A stretch of DNA of 64,000 nucleotides from Acidobacteriaceae bacterium (GTDB taxonomy: Bacteria; Acidobacteriota; Terriglobia; Terriglobales; Acidobacteriaceae): assembly GCA_030041045.1 (NCBI GenBank), contig JASHOQ010000038.1, forward strand, positions 62,001-126,000, read 5' to 3'. The notes beneath the pieces were generated by a model. It did no database searches. It saw only the letters and a list, made by a program, of their open reading frames with translations, and was not told where the DNA came from. Below are positions 1 to 64,000 of this stretch, in pieces. Position numbers and translations under genes: made by a program. The stretch's first letter is position 1; every line of letters starts with the position of its first letter.

Positions 1-1076
1 TAGCCGTCCTGTGCGGCAACGTAAGTGATGGCGTTGTTGAGCACGCTCAGAGCGCTCTGCGCATTTCCGGCTGTATCGAGGTTGGTGTCCGCCAGGTCGG
101 CTGACTGGTCGCCGCCGGTCGCGGTCACGTAACTGATGGTCGTGGTGGCCGCAGTGCTCGCCGCCAGGGTCCCAGCCTCGCCCGTCACGGAGTCAGCGAA
201 TGCGGCTCCGGTCGTCGCCACCGTGGAAAGCGCGACGGAAACATCGGGATTGGTATTGGTGAGCAGAATGCCCGTGTCTCCGCCCGCAACCGTCTTGTCG
301 CCCACCGCCGCCGCGGTAGTAAAGTTGGCGGTGACACCGGGAATGCCGTCCTTGTTGATCTCCGTAATCAGCGCGCCCACGGTGTCGGCGTCGGTGGTGA
401 TCGTGCTCGTAGTGCCGTCGGGATTGGTGATGGTGAACACCAGGCTGCCGGCGACGGCGTCGCTTTGCGCGGCTGCGGTGGTCAGCGCGCCGGCCGTGTC
501 CACCGAAAGATCCACAAATTCGCCCGCATCGCTCTGCTGCACCGTGCCGCCGGAGTCGCCCACGCTTGACGACGTCAGTTTGGCAAAGAAGAGATCGTCG
601 ATCGACGAGCCGGTTGCCGAGGAGTCGCCGGTATAGATGGCCACGCCCGCCTGCGAACCGTTGAACACCTGGTTCTGGTTGTAGGTGGTCGTGGATCCGA
701 TGTTGTTGATCTCGGAAAGAATCGACTGGTACTCCTGATTCGCCGCCGCCTCCTGCGAAGAATCGAGTGTGCCGTTTGAGGCCTCAGTGGCCAGGGTGAT
801 GGCGCGGTTCAGCAGGCTGGTCACCTGGGAGAGCGCGCCATCGGCCACTTGCAGAAGGCCCACGCCCTCGGTCGCGTTGGTTGTCGACTGCGTGAGCGCG
901 GCGGAGTTGGCCGCCAGGCCATTGATCAACGAGAGCCCCGCGGCATCGTCGGCGCCAGAGTTGATTTGCGAACCCGACGACAACTGCTGCAGAACGGTCT
1001 GCAGGCTATTGTTCGTGTTGTTCAGGTAATTCTCAGCGTAAATGGCTGAAAGATTGTTCAGAACGCCAAGGGACAT
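1..1076 (-). CDS. fliC: Flagellin (5' part; gene runs off the left edge)
   Basis: Structural subunit of the flagellar filament, exported through the flagellar type III apparatus. The first residues (MSLGVLNNLSAIYAENYL) and the block LSSGSQINSGADDAAGLS near residue 33 match the conserved coiled-coil D0/D1 N-terminus of flagellins. About 358 codons are visible: after the conserved N-terminal helices comes a long Thr/Ala/Gly/Asp-rich stretch typical of the variable surface domain, and the last visible residues (SALSVLNNAITYVAAQ) begin the conserved C-terminal D1 helix. The 3' end lies outside the window. The ATG has a good ribosome binding site (AAAAGGAGC) and a sigma-28 promoter upstream. No other flagellar gene is visible, so the filament gene seems to stand apart from the hook/basal-body genes. 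Confidence 0.93.
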   Translation of the reverse strand, partial: MSLGVLNNLSAIYAENYLNNTNNSLQTVLQQLSSGSQINSGADDAAGLSLINGLAANSAALTQSTTNATEGVGLLQVADGALSQVTSLLNRAITLATEASNGTLDSSQEAAANQEYQSILSEINNIGSTTTYNQNQVFNGSQAGVAIYTGDSSATGSSIDDLFFAKLTSSSVGDSGGTVQQSDAGEFVDLSVDTAGALTTAAAQSDAVAGSLVFTITNPDGTTSTITTDADTVGALITEINKDGIPGVTANFTTAAAVGDKTVAGGDTGILLTNTNPDVSVALSTVATTGAAFADSVTGEAGTLAASTAATTTISYVTATGGDQSADLADTNLDTAGNAQSALSVLNNAITYVAAQDG

Positions 1077-1174
1077 GGGACTCCGCTCCTTTTCGGATGC
1101 CTTGCCCGGCCGCCCGCTTCGCTGGAAGCGTCGTCGCCGTCTCGGCGGGTGGCCCCACCCTGCATCCACCTCCT

Positions 1175-1201
1175 TCATCGGAGCGGCCCGAAATAACTTT
1201 A
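1175..1201 (-). promoter_or_regulatory. Sigma-28 (FliA) flagellar promoter
   Basis: On the minus strand TAAAGTTA (1201-1194), an 11-bp spacer, then TCCGATGA (1182-1175). The FliA consensus in enterobacteria is TAAAGTTT-N11-GCCGATAA, so 13 of 16 positions and the exact spacer match. It sits about 100 bp upstream of the flagellin ATG, which is where a late flagellar promoter is expected. Confidence 0.8.
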
Positions 1202-1368
1202 GTCACAATTTTTGAAAGGCCCGGAAATTGCCTCTGTCGCGCCCCGGCTCAGGTTGTTCCGGATTGGCTCAAGTCCTGTCCCAACCCGCGGCAAGTGCTG
1301 CATCGATGCGCTTCACGGGCCTGTCCGGCTCTGGGCCATCCGCCGGCCTGCGCGCCGCATCCCGGTGG

Positions 1369-1407
1369 AAAAAAATCGGCGGCCGGGAGAACCGCTCCCA
1401 GGCCGCC
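1369..1407 (-). terminator. Rho-independent terminator of the sigma/Spy operon
   Basis: The arms GGCGGCC-GGGAG (1378-1389) and CTCCC-A-GGCCGCC (1395-1407) form a 12-bp stem with one bulge around a 5-nt loop. Read on the minus strand it is followed by a run of T (1375-1369). It lies about 50 bp beyond the stop of the Spy-like gene and separates that operon from the flagellin promoter. Confidence 0.85.
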
Positions 1408-1456
1408 AACGGTCTCAGGCACTCATGAGACCGCATTTGCTCTCTGAACTCGAACC

Positions 1457-2107
1457 CTATTGTGGATCGCCCGTTCCCGGTCCCGGCTGCTGCGGAGGAG
1501 GCGCGCTCGGTTGGCCCCCTGGCGGTGCAGGTGGTGGGCCCTGGTGATGAAACTGTCCCCCTGGCCCATGCATTCCGGCGCCGTGTCCATCGCGCCCCCA
1601 TCCGCCCGGTCCATGATCTTCGCGGGAGGTCTGCACCTGCTTCCACTGCTCCGCCGTCAGCTTGCTGCGGATCGCCAGCAAAAAGCGCGCATTTGCCTTT
1701 TCAAGCTCGGCGCGCGCCTGGGCGATCTTGTCAATCTGCGCCAGGATCGCGGTTTCATTCGGATCGTCGGCGCGCATCAGCGGCTCCATCTCGATCTCAG
1801 CCTTCTCCACGTTTGCGCGCAGGTCGATCAGCGTCACGCGATGATCCTGCAGAATGCCGTCCATGGCCTTGCGCTGGTCGTCGGTCAGTTTCAGTTTCTC
1901 GACAATTCTGGGATTGTTCCAGAACTGTCCCCGCTCCCCATCAAACTGGAAAGCCCGTTCCATGGGCGGCCGATGATCGCCGAACCCAGGACCGGGTCCC
2001 GGTCCCATGCCCCTGCCGTCGCCGGGTCCCTGCGCGGCGGCCAGACCGCCCAAAAGCAATACTCCCGCCATCGCACAAAGCAACCGTACTGCAAATCTCT
2101 CCTTCAT
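1457..2107 (-). CDS. Periplasmic Spy/CpxP-like LTxxQ protein
   Basis: 216 residues with a signal peptide (hydrophobic VRLLCAMAGVLLLGGLAAAQ), a Gly/Pro-rich linker, a helical core of about 100 residues and a Gly/Pro/His/Gln-rich tail. The core carries two LTxxQ-type motifs (LTDDQRKAM and LTAEQWKQV), the hallmark of Spy/CpxP/CnrX-like periplasmic chaperones and metal sensors. It is the last gene of a minus-strand operon after an ECF sigma factor and a membrane protein, the arrangement seen when such a protein senses envelope or metal stress for the sigma factor; that role is inference. The His-containing tail (RDGHGAGMHG) could bind metal. A GTG at 2116 is an alternative start; ATG 2107 is better placed for AAGGTG. 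Confidence 0.8.
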   Translation of the reverse strand: MKERFAVRLLCAMAGVLLLGGLAAAQGPGDGRGMGPGPGPGFGDHRPPMERAFQFDGERGQFWNNPRIVEKLKLTDDQRKAMDGILQDHRVTLIDLRANVEKAEIEMEPLMRADDPNETAILAQIDKIAQARAELEKANARFLLAIRSKLTAEQWKQVQTSREDHGPGGWGRDGHGAGMHGPGGQFHHQGPPPAPPGGQPSAPPPQQPGPGTGDPQ

Positions 2108-2198
2108 GCCCCTCACCTTCCGCTCGATCAGAGCGGCTTGTTCTCCTTTCCTGCTTCATCGGCTCGTATCTTTCCTCGTATCTTTCACTCCGTATCCT

Positions 2199-2657
2199 TC
2201 ATTGCGCCGCATCCTCATCCATCAACTGCGCCAGCGGTTCCATGGCCGCGGGAACGTCGCGCGAAATATCGCTGTCTACGGTCGCCAGCAGATCTTCATC
2301 CGCCGCGCGCTGTTGCGCTGCCAGTTGCCGCTGCTGCACTTCACGCGCTTCGAGCGCCAGCCTGGCCGCCATCGCCGCGCGCTCATGACGCTCATAAACT
2401 GCGCCCGACAATCCGCCCGCCACCAGCACGCAGCCCAGAGCCCAGGCCAGCGCCGGCCGCCAGACGCTCCGCTCCGCCTGCACCTGCGCTTGCGGCCGGC
2501 TGTACACTGCTTCGCCCCATGCGTGCGCATGGGCGCGGAAATCCTGGAGCGCCTGTGCTAGCACCGGATCGATCTCCGAACCCATTTCCGGGTCGATCCC
2601 CGGATCGATGGGCGAACTTGAAATCGTTTCATCCGCCGTTTTCTTTTTCCAACTCAT
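2199..2657 (-). CDS. Single-pass membrane protein, possible anti-sigma factor
   Basis: 152 residues: an acidic cytoplasmic part of about 65 residues, one membrane segment (WALGCVLVAGGLSGAVY, about 73-89), then an alpha-helical Ala/Arg/Gln-rich stretch and an acidic end. The ATG overlaps the stop of the upstream ECF sigma gene by 4 bp (ATGA), so the two are translationally coupled, as is usual for sigma/anti-sigma pairs. I see no zinc-binding HxxxCxxC anti-sigma motif, so the call rests on position and topology. It may be a scaffold unrelated to sigma control. Confidence 0.6.
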   Translation of the reverse strand: MSWKKKTADETISSSPIDPGIDPEMGSEIDPVLAQALQDFRAHAHAWGEAVYSRPQAQVQAERSVWRPALAWALGCVLVAGGLSGAVYERHERAAMAARLALEAREVQQRQLAAQQRAADEDLLATVDSDISRDVPAAMEPLAQLMDEDAAQ

Positions 2658-3280
2658 GACTTCTCCCTCAGCTCCGCGCGCACTTTTCCCAGCGCCCGCG
2701 AAAGATGCGCCTTCACCGTTCCCTCGCTCAACCCCGTGGAGCTGGCAATCTCGCTCAGCTCCTGGTCTTCAACGTAGCGCAGCAGAAACACCGTTCTCTG
2801 CCGCTCGCTTAAACCCTGCATCGCCTTCCACACCTGCTGCACCCGCTCGCGCGCCAGCATCTGCTGCTCTGCCGTGCGCTCCCCGCTCGGCAGCCACTCG
2901 CTGGCCTCGTCCAGGTCCACGGAGTTGACCCGCGTGTGCCGCCAGAATTGCATGCGACGGTTGCGCCAGTGGTCCTTCTGCAGGTTGATCGCAATCCGCA
3001 TCAGCCACGTCATGGCGCTTGACTCGCCGCGAAACCTTCCCCAGTTGCGGTGCGCCTTCAGGAAGCATTCCTGCGTCAGCGTCTCCGCCAGATCCAGGTC
3101 GCGCGTGGAGGCCAGCAAAAACCGAAAAATCTGCGGCCGATGGCTCTCCACCACGCGCACAAACTCCCGCGCGGCAATCTCCTCCGCTGACTCCGCCGTC
3201 ATCGGCTTGACTGCTGTGCCGGCCGCCATCACTCTGGTAGACGCCCGCTTAGCGTGCAAGTTTACAGCCTCCTGTTTCAT
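2654..3280 (-). CDS. ECF-type RNA polymerase sigma factor
   Basis: 208 residues of the sigma-70 ECF group. Region 2 covers HRPQIFRFLLASTRD through TWLMRIAINLQKDHWRNRR (about 48-110). Region 4 is LSERQRTVFLLRYVEDQELSEIA followed by the helix-turn-helix SEGTVKAHLSRALGKVR near the end. It heads a three-gene operon with a membrane protein and a Spy-like periplasmic protein, suggesting envelope-stress control (inference). The ATG at 3280 has no clear ribosome binding site, whereas a TTG at 3259 is preceded by a perfect AGGAGG at 8 bp, so translation may begin seven codons later. Confidence 0.92.
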   Translation of the reverse strand: MKQEAVNLHAKRASTRVMAAGTAVKPMTAESAEEIAAREFVRVVESHRPQIFRFLLASTRDLDLAETLTQECFLKAHRNWGRFRGESSAMTWLMRIAINLQKDHWRNRRMQFWRHTRVNSVDLDEASEWLPSGERTAEQQMLARERVQQVWKAMQGLSERQRTVFLLRYVEDQELSEIASSTGLSEGTVKAHLSRALGKVRAELREKS

Positions 3281-3458
3281 TTTCGCGCGATGCTTCGGTT
3301 CCCCAGGAAGGTTATTTTCGGGTCATGCATCCAGTTACTTTGAACACCGGAGAGCGGGAAAAGTCGGCGTGCCGCGAGTCCGTTGGGCAGCCGGCGGGGG
3401 AACGCGGCGGCAAGCGGGAAAAGCGGTCCTCCGTGGCCCTCCGGGGCGCGGCCGGGGA

Positions 3459-3464
3459 TATAAT
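3459..3464 (+). promoter_or_regulatory. Candidate -10 box for the Gfo/Idh/MocA gene
   Basis: A perfect TATAAT lies 37 bp before the chosen start codon in the divergent region between the sigma operon and the oxidoreductase gene. I do not see a convincing TTGACA at the right distance, so this is only a candidate. Confidence 0.3.
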
Positions 3465-3501
3465 TCGATCCGGCAACGAAATAAGAATGAGGAGAATGCA
3501 A

Positions 3502-4812
3502 ATGATTTCCCGGCGTACCTTCCTGCATGAACTGGCTGCGGGCACGGCCATAGCCACGACGGCAAAAAGCTACGGGCAGATTCTGGGCGCGAACGACCGC
3601 GTCAACTTTGCCATCGCCGGCCTCAACGGCCGCGGGTACGCGCATCTGTCCGCGCTCAAAGACCTCAGCGCCGATACCCGCCTGGCGTACATCTGCGACG
3701 TCGACGCCACGGTTCTGAACAAGTTTTCCGCGCGCGCTCAGCAGGCGCTGGGCTACGCGCCCCAGGCTGAGCAGGACTTCCGCCATGCCCTCGCCTCGCG
3801 CGAAGTGGACGCCATTTCCATCGCCACGCCCGACCACTGGCACACGCCGCTGGCCGTGCTCGCTCTCAAAGCCGGCAAGCACGTATACGTCGAGAAGCCC
3901 TCGAGCCAGAATCCCCGTGAGGGCGAGTTACTGGTCGAAGCGCAGAAAAAATACGGGAAGCTGGTGCAGGTGGGCGACCAGCAGCGTTCAAGCGCCTACA
4001 CGCGCAAAATGATCGACCAAATTCACTCGGGCTTCATCGGCACGCCGTATCTGGCGCGCGCCTGGTACGCCAACACCCGCGGCACCATGGGCATCGGTAA
4101 AGAGGCGCCCGTTCCCGCCACGCTCGACTGGGATCTTTGGCAAGGCCCTGCGCCGCGCAGCGCGTACAAGGACAACATCCATCCCTACAACTGGCACTGG
4201 TTGCGACGCTACGGCACCGGCGAAACCCTTAACAACGGCACCCACGAAGTGGACATCTGCCGCTGGGCCTTGCAGGCGGAGTTCCCGCACACCGTCTCCT
4301 CCGCCGGCGGCCGCTATCAATACAAGGACGACTGGCAGTTCTACGACACGCTGATTACGAATTTCGGCTATCCCGACAAGACCATCTCCTGGGAGGGCCG
4401 CAGTTGCCAGGGCATGCGGGATTTCGGCCGCGATCGCGGCTCGGCCATCTTCGGCACCCAGGGCACGGTCGTCATTGACCGCTCGGGCTACGACGTCTTC
4501 GACTGGAAGGGCAAGCAGACGGATCAGTTCCGCACCGGCCACGTCACCTCGACGAGCGATCTGCTCGGCATTGACGACATGACGGACGCGCACTTCGCCA
4601 ACTTCATCGCCGCCATGCGCGGAAAAGAGAATCTCAATTCGCCCATCCCCGTGGCTAACGTCACCGTGACCATGCTTCTGCTCTCGAACATCGCCTGGTT
4701 CGTCGACCGCACTCTGCACCTCGATCCGGAAAACGGGCACGTTCTCAACGACGCCGAAGCCATGCAATACTGGAGCCGCACCTACGAGCCCGGCTGGGAA
4801 GTGACGGTGTAG
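3502..4812 (+). CDS. Tat-exported Gfo/Idh/MocA family oxidoreductase
   Basis: 436 residues. The N-terminus MISRRTFLHELAAG is a twin-arginine (SRRTFL) signal, so the folded, cofactor-loaded enzyme is probably exported. The Rossmann fold begins with FAIAGLNGRGYAHL, and VYVEKPSSQNPREGELL is the EKP motif (catalytic lysine) of the family; SIATPDHWH also fits. Secreted members act on sugars or cyclitols with NAD(P); the substrate here is unknown. Three in-frame ATGs occur (3487, 3496, 3502). GAGGAG lies 7 bp before the third, which also puts the Tat motif at the N-terminus, so I chose 3502. The TAG stop is followed directly by the heptad repeats at 4818. Confidence 0.9.
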   Translation: MISRRTFLHELAAGTAIATTAKSYGQILGANDRVNFAIAGLNGRGYAHLSALKDLSADTRLAYICDVDATVLNKFSARAQQALGYAPQAEQDFRHALASREVDAISIATPDHWHTPLAVLALKAGKHVYVEKPSSQNPREGELLVEAQKKYGKLVQVGDQQRSSAYTRKMIDQIHSGFIGTPYLARAWYANTRGTMGIGKEAPVPATLDWDLWQGPAPRSAYKDNIHPYNWHWLRRYGTGETLNNGTHEVDICRWALQAEFPHTVSSAGGRYQYKDDWQFYDTLITNFGYPDKTISWEGRSCQGMRDFGRDRGSAIFGTQGTVVIDRSGYDVFDWKGKQTDQFRTGHVTSTSDLLGIDDMTDAHFANFIAAMRGKENLNSPIPVANVTVTMLLLSNIAWFVDRTLHLDPENGHVLNDAEAMQYWSRTYEPGWEVTV

Positions 4813-4817
4813 CCATC

Positions 4818-4965
4818 GAGCTTCTAGCTGCTAGCCTCTAGCTCCTAGCTCCGCTTTCGCGCCGCCGTGCCTTTAAGAGCGAGACGACCGGCAGACCCGT
4901 TTGAGCGAACCGGAGTGCGCAAGCAGGAGAAAAACTAGAAGCTAGGAGATGGCAGCTAGAAGCTC
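4818..4965. repeat. Inverted pair of heptanucleotide arrays (TAGCNNN)
   Basis: Five 7-bp units at 4818-4852 (GAGCTTC, TAGCTGC, TAGCCTC, TAGCTCC, TAGCTCC). The same kind of units in reverse complement fill 4931-4965. The outer 14 bp (4818-4831 and 4952-4965) are perfect inverted repeats, so the two arrays could pair around a 79-bp spacer. The first array starts 5 bp after the stop of the oxidoreductase gene; the second ends right at the ribosome binding site of the aldo/keto reductase gene. Confidence 0.85.
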
Positions 4966-4978
4966 AGGAGATCGAGCA

Positions 4979-5860
4979 ATGCCCACTGAAACCCCCGCCG
5001 CCCAATCCGGCACCATCACCCTCGGCGGCGATCTCACCGTCAACCGCCTCGGCTACGGCGCCATGCGCATCACCGGCAAGGGCATCTGGGGTCCTCCGGA
5101 AGACCGCAAGGCCGCGCTGGCCACGCTGCGCCGCGCTGTCGAGCTCGGCGTCAACTTTATTGACACGGCCGACTCCTACGGCCCCGACGTCTCCGAGGAG
5201 CTGATCGCCGAAGCGCTTGCGCCCTATCCCGCCGGCCTGGTCATCACCACCAAGGTCGGCTGGACCCGCCACGGCCCCAGCGTCTGGCAGCACGACGCCA
5301 GTCCCGCGCACATCGCCGAAGCCGTTGAAGGCAGCCTGCGCCGGTTGCGCCTCGAGCGCATCGATGTTTACCAGCTGCACGTCCCCGATCCGGCCGTTTC
5401 CTTTGATGCTTCAGTGGAAGCGCTCGCGCGCCTGCGCGACGCGGGCAAGGTGCGCCACGTCGGGCTCTCCAACGTGACCCTCGAGCACATCCGCCGCGCA
5501 GAAAAAACTGTCCCCATCGTCAGCGTGCAGAACCGCTACAGCTTTTCCGATCGCGAGTGGGATTATGTCGTGGATTATTGCCAGGCCAATGCCATTGCCT
5601 TTCTTCCCTGGGGACCGATGGCGCAGGGCCGGAAGGCGAATGAAACCATCGAGCACATCGCCGCGGCGCGCCAGGCCACGACCGCCGTGGTCTCGCTTGC
5701 CTGGCTGCTCCGCCGCGCGCCCGCGGTCCTGCCCATCCCCGGCACCGGCAGCGTGAAGCACCTCGAAGAGAACGTGAGCGCAGCCGCGTTCCGCCTCACC
5801 GGCGAGGAGTTCGCTGCGTTGAATGCGGTCACCCCGAAGCCTTACTGGTTGCGCGGGTAG
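4979..5860 (+). CDS. Aldo/keto reductase
   Basis: NAD(P)H-dependent carbonyl reductase of the TIM-barrel AKR family, 293 residues. Visible family marks are LGYGAMRITG, the Asp/Tyr pair in FIDTADSYGPDVSEELI, the lysine in VITTKVGW, the histidine in DVYQLHVPD, and the cofactor loop IPGTGSVKHLEENV near the C-terminus. The catalytic Asp/Tyr/Lys/His set is complete. The ATG at 4979 follows AGGAG at 8 bp; an ATG at 4949 lies inside the repeat array and is less likely. The substrate cannot be read from the sequence, and the gene shares only strand with its neighbour. Confidence 0.9.
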   Translation: MPTETPAAQSGTITLGGDLTVNRLGYGAMRITGKGIWGPPEDRKAALATLRRAVELGVNFIDTADSYGPDVSEELIAEALAPYPAGLVITTKVGWTRHGPSVWQHDASPAHIAEAVEGSLRRLRLERIDVYQLHVPDPAVSFDASVEALARLRDAGKVRHVGLSNVTLEHIRRAEKTVPIVSVQNRYSFSDREWDYVVDYCQANAIAFLPWGPMAQGRKANETIEHIAAARQATTAVVSLAWLLRRAPAVLPIPGTGSVKHLEENVSAAAFRLTGEEFAALNAVTPKPYWLRG

Positions 5861-5875
5861 ATGCGGCGGCAGAGT

Positions 5876-6448
5876 TCATTGTTCCGTGCCGCCTGATGGC
5901 GCGCCCGCGCTCGCTGGCGCCGGCTGGACCGGCCTTACCGGCTCATTCAGGCCGTGTTCCGGATCGTACTGGTTTTTCAACATCCACGCCTTGAACTGGG
6001 CAGTCGGCTCTTCGCCGAGAAGCCCGTTGTGCCGCACGTAAACGGAATCCGGTTTGAGGGTCACTTGCAGATCGCAGCTGCTCATCGCGCCGGGCTTTCC
6101 TCCCGGTACCGGAAGCAGAACCTCCAACTCGCGGCCCGGCTTTTTCCAGCGCGCCAGGTAGGTCTCGTATCCATCCGAAACCATCAACCGCTGCTCGCAG
6201 CGGTAGGAGAAGTCGAAGCCGTGCGGGTCGCTGTTTTCAAAGAGATTGGCGCGGCCTTCCCCATCCACGTCTTCCAGCGTGCCGTATGGGTTGCCACCCG
6301 GCCGGTAATAGTGCGAATGCGAATTGAACTGGAAGATATGCACGCGCAGCGGGTAATTCGCGGGATCGCGGTTCCCCGCAAATGCCGCCGTTGCAAACAG
6401 AAGCGAACCAAGAAGCGCACTCAGGCAGAAAATCATGACGCGGCGCAT
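5876..6448 (-). CDS. Secreted protein of unknown function
   Basis: 190 residues beginning with a clear signal peptide (MRRVMIFCLSALLGSLLFA, cleavage after AFA). The mature part is rich in aromatic residues, Asn and His (HIFQFNSHSHYYRPGG), contains two cysteines that could form a disulphide, and ends in a Pro/Ala-rich tail. I recognise no domain. The ATG at 6448 is preceded by GAGGTG. It converges on the aldo/keto reductase gene with 15 bp between stops. Confidence 0.75.
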   Translation of the reverse strand: MRRVMIFCLSALLGSLLFATAAFAGNRDPANYPLRVHIFQFNSHSHYYRPGGNPYGTLEDVDGEGRANLFENSDPHGFDFSYRCEQRLMVSDGYETYLARWKKPGRELEVLLPVPGGKPGAMSSCDLQVTLKPDSVYVRHNGLLGEEPTAQFKAWMLKNQYDPEHGLNEPVRPVQPAPASAGAPSGGTEQ

Positions 6449-6597
6449 AGTATTCACCTCACCGGGCACGGGGTTCGGGCAATTCGCAATCATTGTAGCT
6501 CTGCTCTTTCTCAAAAAGAATGCCAAAAACCAGTTAGCGGCTCCATCCCAGACCTTCAAATCGGTCGACCGTCTCAAGAGGAACGCCGACTTCCGCC

Positions 6598-6963
6598 TTA
6601 CCGGCGCGGCGTTCGCCCAGCCCAACGTCGTGGTGCCACAGCCTTGACGGTTCCACGGCTGCGCGGCCTGCGCGCCGGATTTGGCCGCGGCGGCACGTAG
6701 TGGAAGCGGATGAGAAAAATCTTCTCGCCGCGCCCGTGCTTCGCCACTTTCAGCAGATCGAGAACGCCCAAGAATCCTGAGGCACGCGCCAGCTCCGGTG
6801 TAATGTCCGGCCAACCGATCGGCTCGATCGACTCGACCTCGATTTCACCTTCTTCCATCCGGTAGCGCCCGCCCACGCGCACGCGCGGGCTCATCCAGAT
6901 GCGCACGCTGCACGTGATCTCGCCGCGCCGTACGCCCTCGCGCAGACGTCTGGCAAACATCAT
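6598..6963 (-). CDS. ASCH-domain protein
   Basis: About 121 residues. The first 90 fit the ASCH fold (RNA-binding-like beta barrel related to PUA): FARRLREGVRRGEITCSVR, then the RVRVGGRYRM strand pair, ESIEPIGWPDITPELARASGF, and a closing FLIRFHYV strand. ASCH proteins are thought to bind RNA or modified nucleosides; a few are amidohydrolases of acetylated cytidine. The C-terminal 30 residues are Arg/Pro-rich and basic. The ATG at 6963 is chosen because GGGAGG lies 8 bp upstream; ATGs at 6969 and 6960 are also in frame. It follows the glycosidase gene by 50 bp on the same strand. Confidence 0.72.
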   Translation of the reverse strand: MMFARRLREGVRRGEITCSVRIWMSPRVRVGGRYRMEEGEIEVESIEPIGWPDITPELARASGFLGVLDLLKVAKHGRGEKIFLIRFHYVPPRPNPARRPRSRGTVKAVAPRRWAGRTPRR

Positions 6964-7013
6964 GCGCATCGCCTCCCGAATAGCTGCGCTCGCTTGCGCC
7001 CTACAGCTGCCCC

Positions 7014-9824
7014 CTACTGTTCGACGATCACCACGTTCATGCTCCACGGCTGCAGCGTGAGCGTGAGCGGCAGCGTCTGCGCGCCCATGTCGGTTGTCGT
7101 GGGCGGCGCCCACACGGCGGTCGAATAGTCGTGCGTCGGGTCGTAGGTGCACGTCGAGTCTGACTCGCAGCTCGTGTTGGTGTAGTCGTAGATTTCCTTG
7201 TCGTAGGTCTCCACGGAAACATCCGAGCTGTTGGTCACGCCGGAGAGCGTCACCACCACCGGTTCCGCCGTGGTCTCATTCAGGTTGAACAGCACCAGAG
7301 CCGTCCCGCCGGTGTGCGTCGCCGCGTAGGCGCGCACATCGGTGGTGTCTCCGTCCACGCTCGCGGCCAGATCGTTTTGTCCGTTCACGGCCACGTTCTG
7401 GAAGAGATCAAATGCGATCGCCGTCGGCGACGTGGTGCCAATCGCCCCTGCGGTGGGGCAAGTGGGGTCCTCTGCCGGTCCATCGGAGAAGACGTTGTAC
7501 GCGCCCCAGTCCTGCCAGCCGTAAAGCGAGCTGCTGTTATTGCCGGACGTACCGTTGCAGTTGCCGAAGCCGATCCACCACGTTGCGCGCGAAACGCCGT
7601 CGTTCATCATCTCGCCCAGCAACTGGCCGGCATACAGGCCCTGCGTAATCGACCAGGTCTGCTTGCCGGGATTGCTCGAAACCGAGCCGATCTCGCCCAC
7701 ATAAATTGGCGTGCCCGACTCGCCGGCCGTCTTCAACTCTGACTTGATGGTGTTGATGTTGTCGGTAAACTCAGCCGCCGCGTCATCCACCAGGAAGGTG
7801 TCGCTCTCGCCCCCAGGATTCTGTGGATAGAAGTGGAACTCCACAAAGTCGTAGTACCCCGCGGCAGTCGAGAGCACCGTGCTGTCCCACCCCGATGCGC
7901 AGCAATTGCTGTTGGCATCCACGATCACCCCCACCAGCGTGCTTGCGCTCTGCGCTTTGATCAGATCGTAGTAGCCGCTGGCTCCGATCACCGCATCGGC
8001 GTATGTGGTCGGGTTATGTTCCGAGGAATGCATATCCTCTTCCCAGCTTCCATACTCTTCGTTGCCCACGGTTACGTGGCTCACCGTCCCGCCGTTTGCC
8101 ACTGCGTACTCCACCCAGTTGGCCGCCTCGGTGGGATCGCCGCCCCCGTTGCAGGTTGGGTTGGTGCCGTAGTCGGCCGTCAGCGCGACATCATAGCCAT
8201 TGGGAAGCGCGGTATCGGCAAATTCGAGGTCGCTGATGAAGCTCAGGTAGTCGGTGTCGGAATTCTGATAGGCGCCGTCGCACGTCGTAGGCACAGGCGC
8301 CACGCCATTCGCCGGATTCGCGCTGTTCCCGTTCCAGTGGTACTCGTCTGAGGTCGAGCCGCCGGGCCAGCGCAGGGCCGCAATGCCCGCCCCTTCAAAC
8401 GCGCTCACGATCGGCGAATTACTGGTTGTATATGACCCACTGTCGGTAAAGTCGTACCAGACGGCCATGTTCATCCCCAGGATCTGGTCGGTCAAGGCCG
8501 CCCCCGGGCTCGATGGATTCACCGTAACGCCGGTTCCCACAGTCACCGTCACCGTCTGCGTGACCGCCGTGCCTACGGCCGGCGTCACTGTCAACGTGTA
8601 CTCGGTTGTCGCCGTCGGGCTCACGCTCACCGGCGTTCCGCTGGTGACCGCAATGTCGCCCGGCGTAATCTCGCCCGTGCCTCCGGTAAAGTCTGCGGAC
8701 AGGCTCGAACTGTTCCCGGTGACAATTGTGCTCGGGCTGGCCGTGAAGCTGGTAATGGAGGCCGCTGAGCTCACGTTCAACGTGACCGTTTGCGTTGCGT
8801 TCACGCTGCCCGCGGGCGGCGTCACGGTGAGCGTGTATTCGGTGGTCGTGGTCGGACTGACGCTCACCGGCGTTCCGCTGGTGACGGAAAGATTCCCCGG
8901 CGTAATCACGCCCGTGCCGCCGGTGAAGTCAGCCGTCAGGCTGGCGCTGCTGCCGGCCACAACCGGATTTGGACTCGCCGTAAAACTGCTGATCGTGGGT
9001 ACCGGGTCCACCGTCACCGTTGCCATTTGCGTTGCGTTCACGTTGCCGACGGGCGGCGCCACAGTCAGCGTATATTGGGTGGTCGCTGTCGGGCTCACGC
9101 TCACCGGCGTACCGCTGGTGACGGCGATGTTGCCGGGCGTAATCACGCCCGTCCCGCCGGCGAAATTTGCCATCAGGCTCGAACTCGTTCCTGTGGTTGC
9201 CTCAATTGCCGTCGGACTGGCCGCAAAGCTGGTAATGGTGGGCACGGGATCGACGGTCACTGTCGCCATCATGGTCGCATTGATCGTACCCACGGGCGGC
9301 GAGACGGTCAGCGTGTATTGGGTGGTCGTCGCCGGGCTTACAGCAACCGGCGTACCGCTCGTGATGGTGAGATTGCCCGGCGTGATTACGCCCGTACCGC
9401 CTGCAAAGTTCGCCGTCAAGCTCGAGTTCATGCCCGAGGTTGCCTCAATTGCCGTCGGGATGGCTGTAAAGCTGCTAATCGTGGGCACCGGGTCCACGGT
9501 CACCGTCGCCGTTTGCGTGATCGATGCGCCCGAAGTGGGCGTCACGGTGAGCGTGTACATGGTGGTCGCGGTCGGGGTCACGCTCACCGGCGTGCCGCTG
9601 GTGACGGAGAGATTGCCCGGCGTAATCACGCCCGTGCCGCCGGTGAAGACGGCGGTCAGGCTCGAACTAGCGCCCGAGGTCGCTTCAATCGCCGTCGGGC
9701 TTGCAGTGAAGCTCGTAATCGAGGGCTGGGGTGGGCTGACTGAACTGCTGCCGCACCCGGCAAGGCTGATGATTGCTACGCCGGCAGACACTATCGCTAC
9801 ATGCAAAAGGAGAAAGCGTCTCAT
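7014..9824 (-). CDS. Lipoprotein glycoside hydrolase with five Ig-like repeats
   Basis: 936 residues. A lipobox (IISLAGC) follows the N-terminal hydrophobic stretch, so it is probably lipid-anchored in the envelope. Residues 35-432 are five near-identical repeats of about 80 residues (TSFTASPTAIEATSG through LTVTP), likely Ig-like spacers. Residues 433-936 look like a retaining clan-A glycosidase related to alpha-L-arabinofuranosidases (GH51-like): LRWPGGSTSDEYHW, the acid/base candidate in HVTVGNEEYGSWE (Glu about 589), and the nucleophile candidate in YVGEIGSVSS (Glu about 711). The family number is inference. It is divergent from an AraD-like gene, which fits arabinose release and use. The ATG at 9824 has GGGAG upstream. 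Confidence 0.8.
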   Translation of the reverse strand: MRRFLLLHVAIVSAGVAIISLAGCGSSSVSPPQPSITSFTASPTAIEATSGASSSLTAVFTGGTGVITPGNLSVTSGTPVSVTPTATTMYTLTVTPTSGASITQTATVTVDPVPTISSFTAIPTAIEATSGMNSSLTANFAGGTGVITPGNLTITSGTPVAVSPATTTQYTLTVSPPVGTINATMMATVTVDPVPTITSFAASPTAIEATTGTSSSLMANFAGGTGVITPGNIAVTSGTPVSVSPTATTQYTLTVAPPVGNVNATQMATVTVDPVPTISSFTASPNPVVAGSSASLTADFTGGTGVITPGNLSVTSGTPVSVSPTTTTEYTLTVTPPAGSVNATQTVTLNVSSAASITSFTASPSTIVTGNSSSLSADFTGGTGEITPGDIAVTSGTPVSVSPTATTEYTLTVTPAVGTAVTQTVTVTVGTGVTVNPSSPGAALTDQILGMNMAVWYDFTDSGSYTTSNSPIVSAFEGAGIAALRWPGGSTSDEYHWNGNSANPANGVAPVPTTCDGAYQNSDTDYLSFISDLEFADTALPNGYDVALTADYGTNPTCNGGGDPTEAANWVEYAVANGGTVSHVTVGNEEYGSWEEDMHSSEHNPTTYADAVIGASGYYDLIKAQSASTLVGVIVDANSNCCASGWDSTVLSTAAGYYDFVEFHFYPQNPGGESDTFLVDDAAAEFTDNINTIKSELKTAGESGTPIYVGEIGSVSSNPGKQTWSITQGLYAGQLLGEMMNDGVSRATWWIGFGNCNGTSGNNSSSLYGWQDWGAYNVFSDGPAEDPTCPTAGAIGTTSPTAIAFDLFQNVAVNGQNDLAASVDGDTTDVRAYAATHTGGTALVLFNLNETTAEPVVVTLSGVTNSSDVSVETYDKEIYDYTNTSCESDSTCTYDPTHDYSTAVWAPPTTTDMGAQTLPLTLTLQPWSMNVVIVEQ
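8529..9722 (-). repeat. Five tandem coding repeats of about 240 bp
   Basis: Within the glycosidase gene, units lie at about 9483-9722, 9240-9482, 8997-9239, 8760-8996 and 8529-8759. At protein level each contains GGTGVITPGN (or a close variant), VTSGTPVSVSP and YTLTV. The nucleotide sequences are also very alike, so unequal recombination could change the copy number. All five keep the reading frame. Confidence 0.85.
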
Positions 9825-10112
9825 GGCACTCCCTGATCGAGCAAAATTGGTCGAGCAAAGTAAATCGATTAAGAAACCGAACCATGATAACGCTCCCTTG
9901 CCGCGGTTGGCGAGGGTTCGCTTGTAAGCCGCTCTTACCAAAGGACCATCGTTCCTTCCGGCAGTGGAAAACCTTGAGCCGGCTCGACCACTGGCCCCTT
10001 CGCCCTGGAACCAGCTCCGCAACCCGGAATCACAGCAACAAGCGTGCCCAGCTGCGCTGCTAAACTGTTCGGGCAAACGCTTTTGAGCGGTGCATTCATT
10101 CTGAGGATCGCC

Positions 10113-10853
10113 ATGCTGCTCGAGTCATTGCGCCGGGAAGTTCTCGACGCCAACCAGGAGATTGCCCGCCGCGGCCTCGCTCCACACACCTTCGGCAACG
10201 CCAGCGGCATCGACCGTTTGGGTGTTGACGGCTCAGGCCGCGAACCGCTCGTGGTCATCAAACCGAGCGGCGTCGATTACGCTTCCATGACGCCGGCCGA
10301 TCTGGTGGTCACCGATCTCGCCGGAAACATCGTCGAGGGCTCGCTGCGTCCGTCGAGCGATCTCGACACGCACACCCTGCTTTATCGCGAATTTCCCGCG
10401 ATCGGCGGCATCGTGCACACGCACTCCGAGTTCGCCACCACGTGGGCGCAGGCGTGCCGGCCCATCCCCTGCCTGGGCACCACGCACGCCGACTATTTCC
10501 ACGGCCCCGTTCCCGTGACCGAGCCGCTCACCGCCGAAGAGGTTGCGGAGGCCTACGTTCGCTCGACCGGCGCCGTCATCGTGCGCCGTTTTCGCCGCGA
10601 GCATCTCGATCCCATTGCGGTCCCCGGCGTTCTGGTTGCCGGCCACGCGCCCTTTGCCTGGGGACGCTCGCCCTCTGAAGCAGTCGAGCACGCCGACGTG
10701 CTCGAGTTCATTGCCCGCCTGGCCTGGCGCAGCATTCTCCTTCAGGCGCCGGAATCCGGGATTCCCTCCTATGTCGCCGAGCATCACTACCTGCGCAAGC
10801 ACGGTCGGAAGGCCACATACGGGCAGTCGAAGGACTCCGCCAACCGGCCGTAA
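10113..10853 (+). CDS. araD: L-ribulose-5-phosphate 4-epimerase / class II aldolase
   Basis: 246 residues of the class II aldolase/adducin family. The zinc site is visible: HTHSEFATTWAQA gives the first two histidines and VAGHAPFAWG the third. KPSGVDYASMTPADLVVTDL and GTTHADYFHGPVPVT are typical of AraD, which converts L-ribulose-5-phosphate to D-xylulose-5-phosphate in arabinose catabolism. Related fuculose or rhamnulose aldolases are possible but the zinc-loop context favours AraD. It is transcribed away from an arabinofuranosidase-like gene, which supports the assignment. ATG 10113 follows GAGG. No isomerase or kinase gene is nearby. Confidence 0.85.
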   Translation: MLLESLRREVLDANQEIARRGLAPHTFGNASGIDRLGVDGSGREPLVVIKPSGVDYASMTPADLVVTDLAGNIVEGSLRPSSDLDTHTLLYREFPAIGGIVHTHSEFATTWAQACRPIPCLGTTHADYFHGPVPVTEPLTAEEVAEAYVRSTGAVIVRRFRREHLDPIAVPGVLVAGHAPFAWGRSPSEAVEHADVLEFIARLAWRSILLQAPESGIPSYVAEHHYLRKHGRKATYGQSKDSANRP

Positions 10854-11162
10854 GCACCACGCAAAACCGCGCCCGATCGCGCCCGCGCCAAGCTCGGAAA
10901 CCCGATTCCCTCAACCCTTAACTGCTTTTGCTCCAACTGCTACCGATTTTCGTAATCTCATTCGTTTCTACGGATTATCGTTACCAAATTTTGCATTTTG
11001 CACTTCCGCGCTGCTCCACCGCGGTTGACCCGGCCGCTTGCATTGCGTCTATATCCTGTTTCTTCTCTGGCGCTTGCAGCATGCTTCCCTTTCGTTTCCA
11101 CTCCTCTGCTCCCGGTGGCAATCGAAGTGCAATAACGTTTTAAGATGATGTAGAACCGAGCC
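10854..11162. other. Intergenic region before the histidine kinase operon
   Basis: 309 bp without a gene. It is more AT-rich in the middle (about 10930-11010), which suggests promoter DNA, and contains the sigma-54-like site at 11117-11130. I see no terminator hairpin with a T run after araD. Confidence 0.6.
11116..11131 (+). promoter_or_regulatory. Candidate sigma-54 (-24/-12) promoter
   Basis: TGGCA at 11116-11120 and TGCA at 11128-11131 place GG (11117-11118) and GC (11129-11130) exactly 10 bp apart, as in the sigma-54 consensus TGGCACG-N4-TTGC. The -24 element matches well; the -12 element has GTGC instead of TTGC. Transcription would begin near 11142, some 20 bp before the kinase ATG. 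A link to the NtrC-type regulator downstream (autoregulation) is inference. Confidence 0.45.
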
Positions 11163-14069
11163 ATGGAGACCAATCTCCTGAATCGCGTGCAGGCAACGCT
11201 GTTGGCCCTGGCCACAGCCGCCCTGTTCGTGTTGGCGATTTTCAATCTCCAGCAGGAGCGGCAGACCCCGCTGCCTGACGATGGCATCTGGTGGCACGAG
11301 GTTCCCGGCGGCCTCCAGGCGGACAAGGTCCTCCCCGATAGTGCGGGCCAGCGCGCCGGCATCCAGGTCCATGACCTGTTAACCGGGGTGAGCGATGGAC
11401 CAGCGGCGCCGGTCAATACGGTGCATCGGCTCGCAGACCTGGAGCGGATGCTGTTCAGTACCGGCCCTTACGGGCAGATCTACTACGTCATTACCCGCGA
11501 CGGCATTCGGCTCGACACGCCCATCAAGGTGATTCCCGACGCCGCTGACCAGAGCCTTCCGCTTAGCCTGCGCGTGATCGGTCTCATCTACCTGATCATC
11601 GGCTTTTACGTCCTCTTCCGCCGCTGGGGTGCGCCCCGGGCCACTCACTTCTATCTTTTCTGCCTTGTTTCTTTCGCGTTGTACGCGCTCAAGTACACCG
11701 GCCAGTTCGACGCCCTCGACTGGACCGTCTTCTGGGCCAACGTCGCCGCTGAAGCCCTGCAGCCGGCGCTCTTCCTGCACTTTGCCCTCAGCTTTCCCGA
11801 GGAGCGCTTCAAGAGCCTGAACCGCCGCTGGTTGCTGCCGCTGGTCTATGCGCCGGGTGCAGCGCTTTTTGGATTGTGGCTGTGGTCCATCTCCACGCGC
11901 GAGGCCACCAAGCTGCTCCTCGACCGGATCAACCAGGTCGCAGTCGCCTACGATGCTCTCTTCTATGTCTGGGCTGCGCTGCTGTTCCTGATGAGCTATC
12001 GGGCCGCCGACACGCCGCTGCTGCGCCAGCAGTTGAAATGGGTTACGCGGGGAACCCTGCTGGCGGTAGTGCCCTACACGGTCTACGCCGTCGTCTATCT
12101 TTCCGGCATGCGCCTGCCCAGCCTGCTTGAAGACCTGGCCGGCCTCTCGCAGATCTTCCTGCCCCTCACCTTCAGCTGGGCCATCGTCCGTTACCGGCTG
12201 ATGGACACCGACCTGATCTTCAAGCGCAGCGTAGCCTACATGCTTTCCACGGGCCTCATCGTCGGCGGCTATTTCGGGATCATCGCCCTGATATCCGTCT
12301 GGGTGCACAATGCCATGCCGGAGGCAGTGCGGGAGTGGGGCCTGGTAGCCGCCATCGTCATTACCGCGGCCATCTTTGACCCCCTCAAGCGGCGCATCCA
12401 GGGCTGGGTCGATCGCGCCTTCGACCGCCATCGCTACGATTATCGGCGCGCGCTGATCGAATTCGGCCGCGGTCTCAGCTCGGAAACCAATCTCCAGGCG
12501 CTGCTCAACTCCATCGTGGAGCAGTTGCCGCGCACGCTGCTGGTGGCGCGCGTCGCCGTCTTTCTCAATCAGGATTCGCACATGCGCCTGGCTGTTGCGC
12601 ACGGTCTGCCGGAAAAACTTAGCGTTGGCGGCGCAAATGCCGAGCGGCTCGATCTCGGATTTCTCGATTTCGACCTCGATCGCGGCCATCGGCATATCTT
12701 CTTTGAGAACGCCCAGGCTGCGCTGCATCTGCCGGAAAGCCAGAAGCGCACTGCCGCTTTGCTCGATCTGAACTACTATCTGCCCTGCCGCGTAGCCGTG
12801 GGCGAACTGCCTTCGGGCTCGCCGGCCACGCGCACCATCGCCGTGATCGGCCTGGGGCGCACGCTGGGCGGCGATTTCCTTTCGAGCGAAGACGTGGAAC
12901 TGCTCGAATCGCTGGCCAGCTACATCGGCATCGCTTTACAGAACGCCAGCCTCTATGCGCGCCTGGAGGAACAGATCGGTGAATTCGAGCGGCTCAAGGA
13001 ATTCAACGAAAACATCGTTGAGTCCATCAACGTGGGCATCTTCGCCATCGATCTCAACGACCGCATCGAGAGCTGGAATGCGCAGATGGAGGCCATGTAC
13101 GCTTTCAGCCGCGCCGAGGCTCTCGGCCGCGAGCTGCGCTCCGTGTTCCCCGCGCAATTGATCGACGCGGTCGACGGTTTCCGCAACGAGCAGGGCGTGC
13201 ACCATCTCTACAAGTTTCCGCTCACCACCCGCGCCGGCGAGCAGCGGACCACCAACATCGCCGTGGCCCCGCTGCTTTCGCGCGATTTTGTCCCTGTGGG
13301 CCGCATCGTGCTGGTGGACGATATCACCGAGCGGGTGACGCTCGAGGCCCAGCTCACACAGGCTGACAAGCTGAGCTCCATCGGCCTGCTGGCCGCCGGC
13401 GTAGCCCACGAGATCAACACCCCGCTCGCCGTGATTTCTTCTTATGCGCAGATGCTTTCCAAGCAGCTCCGCGGCGACGGGCGAGCCGACGACCGGCTGG
13501 GGCCGGTGCTGGACAAGATTACGCAGCAGAGCTTCCGCGCCGCCGAGATTGCCAACGGCCTGCTCAACTTTTCGCGCACCTCTTCCACCGAATTTCGCTC
13601 CACCGATCTCAACCAGGTCATCCGCGACACGCTTTCGCTGCTCGAGCACCAGTTCAAGACCGCGCAGATCGCCATCGAGCTGGAACTGGCCGAAGATCTG
13701 CCGCTCATCCATGGCAACTCCGGCAAGCTGCAGCAGGTCTTTCTTAATCTGCTGCTCAACGCCAAAGACGCCATGCCTGCCGGAGGGCGCCTGCGCGTGG
13801 CCACGGCGATGAACGGCCATGTGGAAGCCCTGGTAGCGGACTCCGGCGGCGGCATCGCGCCCGAGCATCTCAAGCGCATCTACGATCCCTTCTTCACCAC
13901 CAAAATCACCTCCAGGCCCGGCGACCGGCGCGGCACGGGACTGGGGCTTTCCGTCTCCTACGGCATCATTCAGGAACACGCCGGCAAGATTCATGTGGAG
14001 AGCGCAGTGGGCGCAGGCACAACGTTTCACCTTGAATTTCCCCTGCTGAGGAACTCCGTACATGTCTGA
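11163..14069 (+). CDS. Multi-domain membrane sensor histidine kinase (PDZ-TM-GAF-PAS)
   Basis: 968 residues. Order: N-terminal membrane helix (12-28); PDZ-like module (about 45-125, LQADKVLPDSAGQRAGIQVHD); about eight membrane segments (135-400); GAF-like domain (about 440-600); PAS (about 605-720, IVESINVGIFAIDLNDRIESW); HisKA with the phospho-accepting His749 in GVAHEINTPLAV; and an HATPase with N box NAKDAMPAGG, DSGGGIAPEHL and GTGLGLSVSYG. It overlaps the response-regulator gene by 8 bp, so they form a cognate pair. A PDZ module on the outer side suggests sensing of peptides or protein ends in the envelope (inference). The signal is unknown. Confidence 0.92.
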   Translation: METNLLNRVQATLLALATAALFVLAIFNLQQERQTPLPDDGIWWHEVPGGLQADKVLPDSAGQRAGIQVHDLLTGVSDGPAAPVNTVHRLADLERMLFSTGPYGQIYYVITRDGIRLDTPIKVIPDAADQSLPLSLRVIGLIYLIIGFYVLFRRWGAPRATHFYLFCLVSFALYALKYTGQFDALDWTVFWANVAAEALQPALFLHFALSFPEERFKSLNRRWLLPLVYAPGAALFGLWLWSISTREATKLLLDRINQVAVAYDALFYVWAALLFLMSYRAADTPLLRQQLKWVTRGTLLAVVPYTVYAVVYLSGMRLPSLLEDLAGLSQIFLPLTFSWAIVRYRLMDTDLIFKRSVAYMLSTGLIVGGYFGIIALISVWVHNAMPEAVREWGLVAAIVITAAIFDPLKRRIQGWVDRAFDRHRYDYRRALIEFGRGLSSETNLQALLNSIVEQLPRTLLVARVAVFLNQDSHMRLAVAHGLPEKLSVGGANAERLDLGFLDFDLDRGHRHIFFENAQAALHLPESQKRTAALLDLNYYLPCRVAVGELPSGSPATRTIAVIGLGRTLGGDFLSSEDVELLESLASYIGIALQNASLYARLEEQIGEFERLKEFNENIVESINVGIFAIDLNDRIESWNAQMEAMYAFSRAEALGRELRSVFPAQLIDAVDGFRNEQGVHHLYKFPLTTRAGEQRTTNIAVAPLLSRDFVPVGRIVLVDDITERVTLEAQLTQADKLSSIGLLAAGVAHEINTPLAVISSYAQMLSKQLRGDGRADDRLGPVLDKITQQSFRAAEIANGLLNFSRTSSTEFRSTDLNQVIRDTLSLLEHQFKTAQIAIELELAEDLPLIHGNSGKLQQVFLNLLLNAKDAMPAGGRLRVATAMNGHVEALVADSGGGIAPEHLKRIYDPFFTTKITSRPGDRRGTGLGLSVSYGIIQEHAGKIHVESAVGAGTTFHLEFPLLRNSVHV

Positions 14070-15507
14070 GGTCGCATTTCCCTTGAACGCGCCCGTCTCC
14101 GCGAGCGGCACCAATGGCAGCGCCAGCACCGCCAACATCCTGGTGATCGACGACGAGGCCAGCATTCGCGAGTCGCTCGAAGTGCTGCTCTCCCTCGAGG
14201 GCTACTCCACGGTGACCGTCGGCGATGGCGCCGAGGGCCTGCGGCAGCTCGAAGTGGATACCTTCGATCTGGTGCTGCTCGATCTCGCCTTGCCCGGCCA
14301 GAGCGGCCTGGAGCTGCTGCCGCTGATTCGCGAGCGCCAGCCCGAGCTGCCGGTCATCATGATCACCGCTTACGGCACCGTGGACAACGTGGTGGAAGCC
14401 GTGCGCGCCGGCGCGGAAAACTTTGTGCAGAAGCCGTGGGACAACGAAAAGCTTCTTGCCGATATCCGCTCCGCCGTGGCCCGCCATCGCGCCGAAGAGG
14501 AAAATCTCCAGCTCAAGCGCGCCCTCAAGCAGCGCTACAACTTTTCCAACCTCGTGGGCAAAAGCGAATCCATGCTGCGCGTCTTCGACCTGGTGGCGCA
14601 GGTTGCGCCCAGCCGGTCCACGGTGCTCGTCCAGGGCGAGAGCGGCACCGGCAAGGAGCTCATCGCCAAAGCCATTCATGCTAACTCGCCGCGCCGCGAT
14701 AAGCCGTTCGTGCCCGTCAATACCAGCGCCGTGCCGTCGGAACTGCTTGAGTCCACGCTTTTCGGCCACGTCAAAGGCGCGTTCACTTCGGCTGTCGCTT
14801 CCAAGAAAGGTCTATTCGAAGTAGCCAACGGCGGCACGCTGTTTCTTGACGAGATCGCCACTATGGGCCTGGACACGCAGGCCAAGGTCCTGCGCGTGCT
14901 CCAGGACCGCCGCTTCATGCATCTCGGCGGCGTGCAAGAGATTCAGGTGGACGTGCGCATAATCGCCGCCACCAACGTGGATCTGCGCCAGGCCGTGCGT
15001 GAAGGCAAATTCCGCGAGGATCTTTTCTATCGCCTCAATGTCATCACCGTCGATCTGCCGCCTTTGCGCGCCCGCCGCGAAGACGTTCCCCTGCTGGCCC
15101 AGCATTTCCTCGACTACTACACCGCCGAGAACGGAGTGTCCGCGCGCAAGCTCTCCGCTGATGCCCTGCGCGCGCTGGTCGATTACGACTGGCCCGGCAA
15201 TGTGCGCCAGCTTGAGAATGCCATCGAGCGCGGCGTCGTGCTCTCCTCCGGACCCATCATCGGCGCCGACCTGCTCCCCGGCGAAATCACCGGCCGCAGC
15301 TTCCAGAATGCGCTCCTCGATCACAATCCCAACTCTTCGCTCTTCGACATTCTCGAAGTCATCGAGCGCCGCATCATCATCGAGAAGCTGGAGCGCTGCA
15401 ACTGGAACCAGACCGAGGCCGCCGAGCAGTTCCGCATCCCGCTCTCCACGCTCAACCAGAAGATCAAGCGCCTCAACATCGAGATTCGTAAAAGGGGCAG
15501 GGAATAA
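14062..15507 (+). CDS. NtrC-family sigma-54-dependent response regulator
   Basis: 481 residues. Receiver domain with phosphorylation site Asp74 (LVLLDLALPG) and acidic pair in LVIDDEASIR; AAA+ domain with Walker A GESGTGKE (192-199) and Walker B GGTLFLDEI; a C-terminal Fis-type helix-turn-helix (NQTEAAEQFRIPLSTLNQKI). The sigma-54 contact loop reads GAFTSA rather than the usual GAFTGA. The ATG lies inside the kinase gene's end (8-bp overlap), so the two are co-translated. It should activate sigma-54 promoters on phosphorylation by the adjacent kinase; targets are unknown, possibly its own operon. Confidence 0.95.
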   Translation: MSEVAFPLNAPVSASGTNGSASTANILVIDDEASIRESLEVLLSLEGYSTVTVGDGAEGLRQLEVDTFDLVLLDLALPGQSGLELLPLIRERQPELPVIMITAYGTVDNVVEAVRAGAENFVQKPWDNEKLLADIRSAVARHRAEEENLQLKRALKQRYNFSNLVGKSESMLRVFDLVAQVAPSRSTVLVQGESGTGKELIAKAIHANSPRRDKPFVPVNTSAVPSELLESTLFGHVKGAFTSAVASKKGLFEVANGGTLFLDEIATMGLDTQAKVLRVLQDRRFMHLGGVQEIQVDVRIIAATNVDLRQAVREGKFREDLFYRLNVITVDLPPLRARREDVPLLAQHFLDYYTAENGVSARKLSADALRALVDYDWPGNVRQLENAIERGVVLSSGPIIGADLLPGEITGRSFQNALLDHNPNSSLFDILEVIERRIIIEKLERCNWNQTEAAEQFRIPLSTLNQKIKRLNIEIRKRGRE

Positions 15508-15513
15508 ACTCGC

Positions 15514-16323
15514 TCACTTCGCCGCTTCCAGCCACATGCGCAGAAATCTCCGCAACTCTTCGGGCGGCTTAAGCCATACATCGGCGTTCGTCTTGCGCAG
15601 CGCGCGCCGCACCAGTACGCTCAGGCCGCGGCCCTTCATGGCCGCAAAGGCCGTCTCGTCGGTGATGTCGTCGCCCAGGTAAGCCGCGGGAATCTTCGCC
15701 GTTCCGTTGACTCCCAGCTCATCGAGGATCGCCTCGACCGCACCGCCTTTGTCGCGGCCCGTGCGCAGTTCCAGCCCGCACTCGAAATCGAGCAGTTGCA
15801 GGCCATCGCTTGCGGCCAGCGGCTCGAACAGCTCCCGAGTCCGCTTCTCGATCTCTCGTGCCTTGCGCGGCGCCATCCCCCGCCAGTGCATCACGGCCGC
15901 GTTCGGCTTCTCTTCAAAAAGGCCGCCGAAGGCATTGCCGCGCAGCTTTGCGCTCACGGCATCCAGCTTCGCGCGCGCGGCTTCCGTCGGCGGCTCCATC
16001 TCGCGCCGGCCGTCCGGACGAAGCCGCTCGGCGCCGTGCAGCCCCCACACCGTTGGCGGCATCTCCAGGTCGAGCAGGCCCACCACTTCCGCCGCTGGCC
16101 GGCCGCTAATCACTTCGATCCGCGTTTTTTTCTGGCTTTGGATGTGGTTCAACAGTTCTCGGACACCCGCCCACGGCGCGGCCTTGAACCGGTCCACGCG
16201 AAACGGCGCCAGGGTGCCATCGTAGTCGAGCAGCAGAAGGGAGGATGCGGCGCCGGCAAAGCGCCGAAAGAATGCATGGAGTCTAACTTCCGCGCCGTGC
16301 GTCAACCTGTGCTCGCCTTCCAC
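15514..16323 (-). CDS. otsB: Trehalose-6-phosphate phosphatase
   Basis: 269 residues of the HAD superfamily, dephosphorylating trehalose-6-phosphate to trehalose. Motif I LLLDYDGTLAPF (Asp33 and Asp35) and the late motif YLGDDITDETAFAAMKGRG, which supplies the magnesium-binding aspartates, are present. VISGRPAAEVVGLL and VWGLHGAERL are typical of OtsB. The gene lies 25 bp downstream of the trehalose-6-phosphate synthase gene, so the two steps of trehalose synthesis form one operon. It converges on the NtrC gene with 6 bp between the stops. Confidence 0.93.
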   Translation of the reverse strand: MEGEHRLTHGAEVRLHAFFRRFAGAASSLLLLDYDGTLAPFRVDRFKAAPWAGVRELLNHIQSQKKTRIEVISGRPAAEVVGLLDLEMPPTVWGLHGAERLRPDGRREMEPPTEAARAKLDAVSAKLRGNAFGGLFEEKPNAAVMHWRGMAPRKAREIEKRTRELFEPLAASDGLQLLDFECGLELRTGRDKGGAVEAILDELGVNGTAKIPAAYLGDDITDETAFAAMKGRGLSVLVRRALRKTNADVWLKPPEELRRFLRMWLEAAK

Positions 16324-16348
16324 GCCGGTTTGCGTGCCGCGTCTTCCA

Positions 16349-18661
16349 TCAGGAAACGGAGAGGGATTCGGAACGGTTCACGTCCATATCCTCCGCATCA
16401 TCCAGCCGCAGCTCGCGCAGATCGCCCAGCACGCTTGCGGCCCACAGGTAAATGTTGTGTTCCATCACCTGCCGCCGCATGCGCTGCATTCGCTGCCGCC
16501 GGTCCGCGCGGCTCATCTCCAGGCCGGCGCGGATGGCCTCGGCCGCGGCACGCGAGTCGTATGGGTTCACAATCAGCGCGTCCCGCAGCTCCACCGCCGC
16601 TCCGGTGAATTTGCTCAGCACCAGAACTCCGTCCTCATCGTCGCGCGCGGCCACGAATTCCTTCGCCACCAGGTTCATCCCGTCGTGCAGCGAAGTGACC
16701 AGGCACAGGTCGGCAGCCTGATACCAGCGCCTGACCTCTTCATGATTGCACTGGCGCTCGATCAGCACCACCGGCTTCCAGTGCGCCGTCTGGTAGCGCC
16801 AGTTGATCCGCTCCACGGCCTCTTCCACGCGCGCGCGCAGGTCAGCGTAGCTAGGAATGCGCGTCCGGCTTGGGGCCGCAATCTGCGCAAGTGTCAGCCG
16901 TTCGCGATAGTAGGGATGCTCCTCGAACAGCTGCTCCAGTGCCATCAGCCGCTCCAGGATTCCCTTGGTGTAATCCATGCGGTCCACGCCCAGCGCCAGC
17001 TGATCCGCGCGCACGCCAAACTCGCCCAGCAGGCTGCGGCGCTCGTGAGCGCGCCGCTCCTCCTCCGCACCATCGTCGTTCCCTGCGCCCACATGCGGCA
17101 CGCCCTCGAACGCCACGCTGATGGGATGCGGGCGCACGGTGGTGAAATGCCCGCGCCGGCTTACGGTCATGTGTTCGCGATCGGTTCGCGATTCCAGCAC
17201 GCGATCCACGGTGGCCAGAAAATTGTGGCAGTGCAGCGGAATGTGAAAGCCGAGTAGGTCGGCGCCCAGCAGTCCGTCGAGCAGCTCGGCCTGCCATGGG
17301 CAGATGCCGAATGCCTCGGGATTCGGCCAGGGGATATGCCAGAAGATGGCCACACGCGCATCCGGCCGCGCCCTTTTGAGCAACCGCGGCAGCAGCGCGA
17401 AATGATAGTCCTGCACAAACACCACCGGCTCTTCGCTGGCCGCCATTTCTTCCAGCACCGCATCGGCGAAACGCTGGTTCACATGCTGGTAGCACTCCCA
17501 GTCGCCGGCGCGGAAGATGGGCCGCGTGTATGCAATATGGCACAGGGGCCACAGGCCTTCGTTGGCAAAACCGTCGTAGTATTTTGACTCCTCCTCGTCT
17601 GTAAGCCAGACTCTGCGCAGGCTGTAACGCGGCTCGTCCGGCGGCACGCGCAAGCGGTCGAATTCGTCCACCACAAGCTTGTCGGCATCGCCGCTCCCGC
17701 CCGCCACCCAGACCCCGTCGCAGGCGCGCAGCACCGGCTCAAGGGCCGTCACCAGTCCGCTGGGAGGCACTGTCCAGACGATTTCCCGGCCCTTGCGCGA
17801 ATGCACGTACGGCTCGCGGTTTGAAACCACGAAGATACGGCTCGATCCGGCGCGATCGCGCATGTGCACGGCCAGGCGTTCGGCGGTCCACCAGTGTTCG
17901 CCGGCCTCGCGCAGCCGCGCTTCGGCTTCGGCGGCGGCGCGCGCGGCCTTCAGGCTCTCGGCCATGGTCTCCACTTCGTGCGCCAGCGGCGAAAACAGGC
18001 TCAACTCCGCCGCGCCCGGCTTCGCCGTTTTTTCTGCGTGGCCCGTTCGCAGGTGGCGCAGCCGTTCCGTCACCCTCTTCATGGGGCGGGTCAGGAACCA
18101 GCCAACCATCCCCATGGTGATGGCCACAATGAGAATCACCAGCGCCAGCACCCGCCAAAAGCTGCGCTGCCACAAGTCGACGTCCTGCTCGTGGATATAA
18201 CCGGCGTCCACCAAGATGGTCATTCCACCTATCAATTGGCGGCCATCATGGATGGGAAATACCTCCTCCATCCAGCGCCAGTTTCCGGTGTGGCCAAAGG
18301 CGCTCAGCTCGGTGCCCTTTTCCAGCGACTTGCTGGTCACGCCGCGTCCCAGTGCCTGAATTACCTCGCTCGGACCTGCGCTGCCCAGCACGTGGCCGCG
18401 TACATCGTAGACCACAATTCCCAGTGCGCCCGTTCCCGCTTTCAGCAGCTGCGTTACACCCGCGAGCGCACTCGGGTCGCCAGCCGCAAGCGGACCCTGC
18501 ACATCCGGCTCGATGCTGATGCCCATCCATTTCGTCCGGTTTTCGAGTTCCTGCCGCAGGGCGTGCCGGTGCGCCAACACGTCGAAATACGTAGAGGCTA
18601 TGGAAACGATCGTCACGCTTGCGATCAGGGCGAGGATCAGCCGCATGCGGAACAGATGCAT
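16349..18661 (-). CDS. otsA: Membrane sensor-HAMP-trehalose-6-phosphate synthase fusion
   Basis: 770 residues, far longer than free OtsA (about 470). Residues 7-27 are a membrane helix; 30-165 form an extracytoplasmic sensor-like region; 170-190 are a second helix (LALVILIVAITMGMVGWFL); 191-245 fit a HAMP linker (TRPMKRVTERLRHL); a coiled coil follows. From about 275 on is the GT20 synthase: FVVSNREPYVH, VQDYHFALLP, FWHIPWPNPEAF, VDRMDYTKGILERL and SLHDGMNLVAKEFVAAR, covering the UDP-glucose and glucose-6-phosphate sites. This is kinase-like sensor architecture with a metabolic enzyme as output. ATG 18661 has GGGGG 5 bp upstream; ATG 18673 and GTG 18715 are alternatives. Confidence 0.92.
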   Translation of the reverse strand: MHLFRMRLILALIASVTIVSIASTYFDVLAHRHALRQELENRTKWMGISIEPDVQGPLAAGDPSALAGVTQLLKAGTGALGIVVYDVRGHVLGSAGPSEVIQALGRGVTSKSLEKGTELSAFGHTGNWRWMEEVFPIHDGRQLIGGMTILVDAGYIHEQDVDLWQRSFWRVLALVILIVAITMGMVGWFLTRPMKRVTERLRHLRTGHAEKTAKPGAAELSLFSPLAHEVETMAESLKAARAAAEAEARLREAGEHWWTAERLAVHMRDRAGSSRIFVVSNREPYVHSRKGREIVWTVPPSGLVTALEPVLRACDGVWVAGGSGDADKLVVDEFDRLRVPPDEPRYSLRRVWLTDEEESKYYDGFANEGLWPLCHIAYTRPIFRAGDWECYQHVNQRFADAVLEEMAASEEPVVFVQDYHFALLPRLLKRARPDARVAIFWHIPWPNPEAFGICPWQAELLDGLLGADLLGFHIPLHCHNFLATVDRVLESRTDREHMTVSRRGHFTTVRPHPISVAFEGVPHVGAGNDDGAEEERRAHERRSLLGEFGVRADQLALGVDRMDYTKGILERLMALEQLFEEHPYYRERLTLAQIAAPSRTRIPSYADLRARVEEAVERINWRYQTAHWKPVVLIERQCNHEEVRRWYQAADLCLVTSLHDGMNLVAKEFVAARDDEDGVLVLSKFTGAAVELRDALIVNPYDSRAAAEAIRAGLEMSRADRRQRMQRMRRQVMEHNIYLWAASVLGDLRELRLDDAEDMDVNRSESLSVS

Positions 18662-18994
18662 CAATACCCCCATTGTGCGGTTAGATGCAAGCAAGCGCCC
18701 GAGGGTCCGCCCCACCTGGCGTCGCCGCGCGGAATCTTCTTCATTTTGAAGGTGATCGGGAGACGGCCTTTTCCACAGTTATCCCCCTTTTACAATGTTC
18801 TCCCGGGGTCCGGGGAATCGCCGGCGAATCGGGGAACAAATTGCGGAAGTTACGGTCTCTTCCCCGGGCTTGCCTACTCGAAGAATCACTCCGGCGCGCC
18901 CATTCCGGCCTTGCATCCCGCCTCATCCGGCTGCATGCGCTATCCTGTCCTCGGAAGCGCCGCACACTCCAGATTCGGCAGGCCGGCACACGCG
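18662..18994. other. Divergent promoter region of otsA and mlaE
   Basis: 333 bp without a convincing gene. TACAAT at 18791-18796 is a fair -10 box for the plus-strand mlaE operon; a good -35 is not visible. TTTTCCACA at 18769-18777 differs in one position from a DnaA box (TTATCCACA), but stands alone. Confidence 0.4.
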
Positions 18995-19774
18995 ATGGCG
19001 TTCAACAGGATCGACCGTACCGCCAGACAAACCGTGCTCACTGTCCAGGACTACTGGCTTTTCGCCGGGCGCGCTTTACTCAATCTTTTTCGCCCTCCGG
19101 TTTACTGGAACGATTTCCTTCTCCAATCCGACATTATCGGCGTCGGTTCCATGACCATTGTGCTGCTTTCCGGCTTCTTCACCGGCTGCGTGCTGGCCCT
19201 GCAGTCGGCCGCTACCCTGGCGGCCTTCGGCGCCACGGCCGTCACCGGCCAGTTCGTCTCCCTCAGCATGATCAAGGAACTCGGCCCGGTGCTCACCGGC
19301 ATCATGGTCTCCGGCCGAAACGCCTCCTCAATGGCGAGCGAACTCGGCTCCATGGTGGTAACCGAGCAGGTTGACGCCATGCGCGCCCTGGGCGTGGACC
19401 CGCTGCGCAAGCTCGTGACCCCGCGCGTCTTCGCCAGCATCGCCATGCTCTTTTTTCTCACCATCGTCTCCGACGCTTGCGGCATTCTCGGTGGCGCCGC
19501 CGTCACCGTCTACCTCAACCATCAAAACGGCACGCAGTACTTTCACATGGCTTACGAGCGGCTGCGCTATCCTGACATCGTGCAGGGGCTGGTGAAGCCG
19601 CTGATTTTCGGCTATATCCTCAGCTCGGTCGGCTGCTTCTACGGAATGCGCACCATCGGCGGCACCCAGGGTGTCGGCCGCTCCACTATTTCCGCGGTGG
19701 TTTCGGCCTCGGTGCTCATTATCTTTGTGGACTTTCTCATCACCCATGTTCTGCTCACCCTCTTCGGCCGATGA
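18995..19774 (+). CDS. mlaE: MlaE-type ABC transporter permease
   Basis: 259 residues of the MlaE/YrbE family, integral inner-membrane permeases that move phospholipids between the membranes. Hydrophobic segments include MTIVLLSGFFTGCVLALQ and ISAVVSASVLIIFVDFLI. The motif ELGPVLTGIMVSGRNASSMASELGSM is the family signature, with EQVDAMRALGVDP following. It overlaps the next gene, an ABC ATPase, by 4 bp. No MlaD substrate-binding gene follows in the window. The start at 18995 lacks a strong ribosome binding site; ATG 18935 is an alternative. Confidence 0.9.
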   Translation: MAFNRIDRTARQTVLTVQDYWLFAGRALLNLFRPPVYWNDFLLQSDIIGVGSMTIVLLSGFFTGCVLALQSAATLAAFGATAVTGQFVSLSMIKELGPVLTGIMVSGRNASSMASELGSMVVTEQVDAMRALGVDPLRKLVTPRVFASIAMLFFLTIVSDACGILGGAAVTVYLNHQNGTQYFHMAYERLRYPDIVQGLVKPLIFGYILSSVGCFYGMRTIGGTQGVGRSTISAVVSASVLIIFVDFLITHVLLTLFGR

Positions 19775-20607
19775 ACGCTCCCAGCATTCTTGTCGCCCCG
19801 AAACCTTTGTCAGATTCGACGCCGGTGGTCGAGTTGCGCCGCGTTTCCATCGCCTTCGACGGGCCGCCGGTTCTTGAGGACATCAGCTTTACCGTGGCGC
19901 CCGGCGAGACCCGCATTCTTCTCGGCCCGGCGGGCGTGGGCAAGAGCGTCTTGCTCAAACTCATCAACGGTCTGCTCCTTCCCGATCGCGGCCAAGTGCT
20001 GCTCTTCGGTGAGGACATCACCACCCTCAAGGAGAACGAGCTTTTTCCGTTGCGCGCCCGCACCGGCATGGTCTTCCAGGAGGGCGCGCTTTTTGACTCG
20101 CTCACCGTGCGCGACAATGTGGCTTACCAGCTCATCCAGAACTCCACCATCCCTGACGAGGAGATTGACCGGCGCGTGCGCCAGGCGCTCAGCTTCGTCG
20201 GCCTCGAACAAACTTTCCCGCTCTACCCGGACAGCCTTTCCGGCGGTATGCGCCGGCGTGTGGCCATTGCCCGCGCTCTCATTAACAATCCTGAGCTGAT
20301 CCTTTACGATTCGCCGACCGGCGGCCTCGATCCGGTGACTTCGGCCACCATCATCGAGCTGGTAATGAAAGAGCGCGACGTGCACCGCACGCCCTCGCTG
20401 CTGGTCACCCACCGGCTCCAGGACGCCTTCACCCTCTGCACCCATCGCTTCGACGCGGCCAGGAACTCGATGGTGGACTTGCCCCAAGGCAAGACCGATC
20501 CCGGCACCACTTTCCTCATGCTCGAGGAAGGCCGACTGATCTTCGACGGCTCCCTCCACGATCTGTTGCACACGAACAACCAGTTTGTCCGCGAGTTCCT
20601 CGAGTAA
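19771..20607 (+). CDS. mlaF: MlaF-type ABC transporter ATPase
   Basis: 278 residues. It powers the MlaE permease. Walker A is GPAGVGKSVLL (usually GxSGxGKS), the Q loop lies in GMVFQEGALFDSLTV, the ABC signature is LSGGMRRRVAIARAL, and Walker B is ELILYDSPTGGLDP followed by the H loop in LLVTHRLQDAF. In Walker B the usual catalytic Glu (DEPT) reads DSPTGGLDP, i.e. Ser in the Glu position; this is worth checking because it may lower hydrolysis. About 30 residues before the C-terminus (DPGTTFLMLEEGRLIFDG) fit the family. It starts inside the mlaE stop (ATGA). Confidence 0.9.
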   Translation: MNAPSILVAPKPLSDSTPVVELRRVSIAFDGPPVLEDISFTVAPGETRILLGPAGVGKSVLLKLINGLLLPDRGQVLLFGEDITTLKENELFPLRARTGMVFQEGALFDSLTVRDNVAYQLIQNSTIPDEEIDRRVRQALSFVGLEQTFPLYPDSLSGGMRRRVAIARALINNPELILYDSPTGGLDPVTSATIIELVMKERDVHRTPSLLVTHRLQDAFTLCTHRFDAARNSMVDLPQGKTDPGTTFLMLEEGRLIFDGSLHDLLHTNNQFVREFLE

Positions 20608-20705
20608 GCCAAACGGAGCCGTACTTTTCGCGCACGCTTCGCTCCTTGCCGGATTCGAGCCGCGCGCGCCCGATCTGTTAGCCTTGGCCTGGGAAGCGGG
20701 GTGCA

Positions 20706-21905
20706 ATGGCGGAAAGATTTCAGGGCTTCGACTTTCTCATCCTCGACCAGGGATTTTCTGAAGACGAACTCCTCGTCCGCCGCACCGCCCGCGCCTTCGT
20801 CGACGACAACGTCATTCCCATCATCGAGTCGTGCTTCCGCGACGAACGCTTCCCGCGGGAGCTCGTGCCGCTCATGGGCGAACTCGGCTTCTTTGGCGCC
20901 ACGCTCTCCGGTTACGGCTGTGCGGGCATGTCCAACGTGGAGTACGGCCTGGTGATGCAGGAGCTCGAGCGCGGCGACTCCGGCCTGCGCAGCTTTGTCA
21001 GCGTGCAATCGGCGCTGGTCATGTATCCCATCTATACCTTCGGCTCCGATGAGCAGAAAAACGCCTGGCTGCCGGCACTCGCCACGGGCGAAAAGCTCGG
21101 CTGCTTCGGGCTCACCGAGCCGGGCTTCGGCTCCAACCCCGGCGGCATGACCACGCGCGCGCGCCGCTCCGGCAGCGAGTTCATCCTCAACGGTGAGAAG
21201 ATGTGGATCACCTCCGGCTCTATCGCCGACGTGGCCGTCATCTGGGCCAAGCTCGAAGGCGAAGACGCCGATGCAGATGATTCCGGCAAATCCGTGCGCG
21301 GCTTTCTTGTCGAAACCGACCGGCCCGGTTTCTCCGTGCGCGACGTGCACGGCAAGTGGTCGCTGCGTGCTTCGGTCACCAGCGGGCTATCGCTTGCGGA
21401 CGTGCGCATTCCCGCGTCGAACCTGCTGCCCGGCACGGAAGGCCTCAAGAGCCCACTCATGTGCCTCAACCAGGCCCGCTACGGCATAAGCTGGGGCGCC
21501 ATCGGCGCGGCCATGGCCTGCTACGATGTGGCGCTGAATTACTCCAAAATCAGAAAGCAATTTCACAACCTGCCCATCGCCGCGCACCAGCTCGTCCAGG
21601 AAAAGCTCGTCTGGATGGCAACCGAAATCTCCAAGGCGCAGCTGCTCTCGCTGCACGTGGGCCGGTTCAAGGATGCGGGCAAGGCCGGCCACCAGCACAT
21701 TTCCATGGCCAAGCGCAACAACGTGTGGATGGCGCTTGAGACCGCGCGCATGGCCCGCGACATTCTGGGCGCCAACGGCATCACCGAAGATTATCCCGTC
21801 ATGCGCCACAGTATGAATCTCGAATCGGTGAAGACCTACGAAGGCACGCACGACATTCACACGCTCATCCTGGGCCAGAGCCTCACCGGCATCGCCGCGT
21901 ACTGA
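20706..21905 (+). CDS. gcdH: Acyl-CoA dehydrogenase, glutaryl-CoA dehydrogenase type
   Basis: 399 residues, FAD-dependent. YGLVMQELERGDSGLRSFVSVQSALVMYPIY and LGCFGLTEPGFGSNPGGM are characteristic of the glutaryl-CoA dehydrogenase branch, and KTYEGTHDIHTLILGQSLTGI carries the catalytic glutamate (YEGT). The enzyme converts glutaryl-CoA to crotonyl-CoA in lysine, tryptophan and aromatic-acid breakdown. No other gene of that pathway is adjacent, so a related short-chain acyl-CoA substrate remains possible. The start ATG lies 98 bp after the mlaF stop. Confidence 0.88.
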   Translation: MAERFQGFDFLILDQGFSEDELLVRRTARAFVDDNVIPIIESCFRDERFPRELVPLMGELGFFGATLSGYGCAGMSNVEYGLVMQELERGDSGLRSFVSVQSALVMYPIYTFGSDEQKNAWLPALATGEKLGCFGLTEPGFGSNPGGMTTRARRSGSEFILNGEKMWITSGSIADVAVIWAKLEGEDADADDSGKSVRGFLVETDRPGFSVRDVHGKWSLRASVTSGLSLADVRIPASNLLPGTEGLKSPLMCLNQARYGISWGAIGAAMACYDVALNYSKIRKQFHNLPIAAHQLVQEKLVWMATEISKAQLLSLHVGRFKDAGKAGHQHISMAKRNNVWMALETARMARDILGANGITEDYPVMRHSMNLESVKTYEGTHDIHTLILGQSLTGIAAY

Positions 21906-21968
21906 AACCTCGGCATCCACACAAGAATCACATCGACAAGACTGCCCCCATGCGGCATAGTTTTACCT

Positions 21969-23279
21969 ATGCCGACTCCGCAACATTTTCCGCACTCCAG
22001 CTGCAGGGCCCTCCTGCTCGGCTGTGTCTGCGCGTCGCTCTCCGCCGCTCCTCTCGCTGCGCAGAGAGCACCCTCGCCGCCGATCATCCTCCACGCCGCG
22101 CGCCTGCTTGAGATCGAAACCGGCAACATGCTCCAGCCCGGCGAAATTCTTGTCGCGGGTGAGCGCATCCAGGCCGTGGGCACAACCGTCGACCATCCGC
22201 AGGGCTCGCAGGTGATCGATCTCGGCGACACCACGCTGCTCCCCGGGCTGATCGACGCGCACGTGCACCTGTTTCTCCATCCCGGCGCCGAAGATCTGCA
22301 GACCGTGGAAGAATCCGTCCCCTGGCGCACGATTCTTGCTGCGCAGGCCGCCAAAGCCGATCTGATGGCCGGCTTCACCGCGGAGCGCGACCTGGGTACC
22401 GAAGGCGCCGGCTCGGCCAGTTCCGCCATCCGCGATGCCATCAACGCGGGGATCATTCCCGGGCCGCGCCTGCGCGTCTCGGCAAACGCCATCGACATTC
22501 TGGGGGGCCATGAGGATGCCATCGGCTTCAACCCCGCGCAGCACGTGCTCTCGAATGCCGACTACGCCAACACCGCTGACGAAATCATCGCCGTAATGCG
22601 CGAGCAGCACAAAGAAGGCTCCGACTTTGCCAAGATCTACCAGACTGGACCGGACAAGATGATTGACGGCGTTCTGCACACGCCTTACCAATACAATGAG
22701 GCGCAGCTGGCCGCGGCGGTGGAAGAGGCGCACAGGCTCGGCACCTACGTCGCCGTCCACGCCATGGGCGAGCCGGGCACGCTCTACGCTGCGCAGGCGG
22801 GCGTGGCTTCCATCGAGCACGCAACGCAATTGAGCGACGAGACCATGCGCCTGATGAAGGAGAAGGGCATCTTCGCCGTTCCCACCTTCACCATCTTCGA
22901 ATACTTCGCTCATCACCGCGAGTCGCAAGACCAGGCGGCTTCCGAAGCCGCGATGCTCGACTACAAAATTGCCGAGTTCAAAAAGCAGATCGCCTTCGGC
23001 ATTCCCTTCGCCGTAGGTTCGGACGTGGGCCCGTTTCCGCACGGCACGCAGGCGCGCGAGCTCACGCTCATGGTCCAATACGGCATGAAGCCGCTCGCGG
23101 TGCTCCAAGCCGACATGATCAACGGCGCAAAGCTTTTGATGTGGCAGGGCCAGATCGGCGAATTGAAACCCGGCTACTACGCCGATATCGTCGCCGTGCC
23201 CGGCAACCCGCTCGACGACATCTCGGTGGTCGAACGTGTGCAGTTCGTGATGAAAAACGGCGTGGTTGTGCGCCGCTGA
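21969..23279 (+). CDS. Secreted metal-dependent amidohydrolase
   Basis: 436 residues with a signal peptide (CRALLLGCVCASLSAAPLAAQ). Metal ligands of the amidohydrolase barrel are visible: LIDAHVHL (His98 and His100), a lysine in DFAKIYQTG that may be carbamylated, VAVHAMGEPG, SIEHATQ and the aspartate in VGSDVGPFPHG. The pattern is that of the imidazolonepropionase/Xaa-Pro-dipeptidase-like group, frequent in Acidobacteriota as exported peptidases or amidases. The exact substrate cannot be told. It stands 95 bp before a second exported hydrolase on the same strand. Confidence 0.88.
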   Translation: MPTPQHFPHSSCRALLLGCVCASLSAAPLAAQRAPSPPIILHAARLLEIETGNMLQPGEILVAGERIQAVGTTVDHPQGSQVIDLGDTTLLPGLIDAHVHLFLHPGAEDLQTVEESVPWRTILAAQAAKADLMAGFTAERDLGTEGAGSASSAIRDAINAGIIPGPRLRVSANAIDILGGHEDAIGFNPAQHVLSNADYANTADEIIAVMREQHKEGSDFAKIYQTGPDKMIDGVLHTPYQYNEAQLAAAVEEAHRLGTYVAVHAMGEPGTLYAAQAGVASIEHATQLSDETMRLMKEKGIFAVPTFTIFEYFAHHRESQDQAASEAAMLDYKIAEFKKQIAFGIPFAVGSDVGPFPHGTQARELTLMVQYGMKPLAVLQADMINGAKLLMWQGQIGELKPGYYADIVAVPGNPLDDISVVERVQFVMKNGVVVRR

Positions 23280-23374
23280 ATGTACAATCCCTTGTAACGC
23301 CCCGATCGCGCACACATAAGCATCGGCTTTCGCTCAAGGGACCGAACAGAATGACGCCATCAGGATCGAAACCA

Positions 23375-24817
23375 ATGCGATTCGCAGCTCTTATCATGCT
23401 TGCCGCGACTGCGGCTTTTGTTGCACCGGCGCCGCGCGCCCAAGCCCAGGCTGATGCCCGCCTCCAGGGAGCCTACAAATTCACTGACGGCGGGTGGACC
23501 TACGTGCACCTCGAGGGGACGCCCGAGCAGATCGGCTTTCAGCACGGCTCACTGCTCGCCGCGGCCATCGAGGATAACGTGCGCGTCTACCAGGTCGAAG
23601 TATTGCAACTGGAGAAGCGTCCGTGGAGCTTCTTCCGCGACGCCGCGCAGACCATCCTGTGGCCGCACATCGACCTTGAGTACCAGCAGGAACTCCAGGG
23701 CATCGCCGACGGTCTGCGCGCGCAGGGGTCCACGCTCGATCTGTGGGACGTGGTCGCGCTGAACGGCATCATCGAGCTGCGCGATTACTACCTGCCGGCG
23801 CTCAACGAAAAGCAGAAGAAACCAAATCCGCCTGACGCCGTTGCGCCCGGCCATTGCAGCGCCTTCATCGCCACCGGCTCGGCCACGCGCGACGGCCAAA
23901 TCGTCATCGCTCACAGCAACTGGACCTCGTATGCCGAAGGCGAGCGCTGGCGCATGGTCTTCGACATTGCCCCCGCCGCAGGCCAACACTTCATCATGGA
24001 CGGGACGCCCGCTGTCATCACCAGCCAAGACGACTTCGGCGTGAACGCCGCCGGCCTGATGATTACCGAAACCACGCTGCCCATGGCCAAAGGATTCGAC
24101 GTGAACGGCATTCCCGAGTTCGACCGCTCGCGCAGGGCCATGCAATACGCCACGTCGATCGATGAGTACGCCGCCATCATGCGCAAGGGCGACAACGGCG
24201 GCTACGCCAACTCCTGGCTCATCGGCGATCGCAAAACCGGCGAGATCGCCTATCTCGAGCTGGGCCTCCATCACACGCCGCTCCTGAGAAAAAAAGACGG
24301 CTACTTTGTCTCCTCGAATTTCGCCGCCGATCCGGAACTGGTCCGCGACGATACGCCGGGCTTCGACCCCAACAATCCTGAGAGCTCTCCTAACGCGCGT
24401 CACCTGCGCGCCGAGGAGTTCGTACGCGCACATTACGGCCAGCTGGATACGGAGCTGGCCGAAGAGTATCTCTCCGACCACTACGACGTTTACGAACGCA
24501 GGATCGACGCGGGCAAGCGCAGCCTCTGCGGCCACGAGGATACCTCGCCAGTCGGCGAAAAAGTTTGGGGCGACCCGCCTTACAATCCCGGCGGCGCCGT
24601 CACCGGCAAAGTGATGGACTCCGATCTTGCCGCGAATCTGAGCTTCATCGGCCGCGCGGGCCATCCCTGCGGCGAAGACTTTAAAGCCGCGCCGTTTCTC
24701 GCTGCGCATCCGCAGTTCGATTGGGAGAAGCCGATTCTGCATGACATGATCGCCGGCCCGTGGACCACGTTTACCGCGGATGAAAAGCCGCCCATCGCCA
24801 TCGCGACGAATCATTGA
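23375..24817 (+). CDS. Secreted C45 / phospholipase-B-like Ntn hydrolase
   Basis: 480 residues with signal peptide (MRFAALIMLAATAAFVAPAP, cleavage near AQA). HCSAFIATGSATRDGQIVIAHSNW places a candidate N-terminal-nucleophile Cys161 in the context typical of autoprocessing C45 acyltransferases and of PLBD phospholipase-B-like proteins, in which the chain is cut just before the cysteine. Other matching blocks are ELQGIADGLRAQ, DDFGVNAAGLMITETT, and NSWLIGDRKTGEIAYLELG. Substrate (N-acyl amide or lipid) is unknown. ATG 23375 follows AGGAT at 8 bp; ATG 23351 is an alternative. The gene is followed by a 3' repeat element. Confidence 0.82.
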   Translation: MRFAALIMLAATAAFVAPAPRAQAQADARLQGAYKFTDGGWTYVHLEGTPEQIGFQHGSLLAAAIEDNVRVYQVEVLQLEKRPWSFFRDAAQTILWPHIDLEYQQELQGIADGLRAQGSTLDLWDVVALNGIIELRDYYLPALNEKQKKPNPPDAVAPGHCSAFIATGSATRDGQIVIAHSNWTSYAEGERWRMVFDIAPAAGQHFIMDGTPAVITSQDDFGVNAAGLMITETTLPMAKGFDVNGIPEFDRSRRAMQYATSIDEYAAIMRKGDNGGYANSWLIGDRKTGEIAYLELGLHHTPLLRKKDGYFVSSNFAADPELVRDDTPGFDPNNPESSPNARHLRAEEFVRAHYGQLDTELAEEYLSDHYDVYERRIDAGKRSLCGHEDTSPVGEKVWGDPPYNPGGAVTGKVMDSDLAANLSFIGRAGHPCGEDFKAAPFLAAHPQFDWEKPILHDMIAGPWTTFTADEKPPIAIATNH

Positions 24818-24837
24818 AGCTGCTCGAATGATTCTCC

Positions 24838-24908
24838 GTTGTCTTCCTGAGCGAAGTTTGGCCCGCTTGTGGGCCAAACGAGTCGAAGGATCTGCGGTTG
24901 TCTTTTTG
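24838..24908 (+). repeat. 3'-end palindromic element, copy 1
   Basis: Conserved left end TTGTCTTCCTGAGCGAAG and right end AGTCGAAGGATCTGCGGT flank a hairpin (TTTGGCCC, 6-nt loop, GGGCCAAA). It begins 21 bp after the stop of the preceding plus-strand gene and is followed by TTGTCTTTTTG, so it may act as terminator or mRNA-end stabiliser. Similar copies lie at 35068 and 44441. Confidence 0.8.
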
Positions 24909-24927
24909 CGGGGGTCAATGGCCTTCG

Positions 24928-26079
24928 CTACACCGCCACCGTAAAGCTGTCCTCGGTGCGCGTCACCGCGTGGTAAAGCGTGTCGCGCTCCATGGGAACG
25001 CGCCCGGCCTCGGTGATCAGCCGGCAGAGCTCTTTGCGTGTGAGTCCCTGCGGCGTGGTGGCGCCGGCGTCGTGGTAAATCTTCTCTTCGATCACCGTCC
25101 CGTCCAGGTCGTCGGCGCCAAAGCGTAGCGCGATCTGCGCGATCTTCGGTGTCAGCATCTGCCAGTAGGCCTTGATGTGCGCAAAGTTGTCGAGCAGCAG
25201 CCGGCTCATGGCAATCTGACGGATATCGGTCAGCCCCGTGGTCACCGGCAGATGATTGAGCGGTGTATTCTCCGGATGAAAGGCCAGCGGGATGAAGGTC
25301 TGGAATCCACCCGTTTCATCCTGCAGCGCGCGCAGCTTCAACAGATGGTCCACGCGGTCTTCGTCGTTTTCGATGTGGCCGTAGAGCATCGTCGCATTGG
25401 ACCGGAAGCCCATTCTGTGCGCCAGCCGCGCCGTCTCCAGCCACTCCTCGCCGTCAATTTTGTGATCGCAGATGATCGAGCGCACGCGATGCGTGAAGAT
25501 CTCCGCGCCGCCGCCGGGCATCGAGTCCACGCCGGCGTCGCGCAACTTGGCGAGCGTCTGTTCCACGCTGAGCTTCGCGCGCCGCGCCAGAAAGGCGATC
25601 TCCACCATGGTGAACGCCTTGATATGCACGCGGGGAAACCGCTCCTTGAGCCCGCGAATCAGGTCGAGGTAGAACTCGAACGACAAATCGGGGTGCAGCC
25701 CGCCGACGATGTGGAACTCTGTCACCGCTTCCGTATAACCGGAAGCTGCCGTCTGCCACGCCTCGTCGAGCGCCATGGTGTAGCCGGCCGGGTCACCCTT
25801 CTTGCGCCCGAAGGCGCACAGCTTGCAAGCGGCCACGCACACATTGGTCGGATTGATGTGGCGATTGACGTTGAAGTAAGTCACGTCGCCGTGCAGCCGC
25901 TCGCGGACGAAATTCGCCAGCCAGCCCACGGCCAGAATGTCGCGGGTTGCGTAGAGTGCAAGCCCGTCAGCCGCGCTCAGCCGCTCGCCCGCAAGCACCC
26001 TGGCCGCGATGGGCTCCAGCTTCCGGTCGTATGTCCGGAAGGGTGCGTGCGCGCTCGATCCGTTGCCGGCATCCTGCAT
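24928..26079 (-). CDS. mqnE: Aminodeoxyfutalosine synthase (radical SAM)
   Basis: 383 residues. Radical SAM enzyme of the futalosine route to menaquinone, joining 3-[(1-carboxyvinyl)oxy]benzoate with the adenosyl group of SAM. The 4Fe-4S site is CVAACKLC (Cys81, Cys85, Cys88) preceded by YFNVNRHINPTNV, a hallmark of MqnE; EFHIVGGLHP and IPLAFHPENTPLNHLP also fit. MqnC is the nearest relative but has a different motif context. A GTG at 26115 overlaps the upstream gene's TGA and would add 12 residues; ATG 26079 is the more conventional start. No other mqn gene is in the window. Confidence 0.92.
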   Translation of the reverse strand: MQDAGNGSSAHAPFRTYDRKLEPIAARVLAGERLSAADGLALYATRDILAVGWLANFVRERLHGDVTYFNVNRHINPTNVCVAACKLCAFGRKKGDPAGYTMALDEAWQTAASGYTEAVTEFHIVGGLHPDLSFEFYLDLIRGLKERFPRVHIKAFTMVEIAFLARRAKLSVEQTLAKLRDAGVDSMPGGGAEIFTHRVRSIICDHKIDGEEWLETARLAHRMGFRSNATMLYGHIENDEDRVDHLLKLRALQDETGGFQTFIPLAFHPENTPLNHLPVTTGLTDIRQIAMSRLLLDNFAHIKAYWQMLTPKIAQIALRFGADDLDGTVIEEKIYHDAGATTPQGLTRKELCRLITEAGRVPMERDTLYHAVTRTEDSFTVAV

Positions 26080-26111
26080 ATTTCTGATGATAGCTGAATT
26101 CGCGCCGCGGC

Positions 26112-28202
26112 TCACTTGCTGCCTGTTTCCGCCTCGACCGCGCCCGGCCCTGACGAAGCCGGCCCCACCAGCACGCCGTCGTTCAGTGACGCGGCCACCA
26201 GTCTTCCGCCGGCTCCGCGAATCAGCGCCACCTCATAGCCCGTCTCCCACCAGTCCCACGTCTGCGTTTTGGCGTCGATGGCGAACACCTGGTCGCTTGC
26301 CCGCGAGCTCACCAGGATGCGTTTAGTCGTTGCATCGTAGCTCATGTCGTCCACGTCGCGAAACGGGAGCCGCTCAAACCACATCCAGCTCTTGCCCAGG
26401 TCCTGCGAAAAGTACACGCCCTCGCGCGCGCCCAGCCACAGCGTGCCGCCGGGAGAGAAAAGCACGCTGTGAATGCGCGTAACCATGGTGGGCAATCCCA
26501 TGGGCCACCAGGTAAGGCCGCCGTCGGAAGAAAGCACCACGCCGCCGGAGTGCGCCGCGGCGATGGCGTTGCCGTTCACGGTCACGGAGGTGTAATCGCT
26601 TGCGCCCATTACCGGGCCGCCCTGCCAGGTTTTGCCCTGGTCGCGGCTGGTGAGCAGGCCCACATCGGTCGAAGCCGCCCACACATCGCCGGAAACATCG
26701 AGCGCATTCACGCGGCCCACGAGCTGGACCACCGGCGCCTTTACTTTTTTCTCGATGTTCACCCGCTCTCCGTTGGCCTTTTCCGTGGCCGTCTTTACGA
26801 CCGTGTTCGCGATCATGTTTTTGGGCTCCCAGCTGAGGGCCGGGCCAGCGGTTGCCGATGCGCCTCCTGCGCCAGCGGCTCCCGGCGCAGACGCATCGCC
26901 TGAAGGTGGATCGAGCACAAAGATGCCGTCATTGGTTCCCGCCACCACGGTCCCATCCTTGGTCTGGGCCAGAGCAAACACGTCGCGGCCGTCCAATCCC
27001 TTGCCCACCTGCTCCCAGCTCGCGCCGCCGTCATTGGACTCAAACACGCCGCCGAAACTCTTGTCGTTGACCACGCCCGCGTACAGTCGCTCCGGCTCGC
27101 CTTGGTCGACAAGCAGCGCCGCCACCTTGCGCTCGGAAAGTCCCCGGTTCGACTGCACAAAGGTTGCGCCGGCATCCTGGCTGGCCAGCACGCCGCCGCG
27201 GTCAGTGGCCAGCAGCACGTGCTTTTGGTCCCGCGGATCCACGTAAACGGCATTCACAATCACATCGGAATCCGTCATGCGCTGGAAAGTCCGGCCGCCG
27301 TTCTCGGTCTTGTAGAGTCCCTCGGTAGTTCCCGCATACACGATCTCGCGGTTTTCCGGGTCCTGCATCAACGCCCGCGTCCTTCTTGCCTCCGTGGGAA
27401 TGCCCTGAATCCTGCGGAAAAGCAGGCCCGCGTTTTCGCTCTTGTAGATGCCGCTGCACGCGCTCAGATACACGGTGCGCGTGTGCTCAGGATCGACGAT
27501 GATGGAGAAGATGTCCGAGTCCACAATCAAGCCCCGCTTGATGCTCTTCCAGGTCTTGCCGCCGTCAGTCGTCTTCCAGGGCAGGTGCCAGGTTCCGGCA
27601 TAGACAATATCGGGATTTCCCGGATCCACGGCCAGCGATTCCACTTCGTGAATTTCGCGGTCGCCCTCAGGGCTGATCTGTACCCAGGTGGCGCCGGAAT
27701 CGTTGCTGCGGTAAACGCCCTTCAGCGTGCCCGCGAACAGAATCCGCGGATCGGAGGGCGCTTGCGCCAGCGCGTGAATCGATTGCCCTTTCAGTCCGTC
27801 CGGCTCGGTCCACGTTTGTCCGCCGTCGCGGCTCACCCAAATGCCGCCGTCGTCGCTGTCCTTCCATGCGCCCACGAAAATGTTTGCCGGGTTCGAGGCA
27901 TCAATCACGATGCTGTCGAGCACGAAACCATCGGAGGGATCGATCTTGGCCAATCGGCTCCAGGATGCGCCGCCATCCTTCGACTCATAGAGCCAGCTGT
28001 TTGTGGTTCCGAGGTAAAGGTGATTGGGATCGCCGGGATCTGCAGCAATGGCGCGCGCATCGCCGCCCGCGGGACCGGCAACCGTCCACGCCGCTGCGGC
28101 CGGCAGGCTAGGCGCCGCGAGAACTGTCAGAGCGCAGAGCGGGAGAGGCAGAGAAAGCGCGAGCCGTAAGAGACAGCGAAGGCAAAGGCGCGGGCGCATC
28201 AT
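26112..28202 (-). CDS. Secreted Asp-box (BNR/sortilin-type) beta-propeller protein
   Basis: 696 residues with a signal peptide (LCLRCLLRLALSLPLPLCAL, cleavage after AAAA). About eleven Asp-box motifs run through the protein, e.g. ESKDGGASW, SRDGGQTW, RSNDSGATW, KTTDGGKTW, KTENGGRTF, ASQDAGATF, ESNDGGASW, SRDQGKTW and SQDLGKSW, giving one or two multi-bladed propellers. A region around residue 430-470 is Ala/Gly-rich and probably links them. Such proteins resemble sialidase or Vps10/sortilin propellers, but no sialidase catalytic residues can be named. It is exported; the function is unknown. The mqnE gene follows directly and may be co-transcribed. Confidence 0.85.
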   Translation of the reverse strand: MMRPRLCLRCLLRLALSLPLPLCALTVLAAPSLPAAAAWTVAGPAGGDARAIAADPGDPNHLYLGTTNSWLYESKDGGASWSRLAKIDPSDGFVLDSIVIDASNPANIFVGAWKDSDDGGIWVSRDGGQTWTEPDGLKGQSIHALAQAPSDPRILFAGTLKGVYRSNDSGATWVQISPEGDREIHEVESLAVDPGNPDIVYAGTWHLPWKTTDGGKTWKSIKRGLIVDSDIFSIIVDPEHTRTVYLSACSGIYKSENAGLLFRRIQGIPTEARRTRALMQDPENREIVYAGTTEGLYKTENGGRTFQRMTDSDVIVNAVYVDPRDQKHVLLATDRGGVLASQDAGATFVQSNRGLSERKVAALLVDQGEPERLYAGVVNDKSFGGVFESNDGGASWEQVGKGLDGRDVFALAQTKDGTVVAGTNDGIFVLDPPSGDASAPGAAGAGGASATAGPALSWEPKNMIANTVVKTATEKANGERVNIEKKVKAPVVQLVGRVNALDVSGDVWAASTDVGLLTSRDQGKTWQGGPVMGASDYTSVTVNGNAIAAAHSGGVVLSSDGGLTWWPMGLPTMVTRIHSVLFSPGGTLWLGAREGVYFSQDLGKSWMWFERLPFRDVDDMSYDATTKRILVSSRASDQVFAIDAKTQTWDWWETGYEVALIRGAGGRLVAASLNDGVLVGPASSGPGAVEAETGSK

Positions 28203-28456
28203 GCCTCGAGATAACTCCTGAAAAATCCCTTATGTAAGTATACAAAGATCAGAAACAAAACGCTTCCCCTGGCCCGCCGAGCAGCTTCTCGGACGCCATG
28301 CGCCTAACGCGAAATGCGTCAATTGCCCTCGCGGCGTTTGCGTCAGGCGCAAGCCACGGAGCGAAATACACGAACCGAAGAGCGCCAGGCGCATTGAGCC
28401 CCTGCCTGCGCGGCAACAGGCTCAACGCGCCGTCAACTCCGGGTGCGGCCTTGCGG

Positions 28457-29599
28457 CTATTGCGCGGGAGCCGCTGCCGTGTGATGGTGGTGCCGTTCTG
28501 CCAGCGGTTTGCGCGCCTCCGGCTTCACCGTCGTCTCGTCCACCGGCGTGGTTCCGCTCACGTCGGAGTTGAAGTCCGCGCCCGCAGGCACAAGGTAGTT
28601 CTGCACCGTCTGACCATCCGTCGGCACCGTGACCACGCTGATCCGCGAGGCATCAATGCCCTGATCGGTCACCAGGTAGTCCTTGGCATTCACGGCGCGC
28701 TGGGCGGCAAAGTCCTCCACCTTGGCTCGCTTGTGGTGCTCGGCGAACTTCTGCTCCTTGTCCGTCTTCGCCTTCTCCTTGTCGTCGGACTGGCCGATGA
28801 CTACAGCCTTGGCGTCCGCCTGCTGCTTCAGGTCCAGAGCCACCTGGTCCAGGCAGGCCTTGGCTTCGTTGTCCACGCGCGTCGGCCGGCGTGTGTCAGT
28901 CGAGAAGCTGATGGAGCACATAGCCTGACTGTGCGGCGGTGGCGGCGGTGGCGGAGGAGCTTCGATGGTCACATTGGTGTTCGCGGTGGCCGTGTGCCCC
29001 TTGTCGTCCGACACGTTACACGTGATTCCGACCGCTCCCGTGGGCGCGCCGGCGGATGAGAACTCGGCGGTTGCGCCGTTGCCGGAAACAGATCCGGCCG
29101 ACGCCGAATAGGTATAGGTCAGGGGCCGGTTCTGCGGGCTCGCTGCGGTGGCCGTAATGCTGCTGGTATCGCCCGGTTTGATGGTGTCGGGACTGGCTGA
29201 GCAGCTGATCGTGGGCGGCTCAAAGGCTTTCACCGTGTAGTTGGCTGAGCACTGCGCCGTCTCGTACGGTTTCTGGCCTTCCTGGCCCTTCTTGCCTTCC
29301 TTGACCTCGGCCTTCACGGTGTAGGCGCCTGGCTCCTGCGCACCGGTGTTGACGGTCGCCGAAGTGCCGCTGCCCGTCACCCCGTCACCTGACCAGCTAT
29401 ACACCGTATCCCAGTGCTTCTTGGTAGCCACTGAACCCGGAGTCGCCGTTACCGTGAGCGGGTCGCCGGGAAACACAGCCGGAGCGCTCGCGGCGCAGGA
29501 AAGTGTGATCGGCGGAGGCTTCTTGCAACCCATAGGCAGGAACACCAAAGAAGTCGACGCCATAACGAAGGCGAAAGCCTTCAACTTTTGCAGTGCCAT
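28457..29599 (-). CDS. OmpA-like lipoprotein with Ig/PKD-like repeats
   Basis: 380 residues. Lipobox FLPMGC after the signal sequence. Two Ig/PKD-like domains (about 30-245; TLSCAASAPAVFPGDPLTV and TISCSASPDTIKPGDTSSI), a polyproline linker, then an OmpA-C-like domain with a long charged insertion (KEKAKTDKEQKFAEHHKRAK) and AAQRAVNAKDYLV at the NxxLSxxRAxxV position. The OmpA peptidoglycan-binding motif is therefore diverged. A very strong RBS (AGGAGGAG) precedes ATG 29599. It is a paralogue of the gene at 30155 on the same strand. Confidence 0.85.
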   Translation of the reverse strand: MALQKLKAFAFVMASTSLVFLPMGCKKPPPITLSCAASAPAVFPGDPLTVTATPGSVATKKHWDTVYSWSGDGVTGSGTSATVNTGAQEPGAYTVKAEVKEGKKGQEGQKPYETAQCSANYTVKAFEPPTISCSASPDTIKPGDTSSITATAASPQNRPLTYTYSASAGSVSGNGATAEFSSAGAPTGAVGITCNVSDDKGHTATANTNVTIEAPPPPPPPPHSQAMCSISFSTDTRRPTRVDNEAKACLDQVALDLKQQADAKAVVIGQSDDKEKAKTDKEQKFAEHHKRAKVEDFAAQRAVNAKDYLVTDQGIDASRISVVTVPTDGQTVQNYLVPAGADFNSDVSGTTPVDETTVKPEARKPLAERHHHHTAAAPAQ

Positions 29600-30154
29600 T
29601 TTCTCCTCCTTGTCGTCGCTGTTGCTCAGCTTCCGAACCCGGCGCGACGTGCCAGTTCGGCCCGACAATTGATTATCAATGGTTGCCGCATTCAGAGGCT
29701 CCTGCGCGGTCGCAGAAACTCCAATACAGCGCCAGAGTGCTCCCCGAAGCTGGATTTTCAGCCCCGGAAAATCATACTCCGCGGGGCTGCGTTCTCCCCA
29801 ATCGGAAGTGTTGAAATCGGATCGGCCGCCCGAGGGCAGACCAAGTGGCCATCAGCGCGGAGTTCGTGCAATCCACACCATTAGAGATGACGTGTCCGCG
29901 GGAGGTGATGTTGGTTTGTCGGAAAAAAAGATGCATTTGCGGTAATGCTTAGACCAGCTTTCTTGAGCGATGCGCGGCCGGAGACGGCGGAGCGGGTTGA
30001 AATTTGCCCAGACCTAATCCAGTAAGTCATTAAAATACAATGGCTTACTGGAATCAAGGTCAGCCCTCAAAGATCGTTCTCCGGAAGTCCCTGAGCGAAG
30101 AGCGGTCCCCATCTCGGAAGTTCACTTCGTTTTTCGTTTGTTCTTCGCGCCTGG
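29600..30154. other. Intergenic region between the two OmpA-like genes
   Basis: 555 bp. No convincing gene: short open frames here overlap the 3' end of the neighbour or lack an RBS. It holds the promoter region of the lipoprotein gene and the hairpin at 30018-30052. A T-rich tract on the minus strand (about 29927-29933) is present. No sharp promoter motif can be named. Confidence 0.5.
30018..30052. repeat. 14-bp-stem hairpin between OmpA-like genes
   Basis: TCCAGTAAG (30018-30026) pairs with CTTACTGGA (30044-30052); inside, one T-G wobble and CATT/AATG extend the stem to 14 bp with a 7-nt loop (AAAATAC). It lies about 100 bp past the stop of the 610-residue OmpA-like gene. No T run follows on either strand, so it may be an operator or mRNA-stability element rather than an intrinsic terminator. 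Confidence 0.7.
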
Positions 30155-31987
30155 TTACTTGCCCTTCGGCGCCGCCTTCTTCCGAGGTGCTGGAGCCTTT
30201 TCCTCGAGGAGCGTCATGGAATCGGCTGCGTTGAAAGGATAGAGCTGCACGGATTGTTGTCCCGTGGTGCTCAGAGTAATGTCCACGCGACGGTTCTGCG
30301 CCAGGACGATGACGCTGATCCGCTTCAGCGTGCTTTCCTTTTGCTCAGCGGTCAGGTCGGGGTTCTGTTCCACCAGCCCTCTCACCTGATCGGTTGTGAG
30401 TTCCTGCTCCTTGCCAACCGCGCGCGTATCGATGCTGGAGGCAGGAACGCCCTGCTCTACCAGGTACTGCTTCACGCGATCGACGCGTCGTTGGGTGAGC
30501 GCCTGATTGTAATCGTCCGATCCGCGCGAGTCCGCGTGGCCGGTCAGGATCAGATGAGCGTCGGGTTTGATCGCGATGTAGCTCTTGAAATCCGTCGCCA
30601 GTGTCGTCAGCGTCTGCTGCTGGCTTTCCACCAGGCCGCCCTCGGGATGGTCCGCTCTGGGTTGGGCCGTGGGGAAGAAGACGCTGTGCAGCGCCAGGCG
30701 AGCCTCGAGGCGCACCTGCTCCGGAGAGGGTCCGGGGGGCGGCGGAGGAGCTTCGACCGTCACCGTGGTGTTCCCTGAGGCCGAGTGACTCTTGTCGTCA
30801 TTGACCGTGCCTGTAATCTCAACTACGCCGCTCGGCGCCCCGGCAGAAGAGTACTCCGCCGTCGTCCCGTTTCCGGTAATCGATCCCACCGACGCAGAGT
30901 AGGTGTAGGTGAGGGGACGGTTCTGCGGGCTCACGCCCTGGCAGGTGATGGTGCTGGTCTCACCTGGCGAAATCGTGCTGGGATTGGCCGAGCAGCTAAC
31001 AGTGGGCGGCTCGAATTCCTTCACCGTGAAGCTCGCCGAGCACTGTGCCGACTCCCACGGCTTCAGCCCTTCCTTGCCCTTCTTGCCTTCCTTCACCGTG
31101 CCGCTCACCGAGTAGCTTCCCGGCGCCAGCGGCTCGGTGGCCACCGTGGCCGTTTCTGCATTGCCGGTCACGCCCGTACCCGACCAGCTGTACACCACAT
31201 TCTCCTGGGGAATTAGATTGCCTGCCGCGGCCGAAATCGTGATCGGCTCACCGGGAAAGACCGCTGAAGGATTCGCCGTGCACGCCAGTGTGACGGGGGT
31301 CGGCGGCGCGATAGAACCCGCATGAAAGACAAAGCCCGCGCTCAGCCGCGCAGCATCGATGTTGGCCCGGCCGCCATTAACGCCGGGGCCGAAATTGACG
31401 TGCATGTACTCGTAGTCGGCTTGGAAGATGCGGATGGCGAAGTGATGGCCGAACCACGGCGTCTCATAGTCCATGCCGCCGCCGGCGGTTAGCGCCGGGC
31501 CCCAGCGATTGGGATTGAAGTATGGGCCGTTTACATCCGCCGTGCCCGCGAGTCCATGGATGAATGGCGTGATGTTTCCCGTCGTAAAGCGGAAGATCAA
31601 GCCGCCGGCGAGGGTGAGGAATCCATCGTCGTTGCCTTCCGTGCCGATATTGCTGATCCCGTTCGGATTCTCAGTGCCCCACTGATGCACGCCGAACTCC
31701 AGTTGCGCGCCCACTACCCGGTTGAAAAAGTACGCGCCGCTGAACAATCCGCCCAGATTCACGGCGTCATAGCTGGCGGTGGCGACGGTTCCGTTGGACT
31801 GCGGCACGTTCACCGTTCCATGGGGCGCCAGATAGCTGTACCCGGCAAAGATATCCCAGCGCGAGGGAACGCCCTCCGAAGAACCTTTTGCGGCCGGCGC
31901 TTCCTGGGCCGCGAGCAGCGCTGGCATCGCGCCTGCGCAAATCAGGACGGCAGCAATTGTAAGGACCCTCAATGCACGAAAGGACAT
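30155..31987 (-). CDS. OmpA-family outer-membrane protein (barrel + Ig + OmpA domain)
   Basis: 610 residues with signal peptide (RVLTIAAVLICAGAMPALLAA). Residues 40-210 have the alternating pattern of an 8-stranded barrel (DIFAGYSYLAPHG, FAIRIFQADYEYMHVNF). Residues 215-430 are two Ig/PKD-like domains nearly the same as in the downstream lipoprotein. The C-terminal OmpA domain is canonical: LTGHADSRGSDDYNQALTQ and RVDRVKQYLVEQGVPASSI, the peptidoglycan-binding motif, and a Lys/Pro-rich end. It therefore tethers the outer membrane to the wall. GGAGG lies 7 bp before ATG 31987. Confidence 0.9.
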   Translation of the reverse strand: MSFRALRVLTIAAVLICAGAMPALLAAQEAPAAKGSSEGVPSRWDIFAGYSYLAPHGTVNVPQSNGTVATASYDAVNLGGLFSGAYFFNRVVGAQLEFGVHQWGTENPNGISNIGTEGNDDGFLTLAGGLIFRFTTGNITPFIHGLAGTADVNGPYFNPNRWGPALTAGGGMDYETPWFGHHFAIRIFQADYEYMHVNFGPGVNGGRANIDAARLSAGFVFHAGSIAPPTPVTLACTANPSAVFPGEPITISAAAGNLIPQENVVYSWSGTGVTGNAETATVATEPLAPGSYSVSGTVKEGKKGKEGLKPWESAQCSASFTVKEFEPPTVSCSANPSTISPGETSTITCQGVSPQNRPLTYTYSASVGSITGNGTTAEYSSAGAPSGVVEITGTVNDDKSHSASGNTTVTVEAPPPPPGPSPEQVRLEARLALHSVFFPTAQPRADHPEGGLVESQQQTLTTLATDFKSYIAIKPDAHLILTGHADSRGSDDYNQALTQRRVDRVKQYLVEQGVPASSIDTRAVGKEQELTTDQVRGLVEQNPDLTAEQKESTLKRISVIVLAQNRRVDITLSTTGQQSVQLYPFNAADSMTLLEEKAPAPRKKAAPKGK

Positions 31988-32247
31988 GCGTTTTTCCTCC
32001 GCAAGAAAGTGGATCGACCAGTATGGAGAGAGTGCTGCGAGCGTAATTTTCCGAGCTCAGCTTGATTGGGCTCCGCACTGGGGCGGAGCGTATAAACGAC
32101 CCTACAGCACAATCAAAAATATCATAGGGACGTGGGCACGGGCACCTTTTTTTTGAATAAGTTATCGGTTTGAATACCCGTTGGTCCATAGCCCGCCACA
32201 GCGCCGGCGGGCGTTCGGGGGCCCGTTCGCATCGCCCTGCGCGCCGC

Positions 32248-32823
32248 TCAACCGGCGTTCAGCGTCTTGAGCAGGCTGCGCGGTTCCCGCTGGATCTTTT
32301 CTTGGAGCAACGTTATCGCGTAGATGAGCTGCTCCGGGCGCGGAGGGCATCCCGGCACATACACGTCCACCGGTATGACCTGATTAACCCCCTGCACCAG
32401 CGCGTAATTATTGAAAACTCCGCCAGAAGTGGCGCAGGCGCCCATCGAGATCACCCATTTCGGCTCCGTCATCTGGTCGTAGAGTCGCCGGATGACCGGA
32501 GCCATCTTCTGCGAGACCCGCCCGGCAACCACCATCAGGTCCGATTGCCGCGGCGACGGCCGGAAAACCTCAGCGCCGAAGCGGGCAATGTCGAACCGCG
32601 CTGCGCCCATTGACATCATCTCGATGGCGCAGCAGGCCAAGCCGAAGGTCATCGGCCAGACCGAGTTCTTCCGGATCCAGTTCACGGCGAAATCGAGAGA
32701 AGTGAGAAAGACGCCCTCGGGCTGCTCGAAGCCGTAGTTGACTTCCTTCAGCTTGAGACGATTCTTGGCGCTGCTCTCCAGGTTTCCGAAGAGGTAATGG
32801 TCGCGCTCGGTCGTCGTCGCCAT
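32248..32823 (-). CDS. nuoB: NADH-quinone oxidoreductase subunit B
   Basis: 191 residues. Peripheral-arm subunit of complex I that carries the terminal cluster N2. All four ligands are present: Cys64 and Cys65 in [11 protein letters not shown], Cys130 in [10 protein letters not shown] and Cys159 in [10 protein letters not shown]. Size and motifs are normal. No other nuo gene is adjacent, so this copy is separated from a main complex I operon; whether a second copy exists elsewhere cannot be known from the window. Confidence 0.95.
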
Positions 32824-33101
32824 AGATTCACTATAAACCCGCGGCGCCCAGCCCGGCGTTTCGTCAGGCTCGTCCGCCGCTCATTGCACTTCATTTATAA
32901 AAAAGCAATAAGGATTTAGAAGAAACTTGCCCTCGCCTGGGGTTCTTTACGAAAATCATAGGAAAGCGATCTTCTTTTCGCCTATCCTCTCCCCCGTATC
33001 CGTCGCCATGTTTCTCGCGGTGACCCCACCCACCACTGCACTTTGCTTAAAACTCTTCTTCGCGCCCTGTGCGCCATGCATTTTTCGGAGCCGAACCCAT
33101 C

Positions 33102-34529
33102 ATGCGCCTTCGCCCGACTCGTTCGATTCGATCGCTTCGCCCGATTCGCAGCCTGTTCGTTTCCGCTGTCCTGGCCGGCCCCGTTTTTGCTCTCGCACAA
33201 TCCTCCGCGTCTGCGGGCCAGGCGCCGGCCACGCAGTCCCAGATCGACGCGCTCCGCCAGGCCGTCCAGAGCGCGCAGTCGGCTGGCGATAACGCGTGGA
33301 TGCTGACCTCGGCGGCCCTAGTTCTGCTCATGACCGGTCCCGGCCTGGCGCTCTTTTACGGCGGCCTGGTGCGCAAGAAGAACATTCTCGGCACCATGAT
33401 GCAGAGCTTCGCCATGATGGGCCTGGTGAGCATCCTGTGGGCCCTGGTGGGGTATTCGCTGGCCTTCGGCCACGGCAACGTGTTCGTGGGCGGCTTCGAA
33501 CATATTTTCCTGCGCGGGGTCTCGCTTAACCCCAATCCCGATTACGGACCCACCGTCCCCGAGCAGACCTACATGATCTACCAGCTCATGTTCGCCATCA
33601 TCACGCCGGCGCTGATCACCGGCGCCTTTGCCGAGCGCATGAAGTTCAGTTCCATGGCGGTTTTTCTCTCCCTGTGGTCGCTGTTCATTTATTGCCCCAT
33701 GGCGCACATGGTGTGGGGCGCAGGCGGCCTCTTCAACTCCGCCGGGAATCATATTCCCAGTTTCGACTTCGCCGGCGGCACCGTGGTGCACATCACCAGC
33801 GGCGTCTCCGCCTTGGTCTGCGCGCTTTATCTGGGCAAGCGCATCGGATACCCGCAGACCGCCATGCCGCCCCACTCCCTGGTCCTGAGCTTCATCGGGG
33901 CGTGCCTGCTGTGGGTGGGCTGGTTCGGCTTTAACGCGGGCAGCGCGGTAGCAGCCAGCCCTTTGGCCACCAGCGCTTTCGTCAACACTCACTTCGCCAC
34001 GGCCGCGGCCGCGCTCGGCTGGGTCATCTTCGAGTGGTTCCACAACGGCAAGCCCACCGCCCTGGGCGCCATCTCCGGCGCCGTCGCCGGACTGGTCGCT
34101 ATCACCCCCGCTTCCGGCTTCGTCCAGCCCATGCCCGCGCTGCTCATCGGCCTGCTGGCCGGCCTGTTCTGCTCGTTCATGGTTTTTAAGGTGAAGAGCT
34201 GGTTCGGCTACGACGACTCCCTCGATGCCTTCGGCGTGCACGGCGCGGGAGGAACGCTGGGGGCGCTGCTGACCGGCGTGTTTGCCACCTACCTCATTAA
34301 TCCGGTATATGGAAAGGGCGTGCCCACGGGCGCGATCGACGGCAACTGGGGCCAGATGCTTCATCAGCTGGCCGCAGTGGGCATGGCCTGGGGCATCTCC
34401 ATCGTGGGAACACTGATCCTGCTCTTCGTTGTCGACAAGATCATGGGCCTGCGCGTGGCCCCGGAACAGGAGATGGTCGGACTCGATCTCTCCCAGCATG
34501 GCGAAGAGGGTTACGACCTGAGTACGTAG
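33102..34529 (+). CDS. amtB: Ammonium transporter
   Basis: 475 residues. An N-terminal signal-like segment (FVSAVLAGPVFALAQ) precedes eleven membrane helices. Family marks are TGPGLALFYGGLVRKKN (gate region), YQLMFAIITPALITGAFAER, GGTVVHITSGVSALVCALYLGKR (first pore histidine context), and DAFGVHGAGGTLGALLTGVFA (second pore histidine, GVHG). It conducts ammonium or ammonia across the inner membrane. A PII gene lies 177 bp downstream, the usual amtB-glnK pairing. ATG 33102 is preceded by GGAG at 11 bp; a GTG at 33069 is an alternative start. The TAG stop is the first YAG of a heptad repeat array. Confidence 0.95.
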   Translation: MRLRPTRSIRSLRPIRSLFVSAVLAGPVFALAQSSASAGQAPATQSQIDALRQAVQSAQSAGDNAWMLTSAALVLLMTGPGLALFYGGLVRKKNILGTMMQSFAMMGLVSILWALVGYSLAFGHGNVFVGGFEHIFLRGVSLNPNPDYGPTVPEQTYMIYQLMFAIITPALITGAFAERMKFSSMAVFLSLWSLFIYCPMAHMVWGAGGLFNSAGNHIPSFDFAGGTVVHITSGVSALVCALYLGKRIGYPQTAMPPHSLVLSFIGACLLWVGWFGFNAGSAVAASPLATSAFVNTHFATAAAALGWVIFEWFHNGKPTALGAISGAVAGLVAITPASGFVQPMPALLIGLLAGLFCSFMVFKVKSWFGYDDSLDAFGVHGAGGTLGALLTGVFATYLINPVYGKGVPTGAIDGNWGQMLHQLAAVGMAWGISIVGTLILLFVVDKIMGLRVAPEQEMVGLDLSQHGEEGYDLST

Positions 34530-34632
34530 CCGTCAGCTTGCAGCCCTCAGCTCTCAGCGCGTGCCCGGGCAAGCCGACGATCTGGGAAACGAAGAAAGAA
34601 CCTGAAACCCGAAACCTGAAAGCTGATAGCTG
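34527..34632. repeat. Inverted pair of heptanucleotide arrays (CAGCNNN)
   Basis: Left array 34527-34561: TAGCCGT, CAGCTTG, CAGCCCT, CAGCTCT, CAGCGCG, of which the first three bases are the amtB stop codon. Right array 34598-34632: GAACCTG, AAACCCG, AAACCTG, AAAGCTG, ATAGCTG, i.e. the same type of units on the other strand. The two could pair partly over a 36-bp spacer. Confidence 0.8.
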
Positions 34633-34679
34633 TCTTTCAATTGAATCCGCGGCGAGCGCCAAGAAGCGGCCTCGCCTGA

Positions 34680-35045
<366 letters not shown>

Positions 35046-35067
35046 CGCCGATTGCAGCAACAACACG

Positions 35068-35161
35068 TTGCTGTCATCCTGAGCGGAGTTTGTCCGCTCA
35101 GGCGGACGAACGAGTCGAAGTCACAGATCCGCCGTGGCGGGGATCTGCGGTGGTCTTTCCG
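35068..35161 (+). repeat. 3'-end palindromic element, copy 2
   Basis: Left end TGTCATCCTGAGCG, right end GGATCTGCGGTGGTCTTTCC. Two hairpins are inside: TTTGTCCGC/GCGGACGAA with a 4-nt loop, and CAGATCC/GGATCTG around about 10 nt. It begins 23 bp after the glnK stop and may form the transcript end. Related to the elements at 24838 and 44441. Confidence 0.75.
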
Positions 35162-35274
35162 AGCCAAGGCCAATCCTCGACCTCCATGCGCTCGCCGTGC
35201 ATCGCTTGTTATGGTAAAGATGTTTCGCCGCGTGCCAGCTTGCCGCGCCGATTGAACTCTGGAGCCCTCCCCGC

Positions 35275-36639
35275 ATGATGCGCCGCTTTTCGCTGCTGCT
35301 CGCCGCCCCGCTTGCCCTTACCCTCGCCGCGCAGGATACGCGCACCGTCAGCGAGCCCATCTTCCCGCCCACCTGCACGCGCGTCGACGCCCGCCTGCAC
35401 ACCGACAGCAAGACCCTTTTGCCCGTAGACGAAGGCAAGCTCGACACCGCGCGCATTCAAAAGGCCATCGACAAGTGCGGCAAGGGGCGCGCGGTTGTTC
35501 TGCACGTGGATGAGAGCAACAATGCCTTTCTTTCCGGTCCGCTTGTGCTCAAGCCCGATGTCGCACTCATCGTTGACTTGGGCGTCACGCTTTTTGCCTC
35601 GCGCGATCCGGCCGTCTTCGCCGTCTCGCCAGGAAGCTGCGGCCTCGTCAGTCACACCCCTGGTTCGCGCGGGTGTAAACCACTCATCGCCGTCGATCAC
35701 GCTCCCGATTCCGCCGTGATGGGCGATGGCGTCATCGACGGCCGCGGCGGCGAAAAGATGCTCGGCTCGCAATCTTCGTGGTGGGATTTGGCCGAGCAGG
35801 CCCGCGCCGGCGGCAGCCAGCAGGTGCCGCGCCTCATCGTCGCCACGGACTCCGACGACTTCACCCTCTACCGCATCACGCTCAAAAACTCGCCCAACTT
35901 CCACGTCGTCTACAACGGCGGCAACGGCTTCACGGTCTGGGGTCTCAAAATCGATACGCCACAGCGCGGCGCTCGCAATACCGACGGCGTCGATCCCGGC
36001 GACGGCGCACGCAACGTGACCATCACCGAGAGCTATATCCGCGCCGGCGACGACAACGTGGCCATCAAGGGCGGCCAGGGCGGCGCTACGAACATGACCA
36101 TCAGCCACGACCACTTCTACTGGGGACACGGCATGTCCATCGGCAGCGAGACCTTCGGCGGCGTGAGCAAGATTCGCGTCTCCGATCTTTCGCTCGACGG
36201 CGCTGACAACGGCATCCGCATCAAGTCCAACGGCTCGCGCGGCGGCCTTACCGAGGATGTAGTCTACGACGACGTCTGCATCCGCAACTCGCCCAACCCC
36301 ATCACGCTCGACGCCGGCTACACCGCGGCCGGCACCGTCACCGGCAATTCGCCGCCTACCATGCGGGAAATTACTTTGCGCAAGGTCCGCATCTCCGGCG
36401 GCGGCAAAGTCACTTTCAACGGCTACGATTCCACGCATCGCATTGCCGCCACCCTCGACGGCGTGCAACTCACCGACGACGAACAATACTCGTATGTGCT
36501 GAATCACGCCGACCTGACGCTCGGTCCCGGCCCCACCAACCTGCAATTTCCGCCGGGCGAGGACTCGACCGTGCAGGGAACGCCTGCGGAAGCCACGCCG
36601 CCCTCCTGCGACGACAAATTCGTTCCTTTTCCGCAGTGA
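35275..36639 (+). CDS. Glycoside hydrolase family 28 (polygalacturonase-like)
   Basis: 454 residues, secreted (short signal MRRFSLLLAAPLALTLAA). Right-handed beta-helix of pectin-degrading enzymes. The GH28 motifs are in order: NTDGVDPGDG (first catalytic Asp), GDDNVAIKGG (Asp pair), GHGMSIGSETFGG (His) and IRIKSNGSRGG (Lys/Arg substrate site). It would cleave galacturonan in plant cell-wall pectin; exo or endo action and exact substrate are unknown. The TGCAxxG-type cysteine pattern of some members is not evident. No pectin cluster is nearby, so it appears as a single gene. Confidence 0.92.
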   Translation: MMRRFSLLLAAPLALTLAAQDTRTVSEPIFPPTCTRVDARLHTDSKTLLPVDEGKLDTARIQKAIDKCGKGRAVVLHVDESNNAFLSGPLVLKPDVALIVDLGVTLFASRDPAVFAVSPGSCGLVSHTPGSRGCKPLIAVDHAPDSAVMGDGVIDGRGGEKMLGSQSSWWDLAEQARAGGSQQVPRLIVATDSDDFTLYRITLKNSPNFHVVYNGGNGFTVWGLKIDTPQRGARNTDGVDPGDGARNVTITESYIRAGDDNVAIKGGQGGATNMTISHDHFYWGHGMSIGSETFGGVSKIRVSDLSLDGADNGIRIKSNGSRGGLTEDVVYDDVCIRNSPNPITLDAGYTAAGTVTGNSPPTMREITLRKVRISGGGKVTFNGYDSTHRIAATLDGVQLTDDEQYSYVLNHADLTLGPGPTNLQFPPGEDSTVQGTPAEATPPSCDDKFVPFPQ

Positions 36640-36656
36640 TTGGGCAGCGCTCCTGC

Positions 36657-39320
36657 TCACTCCTCGCGCAGCAGCACCAACGGATCAATCGCCAGCGCGC
36701 GCTGCGCCGGGATCCAGGTCGCCACCAGTCCCAGCAGTGCCATGGCCAGCACTGCGCCTGCCAACACCAGGGGATCGCGCGGATTGGCCTGGTACACAAG
36801 GAAGGCAAGCACGCGCGAGGCGAGGATTCCCAGCCCGAGCCCGGCAAGAGAGCCGAAGACGAGCAGCTTCGTCGCCCGGCTCAGCGCCGCGCGCAAAATC
36901 TCCCGCCGCTGCGCGCCCAGCGCCATGCGGATGCCCAGCTCCTTGAGCCGCTTGCTCACCGAGTAAGCGGCCATGCCGAAGATGCCTGTGATCGACAGCA
37001 TCGATCCCATCAGGCCGAGGATGCCCAGCGCCACCGTGGCCACGCGCGAGGGAAAGAGTGCGCTGTCCATGGCTTCGCTCCAGGTCTCCAGGTACACCGG
37101 CAGCGCGTCGTCAAGCCCGCGCAGCTTGTTCCGGACAGCCGCTGCCATCGCCTGCTGCTCGCCGCGCGAGCGCACCACCAGGTAGGTCTGCGTGATCGGG
37201 TCCTGCGCCAGCGGGACGAAGGCCGCAGGCTGCGCCTCCTCGGAGATTCTCAGGTATTTGCCGTCCTCGACAAGCCCGACGACCCGGATATGCTTGACCG
37301 CATTTCCCTCGACAAGCTGGAAGCTTTGGCCCACCGCGTTCGTGTCGGTGCCGAAGAGCTTGCGCGCGAATTCGCGATTGACGACCGCAACCAGCGGCGC
37401 CTTCCCGTCGTCTGCCCAGGTGAAATCGCGGCCGGCGAGCAGCGTGGTTCCAGCCGCGGCGAAGTAACCGGGCGACACGTTGTAATAGAAGGCAATCGCG
37501 GCCGCGCTCGAAGGCTTGAAATCGGCGGCATCGTTGCGATAGACGTTCCACGAGTTGACGCCCAGGTCAAGCGGCGGCCAGTTGATCGAAGCCACCTGCT
37601 CCACGCCGGGAACCGAAGCCATGGCATCGAGCATGCGTCTCTGCATGGGCGCAACGCGGCCGCCCTCGTAGCCGGCCATGCCCAGCTCGACCTCGGCCAA
37701 TAGTACGTGATGCGGATCGAAGCCGAAGTTGGCGTGGAGCGAGCGTACCAGCCCGCGCACAGCTACCAGCGAAGCCGTCACCAGCACGGCGCAGATGGCG
37801 ATCTGCACGCCCAGCAGCGTGTCGCGCACGGTCATACGGCCGCCCCTCGCCCCGCTCGCGCCCTGCTTGACCATCTCATAGGGATTTGTGCGCATTACCT
37901 GGCGCACGGGCACAATGCCGAAAAGGAATCCGCTCACCAGCGCCAGGCCGAGCGCGACCAGATACACTTTGGCGTCGGGATGGACCGGCACGTGCACCGG
38001 AAACTGCGGAAACGGCTGCCACATGCTCAGGCGGCGCAGGATGGCTACGGCGAACGCCAGCCCCTGTGCCCCGCCCGCCAGCGCGATGAGCGTGGCCTCG
38101 GTCAGCAGTTGCCGCAGGATGCGGCTGCGGCTCGAGCCCAGCGTCAGGCGCAGCGCCACTTCGCGGGAGCGGTCGGCAGCCCGCGCCGCGAACAGGCTGC
38201 CCAGGTTGGAGCAGGCGGCCAGAAGGATGAGCAGCGCCAGCAGCATCAGTGCGGTCAAAAACCCGCGCATGGGCGCGCCCAGAAAATCGCCGTAGAGGCT
38301 GGGCCGGGCCAGTTTGAAGAGTTTTCCGCCATCGTCTGCCGGGTACGTCTTGCTCAGTTCTGCGGCAATCGCATTCAAGTCGGCCGTCGCCTGCGCCGGC
38401 GTGACGCCGGGTTTCAGGTGGCCCGCGATCTCGAAGATCCAGTTGAGCCCGCGCGTGGTCAGATCGAACTCACTGTTCAATTCAGGCGTGTCCACCAGCG
38501 GCACGAACATGTCGGGACTGAAGAACAGCAAGATTCCGTGAAATCCGGGCTGGGCCACGCCGATAATCGTGTACGGATGCTTGTTCAACTCCACCACGCG
38601 GCCGACGATGCTGCGATCGCCGTTGAATCGGCTGTGCCAGAAGGCATACGAAAGCACGATGTATGGCGCGCTGTTGAGCCCGTGCTCATCCCCGGCGTGA
38701 AACACGCGTCCCAGGTAGGGATGGATGCCGAGGCTGTCGAAGTAGTTCCCACTGGCCATCAGTACCCACGAACTCTGGGCAGTCCCGCCGGTGTCAAGCC
38801 CCGCCTGCACCACGTCAAAGCCCGTCAGGCTTTCGAAGCTCTGGTTCCGGTCGCGCAGGTCGATGTAGTTGGGATAGGACTCGTAGCCCATGTGATCGTC
38901 GGGATGTTCCAGGCCGTAGAGGCTTTCGTTACGGGGCACATCGAGCGGGCGCAGGATCAGGCCGTTCAGCACGGCAAACACCACCGCATTGGCGCCGATC
39001 GCCAGCGCCAGCGTCAGCATCGCGGTCAACGTGAATCCCGGCGACTTGCGCAGCACCCGCAGACTGAAACGAACATCCTGAAGAAGCGTCTGCAGGAAAT
39101 GCCCGCCCATCGCCTCGTGGCTCTGCTCGCGGTAGCGCTCGCGCCCGCCGAACTCGATGCGCGCGCGGCGCTCGGCCTCGGCGCGGCCCAAACCCGTGCG
39201 TTCCAGGTCGTCGGCGCGGTGCTGAATGTGTGCAACCTGCTCCTCGTTCATCTCCTGCGCAACCGCAGAACCGCGAAAGAGCACAGCAGCCGTGGAGCGG
39301 AGGGAAGCCAGAAATCTCAT
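36657..39320 (-). CDS. ADOP-type ABC permease (acidobacterial duplicated orphan permease)
   Basis: 887 residues. An N-terminal soluble segment of about 80 residues rich in Glu/Arg (LERTGLGRAEAERRARIEFGG) is the ADOP-type leader, followed by membrane helix TLTAMLTLALAIGANAVVF, a MacB-like extracytoplasmic domain, a first FtsX domain (LMLLALLILLAACSNLGSLFA), a second periplasmic domain, and a second FtsX domain near the end (ALGILGLMGSMLSITGIFG and LVATWIPAQRALAIDPLVLLREE). There is no ATPase gene beside it, which is the 'orphan' feature. Overlaps the DUF4386 gene by 4 bp; ATG 39320 follows AGGAG. Function unknown, perhaps export or envelope stress. Confidence 0.92.
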   Translation of the reverse strand: MRFLASLRSTAAVLFRGSAVAQEMNEEQVAHIQHRADDLERTGLGRAEAERRARIEFGGRERYREQSHEAMGGHFLQTLLQDVRFSLRVLRKSPGFTLTAMLTLALAIGANAVVFAVLNGLILRPLDVPRNESLYGLEHPDDHMGYESYPNYIDLRDRNQSFESLTGFDVVQAGLDTGGTAQSSWVLMASGNYFDSLGIHPYLGRVFHAGDEHGLNSAPYIVLSYAFWHSRFNGDRSIVGRVVELNKHPYTIIGVAQPGFHGILLFFSPDMFVPLVDTPELNSEFDLTTRGLNWIFEIAGHLKPGVTPAQATADLNAIAAELSKTYPADDGGKLFKLARPSLYGDFLGAPMRGFLTALMLLALLILLAACSNLGSLFAARAADRSREVALRLTLGSSRSRILRQLLTEATLIALAGGAQGLAFAVAILRRLSMWQPFPQFPVHVPVHPDAKVYLVALGLALVSGFLFGIVPVRQVMRTNPYEMVKQGASGARGGRMTVRDTLLGVQIAICAVLVTASLVAVRGLVRSLHANFGFDPHHVLLAEVELGMAGYEGGRVAPMQRRMLDAMASVPGVEQVASINWPPLDLGVNSWNVYRNDAADFKPSSAAAIAFYYNVSPGYFAAAGTTLLAGRDFTWADDGKAPLVAVVNREFARKLFGTDTNAVGQSFQLVEGNAVKHIRVVGLVEDGKYLRISEEAQPAAFVPLAQDPITQTYLVVRSRGEQQAMAAAVRNKLRGLDDALPVYLETWSEAMDSALFPSRVATVALGILGLMGSMLSITGIFGMAAYSVSKRLKELGIRMALGAQRREILRAALSRATKLLVFGSLAGLGLGILASRVLAFLVYQANPRDPLVLAGAVLAMALLGLVATWIPAQRALAIDPLVLLREE

Positions 39321-39868
39321 AGGCACTCCTGTGCAGCGGCAACCGCCAACTTTCTGCGTTCCGTGCGAATGCCCATGCCCAGCAGCCAGAGCATCGGCAA
39401 CCCTTCGCCGAAAAGGCCGAGCGCAGTGTTGTAAGGCGAAAGCCCCCTTACGAGCAGCGGCGAGAGATCGATCAGCCAAATCAAGCCCGCGAAGATCATC
39501 AGCGCCCCGAGCACGCGCGGCAGTAAATCCGACCGCACCATCAGCCAGCCGATCAGCAGGCAGTAGCCACCGTGCAAGACCATCGCTACACTGCCATGGC
39601 GCGGCAGCCATCGAAGCGTCTCGAAGACGAGCCCAACCAGGCCGCACGCCGCTGCAATCAATGCGATCGTCCGTTGCACCGGCCTAAAGATCTGATAGAG
39701 AAGCACGGTCACGGCGGCGTAGGCCAGGACCGGAACGAAGACCCCGATCAGCCCGAACCCGCCGCGCACAAAAAACTCCGCCATCACGGCGACGGCTACG
39801 CTCAACACATAGAACGCACCCGCGCTCCTGGCTTTGAAATTAGGCGACATCGGTCGAATTTGCCCCAT
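39317..39868 (-). CDS. DUF4386-type small membrane protein
   Basis: 183 residues, about six hydrophobic segments (YVLSVAVAVMAEFFV, IGVFVPVLAYAAVTVLLYQIF, TIALIAAACGLVGLVFE, VLGALMIFAGLIWLIDL and GEGLPMLWLLGMGI). Pattern and length suggest the DUF4386 family, of unknown function. It lies between the padR gene (39-bp gap) and the ADOP gene (4-bp ATGA overlap), so it is part of the padR operon. ATG 39850 is an alternative start. Confidence 0.8.
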   Translation of the reverse strand: MGQIRPMSPNFKARSAGAFYVLSVAVAVMAEFFVRGGFGLIGVFVPVLAYAAVTVLLYQIFRPVQRTIALIAAACGLVGLVFETLRWLPRHGSVAMVLHGGYCLLIGWLMVRSDLLPRVLGALMIFAGLIWLIDLSPLLVRGLSPYNTALGLFGEGLPMLWLLGMGIRTERRKLAVAAAQECL

Positions 39869-39906
39869 GTCTTCACGCCTCCCGGAGCCAGCCGCAATCG
39901 ACAGAT

Positions 39907-40248
39907 CTATACTTCCTCCGGCCGCGCGCCGAGCGCCGCCGCCACCGCATTGGCCAGCCGGTTCCAGTCCTGGGTCTCCTCGCGCAGCCGCTTGCGCCCC
40001 GCCGCCGTCAGCTCGTAGAACTTGGCCTTGCGATTGTTTTCTGAAGTGCCCCAGCTCGCCTTGAGCAGCCCCTGGCGCACCAGCCGGAACAGCGCAGGAT
40101 AGAGAGCCCCCTGCTCCACCAGCAGCGCCTGCCCGGAGATTTGCCCGATGCGCAACAGCACTCCGTAGCCGTGCAGCGGCCCCAGAGATACCGCTTTCAG
40201 AATCAGCAGGTCAAGCGTGCCGGGAAGAAGTTGCGCCTGGTCGGGCAT
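39907..40248 (-). CDS. PadR-family transcriptional regulator (acidobacterial type)
   Basis: 113 residues. Winged helix-turn-helix of PadR: LLPGTLDLLILKAVSLGPLHGYGVLLRI, then VEQGALYPALFRLVRQGLLKASWG and NNRKAKFYELTAAGRKRL, as in the PadR subfamily that accompanies ADOP genes in Acidobacteriota. Likely repressor of its own operon (PadR-DUF4386-ADOP). The ATG is preceded by AGGAG that lies inside an inverted repeat at 40255, a likely operator. Ligand unknown. Confidence 0.93.
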   Translation of the reverse strand: MPDQAQLLPGTLDLLILKAVSLGPLHGYGVLLRIGQISGQALLVEQGALYPALFRLVRQGLLKASWGTSENNRKAKFYELTAAGRKRLREETQDWNRLANAVAAALGARPEEV

Positions 40249-40254
40249 TCCACT

Positions 40255-40307
40255 CTCCTAACTTGATTAGGAGATTAGCCCGTCTTCTCCTAAGCTGTCA
40301 AGGAGAA
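40255..40307. promoter_or_regulatory. Alternating CTCCTAA/TTAGGAG operator of padR
   Basis: CTCCTAA (40255-40261) and TTAGGAG (40267-40273) form a perfect inverted repeat with a 5-bp centre; CTCCTAA recurs at 40287-40293 and AGGAGAA at 40301-40307 pairs with TTCTCCT at 40285-40291. On the minus strand AGGAG of the first pair is the padR ribosome binding site. PadR proteins bind inverted repeats near their own promoters, so this is a good operator candidate, though it could also fold in the mRNA and hide the RBS. Confidence 0.6.
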
Positions 40308-40384
40308 AGTTTTCCGCCCTTTTCCCGGCCGGAATTGCCGGCCGGCGGTGTTGGGAACCGGAGCCGGCGGACGGGCGCAGGCAT

Positions 40385-41584
40385 TCAGCTTCTCAATCGG
40401 ACCGCAGTAACGGAACTGTGCATCCATCTCCGGATGCGCCTCTGGCGAGCAACTGCGGCAATCACGAGAATTACGCAGCAGAGGAGCACCACGCCATGTG
40501 CGCTCAACCAGAACAAACCGCGGATGAGAAAGCCGAGGCGTACGGCTCTCCAGATGGACGCCGACGGAATCACCGCCGGCGCGTTCCAGTCCATGGTGCT
40601 CAGGCGCGCAAGAAAGCCCTGGCGCACGCAGCCCTCCAGGTTATACACGCCGATCTTCCGCGAGAAATGGCTGGCCACAATCAGGTCGCGCGCAAACTCA
40701 TCCCAACTCAACGGCCCCGTGCCGGCTCCGGCCATTCCGGGGCCGTCTGTGCTGCCGATGGCAATGCCCCGCGCTTCCGGCCCCAGAAACCACAGCATGC
40801 CCGCTGCGGCCGGACGCGCCAAGCTGGTGTAGAGCATCACGTAATCTTCGTTCCCCTCGATATCGACGGTGCCGAGCATCCGGTCCGCCAATTCCGAACC
40901 CTCCCGGCGCTCGGCGATCACGTAGGGCATCTGATAGGTCTGCACGGCGTAACCATCCGCCTGCAGCGTGCGGATCAGCGCTGCATATCCCCGGCGTGCC
41001 CGCGCCATGCGCCGGAACTCCAGCGCCTGCACGAAGAGAGTGGTCAACAGCCGCCAGGGATGGCCGCTCAGGGCCTTGAATTGGCCGAAATTCGGCTCGA
41101 TGTCTAACCCCACCGCGGCCCACTGGAGACGGTTTTCCTTCGTCCATTGCTCAAAAGCGGCGGCGCGCGCAACCGCTGCAGAGGCGTTATCCGCATTCAG
41201 GTAATAGCCGTCTTCCTTGGCGAGCAGAAGCCACGCAATCGCGGGAATTCCCGCCTGGTTGAGCCGGCGTACAATTCCGGCGCGTTCCGGGGAAAAATCC
41301 TGAATGGCGACGCCGACGGGCGCCTCCTGGCTCTTCAACTCCGCAATTACTTTGGGGTCCGCAAACAGGGCCTGCATCGGTCCAATCCCCTGGTCGCAGC
41401 AGGCAAAGGCAATCTCCGGACGCGCGCCCGGGCCCGGAACAAGGATCCCTGGAGAGGCGTCGAACGCGGCGGCGCGCGCCAGGGCGGAAAGCAAGGCCCA
41501 CGCGGCAAGCGTTCCCCGCCACAGTCCAATGCCGATCCGGACTTTACCCCTGCCCCGGCCGCAACCGGCTTGGGCTTTACGCAT
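40385..41584 (-). CDS. Exported protein of unknown family, C-terminal membrane helix
   Basis: 399 residues. N-terminal hydrophobic segment GTLAAWALLSALARAAAF after a basic stretch (signal peptide or anchor) and a C-terminal helix VVLLCCVILVIAAVA followed by basic residues, so the bulk probably faces the periplasm. The core has the rhythm of an alpha/beta barrel with motifs such as VGLDIEPNFGQ, IPAIAWLLLAKEDGYY and DIEGNEDYVMLY; the acidic DIE near a strand end could be catalytic, as in glycosidase barrels. I recognise no named family. ATG 41584 follows GGAG at 9 bp; it is divergent from glnD. Confidence 0.65.
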   Translation of the reverse strand: MRKAQAGCGRGRGKVRIGIGLWRGTLAAWALLSALARAAAFDASPGILVPGPGARPEIAFACCDQGIGPMQALFADPKVIAELKSQEAPVGVAIQDFSPERAGIVRRLNQAGIPAIAWLLLAKEDGYYLNADNASAAVARAAAFEQWTKENRLQWAAVGLDIEPNFGQFKALSGHPWRLLTTLFVQALEFRRMARARRGYAALIRTLQADGYAVQTYQMPYVIAERREGSELADRMLGTVDIEGNEDYVMLYTSLARPAAAGMLWFLGPEARGIAIGSTDGPGMAGAGTGPLSWDEFARDLIVASHFSRKIGVYNLEGCVRQGFLARLSTMDWNAPAVIPSASIWRAVRLGFLIRGLFWLSAHGVVLLCCVILVIAAVARQRRIRRWMHSSVTAVRLRS

Positions 41585-41810
41585 CGAAATTTGCTCCGGG
41601 AAATTCGCTGGAACCTTAAGGAAATGACTGCCGCAATCGATTTCGCGTTTACTTGCGGCACCGTCTTTCCCTTCAATTCCTGTGCAAATTCCTCCCGCCC
41701 GATAAGCCACTCATGCCCCCGACTGCCTTTGGGAAGGTACACCTCCCGGCAATTCTGTCTTATGCTGTTAACAATTCCTTCCTGCCTTGGCAGGTCACGC
41801 GTACAATCCC

Positions 41811-44417
41811 ATGGAGCCCATCGTTCTAGCCGTAGACGATCTTCGGGAGCAGTATCTCAAGGAGATGGCGCTTGTGCGCCAGACCTGCGAGCGCACCGGG
41901 GACGGTACTGCGGCCATCCGCCGCCGCTCCGCCGTGGTGGACCGTATTCTCATTGAAATGTGGCGTAGAGCCTTCACCGGCCTGCCTGGGCTCAATGTCT
42001 CCATGCTGGCCCTGGGCGGCTATGGCCGCAAGGATCTATTCCCATATTCCGATATCGACGTCCTCTTTGCCTTTGCCGACGACAAAGCCGAAGAGCAGTC
42101 CCGCGATGCCGTCCGCGCCATCATTCAGGGCATGTGGGACATCGGTTTGCGCGCCAGTCCCAGCTCCCGCACCGTCAAAGAGGCCGGCCGTTTCGACCCT
42201 GACAACCTCGAATTCACCCTCGCCACCCTCGATCGCCGCTTCCTCGCCGGCCAGTTTCCCCTCTACCAGCAGCTTCACCAGGTCAGCTTTCCCGGCCTCG
42301 TCCTGAGCGACTGGAACACCATCACGCAGAAACTGAGCGAGATTGTCCGCGCCCGCCACGCCAAATACGGCAACACCATCTTTCATCTCGAGCCCAACCT
42401 GAAGGACTGTCCCGGCGGCCTGCGCGACTATCACCTCGCCGTCTGGTTCGCCGTGCTCTTCCACCTCAAGGAAGCCCGGGAATGGCCGCGCCAGCGCGGC
42501 GGCGTCTTCCAGAGCGCACGCGGCGACGCCGAAGCCGCCTTCGATTTTCTCGCCGCCGCGCGATGTTTCCTCCACTTCCGCCACGGCCGCGACGACAACA
42601 CCCTCGACTGGCAGTCGCAGGATGAAGCCGCCGCCCGCTCCATCGGCCTCGAAACCCGCGGCACCGCCGACCCCTCCTACTGGATGCGCACTTACTATCG
42701 CCACGCGCGCGTCATTTACCGCCGCGCCGCGCTGCTCATGGAGCACCTGCCCGCCCCGGTCAGCTTCTACCGCCAGTTCCGCCGCCGCCGCATTCCCATT
42801 GCCGGCACCGATTTCCTTCTCGACCAGGGACGCATCGATATCCAGCCCGGCGCGCAATTCAATGACACCGCCGCCATCCTGCGCATCTTTTCGCTCATGG
42901 CCACGCACGGCTACACGCTTTCGCAGGCTGCCGAAGACCGCATCACCGACGCGCTCCCGGTTCTCGCCATTCACATCCCCGAAGGGCCGTATCTCTGGAA
43001 CGCGCTGCGCGAAGTGCTCCTCGGACCCCACGCCGCCCACGCCCTGCGCACCATGCATGCCCTCGGCGTGCTGGAAATGCTCATCCCCGAGTTCCACGGC
43101 ATCGACGCGCTCGTCATCCGCGACAGTTACCACCGCTATACCGTCGACGAGCACACCTTCCTCACCATCGACAACGTGCACAGCCTGCGCCAGCCCGCGC
43201 ATGAATACGAACAGCGCCTCGCGCAGTTATTGCCTGAAGTCGACCGGCTGGATCTCTTCCTCCTCGCCCTCCTGCTCCACGACACCGGCAAAGCGCGCCG
43301 CAACGGCGAGCATGCCGGCCAAAGCGTCGAGCTCGCCGACAGCTTTCTCGCCCGCCTCGATTTCGACGCCGAGGAGCGCGAGTCCATCCTCAAGCTCATC
43401 CGCCTCCATCTCGAAATGTCAGCGGCCATGCGCCGCGATATCTTCGACCTCGAGAACGTGCGCAGCTTCGCCGAGAAAATCGGCAGCCCGCAGCTCCTCA
43501 AGATGCTCACGTTGATGACCTTCGCCGATATCAAGGCCGTCAACCCCGACGCGCTCACTCCATGGAAAGCTGAAAATCTCTGGCAGTTCTACATGTCCAC
43601 GGCCAACTTCATGGACCGCTCCGTGGACGAAGCCCGCTATCACGCGGCCATCGATCCTACGCTCCTCAATCGCATCCGCTCCATGGTCCCATCCCTCCAG
43701 TACGACAACCTGAAGCAATTCCTCGAAGGTCTTCCCCAGCGCTATTTGCAAACCCGCCTGCCCGAGCAGATCCGCAGCCACTTCCAGATGGCCCTTAGCC
43801 TGGAAAAGGATTCCGTCCAGCTCGATCTGCGGCCCAACCGCCAGCTCTACGACCTCACCGTCATCACCCGCGACCGCTCCCGCCTCTTTGCCGACGTAGC
43901 CGGCGCGCTTGCCGCCTGGGGCATGAACATCGTCCGCGCCGGCGCCTTTTCCAACGATGCCGGCGTCATCGTCGACAGCTTCCACTTCACAGACGCCTTC
44001 CGCACCCTCGAGCTCAACCCCACCGAAAAGGACCGCTTCCTTCAAAACATGCACGACGTGGTGGCGCAAAAAACTTCGGTGCAGCAGCTTCTCGAAGCGC
44101 GACGCCATCTGAACCACCCCGCCAACATCAAGGTTGAAGTCGCTACCCGCCTCGAATTCGACTCCGAAGCCTCCACCCACTCCACGCTCTTGCAGGTCGT
44201 GGCCCAGGATCTTCCCGGCCTTCTGCGTCAGATCGCGCTCACGCTCTCCACGCACGAGTGCAATATCGAGGTTGCGCTCATCGATACCGAAGGCGAAACC
44301 GCCATCGACGTCTTTTATCTGACCAGCCGCGGCGGCAAGCTTCTTCCGGAAGCCCAGCGCACGCTAGGCGAAGACCTCACCAGCGCGCTTGAGGCCATGC
44401 GCGCCCCTGCGGCCTGA
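41811..44417 (+). CDS. glnD: PII uridylyltransferase / uridylyl-removing enzyme
   Basis: 868 residues. Nucleotidyltransferase domain with [18 protein letters not shown] (metal-binding Asp pair); a central linker and helical region; an HD phosphohydrolase domain with [17 protein letters not shown] and LLLHDTGKA; and two C-terminal ACT domains (about 680-750 and 790-860; [17 protein letters not shown] and [17 protein letters not shown]). It adds and removes UMP on PII Tyr51 according to glutamine level. glnK is at 34707, 7 kb upstream and on the same strand but not in an operon. An upstream TTG at 41787 is a less likely start. Confidence 0.95.
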
Positions 44418-44440
44418 GCCGGGGCATTAAATCAAAACCC

Positions 44441-44560
44441 GCATTGTCATTATGAGCGACTGCGTGCGAGCCGGGGTCCCCACGGACAGGCTCTCGTCCG
44501 TGGGGTGGAGAAGCGCGAGGGAGTCGAACGCCCCGCAGTTCGAGGACCCGCGGTGAGTGT
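44441..44560 (+). repeat. 3'-end palindromic element, copy 3 with large internal hairpin
   Basis: Left end TTGTCATTATGAGCGAC (44444-44460) and AGTCGAA (44522-44528) with ACCCGCGGTGAGT after it resemble the ends of the elements at 24838 and 35068. Between them lies a perfect 10-bp stem, CCCCACGGAC (44478-44487) and GTCCGTGGGG (44496-44505), with an 8-nt loop. It begins about 24 bp after the glnD stop. Confidence 0.65.
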
Positions 44561-44632
44561 GAACCTCCGTGCTCGATCCACGCGCCGCTTTTGGGCGAAT
44601 GGGTGTGAAAGCACGAACGAAATTCCCTCGCT

Positions 44633-45232
44633 CTAGTAATCCAGCGCCTTGGTCACCGCAATCCAGATCAACAATCCAAGCACTGCAACCAGGACCAGGT
44701 CGAGCGTCCCTGCATAAACCCGATACCCGGCAGTATTTGGCGATGCGGCCCGGATGAAATCTCGAAGGTCCATGTAGTGGCTCCGCGCCTCCGCGTAGAG
44801 CGCGACGATTCCGAGCGCCGCCGCCGTGCCCACAAAGTCGGCCCGCGGAAAAAGAAGAGCGGCCGCTGCAATCACCAGGAGCAGAGCGTACACGCTCGCG
44901 CATCCGAGAACCGTATCCAGAACCAGAAAAACGTCTCTCGTTCGCGGGTCATCGCACACCGTAAACCCAGAATCGGAACAAACAGGAAGTGTGCCCTGCA
45001 TTACGGGAGGGGCTATTTGCATCGGCGACCATCGCGTGCGGCCGGCAACGGAGGAGTCCGTTTTTATAAGAGGGGAAAAGAAAGTAGCCAGGCCGATCGC
45101 AGAAAGGACCAGCACCATCGTCCGCCGTCGCCTGCCCAGCCAGCCGGGTCGGGAAGGCTTGATGGCCGGCAAGGTCGTTTCATCGCCAAGCGCAGATGAG
45201 CAGCTCTCCACGCCCTCATCATCCGGTTCCAT
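44633..45232 (-). CDS. Membrane protein of unknown function
   Basis: 199 residues, about four membrane segments: MVLVLSAIGLATFFSPLI (about 39-56), DTVLGCASVYALLLVIAAAALLF, DFVGTAAALGIVALYAEA and GTLDLVLVAVLGLLIWIAV. The first 35 residues are acidic and cytoplasmic; the loop after the first helix has two cysteines (PVCSDSGFTVCDD) that may pair in the periplasm. I recognise no family. It follows the AI-2E transporter gene on the same strand after 108 bp. Confidence 0.65.
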   Translation of the reverse strand: MEPDDEGVESCSSALGDETTLPAIKPSRPGWLGRRRRTMVLVLSAIGLATFFSPLIKTDSSVAGRTRWSPMQIAPPVMQGTLPVCSDSGFTVCDDPRTRDVFLVLDTVLGCASVYALLLVIAAAALLFPRADFVGTAAALGIVALYAEARSHYMDLRDFIRAASPNTAGYRVYAGTLDLVLVAVLGLLIWIAVTKALDY

Positions 45233-45264
45233 CGCTCCATCCTATCCCGAAGCGCCGGGTTGCC

Positions 45265-45296
45265 CCATCCTTTCGTCCGCCGCGGCCAACGAAAGC
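45265..45296. repeat. Hairpin with 12-nt loop, CCCATCC type (degenerate copy)
   Basis: CTTTCGT (45271-45277) and ACGAAAG (45290-45296) around a 12-nt loop, preceded by GTTGCCCCATC. The left arm resembles those of the hairpins at 47419 and 52381, and again an octad array lies nearby. Confidence 0.55.
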
Positions 45297-45321
45297 GCAG
45301 GAAGCAAACTCTGCGCTGCCA

Positions 45322-45369
45322 GTGCTGACTTGCCAGCTCGCTAACTCGCTGACTTGCTGACTTGCGGCT
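45322..45369 (-). repeat. Octanucleotide array at the AI-2E gene stop
   Basis: Six 8-bp units, on the gene strand of the form GTYAGCRA (45369 to 45322). The TAG stop codon (45343-45341) is the TAG of one unit, so the last residues of the protein (VSKSAS) are encoded by the repeat. Confidence 0.85.
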
Positions 45370-46396
45370 CGTCGTCTTTCTGCACCAGGTACTCGTCGAG
45401 GAGCACCGCCACCAGCACCGCCGTGGGAATCGCCACCAGCGCCCCGGCCACGCCTTCGAGTGCAAACCCGAACAGCAGGGCCACCAGGATCGCCAGCGCC
45501 GGCAGATCGACTCTGGTCCGCATGATGCGCGGGATCAGGTAGGAGTTTTCAATCTGGAGATAGACGGCAAAGAAAATGGCTACGCCCAGCACCCGCCCCC
45601 AGGAGTCAAGCGCAGCCACCAGCAGCGCAAGAATCAGCGACACGGCGGCGCCCAGAATGGGGACGATGTTCAGCAATCCGGTCACCACGCCCAGGGCATA
45701 GGCGTAGCGGATGTGCAGGCACAGAAACACGATGGTGCTGGTGACGCCCAGGATCAGCATCAGGCTGGCCTGGCCCAGCAGCCACTTGCCCATGCGTACC
45801 CCGGCGCGCTGCAATGTGGCGTCCAGCCGGTCTCGACGCGCAGCGGGCACAAACGAGAGAGACCATCGGTAGGCGTCACTGCCCTCGAGGATGAAATACA
45901 GCGTCAGGACAAACCCGGTGATCACATCGGCCACTCTGCCGGCCCAGCTCTTTGCCGAAACCAGCATGTAGGCGGCAGCCTGTCCGAACGATCCCTGGAT
46001 CTTCTCGATCAGGGCATCCGGGTCCAGGCGGTCGGCAAAAGGAATGTTCTTGAGCTTGCTCAGGATCTGCGGCACTTTGTCAGGGGCTTGCGCGCTCAAC
46101 TGCTCCAGATCGTGCAGCACCGGAGGAATTGCTAGGAAGCCAAACGCGGTCAGCGCGCCCGCCGCGGCCAGTAACAGCGCCAGAATGGCTTTGCCGTGAA
46201 ACGGCTGCCAGCGCCCGATGTGCACATGACCGGTGGCGCGCACCAGAGGCCGGAGCACGACGGCGAAGAGCGCGGAGACGTACAGCAGCACCAGCACGTC
46301 GCGCACCAGCCACGCCACGTAACACGCGGCGGCCAGCACAAACGCAAACAGGATGTCCCCGCGATAATCGTGCTCTTGGCTTTTGCGTTCCGTCAT
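45341..46396 (-). CDS. AI-2E family (PerM/TqsA-like) transporter
   Basis: 351 residues, about eight membrane segments: FAFVLAAACYVAWLV, VLLYVSALFAVVLRPL, ILALLLAAAGALTAFGFL, VADVITGFVLTLYFIL, ASLMLILGVTSTIVFLCL, VVTGLLNIVPILGAAVSL and VAIFFAVYLQIENSYLIPRI. The last two blocks are the most conserved region of the AI-2E/PerM family, which includes the AI-2 exporter TqsA and Na+/H+ antiporters; the substrate is unknown. The start at 46396 has GGG and AGGA upstream. Its last seven codons lie within an octad repeat, ending at TAG. Confidence 0.88.
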   Translation of the reverse strand: MTERKSQEHDYRGDILFAFVLAAACYVAWLVRDVLVLLYVSALFAVVLRPLVRATGHVHIGRWQPFHGKAILALLLAAAGALTAFGFLAIPPVLHDLEQLSAQAPDKVPQILSKLKNIPFADRLDPDALIEKIQGSFGQAAAYMLVSAKSWAGRVADVITGFVLTLYFILEGSDAYRWSLSFVPAARRDRLDATLQRAGVRMGKWLLGQASLMLILGVTSTIVFLCLHIRYAYALGVVTGLLNIVPILGAAVSLILALLVAALDSWGRVLGVAIFFAVYLQIENSYLIPRIMRTRVDLPALAILVALLFGFALEGVAGALVAIPTAVLVAVLLDEYLVQKDDEPQVSKSAS

Positions 46397-46476
46397 CCCA
46401 TTGCGTTCCTGAAGATGCGTTCGCGTGAAAATCAAGTTAGATGCGCGCGAGCGGCGTTCGCGCAGTTAACACATCG

Positions 46477-46508
46477 CCGCTGACTTGCTAACTCGCTAAC
46501 CTGCTGTC
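46477..46508 (-). repeat. Octanucleotide array next to the AIM24-like gene stop
   Basis: Four units (gene strand GACAGCAG, GTTAGCGA, GTTAGCAA, GTCAGCGG) directly abut the TGA stop at 46511-46509. It fills part of the gap before the AI-2E gene, whose start is at 46396. Confidence 0.85.
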
Positions 46509-47276
46509 TCATTGATCCCCGCTCAGAATCGAGCCCACAATCCCGCCCAGAAGTCCTCCGCCCACGGCCGGGCCAATCTGCCGCGCATCGTTATGCGGCA
46601 GGTACTCGCTGATCTGGTGCGCCAGCCGCGAGATGGGCAGCGTCTGCAGCCAGATGGTGCCCGGCCCGGTCAGCACCGCCAGAAAGATGCCGTCGCCGCC
46701 GAAGATCATGTTCTTGATCCCCGGAACCATGGTGATCTGGAATCCCACCGTCGACTGAAACGCGCCCACATGCCCCGGATGTACGCGCAGCACTTCTCCC
46801 GGCGTCAGGTCCTGCCGGATCAGCTCGCCGGAGAGCTCCAGCCACGCCGTCCCGTACCCGCCCACCCTTTGCAGCAGAAATCCGTCGCCGCCGAAGATGC
46901 CCGCGCCGAGCGACTGCTGGAAACCCACGCTCAGCGTCACTTGCGGCGTGGCGCATAGAAATCCATGCCGGTGCACCAGGTACTCCGGCCCCTGGCCCAG
47001 CTCCACCGGCACAATATGCCCCGGCACCTTGGTGGCGAAGGCCACGATGCCCGGATACTGGTATGCCCGGTACTCGGTCATGAAGATGCTGCCGCCGCCG
47101 GCCACTCGCTTCAGCACCCCGAACAGCCCGCCGCCTCCGCCTGCCTGCGTGTGGGTCATCATCTGAATCGAGGCCGTCATCCACGAAAGCTCGCCGCTCT
47201 CGGAAAACACGCTCTCGTTGGGATCGAGCTGCACTTCGAGGACGGGCATGGTGGTGCCCTGAATCCGGGTTTGCAT
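46509..47276 (-). CDS. AIM24-like (TIGR00266-type) protein
   Basis: 255 residues, predicted cytoplasmic. The all-beta pattern with Gly-rich turns (GGSIFMTEYRAYQYPG, YLVHRHGFLCATPQV, GGDGFLLQRVGGYGTAWLEL and GGDGIFLAVLTGPGTIWLQ) fits the AIM24/TIGR00266 family, whose bacterial members have unknown roles. The QTLPISRLAHQI block near the end is typical. GAGGAGG lies 7 bp before the ATG. Its stop directly abuts an octad array. Confidence 0.85.
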   Translation of the reverse strand: MQTRIQGTTMPVLEVQLDPNESVFSESGELSWMTASIQMMTHTQAGGGGGLFGVLKRVAGGGSIFMTEYRAYQYPGIVAFATKVPGHIVPVELGQGPEYLVHRHGFLCATPQVTLSVGFQQSLGAGIFGGDGFLLQRVGGYGTAWLELSGELIRQDLTPGEVLRVHPGHVGAFQSTVGFQITMVPGIKNMIFGGDGIFLAVLTGPGTIWLQTLPISRLAHQISEYLPHNDARQIGPAVGGGLLGGIVGSILSGDQ

Positions 47277-47418
47277 GGCGATCGCCTCCTCAAGAGGACA
47301 GTGTACCTGCCCGCCCGTTCCGAGCGCGTCGATTTACAACTCGTGCACGAAGAATGCGGTGGTGAAGGAGGGCTGCGGCTTCAGGCCGCTCAATCCGCTT
47401 CAGCACGGCGGGGGGTTT

Positions 47419-47458
47419 CCCATCCTTGCGACGCTCTTGCTCTTGTCGCAAGGGTGGG
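47419..47458. repeat. Hairpin with 12-nt loop, CCCATCC type
   Basis: CCCATCCTTGCGAC (47419-47432) pairs with GTCGCAAGGGTGGG (47445-47458), 14 bp with one wobble, loop of 12 nt. It lies 15 bp from the octad array at 47473. The copy at 52381-52420 has identical arms and loop length. Confidence 0.9.
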
Positions 47459-47472
47459 AGGGCACCACCCGC

Positions 47473-47512
47473 GCGCTGACTTGCGAGCTCGCTACCTTGT
47501 TGACCCGCTATT
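47473..47512 (-). repeat. Octanucleotide array at the DUF4142 gene stop
   Basis: Five 8-bp units, gene-strand core YAGC: AATAGCGG (contains the TAG stop, 47510-47508), GTCAACAA, GGTAGCGA, GCTCGCAA and GTCAGCGC. Confidence 0.85.
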
Positions 47513-48176
47513 TCTTGCTTTCCAGGGTTACGTTGTGCGCCTGCGCCAATTTCTGCAGGATCTGGTAATGCTGCTCCAGAACCGGCTCATCCTGCTTGGC
47601 GGCCTGTTGGATGTTCGCCGTCTGGCCCACCTGGGCCTCGTCTTTGAATTCCTTCAGGTCGTGCTGTTGTTGTTTCGCCATGGCCTGAATATAGGCCGTG
47701 TCGAAATCCGGTCCGTTCAGCGCCTGCAGATGGTCGATCTCCTTCTGCTCTTTCTTTGACGGCCCTTTGGGCTCGCTTACGCCCAGTTCTTTGGCCGCCG
47801 GCTTCAATTGGTTGTTCAGCTCGATGTGAATCTGCACCATCTTCGCACTGAACTGTTTCACGTCGGTGCTGGACGACCTCTGCTCCGCGAGCTGGCTCAT
47901 CGCCACCTGGGCATCGTCGCCCTCCAGGGTGTCGTGCACAAACATCTGGTCGGCAAAGGCGTTCTGGTTTGGCTGTTGGGTTGTATCGGGCAGCCCTGTG
48001 GTGACGCCGGGCGCACCCGGAGTTCCGGACTGTCCCGGCATCTGCTGTTGCTGACCAGGCGAGGGCTGCTGCTGTGCGCCGCCGCCGCCCGGCTGCTGGG
48101 CGACTGCCGTCCCGCACGCCCACGCGGCCACCGCCGCCATCATCAGAAATCCCTTGCCCGTTCCTCTTGAGAACAT
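47508..48176 (-). CDS. Exported DUF4142 protein
   Basis: 222 residues: signal peptide (GKGFLMMAAVAAWACGTAVAQ), a Gly/Gln/Pro-rich low-complexity stretch (about 28-70), then a helical DUF4142 domain (FADQMFVHDTLEGDDAQVAMSQ, VKQFSAKMVQIHIELNNQL and FDTAYIQAMAKQQQHDLKEF). DUF4142 proteins are ferritin-like exported proteins of unknown function. GGAGG precedes the ATG. The TAG stop lies within an octad repeat and is followed by a strong hairpin. Confidence 0.9.
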   Translation of the reverse strand: MFSRGTGKGFLMMAAVAAWACGTAVAQQPGGGGAQQQPSPGQQQQMPGQSGTPGAPGVTTGLPDTTQQPNQNAFADQMFVHDTLEGDDAQVAMSQLAEQRSSSTDVKQFSAKMVQIHIELNNQLKPAAKELGVSEPKGPSKKEQKEIDHLQALNGPDFDTAYIQAMAKQQQHDLKEFKDEAQVGQTANIQQAAKQDEPVLEQHYQILQKLAQAHNVTLESKK

Positions 48177-48546
48177 TTTCGCTTTCCTCCTTTCTCCTTC
48201 TTTCCCTTGGGCGAACCCCCCGGCCCTTCAATGTCCCATTTTCCCCGTCCAGTCTCCTCCCGAACGGGTGCATCAGCTTGGTTTCGATGCCATGCCCCAA
48301 ACCCGCAGTTGTCCCCGGCGCCAACCTGCAAACCATTCAATAAAAAGCCTGTTTAGTGGCGCAAACAGCAATTGCGCCTTTGCCGAGCCGGGTTATGCTC
48401 AATACAGCGGGAAGGCGAAAACCGCTCCAGCTCCGGCATGAAAATCCGGTGGGCGCCGCGCTTGAAATCCGGTCCTTTCTAAAGGACTCGTCGCCGAAGA
48501 ATACCCAAATCGACTACGCTTGGCGGGGAAAGATCGCTCTTCTCCC
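48177..48546. other. Divergent promoter region, DUF4142 / YihY genes
   Basis: 370 bp with no supported gene. The left part is C/T-rich on the plus strand (RBS and leader of the DUF4142 gene on the other strand). AATAAAAAG near 48340 is the most AT-rich stretch. I see no clear sigma-70 box pair. Confidence 0.45.
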
Positions 48547-49443
48547 ATGGACGTGACCCTCCGACGAATCCGCGAAACACTGCTCGAGGCGCTGGCCCAC
48601 GACCTCGTCAACACGGCCAAGGCCGCTGCTTACTCGAGCATGCTCATGCTCTTTCCTGCCCTCCTGGTCATCACTACGCTGGTTGCCCAGGTGGAACAAG
48701 GCGGCAGAGTGCTGGGAGGGTTGCGCTACATCTTCGACCAGTTCCTCCCCCCTGACACGATTTACCTGCTCCAGTCCGCGGTTTTCGCCCACCATCTGCG
48801 CTCGGTCCAGGTCGTGCTCTCCGCAGCCAGCCTCAGCCTTTTTGCCGCGCTGGGCGTCATGCTCTCTTTGATGGAGGGTTTCCGCCGCGCCTATCGCCTG
48901 CCGGGCGAACAATGGGGATTCTGGGCGCGCCGCATCCGCGCTCTGTTGCTGGTGCCCATCGTTCTGCTGCCGCTCTCCGTGGCCTCGCTGTTGATTGTGT
49001 TCGGTCACCAGATCGAGCTGTGGATGATTCAATTCGCCGGCCATGACCTCCGCCACATCGTGCTCTTCTTCTGGCGCATGGTGCGATGGGCCATTGCCAT
49101 GACTTCCAGCGTGACCGTCCTGACTGCCCTCTATCACTTCGGCACGCGCCGCAAGGAGGGTTGGGTGGGCGTGGTGCCCGGCGCCATCGCCGCCTCCATC
49201 CTCTGGTTTCCGGCGACGCTCGCCTTCGGATGGTACGTCACCCTCGATGAAAACTATTCCCGCTTCTACGGTCCCTTCGCAGCCGGAATTGCCACCCTCG
49301 TCTGGCTGTACATCAGCGCCTTCACGGTGCTGATGGGGGCGGAGCTGAATGGCGTGCTCTACCGCGAGCGCCGGCAACTCCGCCCCGCCGCCGAAACTGT
49401 CTCGACGTCCGCAGTCGAGACCTCCAATTCGGCCCTCGGCTAA
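48547..49443 (+). CDS. YihY/BrkB-family inner membrane protein
   Basis: 298 residues with about six membrane segments. The family pattern is clear: NTAKAAAYSSMLMLFPALLVITTLV near the N-terminus, LSLFAALGVMLSLMEGFRRAY, LLLVPIVLLPLSVASLLIVFG, GWVGVVPGAIAASILWFPATLAFG, and the C-terminal YGPFAAGIATLVWLYISAFTVLMGAELNGVL. YihY/BrkB proteins are of uncertain function (an earlier RNase BN label proved wrong). ATG 48547 has no strong RBS; a TTG at 48520 could add nine residues. Confidence 0.9.
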   Translation: MDVTLRRIRETLLEALAHDLVNTAKAAAYSSMLMLFPALLVITTLVAQVEQGGRVLGGLRYIFDQFLPPDTIYLLQSAVFAHHLRSVQVVLSAASLSLFAALGVMLSLMEGFRRAYRLPGEQWGFWARRIRALLLVPIVLLPLSVASLLIVFGHQIELWMIQFAGHDLRHIVLFFWRMVRWAIAMTSSVTVLTALYHFGTRRKEGWVGVVPGAIAASILWFPATLAFGWYVTLDENYSRFYGPFAAGIATLVWLYISAFTVLMGAELNGVLYRERRQLRPAAETVSTSAVETSNSALG

Positions 49444-49695
49444 TCGCACGGCCAGGACCGTTCTTCCGCGCCGCCGTGGACGCGTGTCCTCACCCGCCTT
49501 CGCCATTTACAATGGAATGACGGCATTTCCAGGGCGGCTCGTTTCCCCGTCCGCTTCCGCTGATTCGGCTGCCGCGGCCGGTCGGCCGGGAGCCGGCGGC
49601 CAGGTTCGACTGGGCATGCGGCCACTCTGGAACCGCTCTGAACTCCTCTACCCTTTCGAAGCCTTTTCGACGCACACGAATCTGGAGTTGTCCCG

Positions 49696-51249
49696 GTGTC
49701 TTACCTCGGCCTCAATCACAAAGAATCGCTACCACCCCGGCGCGCCAAAATCGTGGCTACGCTCGGGCCCGCATCCAGTTCCGAGGCCGTGATTCGCGAT
49801 CTGGTTCGCACCGGCGTCGACGTGGTCCGGCTGAATTTTTCCCATGGCGTCTACGAGGAGAAGGTGGCGTTGATCCAGCTGATCCGCAAGGTCAGCCGCG
49901 CCGAGCGCAGGCCGCTCTGCATCCTGGGTGATCTGCAGGGACCCAAGATCCGCACCTCCAAACTCAAAGACCACCAGCCGGTGCAGCTCAAAGCCGGTCA
50001 TCGCCTGGTGATCACCCCGCGCGACGTGCCCGGCACCGCGACCCTTGTGGGCACCACCCTCAAGACCCTGGCGGAAAACGTGGAACAGGGTTCGCGCATT
50101 CTGCTGTCCGACGGCCTCATCGAGCTGCGCGTGCACCAGGTTGACGGCTGCGACGTGGTCTGCGAGATCGTCAACGGCGGCATGCTGGGCGAAAACAAGG
50201 GAATCAATCTGCCCGGCATCGCCGTGCGCGTGCCCTCGCTCACGGAAAAGGACTCGGCCGATCTCGAGTTCGCGCTCAAGAACGGCGTCGATGCCGTGGC
50301 CGTCTCTTTCGTGCGCACGGCAGAAGACGTGCGCCTGGTGCGCAACCGCGTTTCCGCCCTCGGCTTCGAGACCTGGATCATCGCCAAGCTGGAAAAACCC
50401 CAGGCCATCGAACACCTCGACGACATCCTGCTCGCCTCCGACGGCATCATGGTGGCGCGCGGCGACCTGGGCGTGGAAATGCCTCCGGAAAAAGTGCCCG
50501 CCATCCAGAAGCACATTATCCGCCGCGCCGCCGAGTATTCCAAGCCTGTCATCACCGCCACGCAGATGCTCGAATCCATGATCGAAAACCCGCGCCCCAC
50601 GCGCGCCGAGGTCTCCGACGTGGCCAACGCCGTCTACGACGGCACGGACGCGGTGATGCTCTCGGGCGAGTCGGCCGTGGGCAAATATCCCATCGAGGCC
50701 GTGGCCATGATGGCGCGCATCGTGGCCGAGGCCGAGCAGCATATGAAGCTCGACAGCCGCCAGGAGCCAAGGGCGCGCGCGGCCGGTCTTTCGATTGCCG
50801 AAACCATCTGCGAGGCCACGGCCCACGCCGCCGACGATCTAGACCTGCGCGGCATTGCGCTCTTCACCGAGTCCGGCGCCACCGCCCGCCAGCTTTCCAA
50901 GTACCACCCTACCGCGCCCATCTTCGCGTTGAGCCCGATCGAGGTCACCATCAACCGGCTCAATCTGCTCTGGGGCACCACGCCCATTCGTTGTCCCAAG
51001 GCGAATACTACCGAGGCGCTGGTTAATAACGCCGAAACCCTGCTGGAAAAAGGCGGCCATGTGCGCCCGCACGAGGTCATTGCCATCGTCGCCGGCACGC
51101 GCACCAAGTCCGGCTCAACCAATTTCCTGCGTTTGCACGCCATGGGCGAGCAGGATATGGAGGGCGTACGCTTTGCCACGGCCCGCCGGGAAGAGGCTGC
51201 CGCCGACACGGAAGCGGCGCAGAAGAAGCAAACCGCGCGCCGCAAGTGA
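49696..51249 (+). CDS. pyk: Pyruvate kinase
   Basis: 517 residues, cytoplasmic; converts phosphoenolpyruvate and ADP to pyruvate and ATP. The first block AKIVATLGPASSSEAVIRDL, the FSHG loop (VVRLNFSHGVYEEKV), the signature WIIAKLEKPQAIEHLDDIL and the metal site IMVARGDLGVEMPPE are all normal; TATQMLESMIENPRPTRAEVSDVANAVYDGTDA is the substrate loop. The C-terminal allosteric domain is complete. A GTG start at 49696 has GGAG 8 bp upstream and puts the known N-terminal pattern in register. The Lys/Gln/Arg-rich tail is extra. Confidence 0.96.
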   Translation: MSYLGLNHKESLPPRRAKIVATLGPASSSEAVIRDLVRTGVDVVRLNFSHGVYEEKVALIQLIRKVSRAERRPLCILGDLQGPKIRTSKLKDHQPVQLKAGHRLVITPRDVPGTATLVGTTLKTLAENVEQGSRILLSDGLIELRVHQVDGCDVVCEIVNGGMLGENKGINLPGIAVRVPSLTEKDSADLEFALKNGVDAVAVSFVRTAEDVRLVRNRVSALGFETWIIAKLEKPQAIEHLDDILLASDGIMVARGDLGVEMPPEKVPAIQKHIIRRAAEYSKPVITATQMLESMIENPRPTRAEVSDVANAVYDGTDAVMLSGESAVGKYPIEAVAMMARIVAEAEQHMKLDSRQEPRARAAGLSIAETICEATAHAADDLDLRGIALFTESGATARQLSKYHPTAPIFALSPIEVTINRLNLLWGTTPIRCPKANTTEALVNNAETLLEKGGHVRPHEVIAIVAGTRTKSGSTNFLRLHAMGEQDMEGVRFATARREEAAADTEAAQKKQTARRK

Positions 51250-51413
51250 ACCGTTCCGGAACCGTTGGCATGAATGGCATTGTAAGAGGGCACGGCTCTT
51301 GAGGCCGCTCGATCATCTCTATCCAACGAGGCCCTGTAACTTCAAGCATTGACTCGCGCGGCGGAGGGCGCCGAACAGGACCCGCACTCTGCGGCGCGGT
51401 GCTCAAAATCGCA

Positions 51414-52193
51414 TCAAGACCCCGCGCCCGCAACTGAAGCCCTGCCGCGTTCCCGTCTCCAGTCCCGAATGATTAAGATTGCAAGAACAATCCCGATCGA
51501 GCCCGTCAGAAACGGAAAGATCCAATAGCTTGCTTGTCTCTGCAGCACATGGGGCGCGGCGACCAGGTAAACGGCTGCCAACAAAGCAAAGGCTCCCGAG
51601 GCGCATACGCCCGTCCAGAGTCGTTCGCGCCGCGGGAAGAAGCAGTCCATCGCCGCCATGGTCGCGATGACCCACATCAACGCTGGAAAAGCCCAAAGAA
51701 TCAGCCGAAGGCGATGTGGAGCCAGCGCGAATTCATAGGTCCAGCCACCGGCCACGAGGGCGAAAAAGCCAGGGATCCAGGCCCTCGTCCACCGCGAAGG
51801 ATTCTTCTTCTTCCAGCGGCGCGCCGCCAGTTCCTCGCCCTGGGGGAGCACGCTCCCGGTCTCCTTCCTTCTGCGAATCATCTTGCGAAAGACCAGCGCG
51901 GGATAAACGAGCAATGCTCCGAGAATGAGAATCCCGTAGGCCAAGATCACGAGCACTGCTTCCAGCGCAATTTTCAGCCGGTCGGGATGGTGGACGTACC
52001 AGTGAAAATTAGGCAAAAAAGCAGCCGCGATTTTGATTAACCCGAAGGCCATCACAGCGAGAAGCGGGACGGCCAGCAGCGTTAACCAAGCCGGCCAGAA
52101 CAAGAAGACAAACCTCTCCCACGGCGTCATTCCGGGAACGCTTCCGGCTGCGCCCTGGCTCAGCTCCGGCGGGCTGTTTGAATCTACAGGCAT
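51414..52193 (-). CDS. Membrane protein of unknown function
   Basis: 259 residues, about six membrane segments: FVFLFWPAWLTLLAVPLLAVMAFGLI, ALEAVLVILAYGILILGALLVY, IPGFFALVAGGWTYEFAL, LRLILWAFPALMWVIATMAAM, TGVCASGAFALLAAVYLVAAP and WIFPFLTGSIGIVLAILII. The loop at about 115-140 is Arg/Lys/Glu-rich and likely cytoplasmic. I recognise no family. It converges on pyk with 164 bp between the stops; no terminator stands out there. Confidence 0.7.
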   Translation of the reverse strand: MPVDSNSPPELSQGAAGSVPGMTPWERFVFLFWPAWLTLLAVPLLAVMAFGLIKIAAAFLPNFHWYVHHPDRLKIALEAVLVILAYGILILGALLVYPALVFRKMIRRRKETGSVLPQGEELAARRWKKKNPSRWTRAWIPGFFALVAGGWTYEFALAPHRLRLILWAFPALMWVIATMAAMDCFFPRRERLWTGVCASGAFALLAAVYLVAAPHVLQRQASYWIFPFLTGSIGIVLAILIIRDWRRERGRASVAGAGS

Positions 52194-52380
52194 CGAATCA
52201 TTCGGTGCGGCGATTTCGCCTCAAGCATACTCCAGAGGGAAGAGTGCCGAGCGGCGTCAGATTTATTCCGGCTGGGGGCCCAAGCACCTGCCCTGAGCTT
52301 GTCGCAGGGTCCCGGCCCGGAAACCTGGGAAAGCACCAACCTCAATCCCTCGATCCTAATCCGCCAGGAAAAACGGGTGC

Positions 52381-52420
52381 CCCATCCTTGCGACGTACTT
52401 GTCCTTGTCGCAAGGGTGGG
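52381..52420. repeat. Hairpin with 12-nt loop, CCCATCC type
   Basis: CCCATCCTTGCGAC (52381-52394) and GTCGCAAGGGTGGG (52407-52420), loop 12 nt. The arms are identical to those at 47419-47458, and again an octad array follows at 22 bp. Confidence 0.9.
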
Positions 52421-52442
52421 AAAGCGCCTCGCTCTCGTCGGC

Positions 52443-52485
52443 CCGCTAACTTGTTACCTTGCTGGCTCGCCGACTTGCTAACTCA

Positions 52486-52490
<5 letters not shown>
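52443..52490 (-). repeat. Octanucleotide array at the acnA stop
   Basis: Six 8-bp units; gene-strand GATAGTGA (contains the TAG stop, 52488-52486), GTTAGCAA, GTCGGCGA, GCCAGCAA, GGTAACAA, GTTAGCGG. Confidence 0.85.
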
Positions 52491-55287
<2,797 letters not shown>

Positions 55288-55726
55288 CGCAAATTCCCTT
55301 TCTCTCCGCACACGCAGTGCGGGTCGGCTCGAAGGCGTACTCTCGGATCCCAACGCGATTCAAAACCTGGGTGCCCCGGGTCCCCGGGGTCCCCACGGAC
55401 AGGTCTTGGTCGTGGGGTGGAGGCCCCGATTTTGGGACCTGGGAAAGCACGAATCCCCACTACGCAACGGTCGTGTCCGCGCTGCGAGCGCATGTGCCGG
55501 AATCCGGAAATCTTGTCGGAATCAGTGTATGCGGCGGGGAGAATCAGCGTCCACGGTCGTGGCGTCCGCGGCGGAAGCGCTTGAGCAGGGGCAAGCCGGA
55601 AATGGGAATGCGGCCGCGCATCGGATACGCCAAAATTCTACCGCGGATTGGGCCGGCTGGGAAGCACCCCGCTTGCGCACCTGCCGCTCTGCCGTTACCC
55701 TCATTCCGTAATCACCGGAGCCCGCC
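55288..55726. other. Intergenic region between acnA and the MetX-like gene
   Basis: 439 bp with no supported gene. It has a degenerate copy of the CCCCACGGAC hairpin (55391-55400 with CGTGGGG at 55411-55417) after a GTCCCCGGGGTCCCC run. ACCTGGGAAAGCAC at 55438-55451 recurs at 52325-52338 between other genes. Both are likely fragments of repeat families. Confidence 0.55.
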
Positions 55727-56863
55727 ATGCGCCGCTTCTCAAGCTTCCTGTCCATGGTCTTCCCTCTGTCTATTTCCGTTGCGGTTCACGCGCAGACCAT
55801 GTCCCTGCCCGCGCCCTCCCACCCCGCGTCCAACTCTCCACAGCAGGCCGAGCACTGGGATACGCAGGATGGCTGGGTCACTCTGTCCGACTTCCACTTC
55901 GGCAGCGGTGAAACCCTGCCCGAGCTGCGCCTCCACTACCTCACTCTCGGCAGGCCCCATCGCAACGCAACCGGCCACGTTGACAACGCCGTGCTCTTGC
56001 TGCACGGCACCGGCGGCAACGCGCACTCGCTCATGAATCCGCTCTTCTCCGACGTACTCTTTGCGCCCGGCGCACCGCTCGATATTGAGAAGTACTTCCT
56101 CATCCTGCCCGATGACATTGGCCACGGTGAGAGCTCCAAGCCCTCTGACGGCATGCATGACCATTTCCCCGCCTATGACTATGACGACATGGTGCGCAGC
56201 CAGCGCATGATGCTCGACCAGATGCACATCGACCACCTGCACCTCATCCTCGGCACCTCGATGGGTTGCATGCAAAGCTTCGTCTGGGGCGAGACCTACC
56301 CCGGCTTTGCCGATGCGCTCATGCCGCTCGCCTGCCTTCCGGTCCAGATTGCCGGCCGCAACCGCATGATGCGTTATATGGCGATTCAAGCCATCAAACA
56401 GGATCCCGCGTGGATGGGCGGCGAATACAAGACCGAGCCCACGGAGGGCCTGCGCACGGCCAATGAAATGCTGCTCATCATGGGCTCCAGTCCTCTGCAA
56501 ATGCAGAAGCAGGCGCCCACGCGCGAACTGGCTGAGCAGTACGTAAACCGTTATCTCGACCGCACCGTCGCCGCTACGGACGCGAACAATATGATCTTGC
56601 AGCTCGACTCGAGCCGCAACTACGATCCCAGCCCGCATCTCGATCGCATCACCGTGCCCGTAATGTGGATCAACTCCGCCGATGATTACATCAACCCGCC
56701 CGAGCTCGGCATCGCGGAAAAGATGGTCGCGCGCATGCCTCGCGCGCGCTTCGTCCTCATTCCCATCTCCGACGCCACGCGCGGCCACGGCACGCACACG
56801 GTGGCGGCCATTTGGCAAGGTTATCTCGTCGAGCTTTTGAAGGAGTCGGAGCCCAGTCCCTGA
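55727..56863 (+). CDS. Exported alpha/beta hydrolase, homoserine O-acetyltransferase (MetX)-like
   Basis: 378 residues with signal peptide (SSFLSMVFPLSISVAVHA). Fold and motifs are those of MetX: LRLHYLTLGRPH, LLLHGTGGNA (oxyanion region), LILGTSMGCMQSFVWGETYP (nucleophile Ser), INSADDYINPPE (Asp) and GHGTHTVAAIW (His). Cytosolic MetX acylates homoserine, but export argues against that role; the enzyme may be a secreted esterase of the same subfamily. The start ATG has GGAG 6 bp upstream. Confidence 0.85.
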   Translation: MRRFSSFLSMVFPLSISVAVHAQTMSLPAPSHPASNSPQQAEHWDTQDGWVTLSDFHFGSGETLPELRLHYLTLGRPHRNATGHVDNAVLLLHGTGGNAHSLMNPLFSDVLFAPGAPLDIEKYFLILPDDIGHGESSKPSDGMHDHFPAYDYDDMVRSQRMMLDQMHIDHLHLILGTSMGCMQSFVWGETYPGFADALMPLACLPVQIAGRNRMMRYMAIQAIKQDPAWMGGEYKTEPTEGLRTANEMLLIMGSSPLQMQKQAPTRELAEQYVNRYLDRTVAATDANNMILQLDSSRNYDPSPHLDRITVPVMWINSADDYINPPELGIAEKMVARMPRARFVLIPISDATRGHGTHTVAAIWQGYLVELLKESEPSP

Positions 56864-56916
56864 TCCACGACCAGATTCGTGAAGCACGCGAACAGACTCT
56901 GCAGCACAATCTTTGT

Positions 56917-56930
56917 GCTATCATGATAGC
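56917..56930. promoter_or_regulatory. Operator palindrome of the toxin-antitoxin operon
   Basis: GCTATCATGATAGC is a perfect 14-bp palindrome that lies 10 bp upstream of the antitoxin GTG start, next to the ribosome binding site GGAGGGG. FitA-type antitoxins bind such inverted repeats to repress their own operon. Confidence 0.7.
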
Positions 56931-56940
56931 GGAGGGGTTT

Positions 56941-57189
56941 GTGGCGCAGATTCTGGTTCGCAATCTCGAAACCCAGCTCAAGACCCGTCTGCAACGCCGG
57001 GCCCGGCGCCACGGGCGCAGCATGGAAGAAGAGGCCCGTGATATTTTGCGCAACGCGCTGCGCAATGAGGAATCTCCCGCGGGTGGGCTCGGTTCTGCGA
57101 TCGCGGGCTTGTTCCGCGAGACGGGACTATCAAAGGACATTCCCGAGCTACGCGGCCACAAGCTTACTCCGGTCCGCTTCGATCCATAA
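56941..57189 (+). CDS. FitA/VapB-like ribbon-helix-helix antitoxin
   Basis: 82 residues. The N-terminus MAQILVRNLETQLKTRLQRR and RRHGRSMEEEARDILRNAL are the ribbon-helix-helix DNA-binding part of FitA antitoxins; the C-terminal 35 residues (GLGSAIAGLFRETGLSKDI) would wrap the toxin. The GTG at 56941 is chosen because it follows GGAGGGG and begins with the family's MAQxLVRNL; an ATG at 56923 lies inside the palindrome. It is followed by the PIN toxin gene after 18 bp. Confidence 0.88.
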   Translation: MAQILVRNLETQLKTRLQRRARRHGRSMEEEARDILRNALRNEESPAGGLGSAIAGLFRETGLSKDIPELRGHKLTPVRFDP

Positions 57190-57207
57190 TCCAGCCGCCA
57201 TCCTGCC

Positions 57208-57627
57208 ATGATCCTGCTCGATACGAACGTGCTCTCTGCGCTCATGCGCAAGGAGCCGGAAATTCCGGTTATCCGTTGGCTCGACCGCCAGCCTCGCACT
57301 TCTGTCTGGACCACCTCCGTCACCGTCTTCGAGATTCGCTTCGGCCTTCAGGTCATGGCCGCGGGAAAGCGCCAGCGGGCCTTGGCCGATGCATTTGAAC
57401 TCCTCTTGGCGGAGTTGCTGGAAAGACGAGTTGCGGCCTTCGACGGCTCGGCTGCCGCGCACGCGGCCAGCGTGATGGCCTCTCGCCAAAGGAAAGGCCT
57501 GACGGGGGAGCTTCGGGACACGATGATCGCAGGCATTGCGCTGGCGACGCGGGCCACTCTGGCCACCCGCAATGTGCGCCACTTCGAGGGTCTCGCCTGT
57601 CCCGTAATTAATCCCTGGGAGTCTTAG
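57208..57627 (+). CDS. FitB/VapC-like PIN-domain toxin
   Basis: 139 residues. PIN ribonuclease with the acidic residues expected for metal binding: Asp5 (MILLDTNVLS), Glu42 (VFEIRFG) and Asp104 (GELRDTMIAGIALA), plus TRNVRHF near the end. Length and order match FitB. It should cleave RNA unless bound by the upstream antitoxin. The gene ends just before a nested palindromic element at 57628. Confidence 0.92.
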   Translation: MILLDTNVLSALMRKEPEIPVIRWLDRQPRTSVWTTSVTVFEIRFGLQVMAAGKRQRALADAFELLLAELLERRVAAFDGSAAAHAASVMASRQRKGLTGELRDTMIAGIALATRATLATRNVRHFEGLACPVINPWES

Positions 57628-57740
57628 AGCGGTTCCACAGTACATGTAGCCATATTTCACAGTTGCGGAAGGTGGCTTTTTCCTGGTGAAAAAGCCACTT
57701 AGCATCTGCGGCTTCGGGATACAGCAACTGTGAAACCGCT
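57628..57740. repeat. Nested palindromic element
   Basis: Outer arms TTTCACAGTTGC (57655-57666) and GCAACTGTGAAA (57724-57735) are perfect; a second perfect stem GTGGCTTTTTC (57672-57682) and GAAAAAGCCAC (57688-57698) sits inside with a 5-nt loop. AGCGGTTCCACAGT at 57628-57641 nearly repeats the outer arm in the same orientation. It fills the gap between the convergent toxin and ClC genes. Confidence 0.85.
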
Positions 57741-57779
57741 GTAGGCTCAGGGAGTTTCAGGCTCGAAAGTCTGTGCCAA

Positions 57780-59549
57780 TCATTCCCCGCCAAAATCCCG
57801 GTACCGCTCCAGCACATCGTGCTGTGTGATCACGCCCTCCAGCTCTCCCAGGTCAGCGCGGTTCACCACCGGCACCAGCGGCCAGCGGTCCACATACCGT
57901 AGCGCCATATCGAGCGGCTGATCCGGATGCAGATAGGGAATCTGCCGGGCTCCAGCCGATCCCGCGCCCTCCAATATCGACCCGAGGGTCTCGCCTCCTT
58001 TACCCTCCGCCACCTGCGCCATCAATTCCTCGCGCGTCACGGTGCTCCATCCCGTGGGCTCCAGCCGCACCAGCAGTACGCCATCGGCCTGTTCCCCTCC
58101 AGCCAGTTTCTCCGCGCGGTCCACCAGATCCGCGCCTTCAAGCACCAGCTTCACCGGCGGCCGCATGGCGTCTTCCACGCGCAGAATGCTCTCTTCCCGC
58201 TGCTCTTCCATCGAGGGCAGCTCCACGCCGTCCTGCCGGCTGAGAGCATCGAAAATCGCCACCGGCGCCAGCGCCCGCGAAATCAAATAGGCAATAGTGT
58301 TGGCCACGATCACCGGCACAATGATGGAGTAATTTCCGCTCACTTCGAGCACCATGAACACCGAGGTCATGGGCACGCGCAGAAACCCGGCGAACAGCAC
58401 GCCCATCCCTACCAGTGCGTAGGTTCCCGGTGACCAGCCGAGATGCGGCAGCAGGGCGTGCTCCGCGCCGCCCACCGCCGCGCCCAGCATGGCGCCGATG
58501 AACAACGTAGGCGCAAACATCCCTCCCGGCGTACCGCTCACGAACGAGAGCATAGTAGCCACGATTTTGAGCAGCGCCAGGATAGCCAGAAACTGCCACG
58601 TGAACTGCCCGTGCATGGCATCGTCGATATACTCATAGCCTGCGCCCATCACCTGGGGCGCGCCCAGCAAGGCGATGATGCCGATCAGCAACCCCGCAAC
58701 CGCAGGCTGCGCGTACTCCGTCCAACGCGGCAGCTTGCGGCAGAGCGGCCGCAGCGTCGTGATCCCGCTCGCGAATGCCACCGACGCCAGGCCGCCCACA
58801 ATGCCCAGAATCGCGTAGGCAATCAGCTCCGAGGGCCTTCGCATTTCCACCGGTGGAATGCGGAACAGCGGCTCCGAACCCAGGAACATCCGCATGACCA
58901 CCACGCTCGATACTGCGGAAAGCACCACCGAGCCGAGAATGCCCGCGGTCCAGCGCCCGATCACTTCCTCGATCACGAACAGCACTGCAGAGATGGGCGC
59001 ATTGAACGCCGCCGCCAACCCCGCTGCCGCGCCCACCGGAGCCAGCAGCCGCATGTGATCGCGCTTGAGCCGCATGCGCCTGCCCAGCGCCGAAGCCAGG
59101 CACGCGCCGATCTGCAGCGAGGGGTCCTCCGGTCCGAGCGACTGGCCCGATCCGATGGCCAGCGCCGAACAAATGAATTTGCCAACCGCCGTGCGCAACG
59201 GAATGAAGCCGTTGTAGATGTAAAGCGCCGCCTTGGTCTGGTTCACTCCGCTGCCGCGCGAGAGCGGGAAAAAGTGGATGACGAGGATGGCGATTACGAC
59301 GCCTGCCAGCGTAGGCGCCAGGAGCAGCCGCATGGGATTCAGCTCGGCGCCGGAGCCGAGAAGATAGATCCGGCTCCAGTCGATGGCGAAACGGAGGCAG
59401 ACCACCGCGAGGCCCGCGAAGATGCCGATGAAGACGGAAAGGATGAGGAAAAAGCGATCCTCGCGGAACAGCGAATGCATGACTGCGCCCGCGCCGGGTG
59501 CGCTAGAGGCTCCAAGCTCAACCGCCGGCGCTGAAACCGGAGGAATCAC
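57780..59549 (-). CDS. ClC-family chloride channel/antiporter with CBS domains
   Basis: 589 residues. ClC fold with the selectivity motifs: SRGSGVN (variant GSGIP), GSGQSLGPEDPSLQIGA (variant GREGP with Glu kept) and GTPGGMFAPTLFIGAMLG (GxFxP). A pair of CBS domains occupies the C-terminal 120 residues (VEDAMRPPVKLVLEG, and GVITQHDVLERYRDFG). Moves chloride across the membrane, alone or with protons. The GTG start at 59549 lacks a strong RBS; ATG 59480 is an alternative. It converges on the toxin gene. Confidence 0.92.
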   Translation of the reverse strand: MIPPVSAPAVELGASSAPGAGAVMHSLFREDRFFLILSVFIGIFAGLAVVCLRFAIDWSRIYLLGSGAELNPMRLLLAPTLAGVVIAILVIHFFPLSRGSGVNQTKAALYIYNGFIPLRTAVGKFICSALAIGSGQSLGPEDPSLQIGACLASALGRRMRLKRDHMRLLAPVGAAAGLAAAFNAPISAVLFVIEEVIGRWTAGILGSVVLSAVSSVVVMRMFLGSEPLFRIPPVEMRRPSELIAYAILGIVGGLASVAFASGITTLRPLCRKLPRWTEYAQPAVAGLLIGIIALLGAPQVMGAGYEYIDDAMHGQFTWQFLAILALLKIVATMLSFVSGTPGGMFAPTLFIGAMLGAAVGGAEHALLPHLGWSPGTYALVGMGVLFAGFLRVPMTSVFMVLEVSGNYSIIVPVIVANTIAYLISRALAPVAIFDALSRQDGVELPSMEEQREESILRVEDAMRPPVKLVLEGADLVDRAEKLAGGEQADGVLLVRLEPTGWSTVTREELMAQVAEGKGGETLGSILEGAGSAGARQIPYLHPDQPLDMALRYVDRWPLVPVVNRADLGELEGVITQHDVLERYRDFGGE

Positions 59550-59622
59550 CGGGGATTGGCCTCGAGTGGTCGCGCCCTCCTCGATTGAAATCCGTGGCTG
59601 CGATTGGAATAGCGGGTCCAGT

Positions 59623-60816
59623 TCAGTTCTCCTCGTGCTGGCCGGCGATGAGCAACAGAGCCTGGTCCGCCTCCGTCGCTGCGCCGCATGCGCCGCTCGC
59701 CTGGCGTTCGATTGCGAAGACCAGGTTCATGGCCGTGTTCACCAGGTCAGGATGATCGCGCAAGGCCTTCTCGGTTATTTGCGGCCTCAAGGCCGTCCAT
59801 TGCTCCGAAAGCCCCTGCCAGGTCGTGCCCGGCGAGCCGGCTGCGGGTTTTTTCGTGGGCGCTGCACTCGGGGCGGGCGTGGCCTGGCATGCCTTCAAAC
59901 GGTCGCCGGCCGTGGCAAACGCATCCATCACAATCTTGTCGCGCTCACGATCTGGAATCTGCGCGCGAAACGGATCCATGCGGACAGTGTCTTTTGCGGT
60001 CCTGAGCAAACGTGCGCTGGCAGTGTCAGCAGGGGCAGCGGCCACTGCCTTTTCAAGGTATTGTTCCGCCTCCGCGTACTGGCCCATCTCGAAGGCTGCA
60101 CTGCCCGCGCCAGCTTCGGCGGCAGGATTCTCTGAGTTCAGCTTGAGGCTGGCGCGAAACGCCGCCAGCGCGCGGCCGTAATCCCCGACGCGCAGGAACA
60201 GGTTGCCTAGCAGCGTCTGCTGCGCGGCGTTTTCGCCCACGTTGGCCTCGAGCGCAATCAACTCGGATTCGGCCTGCGTGCCGGCCTTGTTCCTGAGCAG
60301 GTAATCGATCAGCTCCAGGCGCACCCGCCGCCGCTCGGTCTCTTGATTACCCGGCCAGGTGGCATAAATCGCATTGTTGTAAAAGCGCAATGCGCGCTCC
60401 CGCTCGCCCCTCCCGGCGGCAATCCGCGCCAGCTCCAGGTTCACCACCCCGTTCTCCGGCTCCCGTTGCCACAGGTTGATCAGGTACGCGTAAGCCTCAT
60501 CAGTGCGCGTAAGCCCTAGGAGCGCCTGGGCCAGGCTGAGCTGATAGGCTCCATTACCGCGGTCGTAAAGAAGCGCGGTGCGAAACTCGATGATGGCTGC
60601 TTTGTAACGGCCTGCGTTCAGGTCATCGACGCCGCGGCCTGCCCAGCGCACGGCAAGCGACGCCTGTTGCGCGTGATAGAGGCGCGACAATCCACTGACG
60701 GCCAGAAACAGCACAATCGTAAGCCCGGTAAGCAGCGTCAGCATCACCGGTTTCCGGTTCAAGTAAGGCGAAAGCCATTGAAATGAAAGGCTGAGCCGTT
60801 TGGGCTCGTGGATCAT
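59623..60816 (-). CDS. Membrane-anchored TPR protein
   Basis: 397 residues. One membrane helix (VMLTLLTGLTIVLFLAVSGL, about 24-43) and a periplasmic or cytoplasmic part with about six tetratricopeptide repeats (AGRYKAAIIEFRTALLYD, GAYQLSLAQALLGLTRTDEAYAYL, DYGRALAAFRASLKLN and GQYAEAEQYLEKAVAA). A Pro/Ala/Lys-rich linker comes before the end. Likely a protein-interaction scaffold; no enzymatic motif. It lies on the minus strand between a TonB-like gene and the ClC gene; 73 bp separate it from the latter. Confidence 0.85.
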   Translation of the reverse strand: MIHEPKRLSLSFQWLSPYLNRKPVMLTLLTGLTIVLFLAVSGLSRLYHAQQASLAVRWAGRGVDDLNAGRYKAAIIEFRTALLYDRGNGAYQLSLAQALLGLTRTDEAYAYLINLWQREPENGVVNLELARIAAGRGERERALRFYNNAIYATWPGNQETERRRVRLELIDYLLRNKAGTQAESELIALEANVGENAAQQTLLGNLFLRVGDYGRALAAFRASLKLNSENPAAEAGAGSAAFEMGQYAEAEQYLEKAVAAAPADTASARLLRTAKDTVRMDPFRAQIPDRERDKIVMDAFATAGDRLKACQATPAPSAAPTKKPAAGSPGTTWQGLSEQWTALRPQITEKALRDHPDLVNTAMNLVFAIERQASGACGAATEADQALLLIAGQHEEN

Positions 60817-61024
60817 TCCAGCTCCTCAGCCGCTTGCGAAAACACCCGCAAATTCATCATAACCGCGTTGATTCCGCGCGCGTTGCGGCCATAAAGGCCA
60901 TCCTAGTGATTCGATGCGGGATGGCTGCCATTCCACAGACAATTTTCGGTTGAAATCAGGGCCGATGCGACCGCCCGGCAAGCAACCGGAACAGAACGGA
61001 GTTGGATCCCCGCCGGGTCGGCTC

Positions 61025-61056
61025 GCGCTGACTTGCTGATCTGCTGATTCGCTGAC
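61025..61056 (-). repeat. Octanucleotide array next to the TonB-like gene stop
   Basis: Four 8-bp units (gene strand GTCAGCGA, ATCAGCAG, ATCAGCAA, GTCAGCGC) directly abut the TAA stop (61059-61057). Confidence 0.85.
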
Positions 61057-62163
61057 TTATTGGTTCGGCGGCTCCAGGTTATAGAGGAACCACGCCCGCA
61101 GCGTGATGTAGGGTCCGTGAAAATCCCTCGGCAGCGGCGGATAACTGGAGCCCGTCAGCGCGCCCCAGGCAGCGCGATCCAGCGCCGTATCGCCCGATCG
61201 CCCGACCAGGTGCACGCTGTCCGGCATCAGACGGCCATTGGGAAGCACCGAGAACTCAATCATCACCTGCCCCTGCTTGCTGATGGGAGGATTCACTTCT
61301 TCCGGAATCAGTGGATCCCATGTTCGCTCGGTCTCGTAATACCACGCCCTCAGCCAGGCGTTGAAGTCCACGCCCTGGGTGTCGGAGAGAATTTGCACGC
61401 CGCCCGCGCCTGCGCCCGGATGCATGGGCAACCCGCCCATGGGAATCTGTCCCGATTCGCCGTGGCTCCGCGCAGAGTCGCGCATGTCGCGTTGCAACTG
61501 GTCGGCCAGGTTCTCGTTGTTGTGCGCAAGCTCGTTGAAGTTCGGCCGCGCCGGAACTGCCACCGGCCGCGGTGCTTCCACCTCGGATGACGACTGTGGA
61601 CTCGGCGGGATGGGCGAGGCGGGTTGCGGTTTTGGCTCAACCGGCGCCTGCTGCTCGGCCGGAGGCGGCGGCACCGGCGCCGTCGGCGTTTCACGTTCCC
61701 GCTTCAGCTCCTCCAAGGTCTGCCGGTCGACCTGAGGCGGATGGAGCAGAGGCTTGACCGGCTTGGCCCGCGGCACAAACGGCGTGTCGAGGTAGGTAAA
61801 TTCCTTGTTATCCTGCGCGGTCTCGATGACCGGCCTCATTTTTAGAACGTATCTGGGGATCACGAAGAGGGCAAAGATGATCAGAATGTGGATGAGGATC
61901 GCCCACAGAACCCCTTCGCGCAGGCGCGCCCAGCGCCGCTCATCCTCGAGGTTGCTGATGATTTCCAGCAGCTCGTGCGTGTCGTAGTCAATCCAGCGCG
62001 AGCTGCGCACCACGGGCCCATTGCCGCCGGCGCCGTTCCCGCTTGAGGCAGGAATTTCCCCGGCCACCGCAGTTTCGAGGCCTGCCTCGGAATCCTTCTC
62101 GGCGGGGCTCCCGGGCTGTCTCGTAGCCTCGTTCACGTCAACTGGCGCTTCGCGGGTGGGCAT
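61057..62163 (-). CDS. TonB-family energy transducer
   Basis: 368 residues. A cytoplasmic N-terminal part of about 85 residues, a membrane helix (VLWAILIHILIIFALFVIP), a Pro-rich periplasmic stretch (PVPPPPAEQQAPVEPKPQP) and a C-terminal TonB-type domain with SKQGQVMIEFSVLPNGRL and TALDRAAWGALTG. The long N-terminal extension before the helix is unusual, since TonB usually begins at the helix. It would transmit proton-motive force to outer-membrane receptors, but no exbB/exbD gene is here. Confidence 0.85.
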   Translation of the reverse strand: MPTREAPVDVNEATRQPGSPAEKDSEAGLETAVAGEIPASSGNGAGGNGPVVRSSRWIDYDTHELLEIISNLEDERRWARLREGVLWAILIHILIIFALFVIPRYVLKMRPVIETAQDNKEFTYLDTPFVPRAKPVKPLLHPPQVDRQTLEELKRERETPTAPVPPPPAEQQAPVEPKPQPASPIPPSPQSSSEVEAPRPVAVPARPNFNELAHNNENLADQLQRDMRDSARSHGESGQIPMGGLPMHPGAGAGGVQILSDTQGVDFNAWLRAWYYETERTWDPLIPEEVNPPISKQGQVMIEFSVLPNGRLMPDSVHLVGRSGDTALDRAAWGALTGSSYPPLPRDFHGPYITLRAWFLYNLEPPNQ

Positions 62164-62324
62164 TCATTTCCAAGGAGCCTCTCGGAAAACGCTTATCGCG
62201 TCGGCTCCGCTTCCGCATCCTTCCTATTTATTCTCTCATCCCTCTCAAGAATTGCGAGCAATGCCGTCACTCGTACAATGAATCTGACTGAATGGACGCT
62301 TGAGGTGCTGGAAGGGGACGCAGC

Positions 62325-62945
62325 TTGAAGCAATTTTTTCTGCATGTTGCGGCTTATTGGAAGCTCGTCCTTCTGCCCGCCCTGGTCAAGCTCGGATTCT
62401 GGGGTGCGGGCGCCATCGCCGTCCTTGATTCCTCTTCCATCCCTGTTCCCATCGACGCGTTTCTGGCCGTCCCCATCTGGAACGACCGCAGGCATTTCTG
62501 GGTCTACGTGCTTTTTGCCGCGGCCGGCTCGGCCATCGGCGGGCTGCTGCCTTATGCCCTGGGCCGTGCCGGCGGCGAACTGTTTCTGCTCAAGCGCATC
62601 AACCGCCAGCGCTTTGAGGCCATCCGCGACCGCTTCGAGCGCCAGGAATTCCTGGCCGTCATGATTCCCTCCATGCTGCCTCCCCCGGCCCCGTGGAAAG
62701 TGTTCATCTTCGCCTCCGGCGTCTTCGAGATGCGCGTCCTGGATTTTCTTCTCGCCGTCTTCGTGGGCCGGGCGATTCGCTGGTTCGTGCTCGCGCTGCT
62801 GGTGATCAAGCTCGGACCCGGCGCAGTCGACGTGGTCGCGCACCACGCCCTCGCCACGGTGATCGTGGTCGGCGCCCTCGCCATCGCTGGATTCCTCGGG
62901 TGGTGGCTCAGAAAGAGACGCGCCGAAAATCGCATTCTCCCCTAG
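62325..62945 (+). CDS. VTT/DedA-like membrane protein
   Basis: 206 residues, about five membrane segments. The VTT-like motifs are AVLDSSSIPVPIDAFLAVPI, FAAAGSAIGGLLPYALGRAGGE, and PPPAPWKVFIFASGVFEM; these resemble the YqaA/DedA group of small inner-membrane proteins thought to take part in phospholipid scrambling or envelope homeostasis. TTG at 62325 is the start, 8 bp after AGGGG. Divergent from the TonB-like gene. Confidence 0.85.
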   Translation: MKQFFLHVAAYWKLVLLPALVKLGFWGAGAIAVLDSSSIPVPIDAFLAVPIWNDRRHFWVYVLFAAAGSAIGGLLPYALGRAGGELFLLKRINRQRFEAIRDRFERQEFLAVMIPSMLPPPAPWKVFIFASGVFEMRVLDFLLAVFVGRAIRWFVLALLVIKLGPGAVDVVAHHALATVIVVGALAIAGFLGWWLRKRRAENRILP

Positions 62946-62948
62946 GGA

Positions 62949-63080
62949 GAGCCGAGAATAGCCCAGGGCGAAGTCCTGGGTTGAGCACCGCCCAAGTTCA
63001 AACCGTCCCGTAGGGGCGGTCGCACCTGCAGGACGATTCTGCAAAATGTTTTGCGGGTTGACCCTGAAGGTTCAACCGCT
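62949..63080. repeat. Repeat-rich 3' region with several hairpins
   Basis: CCCAGG/CCTGGG (62962-62967 and 62975-62980), ACCGTCCC/GGGGCGGT (63002-63009 and 63013-63020), GCAAAA/TTTTGC (63041-63054), and GGTTGA/TCAACC pairs follow in a row, between two convergent genes. It resembles the short intergenic palindromes common in this genome. Confidence 0.6.
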
Positions 63081-63129
63081 CAATCCAGTATCTTTTCAAT
63101 CCATGCGAGATTAGAGCCGCAGATGCGCC

Positions 63130-63672
63130 CTACTTCCGCACCGCTGCGGTCTCCACCCCCTGCGCCTGCATCCGCCGCACCAGCACGGGCGCACCGAAGG
63201 CCGCGGCCAGCAGGATCGCCGTGGAGGCCAGATCGTTGCGGTAGAAGGGAATCGCCGCTGCATAGCAGGCTGAAAGCCCGGCCAGCGTACGGGGATACAT
63301 GCCGCTCCCCGCCCAAACTGCGTAGTTCGATACCACGAAGAAGGAGGTTGGCCCCAGCAGCGCGGCCGTCGCCACGCGGGCAAAGGTGGTCTTCGCACTC
63401 AACAGGATCCATCCCAGCGCCATCGCCGCCGCGTACCAGGCCCAGGTGGTGACGTAGCTCTGCCAATGAAACGGATAATGGTAGGCGTAAACGGTCAGGC
63501 AGAAATCGGTGGCCATCAGTACGGCCAGCGGCGTCACCATCTCCCGCCAAGGCCGGCGCGCGCCAAAGTAGAGCAGTGCCGCGCCCTCGGCGCTAAAGTT
63601 CATCCACTCGGGGTGGGGCAACACCAGCACACGGCTCAAAACCGCCAGCAAAAGCAGCAGATACGCGATCAT
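63130..63672 (-). CDS. Small polytopic membrane protein (DUF6580-like)
   Basis: 180 residues, about six membrane segments (MIAYLLLLLAVLSRVLVLP, MVTPLAVLMATDFCLTVY, YVTTWAWYAAAMALGWILL, VATAALLGPTSFFVVSNYAVW and LASTAILLAAAFGAPVLV). EWMNFSAEGAALLYFGARRPW and YRNDLASTAIL fit a small membrane family resembling ECF-transporter S components (DUF6580). The substrate is unknown. ATG 63672 follows GAGG; a TTG at 63693 is less likely. Confidence 0.75.
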   Translation of the reverse strand: MIAYLLLLLAVLSRVLVLPHPEWMNFSAEGAALLYFGARRPWREMVTPLAVLMATDFCLTVYAYHYPFHWQSYVTTWAWYAAAMALGWILLSAKTTFARVATAALLGPTSFFVVSNYAVWAGSGMYPRTLAGLSACYAAAIPFYRNDLASTAILLAAAFGAPVLVRRMQAQGVETAAVRK

Positions 63673-63853
63673 GCAGAACCTCGTTCTCTCCAAAACTCCG
63701 GACTCGCCCAGACCCCAGGGAGCCTCATCCTAAGCCTTCGGTGCTCACTTTATTCTGCGGTCCACCGGTTCAGGGGTCAACCAAAACCATTTCACATTAC
63801 AAAAATTAAATTCATCGGCACAAAAATCGGCCGAGGGCTGAGCCGGCCTGTTT

Positions 63854-64000
63854 TCACCGCTGCTCCCGTCCGCCCATGGCCTCTCCGGCGTCGTCGCGGC
63901 CGTCCACGATATACACGAACCCGCTCAAGACTGACCGCCCGGCCTGGTCCTGCGGGGGCAAAAACCGGTAATGAAAGCGCAAATCGGAGAACTCGACCGT
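63854..64000 (-). CDS. 3' end of a gene, perhaps a membrane-bound metal-dependent hydrolase
   Basis: 48 codons and a TGA stop of a gene that runs off the right edge. The residues VEFSDLRFHYRFLPPQDQ and SGFVYIVDGRDDAG resemble the C-terminal strand pair of YbcI/DUF457-type inner-membrane metal-dependent hydrolases, but the piece is too short to be certain. It lies upstream of the DUF6580-like gene on the same strand. Confidence 0.5.
   Translation of the reverse strand, partial: TVEFSDLRFHYRFLPPQDQAGRSVLSGFVYIVDGRDDAGEAMGGREQR

Follow-up and report, generated by a model that had tools for sequence, protein, structure and literature searches.

The locus and its neighbourhood

The window, which is the whole 64,000-nucleotide stretch of Acidobacteriaceae DNA that was analysed, carries on its minus strand, at 16349..18661, the gene for a trehalose-6-phosphate synthase fused to a sensor-type front part, as delimited from the list of open reading frames and by aligning its start region to those of relatives. 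The frame is open from 16349 to 18715 (788 codons, or 788 aa when read from a GTG), and the ATG at 18661 (MHLFRMRLIL...), at which a preceding sequence-only reading had placed the end of the gene, is also the start used by close relatives, giving a protein of 770 aa. A start inside the GT20 domain, which that reading had named as one way in which its proposal could fail, was excluded by this alignment, as the relatives share the ATG at 18661. A chance open reading frame was likewise ruled out, because the window protein and its 33 relatives (together the 34 sequences of family alignment A1, in which L019 is cut by its contig end) can be aligned along the chain, with dN/dS values of about 0.1-0.3 in the front part.

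The chain begins with a first membrane helix (TM1), continues with a periplasmic single-Cache domain and a second membrane helix (TM2), and leads by way of a divergent HAMP-like linker and a further helix into a complete GT20 domain. Combining GT20 with two TMs in a single chain, the protein holds ~270 residues ahead of the enzyme (the sequence-only reading had estimated about 250), which begins at residue 275. It represents the only GT20 match in its own 5.2 Mb genome, and neither HisKA nor HATPase was found in it using Pfam.

The trehalose-6-phosphate phosphatase gene, otsB (15514..16323, minus strand; PF02358 E 1e-18, TIGR00685 over its cut-off), follows 25 bp downstream on the same strand and encodes the only PF02358 match in the genome; as had been read from the sequence alone, OtsB adjoins the fused synthase and the two genes likely share an operon. 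Of the 41 loci assigned to the two-TM class (see below), 27 have a downstream trehalose-phosphatase match in the orientation of the synthase gene, and three have one on the opposite strand only, two of these being weak; no phosphatase was found in the downstream DNA examined at nine loci, and two are without downstream DNA. Beyond OtsB, a histidine kinase (GAF/PAS) and an NtrC-type response regulator, both identified using Pfam, are encoded convergently on the plus strand (11163..15507); they are reported as neighbours, with membership not claimed, and a homologue of the NtrC-type regulator recurs in five of the seven MAG loci (L032, L033, L034, L037, and L038). Upstream of the fused gene, Pfam identified a divergent MlaE permease and an ABC ATPase.

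The notion of an only trehalose route in the cell was rejected, given that the genome also contains TreS and TreY matches over their cut-offs, both with gaps: the TreS match is in two pieces at contig ends, and that to TreY (928.6 bits; G000:C127:6897-9524) has one TAG inside. OtsAB is therefore probably not the sole route to trehalose. The inner TAG of the TreY frame reflects either a disrupted gene or a sequence error.

The membrane helices and the predicted sensor

Two membrane helices separated by ~135 residues were predicted by hydropathy, in agreement with the membrane helix, extracytoplasmic sensor-sized region, and second helix described by the sequence-only reading. TM1 (18584..18640, minus strand; residues about 8-26) falls within the model helix 2-60 and TM2 (18119..18175, minus strand; residues about 163-181) within a continuous model helix of residues 154-206, while the short N-terminus ahead of TM1 and the stretch behind TM2 are both positively charged by charge count. 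Between the two helices lies a predicted periplasmic single-Cache (PDC) sensor (18197..18583, minus strand; residues 27-155). AlphaFold2 modelled the whole chain with a mean pLDDT of 82.5 (pTM 0.65) and residues 1-257 with a mean pLDDT of 77.2 (pTM 0.57), in the order of a long helix, the Cache core (63-152), the second long helix (154-206), a low-confidence connector (~207-223), a further helix, and the GT-B fold.

The window protein missed the Pfam sCache_3_2 cut-off (16.7 bits against 28.4), and this family was matched in four of the 34 family sequences at E 0.01. When PDB sequences were searched with a profile of the front part, the matches were all weak, to ‘4D2’ entries (E 0.005), which we take to be designed proteins, and then to a histidine kinase (E 0.013). 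A fold search was therefore used for the sensor, with Foldseek also run. The best solved match of the predicted sensor was WalK (4ywz_B; Z 15.6, 2.6 A over 133 aa), and further matches were obtained with CitA (Z 13.7) and DcuS (Z 12.8). As modelled, the predicted sensor is a single Cache fold held between two TMs.

The HAMP-like linker and its kinase ancestry

The segment behind TM2 (17927..18109, minus strand; residues 185-245) corresponds to a HAMP linker in both position and pattern, with model helices at 154-206 and 224-256 and a layout of a first helix containing P193, a connector at about 207-223, and a second helix containing E229. The sequence-only reading had named it a HAMP or HAMP-like linker and had listed the lack of a HAMP match among the outcomes that would speak against its proposal. 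As far as Pfam is concerned, such a match is indeed lacking: none to HAMP (PF00672) was returned for the window protein at E 1 or for any of the 34 family sequences at E 0.01, and the NCBIfam matches of the window protein were weak, to the kinases CreC (E 2e-5) and DpiB (E 0.03). The linker is therefore called HAMP-like here, and its homology was tested by profile-profile comparison, for which groups A and C were aligned together. In this comparison, which answers the lack of a Pfam match, residues 185-245 matched the 11 HAMPs of the same genome with an hhalign score of 34.1 (Prob 78, P 2e-6), as against at most 9.2 for 40 column-shuffled versions; six other segments of the front part gave at most 18.2 against the same HAMPs, the one with that score overlapping the HAMP and the other five reaching at most 9.8.

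Further evidence came from a family of kinases (L039, L040, and L043) that matches residues 1-253 (hhalign Prob 99.6, E 2e-23); in both of the members examined with Pfam (L040 and L043), HAMP, HisKA, and HATPase domains were identified. The front module is thus of histidine-kinase-type ancestry, and with its two TMs, its Cache fold, and this homology, the histidine-kinase-type sensor front end with a GT20 output that had been proposed from the sequence alone is supported. P193, the AS1 proline, is invariant in all 26 rows of alignment A2, three kinases included. In the group-B subfamily (represented in the alignment by 11 of its 15 tree sequences), HAMP was not recognisable by profile either (best score 11.0), and classical HAMP signalling is therefore not universal in the family; the group-B front end is homologous to the other front ends (Prob 99.2). 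The linker helix into the enzyme (17849..17914, minus strand; residues 250-271, with a model helix at 260-271) contains a WTAERL motif, the W258 of which is invariant in alignment A1.

Occurrence, selection, and phylogeny

Out of 297 Acidobacteriota genomes, 111 contain a match to the window protein and 186 are without any match. The GT20 frames were classed by hydropathy and length (129 frames in 128 loci, with five fragments dropped and 124 kept), and a two-TM front was assigned to 41 of the 124, comprising 34 frames in 31 of the 297 genomes and seven MAG loci. The other classes comprise eight frames with about ten TMs, 23 with a C-terminal extension of 262-312 aa, and 52 with neither. These labels rest on a hydropathy threshold, such that ‘soluble’ denotes fewer than two predicted TMs, and the 23 ‘TPP-fused’ frames were read from the length of the C-terminal extension alone; L014 is counted as two-TM with most of its sensor gone, and L045 is counted as ‘soluble’. 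In L045 (G074:C19), the sensor and the enzyme are found in two overlapping frames, owing either to a frameshift in the gene or to an error of assembly. In the window's own genus, 26 of 36 genomes contain one frame that matches the family model nearly end to end. The contig scan that yielded the seven Acidobacteriaceae MAGs detects close relatives only. Among plasmids, none of the 354 records matching the window protein and none of the 359 matching the group-B protein covers 80% of the respective protein, and the front part alone was without any match. As the survey comprised Acidobacteriota genomes, close-relative MAGs, and plasmids, restriction to the phylum is not claimed.

When the window protein was compared with seven relatives, dN/dS ranged from 0.10 to 0.24 for the Cache part in six of the seven comparisons (the seventh being not estimable), from 0.09 to 0.32 for the TM2-HAMP part in all seven, and from 0.06 to 0.14 for the catalytic part, again in all seven. 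Judged by these rates, the front part is under purifying selection, which together with the 34-sequence alignment disposes of an unconserved N-terminus, another way in which the sequence-only reading had envisaged its proposal failing.

A tree of the GT20 part was computed from 126 rows, namely the 124 frames, E. coli, and Aminobacter, with the fragments L134 and L136 left in. All two-TM and ten-TM rows fall within one clade of 72 rows (SH-aLRT 100, quick method), which also holds 23 ‘soluble’ rows, with E. coli OtsA and the TPP-fused rows lying outside. The two-TM label requires five changes on the tree, at least four of them forced by well-supported branches; given that the subfamilies have homologous front ends, an early gain followed by later losses would be as likely as repeated gain. 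The ten-TM front ends were identified by Pfam as Na+/H+ exchangers (PF00999) in all four tested of the eight so labelled, and by TM count the exchanger-GT20 fusion occurs in eight of the 297 genomes (L068 in G054, L069 in G028, L070 in G183, L071 in G116, L072 in G088, L076 in G175, L077 in G014, and L079 in G151). These fusions speak for the view that this GT20 clade is generally linked to the membrane; by way of ion transport, the link may perhaps extend to an osmotic theme.

Two Aminobacter plasmids (Alphaproteobacteria) carry a trehalose-6-phosphate synthase gene next to one for amylo-alpha-1,6-glucosidase (L057, 3782-5599; L150, 1962-3782). The synthase of L057, with a single N-terminal TM by eye, nests inside the acidobacterial fused clade in the tree, which suggests gene transfer between phyla. 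In L014 (G201), a fused form, most of the periplasmic domain is missing and the two TMs stand close together; it constitutes a natural sensor-deletion variant that is useful for comparison.

Receptor or membrane anchor

The reading that we favour, and consider probable, is that the window protein is a one-component transmembrane receptor whose output is trehalose-6-phosphate synthase. It builds on the architecture, the homology to kinase sensors, the kept active site (described below), the conservation, the purifying selection, and the operon-like neighbour, all of which the analysis established; dimerisation, the direction of the switch, T6P as the product, and the stimulus are suppositions that would go with it.

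An alternative is that the kinase-derived front end only anchors the enzyme, so that trehalose would be made at the inner membrane and close to transporters or to targets in the envelope, with no regulation by the front end. Given the sensor loss of L014 and the single-TM Aminobacter enzyme, some members do look like mere anchors, and the absence of a recognisable HAMP in group B is in line with this, as are the Na+/H+ exchanger fusions, in that the GT20 clade tolerates quite different membrane partners. A Cache fold of ~130 residues under purifying selection, however, exceeds the needs of an anchor, and the invariance of P193 throughout alignment A2 and the HAMP pattern that emerges from groups A and C when aligned jointly also argue against it. 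Anchoring alone is hence regarded as unlikely.

The catalytic domain and its probable product

The enzyme that the favoured receptor would control, the GT20 trehalose-6-phosphate synthase domain (16415..17839, minus strand; residues 275-749; Pfam E 2e-119), covers positions 2-472 of the 473 in the PF00982 profile, with 399.8 bits against a curated cut-off of 32.5. The OtsA of Mycobacterium thermoresistibile is both its nearest solved sequence (E 5e-95) and its nearest fold (5jio, TMt 0.89), with trehalose-6-phosphate synthases being the closest folds. Nineteen positions were compared with E. coli OtsA using active-site labels, and 15 of them were mappable as labelled; position 40 was dropped (the label W40 misfits E. 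coli itself) and position 338 is unlabelled. All 15 mapped positions are identical (R9, G22, Y76, W85, D130, H154, R262, K267, R300, D361, M363, N364, L365, V366, and E369), bearing out the earlier statement that the GT20 core keeps its main substrate motifs, and two active-site positions are changed in the window protein (G21 to S and R341 to H). Equivalents of several of those residues are named in a study of mycobacterial OtsA (PMC6879718).

The curated cut-off of the OtsA equivalog model (TIGR02400) was missed by the window protein (430.1 bits against 564.85), and the protein is therefore filed as GT20, with T6P as the product that its sequence would suggest. The positions associated with donor preference are mixed (I594, C638, and E642, against Leu319, Val363, and Glu367 of the mycobacterial enzyme). 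Both the missed cut-off and these mixed positions could be read as signs that the enzyme makes another product, such as glucosylglycerol phosphate, or takes another donor, so that the chain would not serve trehalose control. Such a role is improbable in the light of the higher score of the OtsA model over that of glucosylglycerol-phosphate synthase (430 against 318 bits), the kept acceptor and donor residues, and a neighbour that is a TPP over its cut-off and the sole PF02358 match in the genome.

The proposed mechanism

On the receptor reading, the periplasmic Cache domain would bind a ligand or feel the state of the envelope, presumably as a dimer, like the kinases to which it is related. 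The resulting movement of TM2 would be relayed via the divergent HAMP-like linker and the signalling helix to the N-terminal GT20 lobe, and, with this GT-B lobe moving during catalysis, the rate of T6P synthesis could thereby be altered, the adjoining OtsB then converting the product to trehalose. The presence of the HAMP-like linker apart, every step of this scheme is one that we infer. The N-terminal lobe of mycobacterial OtsA is more dynamic than its counterpart, and alpha-1 undergoes a large movement in catalysis (PMC6879718); a helix joined directly before the first strand is therefore well placed to control the lobe. Osmolarity, drying, and the cell wall are guesses as to the stimulus, and the resemblance of the sensor to WalK, CitA, and DcuS favours no single signal. 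In another acidobacterium, Granulicella sp. WH15, high-sugar conditions upregulated a set of proteins that includes TreS and an OtsA, whether fused or not (PMC7074687); at the level of expression only, this agrees with an osmotic role.

Several observations were counted against the receptor reading, including the tetramer contacts of mycobacterial OtsA, which are not conserved beyond that group (PMC6879718), the patchy distribution with 186 genomes lacking a match, the ‘soluble’ forms among fused ones in the tree, the other candidate trehalose routes in the genome, and the nine loci at which the phosphatase was not found. Signalling in the reverse direction, whereby GT20 would report intracellular G6P or T6P via the linker to the periplasmic domain or a partner protein, has a parallel in the Arthrobacter OtsA proposed as an osmotic stress sensor with an assembly promoted by T6P (PMC5685639), but is most improbable for a chain with its active site kept, OtsB adjoining, and no partner candidate identified.

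Beyond the receptor reading of the single protein, a broader proposal may be put forward, which we hold with more reserve and consider possible: that a GT20 clade in the Acidobacteriota has repeatedly been hard-wired to membrane signal or ion modules, such that conditions outside the cell would determine T6P flux in a matter of seconds, bypassing transcription, phosphorelays, and second messengers; this would amount to a class of receptors with a bulk metabolic enzyme as their output.

Relation to known systems

The window protein resembles the OtsA of Mycobacterium thermoresistibile (5jio) and of E. coli in its catalytic fold, active-site residues, and OtsB partner. Those enzymes, presumably soluble, are chains of 474-487 aa, whereas the window protein adds ~270 N-terminal residues in the form of a transmembrane sensor module. 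With the Cache-HAMP kinases (L039, L040, and L043, and the fold relatives WalK, CitA, and DcuS), it has in common the TM1-Cache-TM2-HAMP-helix order, homologous over 253 residues, but its output is GT20 in place of HisKA-HATPase and its HAMP has diverged below Pfam detection. Kinases and cyclases are familiar outputs of such sensors, and HAMP-linked one-component enzymes exist in the form of receptor adenylate cyclases and GGDEF/EAL receptors, which make second messengers. The principle of HAMP-coupled catalysis would be the same, whereas the output of the window protein would be the bulk synthesis of an osmoprotectant.

Accounts of how bacteria control trehalose synthesis usually centre on gene expression. 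They also invoke metabolite allostery (PMC6879718). The Arthrobacter OtsA ties the enzyme to osmotic sensing, through a self-assembly promoted by T6P and with no membrane receptor in the abstract of that study (PMC5685639). Among the titles listed from largely open-access literature, a description of a TPS-HAMP or TPS-exchanger fusion was not found. The parts are known and their pairing, recurring in Acidobacteriota, is apparently undescribed, the sequences themselves probably residing in public databases under plain TPS names.

If the receptor reading is true, a receptor with its own T6P synthase output would constitute a post-translational, one-protein response to osmotic or envelope conditions. 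The sensor-GT20 chain suggests that an outside signal could directly set the production of protective trehalose, which may partly account for how this phylum, widespread in soil, tolerates drought and osmotic stress. A second test of trehalose synthesis coupled to membrane events is offered by the exchanger-GT20 fusion, and the sensor-fused form would be a genetically simple system for learning how HAMP modules drive unrelated enzymes. The window's own genome also contains two open frames of 800 and 1436 aa (G000:C97 and G000:C36, respectively) with six HAMP matches each, which are poly-HAMP proteins.
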